Source: Chelydra serpentina
Lineage: Eukaryota; Chordata; Testudines; Chelydridae
Direction: 5' to 3'
Assembly: GCA_037349315.1 (NCBI GenBank)
Contig: JBAIAC010000001.1
Span: forward strand, 37,882,001 to 37,946,000
DNA length: 64,000 bases
Positions within the stretch are counted from its first letter, which is position 1. Every line of letters begins with the position of its first letter. The position numbers were made by a program, and so were the translations under genes. Positions 1 to 64,000 of this stretch are shown here, in pieces. The notes under the pieces were generated by a model. That model ran no database searches. It was not told where the DNA came from and saw only the letters and a list, made by a program, of their open reading frames with translations.

Positions 1-429
1 GCTCTAGTCCTCCTGCTCCTGGCTCTATACATTGGCTTAAGTATTTTTAAAGAGAAAACAGTGCTGGGTTGGCACATGCAGGGAATTAATTCCTCTGTTT
101 ATCCACAGAAAAGGTGCAGCACATAAGCAGCAGCACTTGCATCCCCCACATCACATTGCCAGTGAGTCTCACATCTGTTCTGGAGATCACTAGTAGAGAT
201 GAATGAGTCGTTTGGCCTCTAAACCTGCTTTAAGCTTTTCGCTATCCACAGTAGTCAAACTCTCTTCAGCAGCAGGCAACGTAAACTCTATATAACCTCA
301 TGGTTTGGCTATGTATAGTTGCATCCCTAAGCTATGAGGGAATCTTGTTCAAGAGGTCCACAGCTGCAAACTTACTATACTTATTGTTAATGAACCATGA
401 ACATTAATAGCTATAGACTAAAATTCATA
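1..429. other. Unclassified sequence
   Basis: No coding frame, RNA gene or repeat boundary that I recognise. The sequence is moderately AT-rich and leads directly into the CR1 relic. Confidence 0.4.
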
Positions 430-1792
430 ACTACAGACTGATTAGTCTGACATCAATCCAGGACAAAATCATGGAAAGGCTGATATAGGATGTAATCAAT
501 AAAGAATTAAAGGTTGCTAGCATAATTAGTGCCAGGTAACATGGTTTTATGGAAGACAGGTCAAACAAACAAAACTTGATAGAGTTTTTTGAGATCACAA
601 GTTTGGCTGAAAAAGGTAAACCTGTTGACAATATATATTTAGATTTCTGTAAGGCATTTGACTTGATCCCACATGATATTCTGGTAAAAATTTCCTCCAG
701 ACAAAACCAGTGTGGCTCATGTCAAATGGATTAAAAATAGTTATTAGTTAATTAATAGATCTAAAAAAAGAATTGTAAAAAGGGAATTTCATCATACAAT
801 GGGGTTGCTTCCAGTGAGGTCCCAGAGGGATCTATTCTTAGTCCAATGCTATTCAATATGTTTATCACAGTGATCTGTAAGAAAACAAAATTATTACTCA
901 TCAAATTTGCAGATGACAGACATTGGTGGAATCAGGGGAACAGGTCAGTTCTACAGAGCAACCTGGCTTCCTTGGTAAGATAGACCTGTTTGAACCACAT
1001 GCAGTTTAATACAGCCAAATGCAAGGTCATATATCTATGAACAAAGAATGTAGGTCACTCTTACAAGATGGTGGACTGCAATGACATTGAACAAGACTTC
1101 GGGGTCATGGTAGATAACTAGTTGAAATGACACCCCCGCCCCCCATTGTGATACTGTAACTAAGAAGGCGAATGTGATCCTTTAATGTACAAACGGGGGG
1201 ATAACGAGTAGGAGTATGGAAGTGGTATTACCCCTGTATTCCACAGTCCTGCAGCCATTACTGGAATACTGTATCCAGTTCCACTTTTAAAAATGTTGAA
1301 AAATTGGAAACGGTCAGGAAAGAATGATTTGAGGCCTGCAAAGCCTGCCTTACAGTGAGACTTTTAAGAAGTTCAATCTATTTAGTTTGTCTAAGAGAAA
1401 GCTAAGAGGTGACAAATATGGTCTATAAAGTACCTACCATTGGGAAGATATTTCTGACAGTAGATGGTTTTTAATCTAGCATAAAAGGGCATAATGCGAT
1501 CCAGTGGTTGGAAGCTGAAAATGGACAATTTCAGACTAGAAATAAGATGCAATTTTTTAATAGTGAGGATAGGTATCCACTGGAACATCTTGCCTAGGGA
1601 TGCAATGGATTCTCCATCACCTGACGTCTTTGAATCAAGACAGAATATCTTTCTAAAAAAATACGCTATAGCTCAAACAGACATTATGGGCTTTATTCAG
1701 AAGTCACTGGGCGAGGTTCTTTGGCCTATGGTATGTAGGAGGTCAGACTAAGTGATTATAATGGTGCCTTCTGGCCTTAATATCTATGGAGT
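430..1792 (+). mobile_element. Degenerate CR1 LINE, reverse-transcriptase region to 3' end
   Basis: The 5' part encodes a worn CR1 reverse transcriptase: around 570-690 the frame reads LIEFFEI..KGKPVDNIYLDFCKAFDLIPH, close to the usual CR1 motif NLLEFFE..GKPVDVIYLDFSKAFD (the first half of the RT core). After about 735 the frame is broken by stops and shifts. Further on, 1230-1340 and 1500-1640 match the C-terminal end of the CR1 ORF (compare the cleaner copy at 52198-52796), and the 3' end is the typical 'ccttctggccttaatatctatgga' type terminus at about 1765-1792. The element is 5'-truncated and dead. CR1 is the dominant LINE of turtles, crocodilians and birds. Confidence 0.85.
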
Positions 1793-1930
1793 TTAACGTG
1801 TCCCTAGCCATCAGGTTTCCTAGCTCAGTATGTAGGGTTTCAAATCTAGACTACTATAGCTGTGATATTGTGGTACTTGTCATAAACAGCCTTACATTGA
1901 GAGTATACAGGGTGAGGACACTAAACAGGG

Positions 1931-2056
1931 TTAAGGTGACCAGATGTCCCGATTTTATAGGGACAGTCCCGATATTTGGGACTTTTTCTTACATAGGTGC
2001 CTATTACCCCCCATCCTATGTCCCGATTTTTCATACTTGCTATCTGGTCAACCTAA
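1931..2056. mobile_element. 126-bp terminal-inverted-repeat MITE (copy 1)
   Basis: Starts ttaaggtgaccagatgtcc and ends tatctggtcaacctaa, so the ends are inverted copies. The core contains two 'tcccgat' blocks. A second copy with the same ends lies at 49463-49588. There is no coding capacity. The superfamily is uncertain; at copy 2 the flanks suggest a 7-8 bp duplication, which would favour hAT. Confidence 0.8.
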
Positions 2057-3299
2057 TTACAGAAGCAGAGTGAAGGTTATTTAGGGGATCTTAACTGATT
2101 TTCCATACCTTGCAATATATTATTTAAAGATTAATTCACATTTTTCAGCTTCCAAATTTTGTTTGTTTCATTTGTTTTTGTTTAAACTTCAAAGTTTATT
2201 TGACCTTAAGTTGTTATGTATTTCAACCCTAACTATAGTTTAATTAAATGCATTTTTATCATTAATGGACCAAGGGGGGAAAAGAATAATGCAGTTTTCC
2301 CCAGTGTTTGATCAGGTGTGTGTGTGAGAGAGGGGTGAAGAGGCTCATTTCTTCCCCTGAAAAATCTGTTTTCCATTTTACAGAAAAGTGTTTAGTTTTT
2401 TTTCCCCTTTTGACTATAGCGTTCCAAATGTAAAGTGTTTGCTAGGAAGGACAGTTTGCCAAGATAATATTTCCTAAAAATCCTGGGTCACTTATAGTCT
2501 TTGTTAAAGCTGCGTAAGGCTGGCCTTTGGAGTCCATAAAGCCACTGGCATCCCACTTTTTCAAAAGCAGATTCCATCTGGATTTTAATTACATTTTGGA
2601 AGCTGGACCACCTAAGGCACTGTTCACTCTGTGATTGGCTCCCTCCTTGTGCCATTCAGCTGAGCCTGTTCCATAATTTATGGTAGCCACCACCACTCTG
2701 GCATCCAGACATAAAAAGGGGCTGCTCAGTGGCAGGATTTATTTGGGTGCAGGCAAAATGAAGCAGAAGAAGGGACTCTAAACCTCAGCAGCAAGGGCAG
2801 GTGGGAAGAAGAGATGCCATTTAGGGACTATAAGACTGGGGAGCTCTTGACTCTTCCACACTCAGCAAAAGCAGCAAGAACCCAGCTGGCTGTGTGTAGA
2901 GGAGGCAACATAAGAAAAAGAGGCCTGGCCAACAGCAGCCTCCCTCAGTGGGTGGAAGAAAGAGTAACTTTACAGAGGAGTGAGATAACGAAGGCACCAT
3001 CAAGGGGACCTCATTCAGAGTCAGGAACAGACAGATCTCCGGGGCTGGAGCGAGACCTTGGGAAGGGAAAGAATGCTAGTGGCATTAATTGAATGGCTAA
3101 AATTTAAAGCGGAGTAATAGCCTTTAGCTGGCCAGATGACCATTGGTTTTCCTCTTCATTTTCCCCCCTGTGTTCATTGCCTCTTGAGCTCTCTGTGCTG
3201 CTACAATGAATGACTAGTCCAGGAAAGGGAGGGGGGAGTAACTTCTTCTTACTGTTTCATTGGGTATATAATTCAGTTTAAAACAATGCATCAAGGGGC
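2057..3299. other. Unclassified, no gene recognised
   Basis: AT-rich to mixed sequence. A 92-codon frame at 2814-3092 resembles no family I know and lacks coding features, so I treat it as chance. A TATA-like stretch near 2710 (cataaaaagg) precedes it, but nothing else supports a promoter. Confidence 0.4.
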
Positions 3300-3910
3300 A
3301 TGGATATCTGGAATATTTCCTTTGGATCCTTGGGGGCATACACTGCTAGCCTGTGTCCCCTCAGCCCAGGCTCAGGGTTTGATTCAGCTTTATTTCTTCC
3401 ACATGAAACTAGTGCTGAATATCAGTTATCCCTTTCCACTACCTGGGGTCCATCTATTCACTACAGGTTTCCACTCTACAGACCACTTGTCTGAAAAAGT
3501 CCTACCCTACTCCAGGACCTCCCATCAGAGCAAGCCAACCAAGCTTCTCTCATAGAATATCAGGGTTGGAAGGGACCTTAGGAGGTCATCTAGTCCAACC
3601 CCCTGCTCAAAGCAGGACCAATCCCCAATTTTTGCCCCAGATCCCTAAATGGCCCCCTCAAGGATTGAACTTACAACCCTGGGTTTAGCAGGCCAATGCT
3701 CAAACCACTGAGCTATCCCTCTCCTGTAGCTTCTCTCCCCCAAACCAAGAGCTTCCCTCCTCCTAGCAGCTTTCTGTCCCCAACTGAGCCACTTGCTGGC
3801 TTGTATAATCACCTGATTCCTAGCTGATCAGTCTCAGCTGGGAGGTAGCTGACCAATCGTAGGTGACCTAGAGCCCAACTCCCTGGAAGTTCCAGCCACT
3901 CTCTGACAGG
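3300..3910 (-). repeat. Possible LTR-like repeat interrupted by a SINE
   Basis: CT-rich, evenly spaced sequence on both sides of the SINE resembles the U5/U3-type sequence of turtle LTRs read on the minus strand. No TG...CA ends or target duplication were found, so the boundaries and class are guesses. Confidence 0.25.
3551..3727 (-). mobile_element. tRNA-derived SINE with CR1-type 3' tail (turtle Pol III/Cry type)
   Basis: Read on the minus strand, the head has a Pol III A box (tagctcagtggtttgagc) and a B box (gttcaatcc), the layout of a tRNA-derived SINE. The 3' part (ggttggactagatgacctcc...ccaaccctgatattctatg) is the 3' end of CR1, as expected for a SINE mobilised by CR1 machinery. The element is flanked by a perfect 10-bp target duplication agcttctctc (3542-3551 and 3728-3737; the terminal c may be shared). 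SINEs of this design are known in turtles, which is the strongest taxonomic hint in the window. Confidence 0.88.
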
Positions 3911-6185
3911 GTGAAATTCTGTTTTTTTCCATAAGGAAAATGGATCTAATTCCCCTTCTAATTATGTTCTGAGTTTGTGTTGCTAAAGATTTCTATCTAA
4001 TTAGATTGAAAAATATTCTTCAAAATGTACAGGAGGCTAGGATGGAGCATAACAGGAGTATCCCAAGAAAAAGGAAATTATCAAATATACTTAGTCACCA
4101 CTGACATGAAGCACCAATCGTACTTATAAACCACACATCACAATATAGAAAACATCTCCTTGAAGACAGAACAGTATTAGATTACAGAGTGTATTACCAT
4201 TTTTCCACATTCTGGTTTTACATTTGCATGAGTTCTTTCTTGCAGATGTAACATTTCTACAGACACCTATTGCATTTCACGAACTGGCCTTCAAGCAGTA
4301 GGCAAAAGTGACAGGGCATTTAAATAAAATATTGTCAATAGCACAACGATGATCTGAAATCACATAAAAATTATTACAATTTATTTGTAGTGGCTCAGTT
4401 AAAGATTTAAATTCAGCCCCAGGACACAAGACAATGACCGATAATCTTAAATGGAATTCCACTTGAAATAAAATGAAACGAAGAGAAAATGCCACAATAA
4501 CAACATGTGAAAGAGCTGCTGAATGTTAAAATAAACACTGGGTTCTATTTATCTGGATTTCAGTTCATGGAGAATGGTAAATAATTTGTAGATGCTGGAA
4601 TGGTCAGATCCCTGAGCATCTTTAGGATCACTTCACTTTTATACAAGGGAATTTAGTGGGGAGACAAGAGATCAAAACCATGTTTCTTTTTTTATTGGTG
4701 TGAGATCCAGTGCTGAGTAAATAATTTCCCTTTCCTCTTCCCAGTGGATGTCAGTCCCACCTCAAGAATTCCAGTCATGGTTAATTTTAACTGAATTTAT
4801 GAAATACTCTTGCAATATGCACTATTGTACATATCTTAAAGGTATTTTTGTATATTTGCAATTTTTTACAAATTTTTTATAAACAAACTAGTTTTGGTTA
4901 AACAAATGCCTTTTAAAGAATCTATGAATGTTCTGTACCATCTACTGGGGAGACTGGCTCGATATTGCTATAAAATCCACTTAAAGATGTGACTGATGGA
5001 TTTGGGATATGCTTAGTGTAGCAATGCACATGTTGCTTGAGAATTTGTTATGACCCAGCCTGGTCCCCTTTTACCTACACCACCAATACAACTGAGGGAG
5101 GTTTTTGCCTAGTTACAGAACACACTTAAGATCCTGAACACACTTGAGAGAGAGAGAGAGAAGTTAGGAACACACTGTTTTGTCCATGTTATAAAAATTC
5201 TTACAAGCGTTTTTCTTAGAAGCTTTTGTGCCTTCAGGTTTTGGAGCGAGGGCTTGAAATTTGGCAGGGGAGTGGACTGTGTCAGGGATGTGCCTTTTGC
5301 TTTTTCCCAGGACAAAAGCATCTGCAAACAACTAGGGGGGTTGAGGTCTGAGGCAGTGGTTTTGGCATCTAGCATAGTTGGACTGCAAAGTCTCATGTCA
5401 CAAAGAGGGGCTCAGATAAGAAGTCTGAGCCTGGGAGCGCGCCCTAGAATTCCAGAGCTAGAAACAGAGTTGATGCTCTGCCCCGGCCCAGTTGGCTTCA
5501 AAGCACGTGGAACCCAGTGTTTGGGTTCACCTGCAACAGACTTGTGTCCGTACAGTGTGGTACTGGGCCAGTTGTGAAACAATTCATTTCAAATGCGTAT
5601 TTGCAGGGGCAAAATATCAGTGGCTCTTCCAGTTTTTCTGGGTCTCAGTCCAATGACTTAATCACAAGACTCTCCTTTCACTTCTTTGTGCCTCATTCAC
5701 TACATGCTTTCCAAACTCCCCTTTGGACAGCCTCATTCATTACACAAACTTGCCTCATTCACTGTTCATACTGTACAACACTGAACAGGACTGGTGTCTG
5801 GACAAAGTGATAGATAAGAGTCTGAAAGATTCAGCACAGTGCTTAGCAGCAGTAAGAAAAACAAATATGATATACAAATAGAAATGCTGGCTATCATTTG
5901 GCAGAAATAATTCTAGCACTGTTTTGAGTAAACGGTGATAAGCCAATATGAGTAATATACACAGACATTACTCTAATAATAGAAATGGAAAAGCACAAGG
6001 GAGAAGAGCTACTAGACTGATGCCAAATCAAATGTTATTACATAGGTTAAAGAAACTATTAGTCTATTTTTCAGAAGTGCTAAACACCCACTGAAAAAGT
6101 TGCAGACTCCTTTTTTTTAAGCAAAAGAAAAGATGCTACATTAACTAAACTGGAAACAAAGAGGAATAATAACATTAGCATTGAA
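3911..6185. other. Unclassified, no gene recognised
   Basis: No exon-like or repeat-boundary signal that I can name. A short (GA)n run is at 5147-5161. The 107-codon frame at 5254-5577 has no recognisable domain. Confidence 0.4.
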
Positions 6186-6254
6186 GGCCTGATCCAAAAG
6201 CTATTTAAGTCAAATGAAACACTTCCCATAACTTCAATGGGCTTTGGATCAGGC
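6186..6254. repeat. Palindromic MITE, GGCCTGATCC family
   Basis: The left arm ggcctgatccaaaagct and the right arm gctttggatcaggc are inverted copies around a centre derived from CATTGAAGTCAATGG. Related palindromes are listed separately. Confidence 0.75.
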
Positions 6255-7124
6255 ACTGAACATATGGATCAAGAAGAGAAATAGGAATAATCGGAATAAA
6301 CATTTTAAAGGGGCACGGTTGTGGGGATACAATTACGAGGGGCAGTGGCATTGCTGGGCTCCTTGGCCTCTTTATATCCTACAATTCTGTAGGTTTCCAA
6401 TTAGAATTGTATCTCTGATCTGGAACAGCAGAGTCAGCAGGATAAACATATAGTAAGAAAAAACACTCGTCCAACAGTTCAAACCCCCAAGTAAAAATGG
6501 TAATGCTTAAATCAGTCCACAGTAGGCTCTAGCAGTAGACAGTGTGAGTGGGGCCCGCAGTGCAAGTCTTGGCTGTGTGCTCGTTTTAGGAAGCTTCAGT
6601 AAAGGTATTTATCGTTGGAAGAAAATAGGTCAGCTATTTCCTATGGTAACTGGAAAATAAACACAAACTGGCAGCAAAACATCTCTCCCCTGTTTAAAAA
6701 AAGAGCAAGTAAAAGGTTACTTTGTAATCTTCATCACTAAACTGTTTATTCAGTTGAATTCCACATTAGCTTTTCTCAGACACACAGAGCTCAATCCAAT
6801 CCCTAATGAAGTCAATGGAATGAGTCCCACTAACTTCAGTGGAAGATGGGGCAGGCCCACAGAATGACATTTTTATTATAATGCAGTGAAACCTAGAAGC
6901 ACAGTTTCTGCAACTCTTAACAGAAGCTGTGTACCAACTTGGACTGTACCCAAATAATCATCAGTACATTCTTATTTGCAGCAGAATTTTGTTAGAGCCA
7001 CCCCTATTCTCCTTATACCTTTGTCCCATGCCGCATCCTTGTAATAAATAATTACAATTATTTTTAACATAGACCATAATTGTTGTGGCATGAGATATCT
7101 GCTCTATTTTTTACCCATTGTGGG

Positions 7125-7228
7125 TCAGAATCAACACTCAGATATGCTGATGTAAATTTGGAGTAACGCCATTGAAATCAATGGCGTTACTCTGGATTTA
7201 CATCATTGTAACTAACAGAATCCAGTCA
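7125..7228. repeat. Palindromic MITE with near-perfect arms
   Basis: The arms gatgtaaatttggagtaacg (7150-) and cgttactctggatttacatc (-7205) pair around ccattgaaatcaatgg. The outer parts (gtcagaatc... and ...agaatccagtc) extend the symmetry loosely. This is a non-coding interspersed repeat. Confidence 0.8.
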
Positions 7229-7329
7229 GCACTATTCTTAGAGGAGAGGGAGATCTCAGATTTGTTATAGAATGGTGGGATTAAAATAATGACCCATAGG
7301 TGAAGTCTGGTTTAAATTAAGCAATGGTG

Positions 7330-8110
7330 TTTATTAACACCATCAAAATATGAAAGACGATAAACAGGGCAGTCACACCGAGAGGACTCGCTGCTGGCGC
7401 ACCATCCTCTTGGCTGGGTGTGGCACAGTAGGCTCTCCTCCTTTAGTACCCCTTACCAAAAGCTGCCCTGGCACTGCAGTTGTCTGCCTTTTTGTGACCT
7501 GGCCCTCCGGTCAGGTCACATTTAGTTCCTCCCCTTCTGAAGCAAGCCAAGAATCCAATAAACTAAACACAAATAAACATAACTCTTCACCCCTTCCCAG
7601 GCTCTGCAGGGTTGTCCTCCCACTCTTGTTCAGAGTGACATCCCCTATGGCTTTCTCCCAGGAGACCTGGTCCTTCTCTTCCTTATGTGAGGGTGTTTCT
7701 GCACTACCTTTTGCAATGGATCAATAAAGGAAGCTAGGCCCTTCTTCTCTTCAGGGTTCCAGTCCAGGGACCCTGTGGCAAGCTGCTAATGTCTGCTCCT
7801 ACACACTCCTTGCTGCCTTCCTGGACTTCTTTACCTTAGACTCCTTCAAGCCTTTTCCCACAGCCCTCCCTGGTTTTACTGTACATTTGCGTCTCTTCTT
7901 CCACCACTTTCTAGCAACCAGAGAGCAACTACAGAGTTCTTCTCTTTGCAGCCGCTTTCTCATTTGGGATTCCTCCCTTTATATTCACCACCCAGTTCCT
8001 CCCTCAGTTGGTCTTCATCTTCAATTAGGCCTGACCTACCGTCCAGCTGCAACCAGGTGTACTAGTAACTCTGTGTCTCCAGTTAAGTCTTTCAGTACCA
8101 ATATAGGGTA
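7330..8110 (-). repeat. Possible LTR or LTR-like repeat
   Basis: CT-rich sequence with the texture of turtle LTRs on the minus strand, including several 'aataaa' runs and a dense pyrimidine region. I could not find matching TG/CA ends or a target duplication. Frames of 125 and 101 codons here have no recognisable domain. Confidence 0.3.
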
Positions 8111-8935
8111 TATACCCACCACAGCACAACTGCAATGCAAGGTAAATGAAACACAGTTACACACACATGAACATACACTTAAAAATAGCTGAGCGTTCTC
8201 CATCAATTAAAAACAACATGCTGGTGTTGTTAGTAACCCCATACTATTTCCCCCCCCCCAGTTTGCAACCCCAAGACTAGAGTTCCAGAAGAGGTTGGGC
8301 TGGAGATCTCTTCCTCCACTGCATTGCTGGGCAGAAAGTTCCCTCCACCCCCTCATTATACAGTTGCAATAAGATTTCCCAGCTATATTATCTGATGGTG
8401 TGGTTGTGGGGTAACAACCCCCAAGGGAAGGGAGCAATGAGATTATCTGTGGTGGAGAGGATGCAGTTTAAACCTGAGGGTTGCTTGACAAGCTTATGGA
8501 GGTAATTTTTGAAAGGGAGAACGGAGCTTGTTACCAGCCTGCCTCTATTTGAGGCAGGGTTATTGCTAAAAATGTGTAGTCCCAGTTAAAAGGTGGCAGC
8601 CTTCTGCTCCTGTCCCTCGTTGGGGTCCTTTACTAACATTGATTGGGATGGGAATGGAGGGGACAGGGTGAAGGGTGCTCCTATTTAGATCCACAGAATC
8701 TATTACCTATCTATCTGAGGTACTTAAGGCCCGTAGTATCATAATATCTGAACTCCTCACAATCTATAATCTATTTATCCTCTCAGCTGCTGTGTGAGGT
8801 AAGAAAGTGCTATTATTCATATGAGGTATTGAAGGCATGGGGTTTTCCTGGGACATGCCCAGTCCTTGTGCTGTGTCAGGGTTGGGTGCAGTCTCACCGC
8901 TGAGTCTGTGTCCTGGGGGGAAGCTTCACAGTGAT
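8111..8935. other. Unclassified, no gene recognised
   Basis: Contains a 10-C run at 8250-8259. Nothing else could be supported. Confidence 0.35.
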
Positions 8936-8939
8936 CTCC

Positions 8940-9080
8940 CACCTCAGTGCAGCCAGCGGCCTGTGCTCCCCACTGCCATGCTGGAGCCTCCACATTTGAC
9001 AAATACAATTTGCAGAATTTTAAAATATTGTGCACAGAATTTTAACTTTTTGGCACAGAATGCCCTCAGGAGTAAACAGT
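8940..9080. repeat. Probable interspersed repeat (cagaatttt type)
   Basis: The core 'ttgcagaattttaaaatattgtg' followed by 'cacagaatttt' and 'ggcacagaatgccctcaggag' has internal near-repeats (gcagaatttt, acagaatttt, cacagaatg). It resembles a high-copy reptile repeat I recall only by sequence; the class is unknown. Confidence 0.4.
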
Positions 9081-11130
9081 TGGGTATTTATTGCTGTAGC
9101 TACATGGCACTTAGATGCTAGGAGCTTCACAAATTAAAATTAACATTTTTATAGCAAACAACCACTCCTCCATCCCCTTAAAATCTTAATGTGTCCTCTG
9201 TCACCTCCCCAAATACCTGGAATAAATAATAGGCTGCACAACCTGGTTATCAAATCCAGGGTCTAATAGATCAAATTGGGGAACAAGATCTATAGATGAG
9301 AACCCATCAAAGAAGAAAGTCTAGTCAACAGCTCCCAGTGATTTAAATGGAAGAAGAGGCAGCTGAAATGCCTCTACTGATTGCAGCTATAGCAGTACCT
9401 CAGAGAGAAAAGCCATTTTGCAGGTAACCAGATCCCAAACTTTTTCAGGCCATATAGTTTAAAAACAAATATTGGATGCCAGTTGGAAATTTAGTGTTAT
9501 TCAATGCGGGAGAGAGAAAGTGTGTGTGAGAGAGAGACAAAGCATTTCACATATAGGAGGACTGAACTATAAAATCATACCTAGAAAAACAGTGATGTTA
9601 GAAAAAGGTTTTTAATAGGTTTGGTTGAACATCAGTATGAGTTTTTCTTGGGTAAAAAGACTCCATGAATAGGCCAAATTAGTGATCAGCTGACTCTTTT
9701 CCTAAACTAATTCACCCATACATGAGAGCTCTGAACTGGAGAGAAGCTCCAAACTAATCAATATGTTTAGTTTGAACATCTACATCTTAATGAGATTAAT
9801 GGAATAATTACAATTATTTTCATATTTTAATGACTCTGAAATAGCATCAAAACATAATTTAGAGTTTCTATATGCATGGATTTCTTCAGGATCATTATGG
9901 TCAGTTCTGAAACTAACCAGTATTTGAATTTGCTACTGTAATTAGAATAGTAGTCACTGAGGAGGCTTAAATGTGGAGGTCCATAATTAGATTTAGCAAG
10001 CAAAGAAACAGAGGAAATATTAAAAGGAAGACCTAAAAGAATCAACATTGACAGTAACTCAGAAAAGTTCAAACATGAGAAAGGACCTAGTAATGGCTAC
10101 AAGCATCCACATGGAAAAAACAACACCACATTCCTTCTTCAAACTATTGCTATTATTGTATCTGAATAGAAAACCACAAAATATTGTGGTCAAGTTTTTG
10201 AAGATGCCATCCAAGACCGCACAGACAAATATGACGATGAAGGGCTTTACTATTTGCTCAGACAACAATAAAAGAAAAAAGGGAGATTCTCAGGTCCAAT
10301 CATCATCCTAAACTTCTGACCTCTGGGTGCTCAGCCACCTATTTAAGCTTAATTGAGAAAGAAGCAACATCTCCAACAGTCATAAAACACATTATGGATG
10401 TTAAAAAAAATAATCTTCTACATACCTCATGGTTGATGAGAATCGATGTTCCAGCTTCCAAATGACACAGTGGAATTCTCAAGAAGAATTATCTCTCCAC
10501 TTGCATCCAACTACCATACGTATATTAAATATTTCCCTGAGCATGGGGATGACTTTGCTGATTATACAGGGACATTTAATACACAAAAAATGGACCCTAC
10601 AGAGAGGTACTCCATTGTCAAAGGCAATTAAAGGAGGAATGGAAGATTATGGGCCAATGATGTTGATGTCATAGTTTCAGTGGAAAACTGGCTTGATATA
10701 ATTAATAAAAGGACAAACCACACAAGGACAAAATTGAAAAATGGGAGAAAAGTTATGGAACCTTTCCCTTAGTTAATGAAGGTGTCTGACTCCAAATATA
10801 AAGTCTGATGCTGAATTGGAAGAAAATTATATTCTTTGGGGACTCTCAACTTTTCTTCTCTTCTCACATTTAAAATGGGAGTCGGCTTTCTATCCCATCT
10901 GTTTGTGACAGAGGTTATTGTGGTTTGTATCAAAGTAGTGGAAAATTGTGGAAGTAAAAATCAAGGCAGACAGGAATTCAAAATGTTTTCAATTTTTAAT
11001 ATGATCTGCAGCATGTGCAGCCAGCTCAATATCCATTGTGTTTAATATATTCCAGTTGATTTGATCAAAACTTCTTAATAAGCTAAGTGTAGGAAAAGCA
11101 AATGGGTTGGCAACAATGGGGCAGGTATAA
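9081..11130. other. Unclassified AT-rich DNA with possible coding relics
   Basis: Mostly AT-rich. Short, non-contiguous frames at about 10170-10270 and 10446-10760 have a protein-like composition, but they are broken by stops and frame changes and match no family I can name. They could be an old pseudogene or exogenous insertion, or chance. Confidence 0.3.
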
Positions 11131-11132
11131 AA

Positions 11133-11174
11133 CAGTCTACTTACTAATTAAACCTATAATTAGTAAGTAGACTG
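11133..11174. repeat. Perfect 17-bp hairpin
   Basis: cagtctacttactaatt (11133-11149) and aattagtaagtagactg (11158-11174) are exact inverted copies separated by 8 bases. There is no T-run or coding neighbour to make it a terminator, and it does not belong to a repeat family I recognise. Confidence 0.9.
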
Positions 11175-11904
11175 GGGGACTTGATTGTGTGTTCTTGGGT
11201 TTTACGTACAGAACTGCAAACTTTTTATTTTGGAAAAAGTGTAAATATAACTTACAGAGTAGGTGCTTATGCATTTCATTTCATAAACCACCAGTTCATT
11301 TTCACAGTGATCTCTGCTTTTTGGGGGGGAGGGGAGGAGAGGGAGAGAAGTGTGTATGTGCGTGTGTTTATTTTCCAGGTTTGGAAAGTCACAACAACCC
11401 TGACATCAGCTAAATTCATACTTGTATCCCCAAAGGTTCTGCCAGTGATTAAAGACATCAGTATCACTGGCACTTCTTTGTCTTGATCAGTCATCAGACC
11501 CATCACTCATGATGAAAAAGCTTTTGTTAATATGAAGATATACTGACAAGACATTTGGCAAGCAGATGGTCTAAATCGGAGCCTAAGTGGTCTGCTGAAA
11601 TCCTCCTGCATAATTTAATACTGCATTTTCTTCTGCATGAAGTTGGAGGGGTTTTCTGGACTTTCACGATGTAATACACTTGGCCTTTTCACAGGAAACC
11701 TGAAAGAAGATCATGGGGAAAAGATGATAAATGGTCTCAGAGAAAGAGAGACCAAAAAAGTGTCTGAACAAAATCCATCAGTTGCATTTGCTCTTTTTCA
11801 CTTTATTGAGAAAATGAAATGCACTATATGCAGTCTCTGTGGGTTTCTGTTCAAGCTGGTTTTACTATGTCAGCGTAATGGGGCACTTACATCGGTAGGA
11901 GACA

Positions 11905-11985
11905 AATTTAAGTGTAGACACATGCAAAATTAGGTCAATGCAAAGCGGTTTACGCTGACCAAACTATGTAGTGTAGACCAGGCCT
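11905..11985. mobile_element. Truncated PIF/Harbinger-type MITE end
   Basis: The 3' half of an element ending gtgtagaccaggcct. It is directly followed by a second, longer element of the same style, so its other half is missing or was displaced. Confidence 0.6.
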
Positions 11986-11986
11986 T

Positions 11987-12273
11987 GGGCTGGTCTACAC
12001 TTAAAAACACTACAGCGGCACAGCTGCGCCACTGTAGTGCTTCAGTATAGACACTACCTACACTGTCAGGAGGAATTCTCCCATCAGCATATTTAATCCA
12101 TCTCCTTGAGAAGCAGTAGGTAGGTCAAGGGAATAATTCTTCCAATGACATAGCGCTATCATGGGGACATAGGTCAGCTTAACTACACTGCTCAGGGGTG
12201 TGGATTTTTCACAACCCCTGATTGACAGTTAAATGGAGCTAATTTTCTAGTGTAGCCCAGGCCTGAATATGGA
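11987..12273. mobile_element. PIF/Harbinger-type MITE
   Basis: The ends are ggctggtctacactt and agtgtagcccaggcc (inverted copies). Internal blocks 'ctacagcggcacagctgcgccactgtag' and 'caggggtgtggatttttcacaacccctg' are themselves palindromic. A sister copy at 57427-57714 has the same internal order and TTA duplications, which supports the Harbinger assignment. Confidence 0.8.
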
Positions 12274-15200
12274 GAGGAGCATGTTCTAATGATCTTAAAA
12301 CCATATTACAGTGTTATGGTATATAAATCATCATTATGATTCATTAAAGCAACTTACTTTGGTTTGTTTTGATGTGGTCTTTTGTCAGTGTTCCAACCAA
12401 TCGTTATGTTTTTCTTCCTGATTATATACACATATAAAATTGAGATGGCCATAATTTAATAAACATCACTGGTTAATGTAATAAACAGTGAATATATGGA
12501 CAATTCTTCCACCAAGGTATACTTTTTAGTCACATTTCATAATGCATAGGGAGGACAGATGTTAGAGCAAGGTACGTACATGGAATTTAGAAAGTATATA
12601 TTTCATTATAAAACTATATTAAAAGAACATTAAAGTTTGAGGATCTTAAATATCAGCCATGCATCCTTAATTCAGCTGTCTTCTGCATTTGCATTACAAT
12701 ATAGTCTTTAATTAGAAGATTGCTCCCCGCCCCTCCCCATAGGACTCCTGCCTCACTCAGCATTCTGCATCATTAGATTTGTCAGTAGCATGTCTAAAGA
12801 TCTTACTGGATCCTTGCCTGTGTATTTGGTAGCTCTGTGCCTCTGGAAAGGGAGCTCATTCTTCCTGATTGCCACAGCAGCAGTTTGAAAACTCTCTAGT
12901 GAATTGGGCTTTTTAAAAGCCAGAGTGGGACCCAAATACTCTGCTGGGAGTCTTCAAATTTGCATCCAATTAATTCAGTGTATGAGTTAACTTTGCTTTG
13001 GTCTGCCACACATTCCATGCTCTTTCAAATGTCTCATTCATTGCTGAATCCACTGCTGGGCTGTGACTACCATCTGCAATAAATTGCTCCCTCACTAGAA
13101 TGTGATAACAAGAGGTGGAACATCACTCCCAGCACCGCTTATAGCCACTGTGCTATAAAACACTGTCAGATTGAAGATCATTTCTACTGGGGGCGGAGGG
13201 GACCTCCTCTTTCACTGCTTCTCTTTTTGCTGTCATCTGCGTTGTTTGATCAAATGGCAGCAGTGCTAGAGCTGTTATTGTTGTTAGGGTCTTAATATTA
13301 GCCCTCACCACCATAGTGTGAATGCCTCCCACCTAGTTAGAGTGAAGAAAAAAAGAAAAAGGAGGTCTCTTACTGATTCTCCAGATTTGAAAGCTAAACA
13401 GTAAGAATTCAGCTAACTTGGAAAGAGTAACTGTGGGACAAATGGTCACCATTGCTCCTAACTTTCAAAATTTCATTATAAATCTCACAATATTTGGCAT
13501 TTTCTTTAAGTCCCAGCTGCTGGAAACAGGTTATTACCTGAGAATCTCAGCTCTCATATCTAATATGGCTGCAGAAAGATTGATTCACATTTCCCAACAT
13601 TTTGACAGCAGGAGAGAAACAAAATGAACCAATTTTTTAAAATCTCATAATTTTTGATCATTCAGATTGACATATACAGGTCACATATATATGCAATTAT
13701 TAATCACTCAAAAAATGGAAAATAGTGAGAAACATTTTTTCTACCAGCCAAAATGATTTAGGCTAGAATTACATTTTCAAAACATTGTCATCTTGCTGTG
13801 TGCATACGGACACATCAGCCTCTCCTTAAGATGCTTGAACATAACTTAACAAATACAGGATAGGCTTTGTTATGAGAACCACTTTAGTATCATATTTGTA
13901 AAATGTATTTCAGGGCAAGAGAGTGAACAATAGCATAGTTTTTTTTCCATGGATAGTGTATGATAGAATTAGATCCAGTTAATATTCTAGCCAGTGTATT
14001 TACTTCTCAATCGCCTTTCCCTGTAACATTCTGTGACCTGTAACATTCTTCTAGTACGTATTTACCGTCAGGATCTCAGAAAAGCATTGTGAAGTACTCT
14101 GTTTGTACAGCAAAGTCAGAGGCATCAGTCAAGGGGCAAGAGGCCTACATACCATGTCATTTCTGCTCTCTGGCACGCTCAGTACCTGTCAAACCCTGTT
14201 GCCAGAGCAACTGAATTGTCTCATGGAATAGCATTTCTGTTGTGAAGCAGATGTCCCCCAGGGAAGATCTACAGTGATTATTTTCAAGTGGCTAATTTGA
14301 AGGTAACTTGTTTCTTTTGGCTCCACACCATGACAATGCCTTAACTTAACATGCTTAAGTACACTTGAGTGCGCCGGGATCATGTGACCATTGCGATTCT
14401 CCCTTGGTCAATATAGCAATAAGCTAAAAAGGATATGCATTAGTAGGCTATAAGGGCAATTCAGTTCTTTTCTCCACAGACACAAAAGTCCCTTTGCAGC
14501 ATAAGCCATGTATCTCTGCTACAGGAAAGGGTAAAAAGAATGCATGCAGAGGGCCACCCCCCAATCCATATCAGCACCCTGTGTGGCCACACAGGAACAA
14601 CCAAGAGTAGGCAGGAGATCATCCAATGTGTAGAACACGAAGATCAATAGGGTCATAAAGCCATTTCAGCTCTGGGGGCTGCAGGGATTGATTGTACTGG
14701 GCTGCCCCCTTGGGAACCAGGGGGGCAAGGCTTCTTGCCTCCTTCCCCTTTGTACACCTGCACAGAAGTGGATCGCAGTCTGGGACATAATAGGCAAGGA
14801 ATCCCAATAAAATAGCTGACACCTGTCTGCAAACACAAGGTCTTATTCATGAAATAAGAATGTTCTTCATCTGGTCATCTATTTATTCAAGCTGGATTTT
14901 TCTTCCTGGGGTTCAACTTTAAGATGAAATTCATCAAGAAAAATGTCAGGTTTTATTCAGGGGACGTAGGAGAACAGGAACAAACACAGGAGCTGAGTTA
15001 TAGCACCTGCACACCTAAATGGCAGGTTGGTATTTGAACATGAGATTTGCCATTCTGAGACCATGTAAGATGCTCATAATCCCTACAGTGCCAAGTATAT
15101 GAAGTATACAGAGAGCTTTTGGCACTGGGTACTTTAATAGATTTCTTGCAGGAAAATGGGATTGCATTGGAGAGCAGCTGCAACTGAGCAGAACATCAAA

Positions 15201-15410
15201 GGCAGCAAGAACAGTGAAAGGAAGGGAACTTATTTACTTACCTTAAAAAAAGTATTTGTTGCTTACAAATGTTATGAGTAATTACAACTGAAACAGAGGT
15301 GGCTGGTCAAAGATGAAGGAAGGAGTGGAGGGATTAGAAAGTGAACATTTACATTCAGTTCCTAAATTGTTCGCCGAGATTTCAGTCTCGCAAGGTATTG
15401 AACATTCTGA
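12274..15410. other. Unclassified, no gene recognised
   Basis: About 3.1 kb of AT-rich DNA without a recognisable exon, LINE frame or MITE ends. A short near-duplicate 'ctgtaacattct' occurs at 14021-14050. Confidence 0.4.
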
Positions 15411-15415
15411 CCCTG

Positions 15416-15532
15416 ATCCAGAAAAGCATTGAGGCACATGCGTAGTCTTATTGACTTCAGTGGGGCTACTCCTATACTTCAAATTAAGGTCTGTTCTTAA
15501 GTGCTTTGCTGGATCAAAGTCAGACTGTTCAA
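15416..15532. repeat. Palindromic MITE (aagcatttgc/tgacttcagtgg type)
   Basis: A 'gatccagaaaagcattgaggca...' arm and a '...ttaagtgctttgctggatc' arm lie around 'attgacttcagtggg'. It is the same family as 15955-16052 and 26838-26985. Confidence 0.65.
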
Positions 15533-15954
15533 CACATGGTAGAATCAAGCCTCCAGGCCTATCTATGGTACATCTTGTTCTCTGACAACTTCTTTGATTC
15601 CAGTTTTCTATTTATTTCTGCAGCCACCTTACCCCTTCATGCTGTGATATTTTTAGCTCTCACAAGCTAACTTGGCTCAATACTTGGATAGGAAACCTTA
15701 AAAGAAAACCTAGAAGTTTCATCCAAAGCCCCATCATAGAATAAGCAACCATTGTGTTGTTGCAGTTGATTTATTTCAGATGAGACAAATCTGACGTCCT
15801 GACCACAGTGATCATCAACAATTTTATGGGATTTGTTTGCAACTCTGGAGGTCTTGACTCCTGTGTTTTGACCAAATTACTATTTGCATATCTACATTCT
15901 ATCTAAATTCCTCTTGCAGTTTTAAAAGGATACAGCATTCTTCATTTCCTGACG

Positions 15955-16052
15955 CAGGGTCTGAAAACACTTACTATTAAGCATAGTGGTCACTACCCTG
16001 AAGCCAATGGCTCTACTCAAGGTTGACTCAATAGTGTTTGCAGAACTGGGCT
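15955..16052. repeat. Palindromic MITE, diverged
   Basis: The arms 'ctgaaaacacttactatta' and 'tagtgtttgcagaactggg' with a central 'tgaagccaatggc' identify a diverged member of the palindrome family. Confidence 0.5.
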
Positions 16053-16439
16053 TTTAAGATCTTTTGTGCAGTGTTTCAATCCACTGGTAAACAACTGTTT
16101 CTTTCCACTCACAGATGGCTGCACACCAGTGGTTTGGAAGTGCTTTGGTATACTTCAAGAATAAGTGTCATGTTAGCGGTTTATTTAAGAAAGGTACACT
16201 CTACCTTTTAAAGAATATCCATAGTTTTCCTCACTCTGCCTGCTACACTGCTCCTATTCCAACATATTTCCCAAGAGTTAAAAGGTGGTTCTCTGTTTTT
16301 CTTCTTCTCAATTGTTTATATTTATATAGTCTTCAAATGTTAGCAGGAATGTACTATGAAAGGCTCTTTTATTTTGATTTGATTTTCTTTTTTAAAAAGC
16401 ACCCTTCTTGTCGTCTTTGGGGCTTAGGGATATAACTAA

Positions 16440-16715
16440 AAATAATGAGCCCAATTCTCGTCTTACTTTGGTGTAAATTATGAGCTAGTCATTAAAGTCA
16501 GTGAAGTTACAGTGATGTAAACCTGAGACAAGATTGTCAGCTGAAGTAAATCAGTGTAGCCTCATTGAAGCAAATGGAATCGAGGGGAGCTGTTGGGTGC
16601 TCTGCACTTTGGGGTTTAAATAAATATGGATTTAAGAGCCTAGCATTAGGCACCCATTTGCTTTTTTGAAAATACCTTAGCTCTATTGTGAAAGGAGAAT
16701 CAGGCCCAATATTGT
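16440..16715. repeat. Diverged palindromic MITE region
   Basis: 'gcccaattctcgtcttac...ggtgtaaatta' and 'attaaagtcagtgaagttacagtgatgtaaacctgagac' followed by 'cattgaagcaaatgg' and 'gagaatcaggcccaat'. These are one or two overlapping members of the family, too diverged to delimit exactly. Confidence 0.45.
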
Positions 16716-17576
16716 CACCATTGTCACTAACGTTTACTTTATAAAAAAAAATATACACAAAAACAATATCAAAGCTTAAAGATATTAAGAAGAATTATTT
16801 TTAACATAAATTACCTGTACATAAATTAAGAGGAAAAGATGATCACAGAGTACCATAAGAATTGTACAGCCATCTAATACTTTGCAAAGGTGAGTAGTAT
16901 TACTCCTTCCCCTCCATGATGACTAGAATTCTGATTTTTGGATTACAATTTTTTATTTCCCTACATGAACTTCACTGCCTTGTTGCTCAGTTTTGCAAAG
17001 AACTCTCTCTCTATTTGGCTAGGTATCACCAAAATAAGAAAATCTAAGTTCCTTTGATCCATATTACATGTCCACTCTGAACTTGCTTCCTTTCTTTCTC
17101 AGTTGAAAGATCCTTTATTGAGTATTTAAAATAAATTGATCTACCTCATAATTACATTGCCAGATACTTATATAGGCTAGTGATGTTAGATCCTTATTAA
17201 TATTCTACTCAATCATCTTGGAATGTGACAAAACCCAGTATTTTTCCATATAATGTAACTTCATGTAAATTGGCAGAAGAGAGTACCAAAGAATTTCTTT
17301 ACTGAGAATTATTTCATCATGGATCTATTATCCATTTGAATCTTCTCCAAAAGGTGCACATATGGTATACATTTTAAATATCAATTTTCTTGTTAATATT
17401 GTGGTAGGCAGCATAAAGTGATAGACTAGGTTATAAATACAGACCAGACTGACTTTAGACATGGCAAGAATCTAGTAGGCAAGATCCACAGACTAAAGAT
17501 GACTATAGGCCTGTCAACTCATTTCCCAAATGCCCTAATATTTATAGTGTCTCTAGATTTCCCATTTACAAAAATT
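16716..17576. other. Unclassified AT-rich DNA
   Basis: No coding or repeat signal recognised. Confidence 0.4.
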
Positions 17577-17997
17577 TAGGGCATGGCTACACTTGCGAGT
17601 TAGAGCGCATTAAAGCAGCCCCGTGCGCTCTAACTCATGACACGTCCACACTGGCAAGGCACGTAGCTTCTGCTCCTGGCTAGAGCGCTCCTGGTAATCC
17701 ACCTCGGTGAGTGGAATAACGTTTGATGCGCCCCTGCTGGAGCGCCGCGGTGCCAGTGTGGATGCCCTGGTCTGTTAATGCGCTCTGATCGGCCTCCAGA
17801 AGTGTCCCACGATGCCTGTTCTAGCCACTCTGGTCATCACTTTGACCTCTACTGCCCTGCCCTCAGGTGACCAACCATCAGACCTGCCCTTTAAATTCTC
17901 CAGGAATTCTGAAAATCCCCTTCCTGTTTGCTCAGCCAGGCGTGGAGTGCTCTCAGCACATCTTTCCAGGTAACCATGCACCAGGCAATCCCCAGTA

Positions 17998-18172
17998 TGG
18001 AGCAATGGCTAGGTGCTGGACCTCAGTGTTTGGCAGGAGGAAGCTGTCCAGTCACAGCTGTGCTCCAGCCATAGGAATTATGATACCTCCGGGCAGATAT
18101 CAATGAACATGATGGAAAGGGCCATGACAGGGACGCACTGCAGTGCAGGATTAAAGTGAAGGAGCTGTCTGC
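17998..18172 (+). pseudogene. Myb/SANT-like DNA-binding domain of a Harbinger transposon (relic)
   Basis: Reading from the tgg at 17998, the frame gives WSN..VLDL.SVWQEEAVQSQLCSSHRNYD then TSGQIS, the pattern of the trihelix-like Myb/SANT domain of the second protein of PIF/Harbinger transposons. That protein binds the element ends and helps import the transposase into the nucleus. Damage seen: an in-frame TAG a few codons after WSN, loss of a codon between VLDL and SVW compared with the family, and a 1-base deletion near 18118, after which only the reading 'IKVKEL' is recoverable at 18153-18170 in another frame. No start codon is left. The gene is non-functional. Confidence 0.7.
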
Positions 18173-18265
18173 AAATAAAGAACATTTATTAATTGCCACA
18201 ACTGCTTCAGTCAAATGGAGGTGGCAATGGCATGGAGATATTACACATGAAAAGAAACTTCTGCA

Positions 18266-18874
18266 CAGGGCCGTAACGAGGGCGAGGCCATTGAGGCACT
18301 CGCCTCGGGGCGCACTGCTGGCAGGGGCGCAAAAACCTGCTGGTAGGGGTGCCCTCCTCCCCCGCTGCCGAAGCCGCCCCAGCTTACCTGCGGGAGGTTT
18401 GTGTGCAGAAGGCCCCCCTCCGCCGAATTGCCGCCGAAGCCGCGGCACCAGCGGACCTCCCGCAGGTAAGCGGAAGTGGCTTCGGCGGCAGGGCGGAAGC
18501 GCTGCGAATACTACCCTCCTCCTAAACCGCTTCTGCTTGCCTGCGGGAGGTCCGCGGCTTCGGTGGAGGGTATTATTAGCAGCACTTCCGCCCTGCCGCC
18601 AAAGCCGCTTCTGCTTACCTGCGGGAGGTCCGCTGGTGCTGCGGCTTCGGCGGCAAGGGCCTTCTGCACAAAGACCGGTGGACCTCCCGCAGGTAAGCGG
18701 AAGCGGCTTCGGCGGCTGCTAAAAATACCCTCCGCCAAACTGCCGCCAAAGCCGCTTTTGCTTGCCTGCGGGAGGTCCACTGGTCCTGCGGCTTTGGCGG
18801 CAATTCGGCAGAGGGGAAGACTAGGAATTTCTGCGCCCCTGCCTCGGGCGCAGAAATTCCTAGTTACGGCTCTG
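18266..18874. mobile_element. 609-bp hAT-type MITE with internal inverted motif array
   Basis: The terminal inverted repeats cagggccgtaacgagg and cctagttacggctctg are flanked by a perfect 8-bp target duplication cttctgca (18258-18265 and 18875-18882). An 8-bp duplication and CAGGG ends are hAT hallmarks. The interior is strongly GC-rich and holds six copies of a cttacctgcgggaggtcc motif, four in one orientation and two inverted. The long frames on both strands here (up to 188 codons) arise from this repeat structure and are not genes. It is inserted in the Harbinger element at 17577. Confidence 0.92.
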
Positions 18875-18990
18875 CTTCTGCACATTGATTTTCCCTTTTG
18901 GAGGTGATGAGAGTCAGCCACTGCGCAATCTCCCTCTACCTCTAACACGGTGATGGTTCTTCTGTAGGTGCAGGGATGGTAAAGACAGAT

Positions 18991-20630
18991 GGAAGGGGAA
19001 TGTTCACTATGACTCCTGAACACCAGCAGTTAATGTCTCTGGCTTTTGCACGGTGCCTCACCCTCACTGGGCAAACGCTGCTTCTTCTCCAGGTGAGATC
19101 TGTGAGAGCGTCTGCTGGAAGCCCTGTCAGTGCCAGGGAGCCAGAGGATGGCAGGCAGGAATCCCCCAGAGTCTGTGCAGAGACACTGGAGCCTCTCCTG
19201 ATCTTGGGACTCTAGCAGATCCCTTGAGATATGTCCAGAGCTTGGCCTCATTTAAGTCAATGGGAGTTTGCCTGTTGACTTCAATGGGCCCAGGATTTCA
19301 CTCCTCCCACGCTTAAGAGACTGAACCCAATGCTCATTCTGTCAGGGGAAGGGAGAAAAACTCCACAAGAGAAACATCACACAATCTTTCTCCATGAAGA
19401 GCTCCCTTGTGAAGTTTTTACTGAAACAGAGGGCAGTCTTTCCCCCCACTCATCACCCAACCTTCCCCCAGATGAGGTTGAAATAAAGGATCTTGCTGTC
19501 GCTACTCTTTGCTGTTGAACCTATTGATATTATTTCCACATACACCCCCAACAAGGTATTTTCTGTCTTTAAAACTAGTTTGACAGAGAGGATGTGAGCA
19601 GAGTCAGGGGCTGGAGCAGCCCTTTCCCAGCAGGTCATCACGCACCATTTGCTGTTATTAGTTATTACTTCTGGATGCTCTTTCACTTTAAACAATATAT
19701 ATGCTAGCACTGTAATATTTTTTGTAATTGAAACACAAAAGGACAAGGGTTTTCTGTAAGATCTTAATCATAAATTGATTGTCTTGGACAGGACTAATCA
19801 CTTGGCATTAAGCTAAGGTAGAGGCCCTTTCCTTTCAGCTCAGGCTGCTTTAGAACATTTCAAAGGCTACAATAAACACACTCTCTCTGATTTACACTAT
19901 GTATATTAATTTTGCTGCAGTATTTCCAAAACAATTTTGAGGGATGTTATTTTGTATGAAGCTAGGAACAAAAAACGTCGTTAAACTTTTGAACTATGTA
20001 TATATTTTCTTGGCAAAAGCCTAACTTTCCTGCACCAAGTAAAGAGATTTTACTGGAGCAGAACAAATTTTGTTACAAAACCCAAACCCATTAAAAATAG
20101 GGTTCAAACATAGAAATAAAATTAGGAGGCCTGACATTTCTATGGGTGTTCTTTAGAGATTCTGCAGTCTGGGGTGAAGACTCCCTCAGACTGGTTGGCT
20201 TCCCTTCCCCAGGAGGTGGGGGGGGAGGGGAATAGGTAAGGGGAGCCAATCAGAGCTGTTGTATATTGCAAACAGAGCCGTCCACTGGTTCTTAAGAGCC
20301 AACAGAAGCTTTTGGATAGGGAATAGGAAGCAGTTGATACCATTTTCACGAGGGGGGGGGGGCTTGAGAAGTTAACAAAGAACCCAGCAGCTTAGGGCAG
20401 CTTTCCTGCCTCTGTCCCCTCAATGTTTTAGGAAGAAAGAGGAACTTTCCATCCCTGTAGACCCAGGCCTGGAAATAGGGTCAAGAGCCCTGCTACAACT
20501 TCTACCTCAGGTCTGGAAAGAGTGAGATGAGCTCCAGAAGGGACCTATCTCCTAGGTCTGGGTGAGGGGAAAAAAAAGAACCCCTAACACTTCCTTTCCC
20601 AGAGGTCCCAGCCCTCTGATCTTAACTGGA
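18991..20630. other. Mostly unclassified; contains one palindromic MITE
   Basis: A palindrome of the 'ttgacttcaatggg' family is at about 19235-19312 (atttaagtcaatgggag...ttgacttcaatgggcc). An 11-G run is at 20352-20362. No gene recognised. Confidence 0.4.
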
Positions 20631-20633
20631 TAA

Positions 20634-21060
20634 GTCTGTGTAGCAGCTGGGAGGTGTAATTCCCAGCTTCCTAGGGTAGGTCTACACTTACCCGTCGCGT
20701 CGGAGGTGTCGGATCGATGTTCTGTGTTCGATTTATCGCGTCTTGTCTAGACGCAATAAATCAAACCAGGAAGTGCTCCCCCATTGACGCTGGTAATCCA
20801 GCTCGACGAACGGAGTAGGCGGAGTCGACGGGGGAGCCTGCGCGCCACGTGTGGACCCCGGGTAAGTACCTTTTCATTCGAACTAAGATAGTTCTTCACG
20901 TAGCTGAAGTTGCGTATCTTAGTTCGAATTGGGGGGTTAGTGTAGACCAGCCCCTAGATGCACATATGATAGCTATTTTTAGATACTAGCTGGAGCAGAG
21001 CTATCACATGTCCACCTACCCACACTGGGAATTACACTCCCAGCCACTGTGTAGACATCA
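20634..21060. mobile_element. Outer MITE, split by a Harbinger-type MITE
   Basis: The left part gtgtagcagctgggaggtgtaattcccagct and the right part ctgggaattacactcccagc...tgtgtagac are inverted copies lying on either side of the inner element. This places both as arms of one palindromic MITE. Confidence 0.7.
20674..20953. mobile_element. PIF/Harbinger-type MITE (inner)
   Basis: The ends gggtaggtctacactt and agtgtagaccagcccc are inverted copies. A 3-bp duplication CTA flanks the element (20671-20673 and 20954-20956). It contains two strong internal hairpins: 'cgatttatcgcgtcttgtctagacgc' and 'ttcgaactaagatag...tatcttagttcgaa'. Part of the same family is at 40921-41012. Confidence 0.85.
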
Positions 21061-23137
21061 CCTTTGTGTAGAAGAATACTCCAGAGCTGCAGGGGGAGCA
21101 TAAATGTTCTGGGGGGAAAAGGGCAAATGTGGGGGTGTGCATTATTGGTATTGGGTTTGGGGCATCTAGAATTAATAGGTAGTTTTGTTTTTTGGAATGG
21201 GCTAGAAGCCTCCGAGCCACCAGGCAGCACTTCAGGCAAATTTGTGCCATTTTATCACCTTGATCAATTGGTCCTTCAGCCCTCATATAGATTGCGCTGA
21301 TCACAACACGTCTTCCATTCTTCTCTTATCCTGGCCTTCCTTCTCCATGTGTGGCCATGCCTTTTCATGATAAAAATCTTCCCATTTCTTTGGAGGTCAG
21401 CCAAGTAGTCATTTCAGGTCCTATGGGTACCACTCGGCGACAGCTGTAGTCCATTGATTGTCAGTGAGCCTAGCTATGTGTCCAGCCCATCACAATTTAC
21501 TGCACCCACTTTCAACAATGTCCTGCACTCCATTCTGCTGTTTGATCACTTCTTTTCATCACCCTCTCCATGACAGACAGTTGTTGCTCCTCTGTCTTCA
21601 TCAGTGCCCATGTTTCACTGCCATATAACATTGCTGGCCGTACTGTTGAATTGAAGAGACTGGCGCATGTTGCCTTATTGATTTTTCCTTGGAGGACATC
21701 CTTGATAGAACTGAATGCGTGCCAACCAGCTTTCTTTCTTCGCGTGAGTTCTCCTTCCTGATCGTGGCACATGTTAATTTTTTGGCCCAAATAGACGTAT
21801 TGTTCAACTTCTTCTATTTGTTCTCCCTTGACTATTTTGGGCTTTTGGCAAAGCATCAGACCACATAAATTTCATTTTACAGAGGTTCATTTTCAGTCCA
21901 ACGTGGCTGCTTTTTATGTTGCGTTCTCGCAGCATTTTCTGTACTTTGATAGTGTTTTCGGCAATCAACACGATATTGTCCGCAAATCTGAGGTGGTTTA
22001 AATGCTCTCCGTTGATGCTGATTCCACCCTTCCAGTTCATCTGCCTCATTACCATTTTGAGGCAGGCTGTGAAGAGTTTTGGTGAAACTGTCTCCTTGCT
22101 TCAGACCTTTTTTGACTGGGATGTGAAGGGGAGCGTCAAACAGTTATATCCATAGTGCAGTCAGAGTTTGCTTCCTTTAGTAGTTTGATGTCGTTTGTGC
22201 CAATGCCCTGCTCTGCAAGAGCTTTCAGCACTGCATTGATCTCTACGCTTTTGAACGCTTTTTCATAGTCGATGAAGGCAATGCATAAAAGGAATTTGTA
22301 TTCCCTGGAGTGCTCCAATTAGTTTATAGTGAAGATATGGTCCAATGTTCTGAAATTGCTTCTAAAACCTGCCTGCCCTCTCGGTTGCTGCTCATCCAGA
22401 CTCTGAGAGTCGTTTTGTTATTATTTTGGTAGATAGCTTTAGACAAGTGACAGCAGGCATACTGGAGGATAGTTCTTTCGATCTTCACAATCGCCTTTCT
22501 TGTACAGCAAAATGGCATTGGACTCCTTCCAGCTGGATGGTGTCTTCTGCATTTCCAAGTAACGGCTAAACCTCTGAGCAAGGGTTTTCCAGAGGTCATG
22601 GCCTCCAGCTCTTACCATTTTGGTTGTCAGTCCAGCTTTTTCTGGAGATTTCCCTTCCTTAATTTGGTAAATTGCATGTTGAACTTTGCTGATGAGTGCA
22701 CACTCGTTGGTCTGTTGAAGTGTTGGTAGTGGGACATTTATTTGAGATGTGAACTGTTTAGTGTAGAAATCTTTGCAGATCGCTTCCACCCCTGTTCTAT
22801 CAATTACTGCTTTTTCGTCCTTGTTCTTCTGCGCCGTTATTGTCGGCCTGTACCGTGTCAATTCCCATTTGCATTTTATGAGGCATCTGCGATCTTCAGC
22901 CATCATTAAAAGCCTTTAATTTAGGTACTTCTTGAAGTCCTCCTTTAGTCTTCTTATCAGCTTGCAGAGGAGGGAGTACTCGAGTTTGTCACCATCATTT
23001 CACTTCATATTCCTCTGCTTCTCTAGAAAATTCTTGGTTTCCTCTTAAATTCTTCCCTTTGCTCTTTTCGGTCTCTTTCTTGGCTAATTTCACACATTGC
23101 CTCAACTTATCAGCAAAGTTTTTACAGTCCTTGTACC

Positions 23138-23493
23138 ATAGGCGCAGAATCCATGGGTGCTGCAGCCCTGCAGCACCCATGGGGAAAAATTAGTGGGTGC
23201 TCTGCCCCCACCGGTAGCCAAGCTCCTCCTGCCCCCACCCCCTCCTCGCCTCCTCTTCCCCTGAGTGCGCAGTGTCCCCGCTCCTCCCCCTCTCAGCGCT
23301 TCCCGCCCACCACCTAATAGCTGTTTGGCAGTGCTTAGGACTTTCCAGGAGGGAGGGGAAGGAGTGGGGACAAGGTGCGCTTGGAGGCGGTAGAGGCGGG
23401 GCAGGGGCAGGGACTTAGGGGAAGGGGGTGGAATTGGGGCAGGGCCAGGGGTGGGGTTGAGCACCCACGGGGCAGCGGGGAAGTTGGCACCTA
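23138..23493. mobile_element. GC-rich MITE inside the RTE LINE
   Basis: The ends cataggcgcagaatcc and gttggcacctatg are roughly inverted copies. 'cttgtac' precedes and 'cttgtcg' follows, which may be a worn duplication. Immediately inside the left end, 'ccatgggtgctgcagccctgcagcacccatgg' is a near-perfect hairpin. The interior is C-rich then G-rich. It has no coding role. Confidence 0.75.
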
Positions 23494-23738
23494 TGCTTGT
23501 CGCAGTTATCTATGAGATTCCAGTTTTCCTTTCAAATGCTGGCTTTCAGGATTGCCTTGTTGAATGCTTTTGGCCGCTGTCTCTGATTTGCCATCTGTAG
23601 CGCTTTCTTCTCCACCTTTACGTTGAAGTTAAGCTTCGTTCTGAGAAAGTGATGGTCACTACCGGTGCTGAATGACGGCACTACTGAGATGTCTTGTACA
23701 ATGCACCACTTGTCGATCAGAATACAGTCTCTTCTCCT

Positions 23739-23942
23739 CAGGGCCGGCTCTAGGCACCAGCCAAGGAAGCAGGTGCCTGGGGTGGCAAATGTGAAGGGGC
23801 GGAACTCCGTGGGTTTTTTTTCCCCGGCGGCACAGCTGTGGCAGGTTCTACATTGTTTCCTCTTGGGCCGCAGCTTTGGGACGCAGCTTTTTTTTTTTTT
23901 GCTTCGCAGCTTGGGGTGGCAGTAAAGCTAGAGCCGGCCCTG
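23739..23942. mobile_element. hAT-type MITE (CAGGGCCGGCT ends), copy 1
   Basis: The inverted ends cagggccggctctagg and gctagagccggccctg are flanked by 8-bp duplications cttctcct/cttctctt (one difference), inserted in the RTE LINE. A second copy is at 32922-33103. Confidence 0.92.
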
Positions 23943-24840
23943 CTTCTCTTGGCCTTTTTCTTAAACGAGGTGTTACCAATGAACATTTCTTTTGTCTCTC
24001 CCAGAGTTGCCAGTCACTCTCCTCATGAATTCTGTTCGCCGATGCCATACCTTCCAATGAACTTTTCACCTTCTTTCCCTCTTCCAACTTTGGCATCGAA
24101 GTCTCCCATCGCAATCATATATGTGGATTTTTGGGCAAGGGTTTCCTCAAGTTCCTGATAGAATTCTTCCACATCATCATCTTCTCTTGTGCCTGTGGGA
24201 GCATAGATCTGGATAATCTTGAGGGTGCTGTTCTTGTTCAGTTGGAGGTACAGCACTCTGCTGCATGACGACTTGAACTCGCAGATGATTTTAGAAGACC
24301 ATTCCTTGTTGACGATAAAACCGATTCCTCCAACAGTTCTCGCGGGCCTTCTCCTTTTTCCAACATGCTGGTGCTTCCATCTCTCCACTTCGCTTCCATC
24401 TCCTTTCTTTGTTGTGTTTCAGAGAGACCAAGGACATCGCAGGCTGTCCTTGCTTTCTCCTCCATTACATGGGTGATTAAGTCGTCCCTAATCAGTGTCT
24501 TGCAGTTGTAGGTACACACTGAAAAGGCAGTCCTTTCTCTGGCCCCTGAGATTCTTAACAGCCTCTCGTCAATCGAACTCCACACCGTTGCTGCAGAATG
24601 GATCAAGGGACACGCAAGGAACTGGGGCCTATTTATTCATGTTGTTTTAGCCATTTCTTCAGCCACACGCTGGCCATGCTGTCAGTGGCAGGTTTACCTC
24701 CTCAACTTAGCTAGTACCCAACCTCAAGAAGGAGGACAACTGTCCCCTTCCTGGCACCTTCATAGCATAGTAGGACCTACTGGAGAATACACTCCGCTAT
24801 CATCACTGTCAAGACAAGCAAGGGTCACTGCTGCGCTGCT

Positions 24841-25956
24841 TTGAGGCATTGAGGTAGGATTATGCAAATTTAAAATATACTTTTTTTGGTCACAAGATGG
24901 TGGCAAGTATGGAACCCATTCATCACAAAGAATTGATTTGTCCAGATAGACAGCTTTGTTTTTGTTGGTTTTTTAAGAAACTGAGTTTAGCAATTTGTTT
25001 TTGAGTTCCTGGATACCAGAAGTCACATGGTATGAGTCACATGATAGCTTCTGGGAGCCTGTTTTCTTGAACTTTCCTAGTGTAATGTGGTAGATCAGCA
25101 TTTCTATTTGCTGTTGGGCTCTTTCAGGGGGAGAATGTTGAGCTGAGGTCTGCAAGTCCATTTAATAAAAAACCAACAACAAAACTTTCACCAGAGGGCC
25201 CATTTATGACCCTTAGCAAATGCTCAACTGTCCACAGAAAACAAGTCCTGTTTTCAAAGAGAAATCCACTTCCAAGTTTTAAAGAGTATTTTTTCCACTA
25301 TTTGCTCATCTGCTGTTACGGAGGGGCATCAATTCCCTCCACAGTTAAGTTTGAAATTGGCTTCCTGTTAGAATTCTCTCTGGGATGGTCACTGCCTCAT
25401 GTCTGACTGTACACCGCCTGCTTTCACTCATCATTGACACTCACATAGGCTAACAGACTCAACCACCATCTTCATATCCTCCAGCAACCAGGCCCATTTT
25501 CCTTCCAAAACAACCTGATGCCACTGCTGCAGCTACACCACAGGTGCATGCACCTCTTGGTGTTAGCCTGCAGCTATCTAGCCATTCTTCTGTGTGACAC
25601 AGACCCTCAGACATCTCTCTGTGGCTTGTGCAGATGTGCTCCTACTGAATTGTGGATCCTACATAAAATTCCTGATAGAACATGACTCACCTCTATTGCA
25701 TTTTTGACATATTAGATTTTAGCCACAACCATGAGGAAATGCTTTCCATAGAATCTGATCTTTGCCTACCCAGGAGTGTAGGGGGAAGGAAAGCATCTGC
25801 CTTCTTTTCTCCTCCTTACACATCTCTTTTTAAAAAGTATTATTAAAAACCATACACAATGAAACTTATTCTAACTGAAAAGGAATCTTATAAAACAGAA
25901 ATATTGGTAAATGTGTCACATGTACATTTAAAAAGAAAACTTCCTTCTTTCTCCCT
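24841..25956. other. Unclassified, no gene recognised
   Basis: No recognisable exon or repeat boundary. Confidence 0.4.
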
Positions 25957-26195
25957 GGCCCTGTCTAGACTAGATCATGTCTGAAAATGTGTTAGCCGAT
26001 ACATTTTTAAACATTACTTTGCACTACTGTAGAAACAGCTTAACACCCTTAAAATGAATTAGCTGGACACATGCTAGCTAACAGATCTTAAAAAGATGTT
26101 GCACTCTGTCCACGTTTGTTGCAAAGTTGTGTTTAAAAAAGCACTAGTTAAAACATTTTCAAAATGTGACCTATTTTCCTAGTCTAGATGGGGCC
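25957..26195. mobile_element. MITE with ggccctgtctagactag ends
   Basis: The left end ggccctgtctagactag and the right end ctagtctagatggggcc are inverted copies. The interior (aaaatgtgttagc...gctagc...aaaatgtgacc) is also symmetrical. Non-coding. Confidence 0.75.
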
Positions 26196-26429
26196 TTTTT
26201 GTCCTCTCCAAATTCAACTTCTCTCACCTAAATTCAACCTTCAAATAGGAATTTCCAAGACAGCTATTAATTCTATTTCTGGTTTCAATCAAAAGCCAAA
26301 TGATCCCATGTGTAATTCACAGTGCTTAATTAATGTTGCTGGGTTTTCCTGCTCTGCATTAGGTTGACCCCAGAACTCTAATTGAAATTCATAGGGTGCT
26401 AAGGCACCAGAATCAGAAATAGCAAAATG

Positions 26430-26457
26430 AGCTTTGTGAATTAAAATTCACAAAGCT
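26430..26457. repeat. 13-bp palindrome in AT-rich DNA
   Basis: agctttgtgaatt and aattcacaaagct flank two bases. It sits in a TAATTA-rich stretch (26240-26480) that contains no repeat I recognise. Confidence 0.75.
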
Positions 26458-26585
26458 TTCCCTGTTCTAGCTTTTAATCACAGGTAACACGCGTGATGTT
26501 GCAGAACAGGCTTATTTAGCTAGGTAAGTCTTCAAGGAACAATAAAGATGTTAAACATTTCAGAGAAAAGAAAGGCTGTAGAACT

Positions 26586-26813
26586 CACTCACTGTCACTG
26601 ACCGGTCCATCAGCCCTCATAGAGAAAGCACCAATCACAACACATCAGATGCGTTGTTCTAGCCATTCCTCCAACTACCCGCTGGCCAAGCTGTCAGTAG
26701 CACCGGACACCCAATTGACATAGCGCACAGCAGCCTAGAACTCCTGAGCGATCCGCCAACCGCAGCCTCCGAAGCAGCTGGGATTACAGGTGCGCGCCAC
26801 TACACCGAGCCCC
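26586..26813 (-). mobile_element. 7SL RNA-headed, RTE-tailed composite SINE
   Basis: Read on the minus strand, the first ~110 bases (26813 to about 26703) follow the 5' Alu domain of SRP 7SL RNA: blocks gtggcgcgcacctgtaatcc, cagctgcttcggaggctg, gcggatcgctcaggagttct, ggctgctgtgcgctatg and gggtgtccg occur in the right order and spacing. The next 50 bases (26702-26653) align at 42 of 50 positions with the RTE LINE 5' region at 24641-24690. The last ~60 bases (to 26590) match the RTE LINE 3' tail at about 21260-21310 (ccctcata...atcacaacac). The end is a short gtga-type repeat, not poly(A), as in RTE-mobilised SINEs. A perfect 8-bp duplication gtagaact flanks it (26578-26585 and 26814-26821). The 7SL head would bring the internal Pol III promoter. 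A one-off template-switch chimera is the alternative to a true family. Confidence 0.85.
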
Positions 26814-26837
26814 GTAGAACTATTTACTGAAAATTAT

Positions 26838-26985
26838 TATAGTTCTTTAGGACCCTACAATGCAAACACTTATGCATGTGCTTAACTTTAAACTCATGGG
26901 TAGTCCCATTAACTTCAGTGGAAGTACTCATATGCTTAAAGCTAGGCACATATGCCTAAGTGTTTTCAGGACTGAGTCTGAGATC
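26838..26985. repeat. Palindromic MITE (aacacttatgcatgtgctta type)
   Basis: The arms 'ggaccctacaatgcaaacactta...' and '...taagtgttttcaggactgag' lie around 'gtagtcccattaacttcagtgg'. It is adjacent to the 7SL/RTE retroposon. Confidence 0.7.
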
Positions 26986-27484
26986 TTATGCACATGGATT
27001 AAATCCATACCTTCCAACTGTAGCTTTTGAGTTCATTTCATAAGAGGACCCTTGGGAAAACAAACTCAGAAATAATAGATGGTCCTGGAAAAATATTTTG
27101 AGTGCATAAATAACTTGATAGGGGATATTTTTAAACTTTGGAAAAACTTTGTCATTGAGGCAGGTTTAAAGATTATGTAAAAAACATGAAGCTTGATTTA
27201 AACTTTGGTATATATTGCTTGAGGGAAGAGAGGGTGCTGTTTTCTTTCTACAAATGTGGTTTCACTGAATTGTCTCTTTCCCTGCCATCCCAATTCAAAT
27301 TTGGAGAGGCTCATTTTACTACGAAAAGAAAGAGGACATTTCATGCCAAAGGTGGATTCTAGTGTTCGGTAAAACAGCATCTGATCCATTCCTCTTCCTC
27401 ACATTTGACATTTAAGTGCGTTTACTTTATATGGATAAAAGCAGCTTTGCGCTGTCAAAAGAGGAGTGCACTGAGAATAATGTG

Positions 27485-28386
27485 CCTGATTCACCGTTGT
27501 CCTGCATCTTGCATAGTCATTTACACTAGAGCAGTGGTTCCCAAACTGGGGTTCGTGAACCCCTGGGGGTTCGCGAAATGTTACAGGGGGTTCTTGGGAA
27601 AAAATTCCCTAATGGCGGACAGAGCTGTCCCTAGAGACATCGGGCAGCACAGGGCCAGCAGCCTGGAGCCCCTGGACTTCAAAGAGTTAAGCAGATCAAA
27701 GCAAGCATATCTACCACACTGAGGAGATTTGAACTTCAGGACTCATAAGAAATGGAAAGGAAGGTGGATTTTTTTTTGCTGTTTTAAAAATTAAATAGGC
27801 AGCTAGTGTTTTAAAAATTATTATGAACAACACGTTTAAGCTTTGTTGTAATGTGCGTTGTTTGCCTGGACTGCTCAAGATCTGAATGCTTGTTTAGGAG
27901 GAACTCTTTGAGCTGGCTTCTTAAATATCTTCATACTGTTTCACCTCTGATACTCCTTGATGAAACCTAGGAGCCTTGTCTTATAACAGGCTTATTCAGA
28001 GTGATACAAGCTACCAAAGTGAGATCTTGGAAGAGTGTTGCCGTTTTGCATAATGTAATAAAAATACTGTAATGATAAATAATAATTAATCATAAATAGT
28101 ATGTAATAAAAACAAATTTTATATTTCCAAGATCACTGCTTTTATAATTTATACTAAGGTAAAGGAGAAAATCCCTGGAAATATTCATTTTTAGGAGGGG
28201 GTTCGCGAGACTTGACATTTTAGTGACAGGGGTTCACAGGTTGTTAAAGTTTGGGAACCACTGCACTAGAGCAAAGTGAGGGCCCTGTAGGTGTAACACT
28301 ATTATATCAGAAAGGTAGTGTTTTACACCCACTTTTCACATTGTAAATAATGGCATGAGGTGCAGGGCAATGGTGAACCAGGCCTG
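27485..28386. repeat. Palindromic MITE interrupted by a hAT element
   Basis: The left arm gattcaccgttgtcctgcatcttgcatagtcatttaca and the right arm tgtaaataatggcatgaggtgcagggcaatggtgaa are inverted copies once the 732-bp hAT between them is removed. The hAT target duplication lies inside this MITE. Confidence 0.8.
27532..28263. mobile_element. Non-autonomous hAT transposon, 732 bp
   Basis: The terminal inverted repeats cagtggttcccaaact and agtttgggaaccactg are perfect over 16 bp, and the perfect 8-bp duplication cactagag lies at 27524-27531 and 28264-28271. Sub-terminal blocks ggttcgcgaa and ggggttcgcgag also mirror each other. The interior is AT-rich with no transposase frame. Confidence 0.95.
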
Positions 28387-29405
28387 AATGGAGAACCATA
28401 GTGGGCAAGGCAGTGCTGGAAAAACTGCAGTGAGTGGAGAAGAGCAGGGGGCCCATGTTCTACTCTCTGTTGCACCGGTGTATATGAGAACAGGATTTGG
28501 CCCACAGTTTATAGTGCAGATCTGGAAGCTGAGGGAGATGCTTGAGAAAGAGACAGACAATTGAAGACCTGTAAGCACTGAGAAATTACCAGACCTTCTT
28601 TCATAGTACAGAGAATTATGGTCCAGATGAGAGACAGAAAGCGAAGGGGTAGGGCTCTAGAAGTATTTGAGAAGAAAGGATGTGGTACTAGGACAGTCAT
28701 CTATGTTATAAACTTCTGATTCAAAGCTACATTTTCTAGACCTTTTCCACACAGCATTGTAACTATGAGCAGTTCCAGAGAACTTTAAAACTCAGAGGCT
28801 TTATAATATTTTCCCAACCAGGAGGAGATCTATAGAATTTAAAAGGAATGAAAGCAATAGGGTTCACCAAAGCCATTCACAAAGTCTGTAGAATTTCACA
28901 GAGGAGGAGTGCTATATGGAATGCTATGGCAAGGACAAAATGCTCTATTCAGTTCTACAGAACAGTTAACAAATACCATAGAAAGCTCTGCCAAGTTCTC
29001 TAGGATGCTGCCCAAGCAATATATTAAAAATAGTAGAGAACCTTTAATATGGATAAAATCTGGAGTGTCTACAGTATCTAAGACAACTTAGTGCAGGGGA
29101 TATGTGTAAATGTCAGGAAAAGATTGAGGACCAGAGCCTCACACCCACACTGGCCCGGTTATGCTGCATAAGGGGACCAGAGTGGCATAAATGAGCCCTG
29201 AAAGCCACCTAGCTGGCAGGGAGGATTGGCGCAGCTCAGGCATTGTGGAAGACTGCCATAAAACTACCGTCTGGGGAGCTCCTTGCAAGCCCCAGCATAG
29301 GGGCATTCTGCAGGCAGGAGGATTGTGTCGGGAGGGGGCTGCAGCACACAGTGCTGTGGAGATTCTGGGCACTACTGTAGCAGGGCAGGCTGGGAGACCT
29401 CTGTA
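28387..29405. other. Unclassified, no gene recognised
   Basis: Frames of 113 and 71 codons at 29139-29480 overlap on opposite strands and match nothing known. Confidence 0.4.
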
Positions 29406-29409
29406 ACAT

Positions 29410-29507
29410 AGGGTATCTACACTGCAATCGTGGGGTGCAATTAAAGCTAGCTTAGGTATGTTTGTGTGAGCTGCCATCACACTCTAATTTCAGTGTAGAC
29501 ATACCCC
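29410..29507. mobile_element. Short Harbinger-like MITE
   Basis: The ends gggtatctacactgcaat and attt(c)agtgtagacatacc are inverted copies, again carrying the TCTACACT terminus. Confidence 0.75.
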
Positions 29508-30360
29508 TAACTAGCCCCGGGAGCCTCTCTAAGTTAGGCCAGGGGCCTCTCCAACCCCTGAAACCACCCAAGAGGGTGCAAAAATGGTTTAAAGCCACCA
29601 TAGGCGCCCAACCACTCAGAGGCACAACACAATCTCAGCCTGAATCTCCCCTCCCAAGGTGCAGAGCATCAGCACAGCACTTCATGGGCTATAGCAGTAG
29701 TCAATGCTACTGTGTTTCCTCACCAGCCACTTGAGATACAGGATGGTTGGGCCACAGATCCACAAAATCACAGACCTACTGGACACATTCTTGCCCCTCT
29801 TCCAACACCCCCGCCCCCATTCTCCACTCCACAGGGACTGACTCCACCTGTGGGGCTTCTCCATTGCTGAACTAGTGGGGACAAGCTATCAGCAGAAACA
29901 TGGTCATTACACTGTGTGGGTCTTTCCATGCCAGTGCGGGAAGGGGAGTTTCACAATCTGGATTTACAATAAGTGAGCCAAGGTACAAAATATTATTAAA
30001 TAGACATGTTCATTTTACTAGTATCCTCATGATGATAAAATACAGTGCATACCCTCAATAAGCGCTATATTTATAATCTGGATTTATATGTATCTGAATG
30101 TATACATACTTTGTAGTTCAAGCTAATTTATAAATTACTGGAAATTACTCAATCTACTTTCCTGTAGATGAAAGCCTTAATGGAAAGGACATCACTTCAT
30201 TTGCATATCATATCCTTCACATATGAAATAATTTGGTCCAACTCACAAGTCTTAAGATGGCGTTGGTTAGTAACAAATGGCCAAAACATTCCCAGTGTGA
30301 TCACTGTGAAAGCAGAGGAGCCACATGAGAGATGCAGTTGGCCCCCATCTTTGTTTCAAC
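29508..30360. other. Unclassified, no gene recognised
   Basis: No support for exons, RNA genes or bounded repeats. Confidence 0.4.
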
Positions 30361-30364
30361 ACTC

Positions 30365-30640
30365 TACTGTAGCAATACCCTTGTGACTTAGGAAACGGTT
30401 CTATTCCCATTTACCAAGCTGTAAAACAGGGAATAGAGATGTTAAATAACAGATTCACATTCAGTAGTACCATACTTGCAGAGTAAGGTACTATTTAGCG
30501 TGCAGGTGGCAGAATCAGATCCTAAGTGATTTGTACTAGGTTACACAGGAAGTTTGTGGCCCAGTCACAAGTAGATAACAGATCTGACTCCAAGTCTTGT
30601 GCTTCAACCACAAAACCATCCTCCTCTTTAATATGAATGG
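30365..30640 (-). mobile_element. MIR-like core SINE (degenerate)
   Basis: On the plus strand it reads as the reverse of a MIR: 'cccatttaccaagctgtaaaacaggg', later 'ggtggcagaatcagatcc', 'actaggttacacaggaagtttgtggc' and 'gatctgactccaagtcttgtgcttcaaccac'. These are the core and tRNA-head landmarks in reverse order. Confidence 0.65.
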
Positions 30641-30764
30641 TATGAATTATGAATGGTAATAATATGTGATACTTGGGAAAACTATGTTGTAGATGAAGAT
30701 CAAAAGCTTAAAAAAGCAAAGAATATTTTCGTTGGGTATTGAAAATGAATAGTTAAATTAGCCT

Positions 30765-31496
30765 CAAGGACAGTTGGTTGGGTCATTAACTGCAAAGGCA
30801 ACAACAAAGGCCACCATATACTGGAAGCAGAAATTGAATCTGCAATCAGGTCCTTGAAAAACAACAAGGTGCCTGATCTAGATGATATATATCACTTGCA
30901 GTGTTAAAACATGGTGGAAGAGACATGGTCATGCTCCGTTGAAACTGTTTAACCTCATTGGGATGAAGGGTGACATCTCTGACGACTGGCAACACTCAAT
31001 CATTGTATTACTTTAAGAAAGGTGACCTGAAAGACTGCAGCAACTACAGAGGAACAACTCTTATAAGTATTTTCTAAGCAAGGTATTATGCAGAGGGATT
31101 CTCGGCTGAATGAAAAGAAGAGCACAGGAAATCCTTTCTGAGTCACAAGCTGGCTTTAGATCTGGATGTTCCAGCATAGATCAGATTTGTTTTTCCATCA
31201 AATCTTGCAGTGCCAGAGTTCAGCGAACCCCTGTATATCACATTCATTAACCCAAGGAGAGTATTCAATTCCCTTAACAGAAAGGCTTTGTGGAAAGTAT
31301 TCACAAAAAAATCAATGTAACAAAAGTGTTAAAACAAAAAGTATACCTTTAGCAGCAAGCTGATTCAACTACTAAAGACTCTCTATAGCATAGCTTGACA
31401 CGCATTATGCATGCAATGGAAAGTTGACAGAGTGGTTTGAAGAGAAAACTGGAGTCAAACAGGAATGCATACTCAGTCCAATACTTTTTGCACATC
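30765..31496 (+). mobile_element. Non-LTR retrotransposon reverse-transcriptase relic
   Basis: Translated in broken frames: EIESAIRSLKNNKVPD.DDI, a KKGDLKDCSNYRGTTLISI block around 31018-31075, 'SHKLALD' for the usual SQAGFR, PLYITFINPRRVFNSLNRKALWKV (31225-31300) and a 'TGVKQECILSPILF' block (31450-31490). These are the successive RT motifs of an RTE/L2/Jockey-like LINE, but it is not the CR1 next to it. Many stops and shifts. It ends abruptly where the minus-strand CR1 begins. Confidence 0.75.
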
Positions 31497-32921
31497 TTGT
31501 CCAACTCCCTTTGTAACACTGGTGGCGGTTGCAGGATATATTTACTTTCTCCAGACCATTCGTGATTTTATGACTTCTATCATATCCCCTGCTCCTTATT
31601 TATCTCTTGTCTAAGCTGAACAGTGCCAGTCTTTTTAATCTCTACTAGTACAGAAGCTTTTTCATACTTCTAATAATTTTTGTTGCTCTTCTCTGTACTT
31701 ATTTTAATATATATTTTTTGACATAGGGCAACCAGAACTGCATGCAGTGTTCAAGGTATGGACATACCATGAATTTATATAAAGGCATTATGATATTTTC
31801 TATCTAATTGTCTATTCCTTTCCCAGTGGTTCCTAACATAGCTTTTTTGACTGCTGCTGCACCTTGGGCAGATGTTTTTAGAGAAATACCCATGATGACT
31901 CTGATCTCTTTCTTGAATGGTAACAGCTAATTTAGATACATACAAAATGGCAGGATAGTTGAGATGTTTCCCAATGTGCATAACTTTGCATTTATCAACA
32001 TTGAATTTCATCTGCCATTTTGTTGTCCAGTTTTGTAAGATCCCTTTGTAATTCTTTGCAGGCAGTTTTGGACCTAACTAGCTTGAGAAATTTTATAGCA
32101 TCTGCAAACTTTGCCACCTCATTGTTCACCCACTTTTCTGAATGATTTATGAATATGTTGAACAGCACAGGTTCCAGCACAGATCCTTCAGGGACCCCAC
32201 TATTTAGCACTCTCTACTGTGAAAACTGACCATTTATTCCTACCCTTTGTTTTTCATCTTTTAACCAGTTACTGATCCATGAGAGGGCCTTCCCTCTTAT
32301 CCCATGACTGCTTACTTTGCTTAAGAGCCTTTGATGAGGGACCTTGTCAAAGGCTTTCTGAAAGTCCATGTACACTATAGTCACGGGATCACCTTTTGTT
32401 TGTTATCTCTTCAAAGAATTCTAATGGATTGGTGAGGCATGATTTCCTTTTACATAAGCTGTGTTGACTCTTCCCCATCATACCGTGTTCAATGTGTCTG
32501 ATAATTCTGTTCCTCACTATAGTTTCAACCAATTTGCCTGCTACTGAAGTTAGACTTACTAGCCTTTTGTTGCCAGGAACACCTCAGGAGACTTTTGTTT
32601 TTTTACACATTACATTTTTGTTACATTAGCTATCTGCCAGTCATCTGGTAGAGAGGCTGATTGAAGTGATAGGTTACATACCACAGTTAGTAGTTCTTCA
32701 AGTTTATACCTCACTTGCCAGAGTTTGTGTTCCTTTCTATTTTCTTCAGTCAGATTTGACTTCCAATTTTGAAAAGATGGCTTTTTGTCTCTAACCACCT
32801 CTTTTACTCTGTTTAGCTAAGGTGGCATTTTTTGGACCTCATACTTAAAAAAAAAAAAAAAAAAAAGTTGGGGGGGTATATATATAGTTTGAGCCTCCTG
32901 GTGTTAAGGAATTTCCATGCA

Positions 32922-33103
32922 CAGGGCCGGCTCCAGGCACCAGACCACAAAGCACATACCTGGGGCGGCTCCTTGTAAGGGGCAGCAGTCCAGGGATTCT
33001 GGGGCGTCTGATTTTTTTTGTTTGTTTTTTTGCTTCGGCAGCGGCCTTTTTTTTTTTTTTTTTTTTGGTGCTTGGGGCAGCCAAAAAGCTGGAGCCGGCC
33101 CTG
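32922..33103. mobile_element. hAT-type MITE (CAGGGCCGGCT ends), copy 2
   Basis: The inverted ends cagggccggctccagg and ctggagccggccctg are flanked by a perfect 8-bp duplication tccatgca (32914-32921 and 33104-33111). Contains long T runs. It is a sister of 23739-23942. Confidence 0.95.
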
Positions 33104-33334
33104 TCCATGCAGCTTGCAGGCATTCACTCTTGTGACTGTTGGTTTTAATTTGTTTAACTAGCCTCCTCATTTTTGTGCAGTTCCCATTTTTGAAGTTGAA
33201 TGCTACTGTGGTGGGGTTATTTGGTATTTCTCCCCTTCCCACCCACCAAGGATGTTAAATTTAATTACATTATAGTCTCTGTTACCAAGTGGTTCAGCTA
33301 TATTCACCTCTCGGACCAAATCTTGTGTACCACA

Positions 33335-34265
33335 TGTCACGGAGTCACCGGGCGATGCTCTGGAACTACTCCATACGAAGCCAGTCAGGACTCTGGTGTA
33401 GCATGCCTCCTCTCTCTGAGCATACTGTCACCAGGACAAAAAGCTTACACAGCTTCAACCTTCCTGGGTCTGACCTTGGAGCATTCAGCATCCCCTTCCT
33501 TACCGTGCACTTCCCGCAGCAAGTCTGCCTGGGCAGGGCTCCTGGGGAAGCCAGAGGGCCCTGCACCCCAACTCCATAGTCAGACGTGACTCTCAGCAAG
33601 CCAGTAAAACAGAAGGTTTATTATTCAACAGGAACACAGCACAGACCACAAGGAGTTTGGTGGCACCTTAAAGACTAACAGACTGCATCTGAAGAAGTGG
33701 TTTTTTACCCATGAAAGTTTATGCCAAAATAAATCTGTTAGTCTTTAAGGTGCTACCGAACTCCTTGTTGTTTTTGTGGCTACAGACTAACACGGCTACC
33801 CCCTGATAGTTGACACCATGCAAAGCATAGACCAGAATTTGTTAGCACAGAAATCTTGGGGAGTCATGGGCCATATGCCCTGGACTCCCCATCTTCCAGT
33901 CCCCCCAAGCAGACTGCCAGCTTCCAGCAACCCAACCTCAGACACCCCTGTTGCTCCTCCTCTTTGTCTTTGTCTTGCTTCCCGGGCAAAGAGTCACCTG
34001 GTCATCATCTGGTTGCATCCCCTTCCTGGGTCTCAGGTTACGAAGGGCACCGGTCATAGCATTTGTGCAGGCAGCTGGAGCAGCCTCACCTGTGCCAGAG
34101 GTCTCAACCAAAGTCACATACCCCTATTCCCACCACTGAGGTATTGGTGCAGCACACAGAGAAACTGAGGCACGCACACTATTCATGCAAAACAGTAAAA
34201 CTCACATAGGCTCAACAGTAAGACTCTCATTCAACATAACAAGGGAAAATCCCCACTTCGTCACA
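33335..34265. mobile_element. Solo LTR inserted in CR1, carrying a Penelope-like end
   Basis: The LTR starts tgtcacggag and ends cttcgtcaca, with a perfect 5-bp target duplication ccaca (33330-33334 and 34266-34270). The host CR1 reads through cleanly if the LTR and one duplication are removed. No internal retroviral or Gypsy domain is present, so it is a solo LTR left after recombination between two LTRs. About 160 bp of it are a later Penelope-like insertion. Its orientation is probably minus: read that way the pyrimidine/AATAAA layout fits U3-R-U5 better, but this is inference. Confidence 0.9.
33650..33808 (+). mobile_element. Penelope-like element 3' end with inverted flank
   Basis: 33685-33808 follows the 3' end of turtle Penelope-like (Neptune-type) elements: tgcatctgaagaagtggt...cccatgaaag...ctgttagtctttaaggtgct...cagactaacacggctacc. 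A 33-bp inverted copy of one block precedes it (33650-33682 against 33734-33766, three differences). Inverted terminal fragments are typical of Penelope insertions. It lies inside the solo LTR. Confidence 0.8.
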
Positions 34266-34389
34266 CCACATAGGACTAAATCAAGAATTGCCTCTCCCCT
34301 TGTGGATTCCAGAACTAGCTGATCAAAGAAGAAGTCATTCATGGTGTCTAGAAATTTTATCTGGATTTAGGTAACTAAATAGGTGGTCT

Positions 34390-34477
34390 GACTTTTAGAG
34401 GAATGAGCACCCAGAACCCCCACTTAAGTCATTATGAATTGTGGGTGTTCAGCACCTCTGAAAACCAAGCCGTGGAA
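34390..34477. repeat. Palindromic MITE (agaggtgctgagcaccca type)
   Basis: The arms 'ggtggtctgacttttagaggaatgagcaccca' and 'tgggtgttcagcacctctgaaaaccaagcc' are inverted. Confidence 0.7.
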
Positions 34478-34789
34478 GTAGGTGCCTCACTTTAGGCACA
34501 CACGAGAAAAAAAAAAAGAAGTGAACCCACTGAATCCCTCAGACCCCAAAGTGGTGGCTTAATACACAACCTTTTACCAATGGATTTAGGCATAACTAAA
34601 AGTGAATTTACCTCTTGCTCACTAGTGGACTAGGTCAACATCATGAAAACATCACAAATTTGGTACAATTGATGGATTCATTGTAAAGGAGCCCAGGACT
34701 AAAAAAAAAAAGAATGTTGTGCGGGTTTAGACATGAGTTTATTTAGATTGATATGTATGGAAATTTGTACAGTGACTGCTGCATACACC

Positions 34790-34990
34790 TGGCTAACTGT
34801 TTACCCTTTTTTCCAGATAATTTATGAATATGTTGACCAACAATGGCCCCAGTACAGATCCCCAGGGGACATCACTATTTACCTCTCTATTCTGAAAACT
34901 GACCATTTATTCTTACCCTTTGTTTCCTGTTTTTTAACCACTTACTGATCCATGAGAGGACCTTCCCCCTTTTCCCATGACTGCTTGGGA
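34790..34990 (-). mobile_element. CR1 LINE fragment, minus strand
   Basis: The minus strand repeats the CR1 segment around the RT 'GSVLGPLLFNIFIN' block (here 'GDLYWGHCWSTYS' after decay). The DNA matches 32150-32310 (ccatgagagg...ctttgttt...ctgaccatttattc...cccca). Confidence 0.8.
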
Positions 34991-35344
34991 AAAGCTGTAA
35001 ATGGCGCTCAGGACAGAACAATAAGGATTGGAAACATGATGATTCTTATTTTCTGCTCCTGTAAGAATGGAAGCCAATACATCTGGGGAAGTATAGTCTG
35101 AAACACACACAATTCAATGGGAAGGTGAAACCTTGCCAATCGTAATACTAGAAGAACCCTACAGTAGGGAAGTAGAAGTGTATTCTCTCCCCAAAGGCAA
35201 TTCATTATTAGAGAAGATAGTTACCCCCTGCCCTGTTACACTGGCAAATGGTTACTCACATGAGTAATCCTATTGGGGATGATTCGATGGTCTTTGAGCC
35301 AGATAAAGAATGGGATACGCTTAGTCCAAATACATGAAGACTTG

Positions 35345-35432
35345 AAAGATTTGGGGCCAAAATATGCTCCTCTTACTCATGTAAGTAACCCACTGAAGTC
35401 AATAAGGCTATTTTCATGAGTAAGACAGGCAC
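35345..35432. repeat. Diverged palindromic MITE
   Basis: The arms 'ggggccaaaatatgctcctcttactcatg' and 'catgagtaagacaggcac' lie around 'cactgaagtcaataagg'. Confidence 0.55.
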
Positions 35433-35499
35433 TCATAAACATATTAATAAATGAATGCTAACTCTTTCAGCAGTAGCATAGGTTAATGGTTAAGACACT

Positions 35500-36303
35500 G
35501 TACTGTGTAGCCAGTTGGTTGATTTTATCTTTGAAGTATGTTATTGTCATGGTGAACTCATATGTTATTTCATGTATAATCAATGTGTGATGAAGAAATG
35601 TGAGTAGGATAGGACTATAGGAGTATAAGATTGACAAGTATTTAGGAGTGATGAATGTGTGTTAGGTATATAAGTAAACCAAGGCTGTAATGCAAGGCCT
35701 ATAAAATTTCAGCTTAGTTGCACTAGGCCTCCTAAGAATGACCGTATGCCAGTAGGAATACAAGATTCCTGTAAAGGATGTGCCAATAGATCATGTTATG
35801 GAAAATGTCACAATGTACCTTTCCAGACTGCAAGACACCTGATTGTAACATCATGGAGAGTTCTTTTCTGACCTCAGGTTATCATGGGTACATGTGTATG
35901 TAAATATTAGTAAGAAAAAGGGGAACTAAGAACAACCTACAAAAAGCAGGGCACCCCCAAAATGTACAGGGTGTAGAATTACAGATAAGGAAAAAGAGGT
36001 TGGAACTCTCATGCATAAGCATAAACTATTAGGCGTGGTCAGAGCAATATGAGAGGTTCCCTGGCTGGGCTGGAGTGGGAAGACCCTGAGGGAAGTCCCC
36101 AGCAAGAACCTCCCCTCTGTCATTGACCACCTGTTGAGAGATCCACCAGGCTTGATAATATCTTTGGGTATGTGAGTATGAATACGGCATTAGCTAGCGT
36201 GTGGGCTCACTTAGGTTTTGGTCTTTGTTTGTGATTGTAACCTTAATAATCTGCTTAGTAAAACACAGACAAGACCATTCTTTGTGTGTTCCTCGAGCCT
36301 CCA
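35500..36303 (+). mobile_element. Probable LTR (boundaries unproven)
   Basis: The order of blocks (35520-35760 U3-like, a purine-rich stretch at 35910-36010, then 'gtaaccttaataatctgcttagtaaaacac' near the 3' end) resembles a turtle LTR I recall in outline. I found no matching target duplication. The 3' end abuts the Harbinger MITE duplication at 36308. Confidence 0.5.
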
Positions 36304-36310
36304 AATCTAA

Positions 36311-36543
36311 GGCCTTGTCTACATATACAGTGCTGCAGCAGTGCAGCTGTACTCATGCAGCTGCGTTGCTGCAGCACATCTGGTGAAGATGCTCTATGCT
36401 GATGGGAGAAGCTCTCTCACCAACATAGCGCTGTGCACATGGGCACTTATGTCGGTGTAACGTATGTCGCTCAGGAGGGTGGTTTAGTCACATCCCTGAG
36501 CGACATAGCCTATGTCAGCATAACTTATGTCTACATTACAGCC
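36311..36543. mobile_element. PIF/Harbinger-type MITE
   Basis: Flanked by TAA on both sides (36308-36310 and 36544-36546), the 3-bp duplication typical of Harbinger. The left end is ggccttgtctacat; the right end atgtctacattacagcc is worn. Internal palindromes: 'gtgctgcagcagtgcagctg...cagctgcgttgctgcagcac' and 'tatgtcgctcagg...cctgagcgacata'. Confidence 0.85.
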
Positions 36544-36639
36544 TAAGGGTGATTTCCAGCCTACTGATCTTAAAGCTGTGGCCACACAGGACCTGGACTC
36601 GCTGATTTAACACAGAACTATCAATAAATTCAAGTTAAA

Positions 36640-36905
36640 ATTAAGATTACAACTGATCTCAGGAGACCTTGGTTTTATTTCCAACTGACCTGCTGTGTGA
36701 TCTTGGGCAAGTCACTTCACTTCTCTGTGCCCTTTCATCCCTTTGTCTGTCTTGTTATTGATCTTGGAAGCGATTTGGGGCAGGAAGGAACTGTCTCTTG
36801 CTATGCATACATACAGTGTTTAGGACAATGTTCTTGGTTAGGGCTTCTAGGTGCTACTGTAATGCATATAATACATATTACATATAGCCTTTTAAATATG
36901 TTTTC
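36640..36905 (+). mobile_element. MIR-like core SINE
   Basis: 'ctgctgtgtgatcttgggcaagtcacttcacttctctgtgcc' is the MIR core almost unchanged. It is preceded by a worn tRNA-like head (ctcaggagaccttggttttatttcc) and followed by a reptile-type tail ending 'agggcttctaggtgctactgtaatgc', which reappears in reverse at 62935-62965. Confidence 0.85.
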
Positions 36906-39900
36906 ACTAGACCTTTTCAGAACCTAGCTCCTTATTTTGATTACTTACCTGTATGTCTCCTATCATGTCTAAGCCCAATTCATGTTGCTTTCTTGATATA
37001 TAATAATCATCTATAAAAATAGTTTCAAAGAGTTATCTGAAAAGGGAGCTCTTTGGATTAACCAGGTTCAAGTGTAACTTCACTTAAAGACTGGGCTCAA
37101 ATATATTCTAAAAATTGCACTTTCCCCAGATCATTTTGTCCATTAATTACTCTCATTTCAATTGTTTTGTTTTTTAATTGAAGGAGTCATAGCTGAGAAA
37201 CCAAGAAAGAATTCCATATTGCTAGTACAATAAGATGCTCTCTGCATTGGGGATAATTAGACAGAATAGTAAACTCCACCAGGTATCTTGGAAATCAGAT
37301 TCCTTTAGAATGACCAAAAAATACAGTGCTAAGCCACATCTATTAAAATCACAGGCTCTCTCTACACCTTCTCTTCTGGATATCTCACTGTCATTTTAAA
37401 TTCAACCTGGCCCAAACTGAACTCCTGGGGTGGGATCCTGTGCCCCCCTTCCAGGTCCTTTCTGCCATTTAAGAGGGGCTGAGAAGCAGCACAAAGGGGT
37501 CCAAAAAGCCTCACATCTGGCCAAGAGAGGAGTCACCTGGTGCAAGAACAATGGAAACAGACAAAAAACTTTCTCCCAAGGATTCCTTATTAGCCTTGGT
37601 GTAAGGGGTAAACTGGGGGCAAGGCTGTGGATTAGAGGGCCATCTTGGGGCAAGCCACAGCGCTGTACAGATTCCAGACAACATTGCTAAACATAGGGCA
37701 GCCCAGGAAGGCTGCCATAACTTAGACAGGCCCCCTTTGACGTAAGCATGCGCAGAATCCCCCAAATCGTTTTTACAAAGTGAAGCCAGTTCTCCATTTT
37801 TATATAATAACATGCATGTATTGTAAAAGCTACATTGTCATAGCTTCAGTGGGGTAGTGAGTGAGTTATGCTGGTGGGAGGTGTCAAACATCTGATTTTG
37901 ACAGGAAAAGTAGTAAAATCTCCTTGATATTTCTAAAGTATTATTTCAGAGTTATCCACAAAAGAAAAAAGTAGCCCATGGAATACAAAAACCACATTCC
38001 TTTTATTACTGAGGCTTTGGGCATTGTAGAAGGTTGAACAGCTAACAGGATCTGGTTCTTTAGGGATCCAGGGTTTATGTATACATTTTCTAAGTACTTT
38101 TTTGGGCTTGTGTGTGTGCATTCTAAGGCAATTTGCAGGGAGAGACTTTAAAGCCTTTATTCTAGAAGGATGGTGTGGATTTTGGTCCCCCTCTCTCTTC
38201 CCCCCCCCCCCCCCCCACGCTTTTTTTTTTTTAAATGTAATGAAAAATGCTCTGCTATGCATATCTAATTAGAATGTTAGAATTCACTTCTCAAAGGCTT
38301 TGTGGTTGCAAAGAAATGCATTTCTGAATATAAATGCAACCACAGTGGTATAGCAATCTAAGACCCTTTCATTACAGCCCTTCATTCCTGTTTCCTCAAA
38401 GACTCCCAGGACAGAACGTTCTCCACCTTATATTATACATTTTTGCTCCTGAGTCTTGCATCACAGTGGATTTTTCCACTAGAAAACTGAAAATTTCTCT
38501 CACTTTGGGCCCCAATTTGTTCTCATTAAAGGCAGCATCTATTGGCTTCAGTGGCAGCAGCATCAGACCCATTATATGATTATGAATGTACGAGGAGTAT
38601 ATTCTCAGCAGGCATTAGGACTCGTCTCTTTATATGAAGGTATAATTTGTTCCTACATTTGTGTGCTCACAGAATGAATCTAAGTAACCGCCCCTTTCCA
38701 CCTGAAGTCAGGTGGTATAACAAAACTACTCAGGTTTGTGCCTGCATTAGAGTTGTGTCCCCAAAAACACAGATACAGATTGTGTAGGTGCAAATTGTGT
38801 CTGCAAAAGCAAGAACTCCCATCAGAAAATTTACTCAAGTCTCCACACTAGAAGTCTTGACTCATCAATCATAACATTTTGTCTGCAGAATCAGGTCCGT
38901 TCATCATGTACTAGAGCTCACCTGTTACTGAAGTAACACAATCCACTTGATTATAAACCTAGTAGAGAGTCTGTGTTTGGGCGGGGGAGGAAGGGGGAGA
39001 ATTGCAAAAGCCATGGAAAGGTCACCCAAACTCACTGCATCTGAAAGGCATCACACATGTGTCCCTGCTGTTATTCTATCACTTATGGTAATTTGAAATT
39101 TCACACATAAGCAGGACTGTGGGAAATTAGCAGCTGGGTGGAGGAACCTGGTTGGGGCTATTCTCGGGGGGGTGCCCCAGGTAGCCAAGGTTTCCTCATC
39201 CTTCGGATCACTGTGTATTCCCGAAACATCTGTATTTCCAGAGAATCCCTATTGGCTTTATGAATATTTTTTTAAGCTGTTTTTGGTTACCCCGGCAGTC
39301 TTAAGCAACTAGAAGGAACAACTGGCTGGCAGAGCCTGTGAAACTGACAAAAGGCTGACAGAGTGCTGGTATGCTTCAGGGCTTGCCAGTGCCAGGTCTG
39401 TAATGCTGCAAAGGTTCACTCCCCATCCTCCTCTTCCCAGTCTCCTCATGAGACTTCCTATTAAAACACCCTGCTCCCCTAACATGAGTCCCAGCTTCTC
39501 TCTGCTGTTGGTCCCTTACTCTCAAACAGCTGGCCTAGTTCCCCCCCCCCCCCCACTGAAAATCTGGTCTCGCTATTGAGGTTCCCCCTTCCTTCTGGCT
39601 CCCTCACCCACAGTGGGCTTCTTAATGTAGCAGCTTGGAGCAGGCAGTGGGGAGGAGCTACAGACAATGGAGAGGGGGTGTCACCCAGCACTAGCTGCCT
39701 CACACTTGCCCATTTTCCTCTTGCCCCTGAGAAGCAACACAACCTACCCCAGAGAGGATTGCATAGGTCTGTGCAGGAGAGAAAGGACTTGATGGGAGTA
39801 ACTTTTGAGAGAGAAACAGGGTCTGTGCCCGGCCAGTTGTGCGGAGAGGGAGAAATGGAGGGGAGGGAAAGAACGAAAAGGCTCAGAGACTGAACTAGAG

Positions 39901-40420
39901 TGAGGAAGGAGCAGTGGAAATAGTGCAGCAGAAAGAAGCAAGTGATGGGAAAAGAAAAATAATGGTGGGGGAATGAAGGAGATGGGGGAGAGTAAGTAAG
40001 TAAATAGATTAGGTAGATTCAACAGTCATTGAAATATACCCTGAGATGCCAGTGACACTGAAAGCATCCAGTCTAGAACACACTGTTTAATTCTGAATCA
40101 AGCCAGGCCTTTGCCAGTCAGACACAATAAGTTTTCAATTCTCTCCCCCTTCACTGACATAGGTGATGTATCAGAATTTCATAGAAGTGCATTAGAAAAA
40201 ACCTGGACAAGATTAACACATACCAGAGACTGAAGTAATATGTACAGTTATCTTGCTGAAAAAGAAAAATAAACCCAATTATCTGAATAAAACCAGAACC
40301 AGATATCAAACATATCTATTTTGATTGAAACAAGTTAGCAATTCAGTACTCACTAACCTGCTAAAGCTGTCAAAACATTGCATGCAGTGTAAAGTTTTAT
40401 ATTTATGTGAATCTATAACA
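36906..40420. other. Unclassified, no gene recognised
   Basis: About 3.5 kb without a recognised exon or bounded repeat. It includes a 17-C run at 38200-38216 followed by 12 T (38221-38232) and a 14-C run at 39541-39554. Frames around 39479-40022 overlap on both strands and are not convincing. Confidence 0.4.
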
Positions 40421-40423
40421 AAT

Positions 40424-40425
<2 letters not shown>

Positions 40426-40485
<60 letters not shown>
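40426..40485. repeat. Compound microsatellite (GT)n(GA)n
   Basis: About 31 bases of GT alternation followed by about 28 of GA, with almost no interruption. A 118-codon frame across it is an artefact. Confidence 0.95.
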
Positions 40486-40489
<4 letters not shown>

Positions 40490-40920
40490 TTTAGGCCACT
40501 TCCTTCACATATGCAAATTAAGAGGTGGCCAAGCAGGGCACATTTTTGTGCCTGTGCTTGGCTTTCCATTACCTACACATCTAACAAGTTCTCCACTGAA
40601 GAATCTCTAAAATGGACATTCTGGGGTGGGGTATGGAGTCAAAAGGAACAGTCTGCAGTGTTTTATTACATACCATTTTGATGCCCTCTATGCTTTTCTC
40701 AGCTGGATTTCTTATACACCTGACATATATAATCTGTGGGGATGACTGTGCAAGTATTGTACAGGCACTTCAGGACTAACTAAAATTTATTCATGCTTGT
40801 GCATCATTTGTTGCACCCATTTCCAGGACAAAAAATGACAAGGGCCTGGCTGGTCTAATGACTATGAGGATTTAATGTTTTCAAAGGACTTCCATATCCT
40901 CTCCTACACTGCCTCCAACA

Positions 40921-41012
40921 TTGCATTTTATCGCACAAGACGCGATAAATCGAACCCAGAAGATCGATTGGACTCCTCCGACGCGACGCGCAAGTATAGA
41001 CGTACCCTTAGT
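40921..41012 (-). mobile_element. Fragment of Harbinger-type MITE (family of 20674-20953)
   Basis: Reverse complement of the terminal ~85 bp of the 20.7-kb element: 'cgcgataaatcgaac', 'cctccgacgcgacg' and 'agtatagacgtaccc' correspond to 'gttcgatttatcgcg', 'cgtcgcgtcggagg' and 'gggtaggtctacact'. Confidence 0.75.
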
Positions 41013-42185
41013 AGGAGCAGTTAATGCACTGCAACTGGCCCGGGAAGAAGTCTCCAGCTGCAGATACAGTATTGATCTGTTTACTAGCCCTAGTGGGAGG
41101 ACATGTCATAGGCAGGAACATGGACTGGGTGCTATGGGGATTCTGGGCTGTGCAGAAGACAATAGTTGCCAGGGTAATTTTGATGATATCTCTAAACTTT
41201 TGGCCTGCAGAATAGCCCACAATCCAGGGGGTTCCAGAGTGGCATAGAACTATCTTTGTCCCCCTTTTTCCTGGTCTGTGCTGCACCAGACCTGCTTTTT
41301 TTCCATCATGGGTCTCCAGCCAGAACTGGTCTTTCACGCAGAAGGAATTGCTTCCAAAATAGCCCAAATTGCTCTAGTTTGAGAGAAGCTAGTTTGCACA
41401 AACAGTCCCTCAATCCTCTCCTGATAGTTTATACTGAAATGCAATGGTTCTTATACTCTACATCTTTAGGCAATTCTCCAACTACTATACATGCTGTGTG
41501 TAAGGTCTCAAATATATTTTCATCCCCAGCCTCTCATGTTTTTGAAAAGCTCTTCCACGAACATAAGCTATGGTCTCAATTCAGTAACCTGGTCATTATG
41601 GCTCTGAAGTATAGCATGGATTATTGTCATAGTGCTTTTTAGAAGTCATCCAGGGATTTGTCAGATAGTATATTTTCACTGTAAGCTCCTTAATCACCTC
41701 AGTAACCATTGGCCATAAAACAGAAGAGGCTGTTTCCAATGTTTCCAAGGATATGAAAGCAGATACCTTTCCTAATCTGCTCTACAAATAAAGTCCATAC
41801 AGCATGCCACTTCCACACCACCCCCTTCCAGGTGTTTGACGTTAATAAAAATAAAATCCCCCCCCCCCCCCTTGCCGATAAACAACTTCTCATATTTCTG
41901 CCTAGGCTGGCTGCTCCTAGGGTTCCTCCCCCAGTACTGTTGAGGCCACACTCAGCACTTACTACCCAGAGAACCATTCCAACTTCCCTTATAGCATGTC
42001 TCTGAAAGTCAGCAACTCACACTTACCCCTTTCACAGCAGACAAGACACCTGCTAACAGGGTCAGGTGTTTCAGGAAAACTATCAGCCTGTTAGAGGATT
42101 GTTATCCCTCTCCTAAACCCTCACACCAACATCCACAGGCTTATGCTTCATTAATGACCTCATTTGGCAGGTTCCCAGTGGCTCA
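41013..42185. other. Unclassified, no gene recognised
   Basis: Contains a 14-C run at 41858-41871. A 128-codon frame (41256-41642) has no recognisable domain. Confidence 0.4.
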
Positions 42186-42189
42186 GCCC

Positions 42190-42780
42190 TCCAGCTGCAT
42201 GTCACAGTCAAATTGAACCCCTTCTGGGGTAAGGAAAGAGTTCAACAGAAACAGTCTACCTACCCTCACCATGGTCTTCAGCCCAGGCTCTGGGCCCTTT
42301 AAATTCACCCTTTCACTTGGGCTTCCTAAGAAGCTTTGTCCCCCTTCTCAGGGTTACACCACTTCACCAGTGATCAAACCCAGGCCCACTCACTACTCTG
42401 GGTTGCATCCCAGAGATCCTATAAAAGCAGACACAAACTGCTTACTTCAGTTCATTGCTGCTACTTCCTGGACCTCTTCCTACCTGCCCACTTTATCTTC
42501 ACCCCTTACCTTATGATTACATTTCCTAAATCCTCTCTTCCCCAGCTTAAGCAAACACAGCCAGCGGCACTCCTATACCAAAGACACTTACCCCAGTCCC
42601 ATCCAAGAACCAAGCAGCTAAACCCCTGCAGCTCCTTTTATCTGAGGCTGCTGAGCTCTGAATGGATGCTTCCATGCAGCCTCTCTAGGCAAGCCTGGAG
42701 GATCCACCTTCGCTGCTCCTTTCCTAGGACATGGTGTAGTAGGACTGTGGGGTCTCCAGCAGCCTGATAACAAAAAACAC
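42190..42780 (-). repeat. Probable LTR-like repeat
   Basis: The pyrimidine-rich sequence 'ctctgggccctttaaattc...cttgggcttcc...ggttacaccacttc...atcccagagatcctataaaagc' resembles a turtle LTR read on the minus strand. No termini or duplication found. Confidence 0.4.
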
Positions 42781-43384
42781 CTTTTTCTTTACTCTGATGC
42801 ATAGGAGTAAAATAAATATAACTGTAAATTTAAGTGCACCAGTCTAAGTGTTTATAAATTGTATGTGGATCTATTCAATCACAGCAGTGTTTAAATGTAA
42901 CTAAGGTGGCCTTGATGACAACAGCTTTTTTCCTTTTCTTCTTACTCTTGTTTTTAATGTAAATAGGACATTTGCTATGTCAACATAGGTTAGGCAGACA
43001 CTCTATAAGCTGGTACCTGCCCTATATTTTCTAGTTCACTCTGTGGAATAGTTTCTCATAGATACAACCATAGGTGAGGATCAGGCTTCTTAGCCTGTCA
43101 TGCAACATTACAGAAATTTTAGGTGTGTGTGGAGAGACTGAATCTGTACAAACAATGCAGTTAGAACACTTGTTTCCAGCAGACTAAGAGAATCTACAGC
43201 AGGGGTCTCAAACTCAAATGACCACAAGGGCCACATGAGGATTAGTACATTGGCCTGAGGGCCGCATTACTGACACCTACCTCCCTCACTGCCGCCCTCG
43301 GCCCTGCCCCCACTCCACCCCTTCCATGAGGCCCCGCCCCTTCCCCAAAATCCCCACCCCAACTCTGCCCCCTCCCTGCCCCCA

Positions 43385-43885
43385 GGGGGTGCAGGAGGGG
43401 TGTGGGGTGTGGTGGGGGCTCAGGGCAGGGAGTTGGGGTGTGGGGTGCAGGAGGGGTGTGGCAGGGGGTCAGGGTGCAGCAGGGGGCTCAGGGCAGGGGG
43501 GTCAGGGTGCAGGAGGGGTGCAGGGTGTGGTGGGGGCTCAGGGCAGGGGGTCAAGGTGCAGGAGGGGTGCGGGGTGCGGCAGGGGGCTCAGGGCAGGGGG
43601 TCGGGGTGCAGCAGGGGGCTCAGGGCAGGGGGTCAGGGTGCAGGAGGGGTGCAGCAGGGGGCTCAGGGTGCAGGGTGTGGCAGGGGACTCAGGGCAGGGG
43701 GTCAGGGTGCAGGAGGGGTGTGGGGTGCGACAGGGGGCTCAGGGCAGGGGGTCGGGGTGCAGCAGGGGGCTCAGGGTCCAGGGTGTGACAAGGGGCTCAG
43801 GGAAGGGGGTCGGGATGCAGGGTGCGGCAGGGGGCTCAGGGCAGGGGGTCGGGGTGTGGCAGGGGGCTCAGGGCAGGGTCCAGGA
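43385..43885. repeat. G-rich minisatellite
   Basis: About 500 bp of imperfect units built from 'gggctcagggcaggggg', 'tcagggtgcaggaggggtg' and 'cggggtgcggcag', with variable unit length. It shows very strong strand asymmetry (almost no C-runs), so it has G-quadruplex potential. Confidence 0.9.
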
Positions 43886-43994
43886 GAGGTGCGGGCTCTG
43901 GCCCAGCATGCACTGGGGGCAGGTTCCCTGCCTGCCCTGCACTGCCCTGCCCGCGCGCTGCTCCGGGAAGAGGTCAGAAGCTGGGGGAGGCGGG

Positions 43995-44128
43995 GCACAG
44001 GGGTCTGTGTCACTGTTGTGTCTAGGCACCGCCCCCAGCAGCTCCCATTGGCCGCGGTTCCCCGTTCCCGGCCAATGGGAGCTTCTGGAGGCGGTGCCTG
44101 GACGCAACAGTGACACAGACCCCTGTGC
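43995..44128. repeat. 134-bp palindrome with paired CCAAT boxes
   Basis: The arms run from gcacaggggtctgtgtcact through cccattggcc to ggccaatggg and back to agtgacacagacccctgtgc, with few differences. It lies inside the hAT element. Confidence 0.9.
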
Positions 44129-44370
44129 CTCTCCTCCCCCAGGTTCCAGGAGCTTGCCGGAGCGGTGCAGGGTGGCCAGGCAGGAGCCTGCCCTGCCCCC
44201 AGTGCGCGCTGGATCAGAGCCGCTGTACGTAAATGCGGGGGGGAACGGGGTGTGTGTGCAGAAAACAACCCCGCGGGCTGCGTGTTTGAGACCCGTTCTA
44301 CAGTATAGAAATTGCCATAGTTGACACAGTGTGTCAAACATACCAGAGCCCATTCATCCCACAAGATACT

Positions 44371-44521
44371 GTTGAAAACCCTTGTCCTGCTCTTATGAAC
44401 AGGGTCAGCTGAGTTAAACACCCATAATAGCAAAGCATGCTAGGGTTCTGGCACACTTTACAACAACAGGTGTTGAACTCAGTTGACCCTGTTCACAGTA
44501 GCAGGACAACTGTTTTCCACA
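44371..44521. repeat. Palindromic MITE-like repeat
   Basis: The arms gaaaacccttgtcctgctc...gaacagggtcagctgagttaaacacc and ggtgttgaactcagttgaccctgttc...gcaggacaactgttttcc pair over about 50 bp around a ~43-bp centre. Confidence 0.8.
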
Positions 44522-45840
44522 ACAACGTGTGTGGAGGGAGGAGAGATGGCAGGAGGACTGCCCAGTTTCACATCTAGTGTCCCATACAGTAGTTGCTGTA
44601 CTTCTGAGAGAGCCAGATTGTGACCTCAGATGTATATAGTTTAAGGATGGAAGGCAATTCCAATAAGATGAGAACCAGCTCCACCCTCTGCCCATGTCTA
44701 AACCAAAACTGAACTTGCAAAAATCTCTGATGGAGTCCTTTAAGGGGAACCTCCAACCAGGACCCCTGCTCTTATTCCCCGTACCCAACTGGATACCCAT
44801 GGCTAGCCTCTTGCTCAAACCACTACACAGCATTTGTTTTTCATCCTCATCCACAATCACCCCTGCCACCCTGAATACTTCAGCATCATCCAGGAAGTCA
44901 TTCAACACTCTTTTGTGCAAGATTTGAGTCTTTTGGGCATTCCCATTAGATTCATCCCAGCCCCTCCACTAGTTATTCATTATTTCATCCCAGCCCCTCC
45001 AGCATACGTAAGCCAACCTGACCCATTTTATAGTGTGCTCTGTAATAATAATGCAGTGAGTAATAAGATATTATATATGTATAGATGTTTTCCTTGTGAT
45101 TATGCCCACATTCTTGTAGATTTTTTTTGGATCCTGGATAATACCCATTTTCCACCTCTTCAAGAAAAGCCACAATTCTGCCTTACTCCCTCTCAAGAGG
45201 GGTTAATGAAAGTGTTGTTCACTACTCTTTAGCCTTTCATTTTCTTCTGTGGGTCAGTGGGTCCGAATATTTGCCCTTTCCATTTATGAGGTGCCTCATC
45301 TAAAATTATTGGAAGAGAGATTATATTTCACTTACGCTCTGTGTCTATGTAATCATGAATTTTTTTAAAAAAATTATTTGTCAAGTATTAAACTATATCC
45401 AAACAAACAACTATGAAATTAAAATAAAAGAATACAAAGAAAATAGAGTTAATAACTGTCATGTATAGACAAGATCAAAAACTTTAACAAAACATCACAA
45501 ATGTTTACTAGGCATTAAAGGGCCACAGACTTTCCAGTGTCAAAACATATAAAATTAGACTCAGTTAAAATAATGAATAATGCCCAGGTTCCGAGGTAAT
45601 ATGGACATTTCTTATTCTCCCAGAACCTAGCTAGTCAATAATTCCTTTATTCCCACTGTGGTTGGTACCTTAAAACTGACTCCTTCAGAAGCCAGGGCTA
45701 GCATGAGAGGGATTTTTTTTAATAAGAGACAGTGGACTGAGGTTGGCAAAATATTTGCCCTTTCTTACTTTTCCAGTGCGTGTTGTAAGACAGATGAAGG
45801 CTTTTGTTACCCTGTCTCTGTCAAAGGCACTAAGGGTCAA
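44522..45840. other. Unclassified, no gene recognised
   Basis: Unique-looking AT-rich sequence. 'atcccagcccctcca' occurs twice (about 44955 and 44988). The frames of 168 and 132 codons lie on opposite strands without recognisable domains. Confidence 0.4.
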
Positions 45841-45842
45841 AA

Positions 45843-45935
45843 GAATGGTCTTGTAGTTAACACACTGGACTCAGATTCAGGAAATCTGTTCCCAGCTCTG
45901 TCACAGAGTTCTTTTGTGACCTTGACTAAGGGCAA
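45843..45935 (+). mobile_element. MIR-like SINE head, truncated by the Harbinger element
   Basis: 'cttgtagttaacacactggactcagattcaggaaatctgttcccagctctgtcacagagttc...tgtgaccttga' is the tRNA-like head and start of the core. It breaks off at the TAA where the Harbinger left end begins. Confidence 0.7.
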
Positions 45936-46439
45936 GTCTACACTACAAAACTAAGTCGACGGAAGTTATAATGATGTATAGCCGCCCCAATAATTAAATC
46001 ACCTTTGTGTGTCCACACTACGGTCCTTGTGTCAGCAGTGCATGTCCTCACTAGCAGCGTTTGCATCAATGTAGAGAGCAGTGCACTGTGAGTAGCTATC
46101 CCACTATGCAACGCGCCACCATCTGGCACAGGGTATTTTGGGAAGGGTTTGAAAAGCTTCATTCAGGCAAATGAGTCATGCATGGGTGACTGGGAACATG
46201 GTTTCAATGTCCCCTGATGTAGTTTTCTCCATCCCATAACATTATCTGCATCCCATAATGTTTCATGCCTCTTTTCAAAAGCCCTGCAAACCCGCGCATC
46301 CGCCACCTCTATGAGAAGCATGGCTTTTGCGCTGCTCTTCAGTATTGTGCTGACTGTTACGAACACACTGTGCCTGGTCCTTCAGAGCTGCTAGAGGAGC
46401 CATGAGGGATATGCCGATGCCTTGCAGGCTGCCTTACAT

Positions 46440-47446
46440 AGACATAGAAAGGTACAATTCAAGGTTGTTGTTGGCATTCATGGAACAGTTGCAGACAGTT
46501 GAGTGCTGGTTATGGGCCTGAGAAACAAGCACAAACTGGTGGAATTGCATCATTATGCAAGCATAGGATGATGAGTAGTGGCTGCAGAACTTAACTGTGT
46601 GGAGCTTGTCCCAGCCCTCTGGTGCAGTGACACCAAAATAAGAGCTACACTAACCATAGAGAAACAAGTGGCGATCACTGTGTGGAAGCTGGCCATGCCA
46701 GAGTGCTACCGATCAGCTGGGAATCAGCTTGGAGTTGAGAAATCTACTGTGGAGGTTGCTGTGATGCAAGTGTGCAGGGCCATTAATTGTATCCTGCTAC
46801 AAAGGACTGTGACCCTTTACAAACATTCTGAATGGTTTTGCAGCAATAGGTTTCCTGAACTGTGGTGGGGCGATAGATGGCAAACATATCCCTATTTTGG
46901 CACCCGACCACCTTGCCAAGGAGTATATCAACAGAAAGGGCTACTTTTCTATAGTATTGCAAGTGCTGGTGGATGACTGGGGACATTTTACCAACATCAA
47001 TGCAGGATGGTCAGGGAAGGTGTGTGACACACGCATCTTTAAAAAAACAGGCCTGCTTAGAAAGATGCAAGCAAGGACTTTCTTTCCAGCCTGGCGGATT
47101 ACCACTGGGGATATGGAAATGACAATAGTGATCCTTGGAGACCCAGCCTACCCCTTTCTCCTGTGGCTCATGAAGCCATACAGTGGGCACCTTGAGAGCA
47201 CCAAGGAAAAGTTCAATTACAGGCTCAGCAGGTGCAGAATGACTGTTGAATGTGCTTTTGGTTGTTTGAAAGGGTGCTGGCTCACGCAATTAGACTTTAG
47301 TGAAAAAAATATCTCCGTGGTTATAGCTGCCTGCTGTGCGCTTGATAATATCTGCGAACCAAAGGGGGGAAAGTTTCCAGTGGGGCGGAGTATGGAGGGG
47401 GAATGCCTGGCTGCTATACCGATCAGGGAGACTTTGAAAGACCTTT
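46440..47446 (+). pseudogene. PIF/Harbinger (HARBI1-like) DDE transposase relic
   Basis: The frame from 46578 carries the N-terminal helix-turn-helix region (EKQVAITVWKLAMPECYRSAGNQLG...STVEVAVMQVCRAIN). After a frameshift near 46810-46850 the catalytic DDE_Tnp_4 domain continues in frame 46897 (YINRKGYFSIVLQVLVDDWG, GWSGKVCDTRIF, GDPAYPFLLWLMKPY, MTVECAFGCLK). The acidic triad can be seen: Asp at 46876-46878 (in the GGAIDGKHI block), Asp at 47140-47142 (GDPAYP) and Glu at 47248-47250 (VECAFG), spaced 88 and 36 codons. The expected cysteine-rich end (AACCALDNICE) follows. The 3' end is cut at 47446 by a solo LTR. The triad is intact, but the frameshift and the LTR make the gene dead. Confidence 0.9.
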
Positions 47447-48259
47447 TGTCAGGGTTCCCTCCCCACTCTAAACTCTAGGGTAAAGACGTGGGGTCCTGCA
47501 TGAAGAGCCCCTAAGCTTAGTTTTACCAGCTTAGGTTAAAACCCCCAAGGTACAAAATTCCCTGCACCCTGAGAAATGCTTTTTCGCTGCCACCATCAAG
47601 TGGGTCTAAGCAGGAATCCAGGAAAAGAATCACTTGAACTTCCTTTCCCCCCAAATACACCCCCAAGCTCGGAGCCCCCTTTCTTGGGAAGCTTGAGAAT
47701 AATCCCTTAACCAATTGGTTACACAGTGATCTAAAAAAACCCACCCCCGGGGTTTTAACACCATAGAAAACAGTCAGCTTCTTAAAAGAAGGATTTTATT
47801 AAAAATAAAGAAGGTAAAATCATCTCTGTAAAATCAGGATGGTAACTATTTTACAGGGCACTCAATTTCCAAACTCAGAGAGATTCCCCCCTCTGGACAA
47901 AACCTTAAAGTTACAGAAAAACAGGAATAACCCTTCCCTCTCACACAGGGAATGTACCACCAAGCAAAATAAACAGAAATCTACTCGCAGTGCTGACTAC
48001 ACTTACTTTAGAAAAGTGAGGTTTGGTGAGGAGACTGGTTTTCTGTAGGTTCTTTCTGTCTTCCAAGATCACTCTGACAAAAAGCCACACACAAAGTTTT
48101 CCCCCTCCCAAGATTTGAAAGTATCTTGTCCCCGCATTGGTCAGATGCCAGCCAGGTCAGGTGTCAGTCTGGCTACCTGCATTTCTTAACCCTTTACTGG
48201 TAAGAGGATTTTATAGCACTGTATCAGATCCTCTCCCCCTTCCCTTTATATTTATGACA
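47447..48259 (-). mobile_element. Solo LTR, 813 bp, inside the Harbinger transposase
   Basis: Starts tgtcagggttcc, ends tatttatgaca, with a perfect 5-bp duplication ccttt (47442-47446 and 48260-48264). On the minus strand it opens tgtcataaatataaaggg with a TATA box (gctataaaatcc) about 50 bases in, and an AATAAA-type signal lies mid-way, so minus is the likely orientation. There is no internal coding region or second LTR, consistent with a solo LTR of an endogenous retrovirus. Confidence 0.93.
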
Positions 48260-48589
48260 CCTTTCAATAATGAGTCACAGTAATGTGTGTTGTAGTGTGC
48301 TCTGCTTGGCATTGTTTTTTAGCATTCTGGTATGAACCTTGTAATGAATCCTATGTGCGCACAGTAATGTAATGGGGCAAATGCACCTATTGCTATTATC
48401 TTTGAATGATATCAGCCCCAGCCACCTTATGTTGTGAACTAATACAGGTGACTTAATTTTCTATAAATAGACTTTTAATTGTAACTGAATTAAACTGTAC
48501 AAGTACAGGGAAAAGAACCTTTGAAGGGGAAAAAACAGTCACTCATTTCAAAACCACATTCACCCGTTGTGTCTGTCACAGGTCAGTCT

Positions 48590-48900
48590 ATGTGTGACTG
48601 TGATTTTGTGTTCTCTCTCTCAGGGTGGAGTGGTAGGGATACTGCAGTGGCCCCAGAACATATGTGGAATGTGGAGATGGGCATAGAGGGAGGTCCCGGA
48701 ATGCAGTTGTTGATAGGCTCCAGCAGGAGATGAACATGGGCGAGTTGGACCTGAGGGTCTGTCATAGTCCCCAGCATATCCCTCTGGTGCTTGAAAAGCT
48801 CTACCATGTCCTGCTGCAGATCTCTGTCCTTTTACTGCACATTTCTCCTCTATACATGCTCTCTTTCCATTCTGTCCGCAAGGGTGCTCCTCCAAGCCCT
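48590..48900 (-). pseudogene. Possible C-terminal part of the Harbinger Myb-like protein
   Basis: A minus-strand frame reads MVELFKHQRDMLGTMTDPQ then a proline-rich stretch. The helical, Gln/Leu-rich style resembles the C-terminal coiled region of transposon Myb/SANT proteins. No SANT core is visible here. The position beyond the transposase and opposite orientation fit the two-gene Harbinger layout. The identification rests mainly on context. Confidence 0.4.
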
Positions 48901-49230
48901 CTGAGGAAAAAACATACTTTTAATTGTTTTTTATGCCACATTTCATCAATACCATGTCCCAGCAATGCATTGCAACACATTATATGTGAAGGTAAGATAC
49001 GGCAAGAATGACTTGCCAACAAGAAGAGTTTAACAGGAGGACATGGCCTCCAGTTGCCTTCCACATTAGGACTGCTGCCTATGGATCAGGAGGATCCCTC
49101 CACAGGCTTCAATTGCAGTAATGTGTGTTATGTAGACATTTGATGAAGGTGTGACATTGCACCCCATAATGCTTTATGGGAATATGCTTATGAATGTATA
49201 TATGACATAACTGGAATATGTTTTATGCTA

Positions 49231-50031
49231 TGGTAGCAAAGCAAAGACTCACCCATGCAGCGCCTCCTGCTGTCATCTTGGGAATTAGCTCTCCAAACTA
49301 CAGAGCACCTCAGATTGTGTGGTGTCTCGCCTGCCACTGGCCCCATGTTGCTCCTGGACCCCAGTGCCCTTTACCTTGGGGTGCTGTCCCCAGAAGTACC
49401 CCCTTACTCTGGGTCTCCCCTCCCAGCGGAACCCCCAACCCTCTATACCCACCTTTCCTCAGTTAGGGTGAGCAGATGTCCTGATTTTATAGGGACAGTC
49501 CCAATTTTTGGGTCTTTTTCTTATATAAGCTCCTATTACCCACCACCCCCTGTCCCGATTTTTCACACTTGCTGTCTGGTCACCCTAGTCTCAGTGGCTA
49601 CTGCCAGTCATCATCTATCCCCGCTCACTGGGGCAGATTGCAGTGTGTAATGGCCACTCATCATTGGTAAGGGGGTTGGACCAGCTGCCTCTGCCTGAGC
49701 CCGGGCTGCACCTCTGCAACCCCTGTACCCGCTTTGGCCTTTAGCAAGTCCTGCAACCTGGGGATTTGCTAGGCTGGAGCTCCCCAGCTCCTTTTGCCTT
49801 TCCCCAGCTCAACTCAGCTCAGCTCAGCTTACCCTAAGCTCCCAGGCAGTCGGGTCCTTCTCTCTCCAGAGAGAATAGAGAATGATTCTATAGCTTCTGG
49901 CCTCCAGCCTTTCATATCAGGGCCAGCTGGGCCCTGATTGAGCTGGCCATACCTGTGGTCAGCTACTCAGTCAGCTTTCCCCAGCTGTTCAAACTCCTCT
50001 TCTCCAGGAGTGGGGCAGCTGCCCCACTACA
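49231..50031 (-). mobile_element. Inner solo LTR, 801 bp, carrying a MITE
   Basis: Starts tggtagcaaag and ends gccccactaca, with gcta on both sides (49227-49230 and 50032-50035) as target duplication. On the minus strand it begins tgtagtggggcagctgcccc. It splits the outer LTR. No coding region. Confidence 0.85.
49463..49588. mobile_element. 126-bp terminal-inverted-repeat MITE (copy 2)
   Basis: ttagggtgagcagatgtcc ... gtctggtcaccctag. It matches the copy at 1931-2056 along its length. Flanks cctcag(t) and tctcagt suggest a 7-8 bp duplication. Confidence 0.85.
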
Positions 50032-51240
50032 GCTACATATGCCATGTAACATATCTCTGTAAAGGTTATGATATACTGAATATACATATCCTCTTTGTAT
50101 GGATGTATCATTTTTGTATTTGAAGTTATGAATATTGGCTATGTACTTGTTTAATTTTAAGTAGACTCAATGAAGCAGTTGGTCAGCTTCCTGAGAAAAG
50201 ACTATTCTCAGTAAGTGCCCATTCAAGAAACACTTAAGCTAACAATGAACTTGGAGATGCCAATCCACATCTGAGCTTTCCCAGGAATGTGGCCTGGCTG
50301 GTAAAGAACTCAGTCATGCATGGACATGTGACTTCCCCATGTGACTTCAAAACTCCATCTTGGAGCTGAATTCTGGATAGGAGAGAGGAGGGGGTCTCCC
50401 CCACAACAGACGGTCTCTTTAAGCCCCTGGGAGACCCCTCCATTTTGTCTACAGCTGGCTCCAGAGATAGCTCCTCCATCACCAAAGGACACCTGAAAGA
50501 AACTGAAACAAAGGACAGTAACCACAGGGGTGTGAGTGATTGCTGGACCCAGACTAGAATGAGGCTAGTCTGTAAAAGAAGCTTACTGGAACATCTCTGA
50601 GGGTGAGATTTTGTCTGTAATTACTTTCTTACTGTATTAGGTTTAGACTTGTGTGTTTGTGTTTGGTAATTTACTTTGTTCTGTCTGTTATTACTTAGAA
50701 CCACTTAAATCCTACTTTTTGTATTTAACAAAATCACTTTTTACTTAATTAACCCAGAGTATGTATTAATACCTGGGGTGGGGGGGGGGGGAAACAGCTG
50801 TGCATACCTCTCTATCAGTGTTATAGAGGGCAAACAATTATGAGTTTACCCTGTATAAGCTTTGTACAGGGTAAAATGGATTTATTTGGGGTTTGGCCCC
50901 CATTGGGAGCTGGGCATCTGAGTGTTGGAGACAGGAACACTTCTTAAGCTGTTTTCAGTTAAGCCTGCAGGTTTAAGGGACGTGGTTCAGACCAGGGTCT
51001 ATGTTTGTAGCAGGCTAGCATGTCTGGCTCAAACTAGGCAAGATTCTGAAGTACCAAACTGCCAGGGAAAACGGGCTCAGAGGTAGTCTAGGCACATCAG
51101 TTGGCAGTTCCCAAGGGGTTTTCTGTGATCCAACCTGTCACAGAAGGGTTATATGAATTGGCAATTCTGTTCTCTGTTCTCTGACTGCTTACCAGTTGGT
51201 GCACACAACTGCCAAAAGCAGAATCAACTGTGCTGACTTC

Positions 51241-52190
51241 AATGGAAGAACATAAGAATGGCCATAATGGGACAGATCAATGGTCCATCTAGACCAATAT
51301 TCTGTCTTCTGACACTGGCCAGTACCAGATGCTTCAGAGTAAATGAACAGAACAGGGCAATTTCAAGTGCTCCGTCCCCTGTCGTCCAGTCCCAGCTTTT
51401 GGAAGTCAGAGGTTTAGGGACATCCAGAGTATGGGGTTACATCCCTGCCCATATTGGCTAACAGCCATTGATGAACCTATCCTCCATGAAGTTATCGAAT
51501 TATTTTTTTAACCCAGTTATACTTTTCGCCTTCAAAACATCCCCTGATAACGAGTTCGAAAGGTTGATTGTGTGTTGTGTGAAGAAGTACTCCCTTATGT
51601 TTTGTTTTAAACCCATTGCCTCTTAATTTCATTGGGTGACCCCTGGTTCTTATGTTATATGAAGGGGATAAATAACACCTTCTTATTCACTTTCTCCACA
51701 CCCTTCATGATTTTATAGACCTTGTCATAATACCCCCTTATTCATCTCTTTTCTATGGTGATCAGTGCCAGTCTTTTTAATCTCTCCTTGTATGGAAGCT
51801 GTTTCCTACCCCTTTTTGTTTCCCTTTTCTGTATCTTTTCCAATTCTAATTCCAATCTTTTTTGAGATGGGGAGACCAGAACTGCACACAGTATTCAAGG
51901 TCTGGAAATACCATGGACTAACACAGACACATCAGGATATTTTCTGTCTTATTTTAGCATTGTTGACTGCTGCTGCACATTGGGGAGATGTTTTAAGAGA
52001 ACTATCCACAATGACTCCAACATATCTATCTTGAGTGGTAACAGCTAATTTAGATCCCATCAGTTTGTATGTGTAGTTGGAATTATTTTTTCCAATGTGC
52101 TTTACTTTGCACTTATCAACATTGAATTTCATCCACTTTAGTGAGATCCTTTTGCAACTCTTCACCAGTTAGTTTTTGGACTTAATTATG
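51241..52190 (-). mobile_element. CR1 LINE, minus strand, 5'-truncated
   Basis: Minus-strand frames show MKFNVDKCKVKHIGK and LAVTTQDRYVGVIVDSSLKTSPQCAAAV, the conserved CR1 RT C-terminal part (52165-51940). It is followed by the decayed end of the ORF and a 3' UTR finishing 'ccattcttatgttcttcc' at about 51245. It is a different CR1 subfamily from the plus-strand copy next to it. Confidence 0.88.
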
Positions 52191-52197
52191 ATTCTGG

Positions 52198-52800
52198 GCT
52201 GCATTAACAGGTGTGTGGTGAGCAAGACATGAGAAGTCATTCTTCCGCTCTACTCTGCGCTGGTTAGGCCTCAACTGGAGTATTGTGTCCAGTTCTGGGC
52301 ACCGCATTTCAAGAAAGATGTGGAGAAATTGGAGAGGGTCCAGAGAAGAGCAACAAGAATGATTAAGGGTCTAGAGAACATGACCTATGAAGGAACGCTG
52401 AAGGAATTGGGTTTGTTTAGTTTGGAAAAGAGAAGACTGAGAGGGGACATGATAGCGGTCTTCAGGTATCTAAAAGGGTGTCATAAGGAGGAGGGAGAAA
52501 ACTTGTTCATCTTAGCCTCTAAGGATAGAAGAAGAAGCAATGGGCTTAAACTGCAGCAAGGGAGCTTTAGGTTGGACATTAGGAAAAAGTTCCTAACTGT
52601 CAGGGTGGTTAAACACTGGAATAAACTGCCCAGGGAGGTTGTGGAATCTCCATCTCTGTAGATATTTAAGAGTAGGTTAGATAAATGCCTATCTGGGATG
52701 GTCTAGACAGTAATTGGTCCTGCCATGAGGGCAGGGGGCTGGACTCGATGACCTCTCGAGGTCCCTTCCAGCCCTAGAATCTATGAATCTATGAATCTTG
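52198..52800 (+). mobile_element. CR1 LINE 3' end, plus strand, young-looking
   Basis: A 113-codon open frame (52320-52661) gives [40 protein letters not shown] and [18 protein letters not shown], the CR1 ORF2 C-terminus, uninterrupted. The 3' UTR ends with the tandem 'atctatga atctatgaatc' repeat typical of CR1 (52775-52797). Low decay compared with the other CR1s suggests a more recent insertion. Confidence 0.93.
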
Positions 52801-53805
52801 CATAACATCTCCCGCTTGTGTCAAATTCACCACTGGCATAACGTGTAAAATAAATATGTATTTTCTATAAATGTTAATATTGTTTGAATATTGTGTTATG
52901 CTGCCAAAAAGAAAGATACATATGCCATACCGGCTACCCTTGTTTTAGGCTATGAGACTTTATTTCACCAGAGCCAGTTGGAAGGGAGAGCCATTAATGT
53001 GTCTCTCAAGATATAGAATTAATCATAAATGGTTATTTTTAAAGCAGGAGGATATGGAAATAGAGATGGGTTGCCAAAGAAATACCACCTGCCTGCTAGT
53101 GCTGTGGAATTGGCAGACTTGTCATGCCATCATTCCTTTGGGTATTGGATATAAAGAATAATATAATTTTTTTAATGGAGTTGCAGTGCCAAAAAATCAG
53201 TGTTGCTGACACTGTAATGTTGTTCTTTGGGGTGCTATATTCTTGCCAGAATTGCTTCCTGGAATGACCAAAAGATGTGACTAGATTCAATCCATGTAAA
53301 GATTGGCATTGGCAAAAAAGCAAAATCTTTCTTCTGCTTGTGGGTCTCCTCTAGAGTATGACATGAGTCAACTTTGGCTATGTGAAGCCCTATTTAACTT
53401 AATCTTGTAACACAACATTCCAAAAAATGATTATAATATTATCCAATCACAGGTTTAATTCTTAGCTTGGATTACATATTTGGTACAGATTTACATGTAA
53501 GGATCAGCACATCAGACATCTCAATCTGTGCTAAATATTTATGTGAATAGAGGGTATAGGAGTGTTGGTGAAAAATATCTGGAAGATAATAGTTGAAGGG
53601 AAGCAGGGGGTATTTTAACTAATAAAAAAAAAGTAATATAAAACTGATATATTTGGCCTAAAACTGTCATTTCAAATGTACGATATCAGTACTTGCTTTG
53701 TCAAAATTTATAGATGAACAGATTTTATTACAACTTTAATGTGCAGAATTGTTAAGAGACTGATCATTTTTTCTATCTTATCTAAACTGATATAAAGAAA
53801 TAGGG
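52801..53805. other. Unclassified AT-rich DNA
   Basis: No gene or bounded repeat recognised. Confidence 0.4.
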
Positions 53806-53825
53806 CTCCTGGGGCTAGATCCTCA

Positions 53826-53899
53826 GCTGGTGCAAATTGGCAAATTTGGCAAATTTTGGCAAATTTGGCAAATTGGCAAAATTGGCAATTTGCACCAGC
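53826..53899. repeat. Palindrome with a six-fold TTGGCAA array at its centre
   Basis: Exact 14-bp arms gctggtgcaaattg (53826-53839) and caatttgcaccagc (53886-53899) enclose TTGGCAAA at 53837, 53846, 53856, 53865 and 53873 and TTGGCAAT at 53882, all in one orientation. Surrounding bases (gctagatcctcagctgg...) look like the palindromic MITE family. Confidence 0.92.
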
Positions 53900-53912
53900 C
53901 AAGGAACTGGCT

Positions 53913-56017
53913 CCTACTGTACATATATAGTGGCTTATTTCAAATGCATGACTCTAAAAAGTTCTCGGAAGCAAAGAACCATATTCATCCATGGTGTAAC
54001 TCCACTGACTTCACTGAGATCAGTATTTGGCCATAACCCTCCAAACTGTACAGAATTTTCACACAGAAACCATGTGAAAGTTGATCTTGAATGTGCACTA
54101 ACCTCACTGCATTCAGAGCAAAATGCAAAATCTTCCCCTTAACCCAAACTTTCCCTCAATATTATCCTTATTCTTATACTTGTATATTTAAAAAAATGAA
54201 GTCTGCCTCTTGCCTGTAGGTAAGGAAGAAAGAAAAATCACCATTGCCATTTTATACTCCTCCTAAGAGTTCTTTGGTTGTGGTGATGGGAGCCAAAAAA
54301 AGAAACCAAGTAAGTACAGCTAAATAGAAGTGTGCAAAGATGTAGGAACTTTTACCTTGCTATAATATTTTTGCAGAGATCACTCTGAAAGTAAGAAAAG
54401 CTACAGTGTTTGTTACTGCCTGTTGGATTCCATTTTAGATCATGTGAAGGGGATGGCCGGATAGGCCTTGATACCATATAATGTTAGGAGTGCAGTATTG
54501 CAAGGAAAACAACACTGCAACTTTCCAGGGCAGGGCAGAAAATTGCTGTATATTTGGTGGTTTGTATATTCTCGTTTTAGTTTCTTTGTTTATATGGGGG
54601 GCTTGTTAGTGGCTGGAAGTAACAAGATAGAAAAATGTTTTAATGGGGGAAGAAATATATGGGCAAGGAGAGAAGGGCTAAGGAGGGAAATTCCAGGAAA
54701 AGGTATAGGGGACTGATTGGCTCAAACCCTTCTTGTTTTAGTCAAGGAACTGTAAAACTGGTCTCCAGCCCAGGAGCCTAGTTCAAATATCCTTCGTTCT
54801 TGTTAGACATTACCTCAAGGATTTCAACTAAGGCCTAGGAGAGTCCTTAAGGGCAGATTTTAAGACAGGCTGGTGAGTCCCTATGATTACTGTTACTGGA
54901 ACACTGTAAATTGCTATTTACATTTTAATGAGATCTTAAACTAAAAGTGCATATTTGCTATTTATAATGGACTCCTGGCCTTTTTGCCATTTCTTTCTTC
55001 ATTGTATTTAAGAGCCTATAACCCATAATTCCCATGCTTCAATTGTAGTACGATATAGTCCCTATTCACGTAAATATGGATTTTCAGGATCAGACCCTAT
55101 ATTTAATAATGATGCTGTAAGCTAATAAGACATACTTAGTAAAGGAAGTACATATAAGGGTTCTACCTAAACTCAGAGTGTACATACAGGTGTCTGTACT
55201 CTGAGGAGGGAGCTAAACTTAAAAGGTAATGGCTGAATTTTCAAAAATGATCACTGACTGTGGATGCTTCAATTTTTGGTTCCCCATTTGACACCTTAAA
55301 GGGGTGTCTTAAAGACTTACAGAAAGTAATTAGCTACCTGCCATCTGAAAATCAAGATCCTTTAAGGTGTATCAAGATCAAATCCAAAAAATCACTAGTA
55401 GGCATGGCTAAAGACCTCTCTCTCTCTCTCTCTCTACATACATACATACAAACAAATTAAGCAGGGAAGTGGAAAAATACAGAATGAATTACTTTAAAGA
55501 CTCTATGTAGTAGTCACCAAGTCCACAGAGCTTTCTGGGTTGCCCAGATAAGAATTTTAGTTAGTTTGTTAGAATCATTTCCATAATCCCTCTCTTTACT
55601 CTTAAAGCACAGACATTAGAAATGGAAAGACCTATTAAGTCATAGGCTATCCTTGGGAGCAAGAGTTGGTGAGACAGATTCTCAGGTCTGGCTGACCTGC
55701 ACAGATCACTAGTGATGGGAGCAAAAGTGGCATAAAACTCTCATTTGCACTCTCCTGATCCCGTGGTGGCTCTATGCAAGTCAGGTCTTCAGCATGAGTT
55801 AGAGCAGCCTAGAGCCTGCTCTGACTTCTCCTGGCTAACAGTGGGCTCCAAAGGGACAGGGGTCCAAAGTACAGCTAAGGATCCTGGGCATACTTTGTGT
55901 CACCAGTCATACATCCTACACAGGGTGGGAAGGTAGTGGAAGAGTCTCTACATTGGCCCTGTGCCAGTGGAGGATCACCCTTACAGTTGGGTGATCTGCT
56001 TGGGGCTGGATATGGAG
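53913..56017. other. Unclassified, no gene recognised
   Basis: A short (TC)n run and (CATA)3 at 55416-55447. Otherwise no recognised exon or repeat boundary. Confidence 0.4.
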
Positions 56018-57880
56018 AGGTTACTTACCTCGCAGTGACTTGAGTTCTTTGAGATATTTTGTCCCTAAGAGTGCTCCACCATAGGAGGTTCACAAGCAGT
56101 AACTCAACAAGGAGGTGAGTGTTGAGGAGGCAAAGTCCTAGACAGTGCAGAGGACTGTGTCACCAAAGGTAGTACCATTCCTGGAAGCAGGTCAGATGGC
56201 AAAATTATTGGCCAAAGTATTAAAGAAAGACCAAGTTGCAGTTCTACAGCTTTCTGCTATGGGAACATCTTTTAGTAGAGCCATAGATGTGGACTGAGTC
56301 CTAGTGAACTGGGCTGTTGCTCTGTGAGAGGACTGCTTTCCAGCAGACTCATAATTGGTTAAAATGCAACCCAAAACCCACTTCAACAGTCTTTGAATAG
56401 AAATAGGTTGTCCCTATATCATCTCTGCAAAAAAGAAACAAATAATCTGGGAAAGACCCTGAAGTTCTTAGTTCTGTTGAGGAAGAAGGCGAGAGCCTCC
56501 TGACATCAAGTGTACGTACACTGGTTTCCTCTCGGGTAGAACGCTGGTAGGCAGAGCACTGATTAATATGGTATTCTGAAGAGACCTTAATGAGGAACTG
56601 AGGATGGGGACACAGTGTAACTTTATCTCTGTAGAAGGTAGTAAATGTAGGCTCACCATGGCACCAGGCTCTCCCATTGGTCTAGCCAAAGTGATAGCTA
56701 TAAGGAATGAAGTCCTGAGGGAGAGGTGGAGGAAAGAACATGTTGCCATCAGTTCAAAGGGGGTTTCCTCAGGACACTCAGAACCAAATTAAGGTCCCAC
56801 TGGGGGGGTCCGAATTCCATACAAGGGGAAAAAAGTTGTGTAAGTCTATGAAGAATCTGGGCATACTAGGGTGGGCAAAAAGTGAGAAGTCCTTGATGGG
56901 CAAATGGAAGGCTGTGATAGCAGCCAAATGTACTCTGACTGAGCTCATTTATAGACCTTGTGTCTTTAAAGGTAGTTTAGGATTTTGGAGAGCAGAATTT
57001 CTTGAGAACAGAGAAGAGAACACCAGGGATGGAAGCATTTCCACTTCTGAAGGTAACTTTTGCAAGTACTAGGTTTCCTTCTAGATAGGAGAACTGACTG
57101 GATGCTATCCGAACAGGTTGGCTCCATACTCGAGAACCATATAGGAACCATGTTCTGAGGTTCAAGGCGGAGAGGTTAGGATAGATCAGAGTTCCAGAAT
57201 TCAGTGACAGAAGATCCTTCCTAAGGAAAGGCATTGCCACAGAAAGGTAAAGGAGGTTTGAGGAAAAAGAGAAATAAAATAACTAAACAAATTAAAGAAA
57301 AAACTAAGAATAAAGTGTATATGTTAAGAAAGGCAGGAAGCTCAGAACAGTGCACGTGCAATTGCTTCATCTTGAGTTGCAGGCTGTTGAGAAGGAACTG
57401 AGCAGTGGTGGGTCCATGCCTCCTTAGGTCTCGTCTACACTTGAAATGCTACAGCGGCACAGGTGCAGCACTGTGGCTGCGCCACTGTAGCGCTTCAGAA
57501 TAGACTCTCACTACAGCAACAGGAGGGGTTCTCCTGTTGGCATAGTTAACCCACCTCCCTGAGAGGCAGTAGCTAGGTCAATGGAAGAATTCTTCCATCA
57601 ACCTCATGGTATCTACACCAGGTCGAATTAATTGCCTTGCTCAGGGGGTGTGGATTTTTCACACCCCTGAGCGACATAGCTGGGTCAGCTTAACTTTTGA
57701 GTATAGACCTGGCCTTATATGTCATTGTTTGGAAGCATGGGGTGCTCTTCTGAGCAGGCATGAACCCGTGGACTCTGCTTTGCATTCTCCAGTTGAGAGT
57801 ATACAGGTGTGGGCACATCCTACAGTGGAGCATGCATAGGGACATATCCTTGAAGAAGAAGCTGGATTTGCAGCCAGATT
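56018..57880. mobile_element. Long inverted-terminus repeat element (DIRS-like or other), with MITE
   Basis: The left sub-terminal stretch (ttctttgagata...tgtccctaagagtgctccacca, about 56045-56090) and the right one (tggagcatgcatagggaca...ccttgaagaa, about 57827-57858) are inverted copies at ~1.8 kb distance. The left end carries ggttacttacct, which on the minus strand is aggtaagtaacc, an ideal splice-donor sequence. The interior has no recognised protein frame and holds a 288-bp Harbinger MITE. I recall similar high-copy turtle repeats but cannot fix the class. Confidence 0.55.
57427..57714. mobile_element. PIF/Harbinger-type MITE with TTA duplications
   Basis: Flanked by TTA (57424-57426 and 57715-57717). 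The ends ggtctcgtctacactt and agtatagacctggcc are inverted copies. Internal order is the same as 11987-12273, including 'caggggtgtggatttttcacacccctg'. Confidence 0.92.
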
Positions 57881-59968
57881 CTGTTATTGATGGAGCAATA
57901 GGTGACTGCACTGCACCAGAAGATCTGGTTCCGTGTTTTCATCACCACTATTCGGAGACTACTCCATATATTTATAGTCCTCACTGGTAGGATTTTTTCC
58001 TGAGCTCTATTTCCTTGGTCCATGCTACACATTTCCTCTTTCTTCTTCGTATTTATACCTTTCAAATACATGTACATGTTTGTCATATTTTTCTTTAGTG
58101 GTAATTTGGCCAAGCTATATATATTTTGCTTTTTTTAAATCTCCTTTCATAACACAGTCCCCTTCAGCCCCTTAATCACTTTTGCTGTTCTCTAGGCAGG
58201 GGAAGATAATTGGATGCAGGCTCTGAACAAGTAGATTTTTACATGGTTAAACAAAGATAAGCTTTCTGGAATATATCTTGTACAATAAATAATTTTTGGA
58301 AAATAGTTTTATAACTTAAGTGGCAGGTTTTGAGTTAAGCTCTCTCTTCCCTGGCTAAAAACAAAAAACAAAACAAAACCAAGAACACATTCCTAGAATT
58401 CATAAATGTTATTTATTGTAGGACTTTTAAAAACATTTTCATAAATGGTCAACTGATGACAGAAAAATTTAGATTCTACACTCTAACTTGCGTGTACTTT
58501 AGCAATCTTATCTACAAATGATTAGAAGGTTTATAGGATAGGAAAATGAGGAATTTTCTCTGGGTTTCAGAATAAATCATGTTCAGACCATGTTCTTTGG
58601 TATTCTGAAAGCTAAAATAGAACAAGAATGCATTGCTTAATATGAAATATAAATCTAAATTGGGGCAGATTCATACCATTGGGGCTTTATTCTGATTTTT
58701 AGTGATTGCAAAGCATCTCTATAGATAACTGACTTGGTGTGTGCTCTACCCAGCATTCAACACTTTAAGTACTGGAAGCGTGTATTGGCATAACATCATG
58801 AAGGTGGGATTTGCCAGATGGAGTCTTGAATATACATTACAAATATGAAACGTGGGTCGTCCCCCCAGTTATCGTAAAGAAAGTGTGCAAATATAAAGGA
58901 AAAACGTCTGTGCTGTCTCATAAATAGGGGGGAATTCAGAACAAAATAAAACAATGGGACAGATTCTAATCTTGGAAACATGGGTGTAAATCTGGAACAA
59001 GTCCCCAGTGTTGCTTTCTCTATTGCTGTTTCTATACTTCTGGAAAAAAATAAACAGTGAACGTTGTGCATTCCCTACAAGTGAAACACTGGGATGGAAG
59101 CCCATGAAAGCTGTGACACTGGCCACATCTTTTTATGAAGGAAGTTTTAAAAGGTTAACAAATCCTTGCTATGTAAATATCAGAGGCATTACAATAATCA
59201 TTACAACAGTGAGCTTTTGTTTAGAGAAACATTATATGGTAATACAATCATCCAATCTCTCTATTTAACAGTGTTCCCATGTTAGAGAGTGAGCATCTTT
59301 ACTCTAACCATGGCATGTCATTTCCAGTTATTTTATTAAATTGACTGAAATATCTGATTACACGCATATAACAAACTAGGTATGCACAAGACTATCATTA
59401 GAAAGAGCCAGCAGGATAATTAGAACCAAAATATTTTCACAAAGAAACAGAATTAAACTCAATTCCTGCCTCCTCCAGTCACAGGGAAATGGGACTATTA
59501 CAGTAATAGATATCACTTTGTACATGGACAATTAAGGGTCTGACTAATACTGATGCCAACAGAAGTTGGATCAGGACCTAGAAAAGGGGCACAGTATGCT
59601 CCTGCTATACTATGTCCTACAAGCTGTAGCATATGTGCAAGAGCTGGGATGCCTCGCCACACACAAGATAATAGATCATCCCTGTGGATTTATCTGGGTG
59701 GCTAGCAGATACACTGTCCTACTGCTTGTGAGAGCTTGGATGCAACATGATGCTACTGCATGGGAGAAGAGAGTGTGGGGAAGTCTTTACATGTTCTTCC
59801 CCCCATTACTACAAGCATACAGCATAAGGTAGGATTTTTCCCTCCATACTTCCAAATAAAATAATTGGAGCACATTTCTTAACTAAGAACAGGTACCCAC
59901 TGGCAGATAGAGAATTTGTGTGGCAGTTAATACAGCTATAAATGAAATATTTTTAGGGCCAGAGCCTA
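57881..59968. other. Unclassified, no gene recognised
   Basis: AT-rich. Weak traces of the palindrome family occur (for example 58925-58995, 'gggacagattctaatcttgg...ggtgtaaatctgg'). Confidence 0.35.
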
Positions 59969-60010
59969 AACAATCAACTAGCACTGAAAGCACCTCAGGG
60001 GCATAACGTT
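59969..60010 (+). repeat. 42-bp exact direct repeat, copy A
   Basis: From aacaatcaactagcac to ggggcataacgtt. An identical 42-bp copy lies at 60595-60636, 626 bp downstream, with unrelated flanks. Confidence 0.97.
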
Positions 60011-60594
60011 CCCTTAAAGCCAATGGCAAAATTTCCACTATATGCATGGAAGCAGGGTCTGGCCCAATGAGTTTAGTAAAATCGTAAGTATCAAAATGTT
60101 AAAAAGCAAAAACTAAAGCAAGGCCATCTTAAAACTCCACAACTTTATTTCAGATTAATTGAAACAAGATTTTAGTGAGACCGAGTTTATATGTACAATT
60201 TTGTTTGCAATGCAGACTGGTAGCAAAGATGTTTTGGGGAGTCCAGCCAATAATGTAATATAAGATCTTAAAAATAATGAAGGAAAAGATCAGTTCTGGC
60301 AGCATGTGTATGCAGAAAGAGAGAGCACAAGATGACTGTATTTTTGTTTGAATAATGGGGGGAAGATAAATATCCAGGCAAACCAATATAAGTATCAAAA
60401 GTCACTTTTCAGTCCGAAAGAGGTACCTTTTAAAGAAAAACACTGCATTTTTGACAACCACCCTCAAATACCACAGAGTCAAATGATCATGAAGCTAAAG
60501 TTCTCCTAGAACTAATATGAATGGCCTCAGTCTTTGCCAAATTCCACTTGCTGCTTCAGAATACTGCTGGTTATCCAACTGTGGGTTTCTCAGC

Positions 60595-60636
60595 AACAAT
60601 CAACTAGCACTGAAAGCACCTCAGGGGCATAACGTT
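60595..60636 (+). repeat. 42-bp exact direct repeat, copy B
   Basis: Identical to 59969-60010. The DNA between the copies shows no transposon ends or coding frame that I recognise. Confidence 0.97.
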
Positions 60637-62300
60637 TCAAATAAAAAGCGGAGTATTTTTGGCATTCCTGTGGCATTCCTTGCATCGTGAAAGCAAATCT
60701 ATGTCAGAGAGGTAGCAGACTGATCAAAAACAATGTTGGGGAGATAATGAATAGAAAATGGATACCCGATAAAAGATAACTAAGCCAGAATCTGGCTGTA
60801 CCTCCGCAAAAAAGAACTTGAATCACATCAACACACTATCACTTACTTAAATGTAGAGAGAGTCCAGCTGACCCAAGTCTTATGTTCTAGTCTTCAGTGC
60901 ACAAAATGTCTGAATACCCACAGAATAAGTTTACAAGGTTAAGTGCCTGTAGCAGGACTTCTTTGTGGTGATTCTTTCTATAACGGCTGCAGTCATTTTT
61001 GGGGGGGATTTCAGAGCGTAGCACTAGCTAACTGTTCATCTATCCCAAGAAGATAGGGTTCTGTGAGGCTCCATTCTACCACCACCCCTGTTCAATGTAT
61101 ATCATTACAGTTATGTATTGTTTGTGGAATGCCAACAGTGATTTTAGTGCTGAGCAGAGCACTAAATAGACTACAAGCTGGCTCCTGATGATAAGGGAAG
61201 AACCCTGTCTCCTTACTACTGGGAGAGGCTGGTATGATGTTCCTCATTCTACTGGGTGCTTCTCACTGGTGGAGCAGAAACAGATCCTTTTCAAGATTTG
61301 TTGTAGTGATGCCATCTGTCAGTGGATGGCCATTGAATGCAACAGAGAAGTGAGCTTTTAAGCTCTCATTTAGACTCCAAGTGTTGGCTGTTTCCATTTC
61401 CCCAGTGAAGGAGTGTCCTCTACTTTGTCTGCTGCTTTGGAGGAAGGAGGGAAAAAATGCTGCAAGGAGTCTGTGGAGTTTAGCCACACTGTGAGCTAGC
61501 TGCACTTTCCAGCTGGCTGGACAATATTTGTTACAAATAAAAATTCTGTTTGAAAAATGAAAATAAAATTGTGAAAAATATTTTCCATTGTCCAGCTCTA
61601 TCATTAATTCACACTTGCCTTTATGTGCACCGCTACCTTAAAAGGAATGTTTACTACATATGCTTAGTCCAGCATTTTCAGAGTCCCTATTTAGCTCTTT
61701 AACACTATTCTTTTCCCCCATCCCCTACATGTAGCAAATCATGCACTCTTCTTTGAGGACCATGTTCATGCTGACTTCTCCTGTCTGTCCACCTCCTACT
61801 CCTGCCCCTTAATTACTCCTATACAAGCACTGTAAGGGCTCAGTTGCATAGGGAATACAACTCTATGGTATGCCCCTGAGACTAGATGGAACGTGCACAT
61901 ATACTGAAGCGTGCAGTCATGCTCATAGTATACAATGATTTGACATACATTTTCTACTACACAGGATCAGATGTAATTTTCAATGCTCACAATTTTGTTA
62001 ATTAGTTTTTCAAACTAAGCAAAGGTGCTATTCCTTCATGAGGACTATGTTTAGTATGGAAAAAACATCTTGAATTAAAAGATGTCTGAAAGGATTTTGC
62101 TCCAATTTTCTCCCCTCCTGGTGTATATATGTATGAAATATTTATATTCAGACAGAGGCCAAGTATAACTGGAGAAGCCAAGGATCCACTATAATCCGCA
62201 ACGATATAAAGTCCACCTCAGTTTTACATTTAAAACATTACCCTTTCCAAGTCAAATCAATCAAGTCCTTGTTTAGAAAATATCCACCTTTGTTGTTGTT
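60637..62300. other. Unclassified, no gene recognised
   Basis: No recognised exon, RNA gene or repeat boundary. Confidence 0.4.
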
Positions 62301-62304
62301 AAAA

Positions 62305-62640
62305 TGCAGATAGACTTTTAAATTTGGGAATGGTATCCCACCATTTTCTTTGCTCTAATTTGATTTTTGGCTTTTTTCCTTTCGATAGGAATTTTACAAA
62401 ATGCTCATTCAGCACATCTCTATCTTTAGAGTTGAAGAGGAAGGGAACCATCTGTAGAACATAAAATATCCTTGGCATGACTGTGATCATAATGACAGCT
62501 GCCCTCCCCATCCACGAGAGGGGGAGTTTGTTCCACTGCCTGTAATCTTCTTTCCAATTATTTTGAAGTTAGCATGCTTCATATCAGTAATATTTGGGGT
62601 TATTTTAATACCTAGACAATCAAATCCAGGCTTTGCTCAC
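62305..62640 (-). mobile_element. L1-like LINE fragment, C-terminal RT region
   Basis: The minus strand (62560-62330) reads RQWNKLPLSWMGRAAVIMI then VMPRIFYVLQMVPF and KFLSKGKKPKIKLE. This follows L1/Tx1 ORF2 downstream of the RT core (WN.LPLS..GRI..IKM...PR.LYLFQ..P..., FIW.GKKPRIK). Only about 110 residues remain; both ends are missing. L1 is rarer than CR1 in turtles but present. Confidence 0.75.
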
Positions 62641-62934
62641 TGAAGGGGCAATTTTTTGGTATACTTGTTAGTTTGATGGGGGGGGGGGGGGGAATGTATT
62701 GAATCTAGAAAGGATGAATAATAATAAAAGATGTTTTATGTAATTTTTTTTGTTGTAAGTTGTTACTAAGTAATCCCATTGGCTTTTGGTGAGCAGGTTT
62801 GACTCTATATTGTTGAACCGATTTATAATTAATACAGTCACCTTCGATTTAGAATATTGTTTCTTTCAATGGTCCTTTAATAGTTGTGTTAATGGATTAT
62901 TTTAAAGTATTTTTGTAGTTATCTTACTTTATTA

Positions 62935-63110
62935 GCTAGAAGCCCCAACCATGGGCCAGGACCTCATTGTGCCAGCTGCTGGACCAACACAGGACAAAAA
63001 AATGGTCCCGGCCTCAAAGAGCTTACAATCTAAATGTAAGACAAGAGATAACGGATGGAGACAGACAGACGGGAGTACAAGGAAACAATGAGATAATATT
63101 GGTCACAATT
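62935..63110 (-). mobile_element. MIR-like SINE tail region (reverse)
   Basis: 'ctagaagccccaaccatgggccaggacctcattgtgcc' is the reverse of the reptile MIR-type tail (compare 36829-36860), followed by 'cctcaaagagcttacaatctaa', a common neighbour of that tail. Confidence 0.65.
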
Positions 63111-63504
63111 ATAAGTAGTGGTCTCATCATATCAGCAGCCTAATTGGTTTCCCAACTACTTAGGTCTAAATCTTGTGATCCCCTACATTATAAATAGCCT
63201 ACAATGAGTTTGACATACTTTGCTACAGTTGGGGAAAAAATGGGTTACATGTAAACAAAATACTACCATCTGAAAATGCGGTTCTGTGAATGAATAGTAA
63301 ACAACTCCATTAACATTTAAGAGTGTTGAGATGAAGGTGGTATTCTTCCTTGCATAGCTGCTTCAGGAAATGCCTACTCAACTAAACTGATCTAAACATG
63401 ATAAGATTTCTTGTAAAAGAAGTTCACACCTTTCTGAAGCTACAATTTATCATCGATTAAACATCATGCTAAGAACCTTTGGAACTGACTGGCCTACTTC
63501 GGAT

Positions 63505-63588
63505 TTTACACTTAATGCCTGACCAAATTCACATTAAAAATCAATGGCAAGACTGCCACAGACTTCAGTAAGCATTGGGTCAGGCCTC
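63505..63588. repeat. Palindromic MITE
   Basis: The arms 'aatgcctgaccaaattcacatt' and 'cagtaagcattgggtcaggcct' lie around a worn 'aatcaatggcaagactgcc' centre. Confidence 0.6.
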
Positions 63589-63639
63589 TGTATAGCACTT
63601 TGCAAACACTAGACCCACTACTGCTCCCATTTAAGTCAA

Positions 63640-63805
63640 TGGAAAAATTCTCATTTTAACTAAATAATGTTAAATACGTAAATATCATTAACTCCATCTT
63701 GCAGCTGGGGAAGCTGAAGTCCTGGAAAGCTAAGTGATGTTCTCTGGGTTACAAAGCAAGTCAGTGTCAGAACCATGATTAGGCAGATGTCTAGAATTAG
63801 TTATA
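63640..63805 (-). mobile_element. MIR-like core SINE (degenerate)
   Basis: 'ctccatcttgcagctggggaagctgaagtcctgg...taagtgatgttctctgggttacaaagcaagtcagtgtcagaacc' is the reverse MIR core (cattttacagatgaggaaactgaggc ... gtgacttgcccaaggtcac...) with decay. Confidence 0.7.
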
Positions 63806-64000
63806 AATAATCTACAGGAACTCAGCGCTCCTGCCCCTGAAAGGCAATTGTAACTCTGTTTCCTCATAGGTAAAAATGAAGGTAACATAGCAAGTTTGAT
63901 GTACCTTATGTGTCTCTGGTTTAATGTAAAGCTGCCCATTGATTTTGGCACTCATTTATTGATTTAGGAAGGGGTCTCAAAAGACAATTCCCACAAAATA

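Follow-up and report, generated by a model that had tools for sequence, protein, structure and literature searches.

A 64,000-nucleotide stretch of the genome of the snapping turtle Chelydra serpentina (hereafter the window) carries a composite retroposon that in all likelihood belongs to a turtle family of SINEs, in which a head taken from 7SL RNA is joined to 5' and 3' pieces of an RTE-type LINE and of which one founder was multiplied. The element lies on the minus strand at 26586-26813 and, as read from the sequence in the 5' to 3' direction, consists of GGG, 107 nt of 7SL, one base, 50 nt of the LINE 5' region, six bases and a tail from the LINE 3' end (Table 1). In keeping with the definition of a SINE as a short, non-autonomous element present in many copies of uniform structure, it is 228 bp long and recurs in 13 copies in the form of translated gene models. 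It is also flanked by a target-site duplication, a perfect 8 bp seen for the window copy only; such a pair, with identical 8-mers no more than 4 nt from either end of a 228-bp interval, arises by chance at 29 of 8986 window positions tested. Self-comparison revealed no second copy of the element within the window.

An earlier note, made from the sequence alone, had proposed this 228-bp minus-strand element with its flanking gtagaact, the alignment of its 50-nt middle with the 5' region of the LINE, the derivation of its tail from the LINE 3' end and the joining of the two LINE ends within it. All of these are borne out, the two LINE ends being separated by six bases and the 7SL/LINE junction, which had been put near 26703, being placed at 26702-26704. 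The same note described the head as about 110 nt of the 7SL Alu domain; the 7SL origin holds, but the head comprises only the 5' half of that domain and one stem strand.

Table 1. Positions in the window of the parts of the composite element and of the related LINE copy
Feature	Position	Strand	Basis
Target-site duplication gtagaact, 3'-end side of element	26578..26585	.	sequence
LINE 3'-end piece, ends in short GTGA-like repeats	26586..26646	-	35/43 to 21312-21270; last 18 nt by eye
Six bases between LINE parts	26647..26652	-	covered by neither LINE match
LINE 5'-region piece	26653..26702	-	42/50 to 24690-24641, ungapped
7SL-derived head, 7SL nt ~1-113 minus 6 nt	26704..26810	-	alignment to human 7SL and Rfam
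Box B position, AGTTCTAGGCT vs 7SL AGTTCTGGGCT	26732..26742	-	alignment; 7SL box as quoted in PMC7245038; activity predicted
6-nt deletion within head	26746/26747 (element nt 67/68)	-	alignment to human 7SL
Box A position, GGTGTAGTGG vs 7SL GGCGCGGTGG	26797..26806	-	alignment; 7SL box as quoted in PMC7245038; Pol III activity predicted
GGG	26811..26813	-	directly 5' of 7SL head
Target-site duplication gtagaact, 5'-end side of element	26814..26821	.	sequence
Decayed LINE copy with endonuclease and RT fragments, relative of the presumed partner	~21260..24700 (both outer limits approximate)	-	self-match; Chelydra RT matches; weak Pfam

The 7SL origin of the head, the feature expected of a SINE1 element, emerges from both alignment and Rfam. 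Element nt 14-110 align with nt 11-113 of a hand-entered human 7SL sequence; across 103 columns identity is 79.6%, with a single 6-nt gap. The first 10 nt of the head match were extended by eye and hold several mismatches. Comparison with random sequence, the check that the earlier note had proposed for the head, clearly favours 7SL, the score being 104, while none of 2000 dinucleotide shuffles exceeded 31. Independently of this hand-entered reference, the Rfam Metazoa_SRP model matches 26673-26810 of the minus strand at 31.7 bits, or E 3e-5 for a search space of 10 kb; since this lies below the gathering score of 70, the window has no entry under Rfam's default search settings. As aligned, the head is one stretch of 7SL, made up of the 5' half of the Alu domain together with a single strand of the stem that follows. 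In element nt 100-228 no 3' part of 7SL can be detected, 827 of 1000 shuffles scoring equally well there, and the element does not hold the complete Alu domain formed by the 5' and 3' parts of 7SL. A search for a 3' part concealed in the LINE 5' region likewise found none (589 of 1000 shuffles as good). In the window copy the 5' half folds as two hairpins at roughly the human 7SL positions (-14.3 against -20.5 kcal/mol for human), and four loop bases that we take to be tertiary contacts are unchanged. Taken over all its 112 nt, the head has no folding advantage over shuffled sequence (66 of 200 shuffles as good), and the entire element has only a slight one (16 of 200).

Beyond the head, the element has the bipartite tail of RTE-type SINEs, with LINE 5' and 3' end pieces that both match one LINE copy, 2 kb away. 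Element nt 112-161 correspond to the 5' region of this LINE and nt 168-210, the best stretch of the tail, to its 3' end, with local scores of 68 and 64 as compared to 46 and 45 for the best of 2000 mononucleotide shuffles. We also considered the middle as contiguous LINE 3' sequence, which a gapped alignment does reach, but the ungapped match to the LINE 5' region is much better. The LINE-derived 116-nt part (26586-26701, minus strand) has a fold z-score of -2.2, with 8 of 200 shuffles as good; the two joined pieces are in part complementary to each other, and one long hairpin is predicted for them.

The LINE frames show weak Pfam matches to RVT_1 and Exo_endo_phos_2 that lie below the cut-off; at E 0.001, Pfam gave no match in the LINE frames submitted. 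Two of eight candidate proteins match the reverse transcriptase fragment, both of them from C. serpentina, with 76% and 70% identity, and four of seven candidates match the endonuclease fragment (24023-24418, minus strand). The assignment of this LINE to the RTE clade fits the architecture of the SINE and the known abundance of RTEs in turtles; many related RTEs have been reported from turtles and crocodilians (PMC4844689). The sole named endonuclease match is from the nematode Anisakis simplex, with 60% identity over 72% of the query. It recalls the AviRTE transfers between birds and nematodes (PMC4844689), and is a lead only because the candidates are few (seven) and length-limited. At 32922-33103, the minus strand bears a further fragment of the same type of LINE, in two pieces of 80% (55 nt) and 73% (77 nt) identity. 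Two repeats, with limits set by eye, are nested in the LINE at about 23141-23497 and at 23740-23945, the latter with inverted ends (agggccggctcta / tagagccggccct) like those of a DNA transposon.

Turtle proteomes hold short gene models that read through repeats, and we therefore searched two translated frames of the element against a protein collection. Of 20 candidates, 13 matched at E<=10, with E-values from 1e-13 to 1.4e-4, and all 13 are uncharacterised C. serpentina proteins; these copies of the element come from one species and from an element-derived query, and are translated gene models. Together with the two matches to the LINE reverse transcriptase, both likewise from Chelydra, they agree with the turtle setting in which the element had been placed, and the uniformly Chelydra outcome may reflect the annotation practice of the Chelydra proteome. 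Eleven are read antisense and two sense to the element, and they look like separate loci because their non-SINE flanks differ by eye.

The 7SL/LINE junction is crossed without a gap and at the same place in eight of these proteins (P0007-P0013 and P0018), with at least three LINE residues following the junction codon in each (three in P0012). P0010 runs across the two junctions in a pair of adjoining frames, with 17/21 and 35/41 identical residues, and is the one copy of the 13 in which the second junction is fully covered. P0012 is without inner LINE sequence. The first junction is without support in five rows that have no LINE 5' piece beside the head: P0014-P0016 start at this junction after one to two matching residues, P0017 has other residues there, and in P0019 LINE 3' sequence extends as far as the second junction. 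Gene-model splicing may be the cause in these five rows, and an AG on the antisense strand at the first junction could be used as a splice acceptor by gene predictors. The antisense starts of P0014-P0016 at this junction resemble antisense exonisation of Alu, as far as such predicted gene models go. Outside the proteins, pattern scans of viral_contigs gave no locus for the LINE 3' tail, two for the LINE 5' piece and one for the 7SL/LINE junction; element matches at the loci L001-L003 reach 19-23 nt at best and were taken as chance.

The copies also share changes within the head. All 13 have the 6-nt deletion relative to human 7SL, and in all of them position 7 of box B is implied to be A, seen as Leu for Pro in 11/11 antisense rows and, in the two sense rows, as Arg where G would give Gly. 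Likewise, Asp stands in place of the Gly expected from human 7SL in every one of the 11 antisense rows. We presume that the A at position 7 brings box B of the founder one base nearer to the canonical Pol III box B, as happened independently in Alu. Position 7 is G in both human and hagfish 7SL (PMC7245038); the changes were scored against human 7SL and may instead be features of turtle 7SL. The common junction and common changes point to descent from one master, and against repeated chimera formation. Over 29 head residues compared with the consensus of the 11 antisense rows, the window copy differs at one and the rows at 0-3, so that the family does not look ancient, in a search that favours query-like copies.

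The published path for RTE SINEs is internal deletion of a LINE followed by acquisition of a small-RNA head (PMC7245038), and by analogy the turtle family was probably born in the same way. An RTE would have been internally deleted, with its 5' piece joined to its 3' end, and would then have gained 7SL RNA nt 1 to ~113, whether through template switching, joining of RNAs or recombination. Boxes A and B of the head, as predicted from their sequence, would drive Pol III transcription, and the RTE 3' end would be recognised by the RTE reverse transcriptase, the RNA thus being copied into new sites with duplication of the target. Multiplication would subsequently have started from one founder that carried both the 6-nt deletion and the altered box B. 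A different birth route, and in this alone different from the reading just given, is that a pre-existing turtle SINE, which had the same bipartite tail but a head of tRNA or other origin, gained its 7SL part by recombination or template switching. Such a head swap is a real contender, to which we give somewhat less than even chances: it is the route proposed for the hagfish SINE1-1_EBu (PMC7245038), and bird RTE SINEs swap heads on one tail type (PMC4844689), but an other-headed SINE with the same tail was not found in the window, a weak test at 64 kb. No tRNA gene was found in the window by ARAGORN.

Comparison with known systems places the turtle family within a recurrent design. SINE1-1_EBu of the hagfish Eptatretus burgeri, which is attributed to RTE, shows the identical order of parts, with a 7SL-derived head, then 5' UTR pieces of RTE origin and lastly the 3' end of an RTE, and has been called the first SINE1 from beyond Euarchontoglires and also the first SINE to unite a 7SL head with bipartite RTE sequences (PMC7245038). 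It differs from the turtle element in several respects: its head joins 5' (96 bp) and 3' parts of 7SL into a predicted Alu domain, whereas the 3' part is not detectable in turtle; its pieces stem from two RTE families rather than one LINE; it ends in AAC repeats rather than GTGA-like ones; and its duplications are of about 17 bp, as against 8 bp in the single turtle copy seen (PMC7245038). The architecture had thus been described previously, since SINE1-1_EBu has it, and the RTE attribution contradicts the earlier note, in which other LINE types are said to mobilise the known 7SL SINEs (PMC7245038). The AviRTE SINEs of birds likewise set a promoter-bearing head on a bipartite tail of RTE 5' and 3' UTRs, the heads being tRNA-Glu, 5S rRNA, 28S rRNA or GC-rich sequence in place of 7SL (PMC4844689). 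The bipartite RTE tail is a recurrent design.

Bov-tA of ruminants has a tRNA-derived Pol III head on the joined ends of the RTE-type LINE BovB, and shares with the turtle element a Pol III head on joined LINE ends, while differing in its tRNA head and ruminant host. Alu and B1 also have a 7SL-derived head with boxes A and B, but in them both the 5' and the 3' part of 7SL are present, followed by a poly(A) tail, and L1 moves them, whereas the turtle element has no detected 7SL 3' part and a LINE-derived tail (PMC7245038). Descent of the turtle element from Alu is not suggested. Similarly, P7SL_MD of a marsupial and P7SL_Cpo of guinea pig are present in many copies derived from 7SL RNA, but these are full-length 7SL with poly(A) and not clearly SINEs, in contrast to a 5' fragment fused to LINE ends (PMC7245038). 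The complete Alu domain seen in the SINE1 elements of Euarchontoglires and hagfish has been put forward as a likely constraint and not as what defines the class (PMC7245038). The turtle SINE is probably a third independent birth of the 7SL-headed class. We lean towards the fuller account that this third birth, in turtles, drew on 7SL nt 1 to ~113 only, that the complete Alu domain, which has been proposed as a requirement for Alu, B1 and the hagfish SINE, was unneeded for multiplication, and that box B came nearer to the canonical form.

As far as we are aware, Alu is not expected in turtles, and any repeat consensus headed by 7SL would receive the Alu label. In the snapping turtle genome paper, Table 5 counts 1,927 'ALUs', which occupy 391,227 bp with a mean of 203 bp, and the section giving them makes no comment on them (PMC7718744). 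We infer that these are probably the 7SL-headed turtle SINE family. Alu counts are absent from the main text of five turtle genome papers (PMC5451010, PMC11315351, PMC10960847, PMC7186784, PMC4054807). In a full-text literature search, whose scope lay outside most subscription journals, Repbase and Dfam, no title among the matches listed names a turtle 7SL SINE, and no paper matched Chelydra combined with 7SL. The novelty that the earlier note had claimed therefore stands in part, with no turtle case among the matches listed but the 7SL-head/RTE architecture known from hagfish (PMC7245038). What is new is the turtle host and a head in which the Alu domain is reduced to its 5' half; the multi-copy turtle SINE is undescribed as far as searched. 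That the family is already named in Repbase or Dfam, whether unpublished or published elsewhere, we consider rather unlikely: the 'ALUs' class yielded by the Chelydra repeat library indicates that at least one pipeline met a 7SL-like repeat (PMC7718744), but no title among the matches listed points to such a name and the SINE1 hosts given in a 2024 paper are primates, rodents and hagfishes only (PMC10886601).

Much less probable is a single template-switch chimera, in which one 7SL RNA and a deleted LINE RNA were joined and never multiplied. The presence of one copy within the window would suit it, and chimeras of 7SL and LINE-1 are known in mammals (PMC13174262). Recurrence of the junctions elsewhere, which had been proposed as the means of telling a family from a chimera, speaks strongly against it: the first junction is found in 8/13 Chelydra proteins rather than at one locus, both occur in P0010, and the deletion and box-B change are in 13/13. 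Chance resemblance to 7SL or contamination by primate Alu has a vanishingly small probability, given the shuffle maximum of 31 against 104, a head that continues to 7SL nt ~113, beyond the 7SL 1-63, 76-83 and 267-299 that are all that Euarchontoglires SINE1 share (PMC7245038), and the joining of this head to LINE sequence in Chelydra proteins too.

Two further features were noted in the window. A palindromic stretch beside the element (26865-26964, minus strand) has sub-threshold Rfam matches to MIR2606 and mir-6536, and is more likely a remnant of an inverted-repeat transposon than a miRNA. On the plus strand, a 221-aa open frame at 46813-47478 has a DDE_Tnp_4 transposase domain (Pfam, E 4.2e-26), and presumably belongs to a Harbinger-type DNA transposon.

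The commonest repeat of the human genome, Alu, is a 7SL-headed SINE, and in the literature surveyed clear 7SL-headed SINEs are confined to Euarchontoglires and hagfish. The surprise is that this rare head class recurs with half an Alu domain. If the reading of a multiplied turtle family is true, 7SL would serve in it as Pol III promoter and half Alu domain, and the 'ALUs' in reptile repeat tables suggest themselves for re-examination. A turtle SINE with an RTE-type tail and half an Alu domain would be a natural test of the proposal that a complete, SRP9/14-binding Alu domain is required to multiply.
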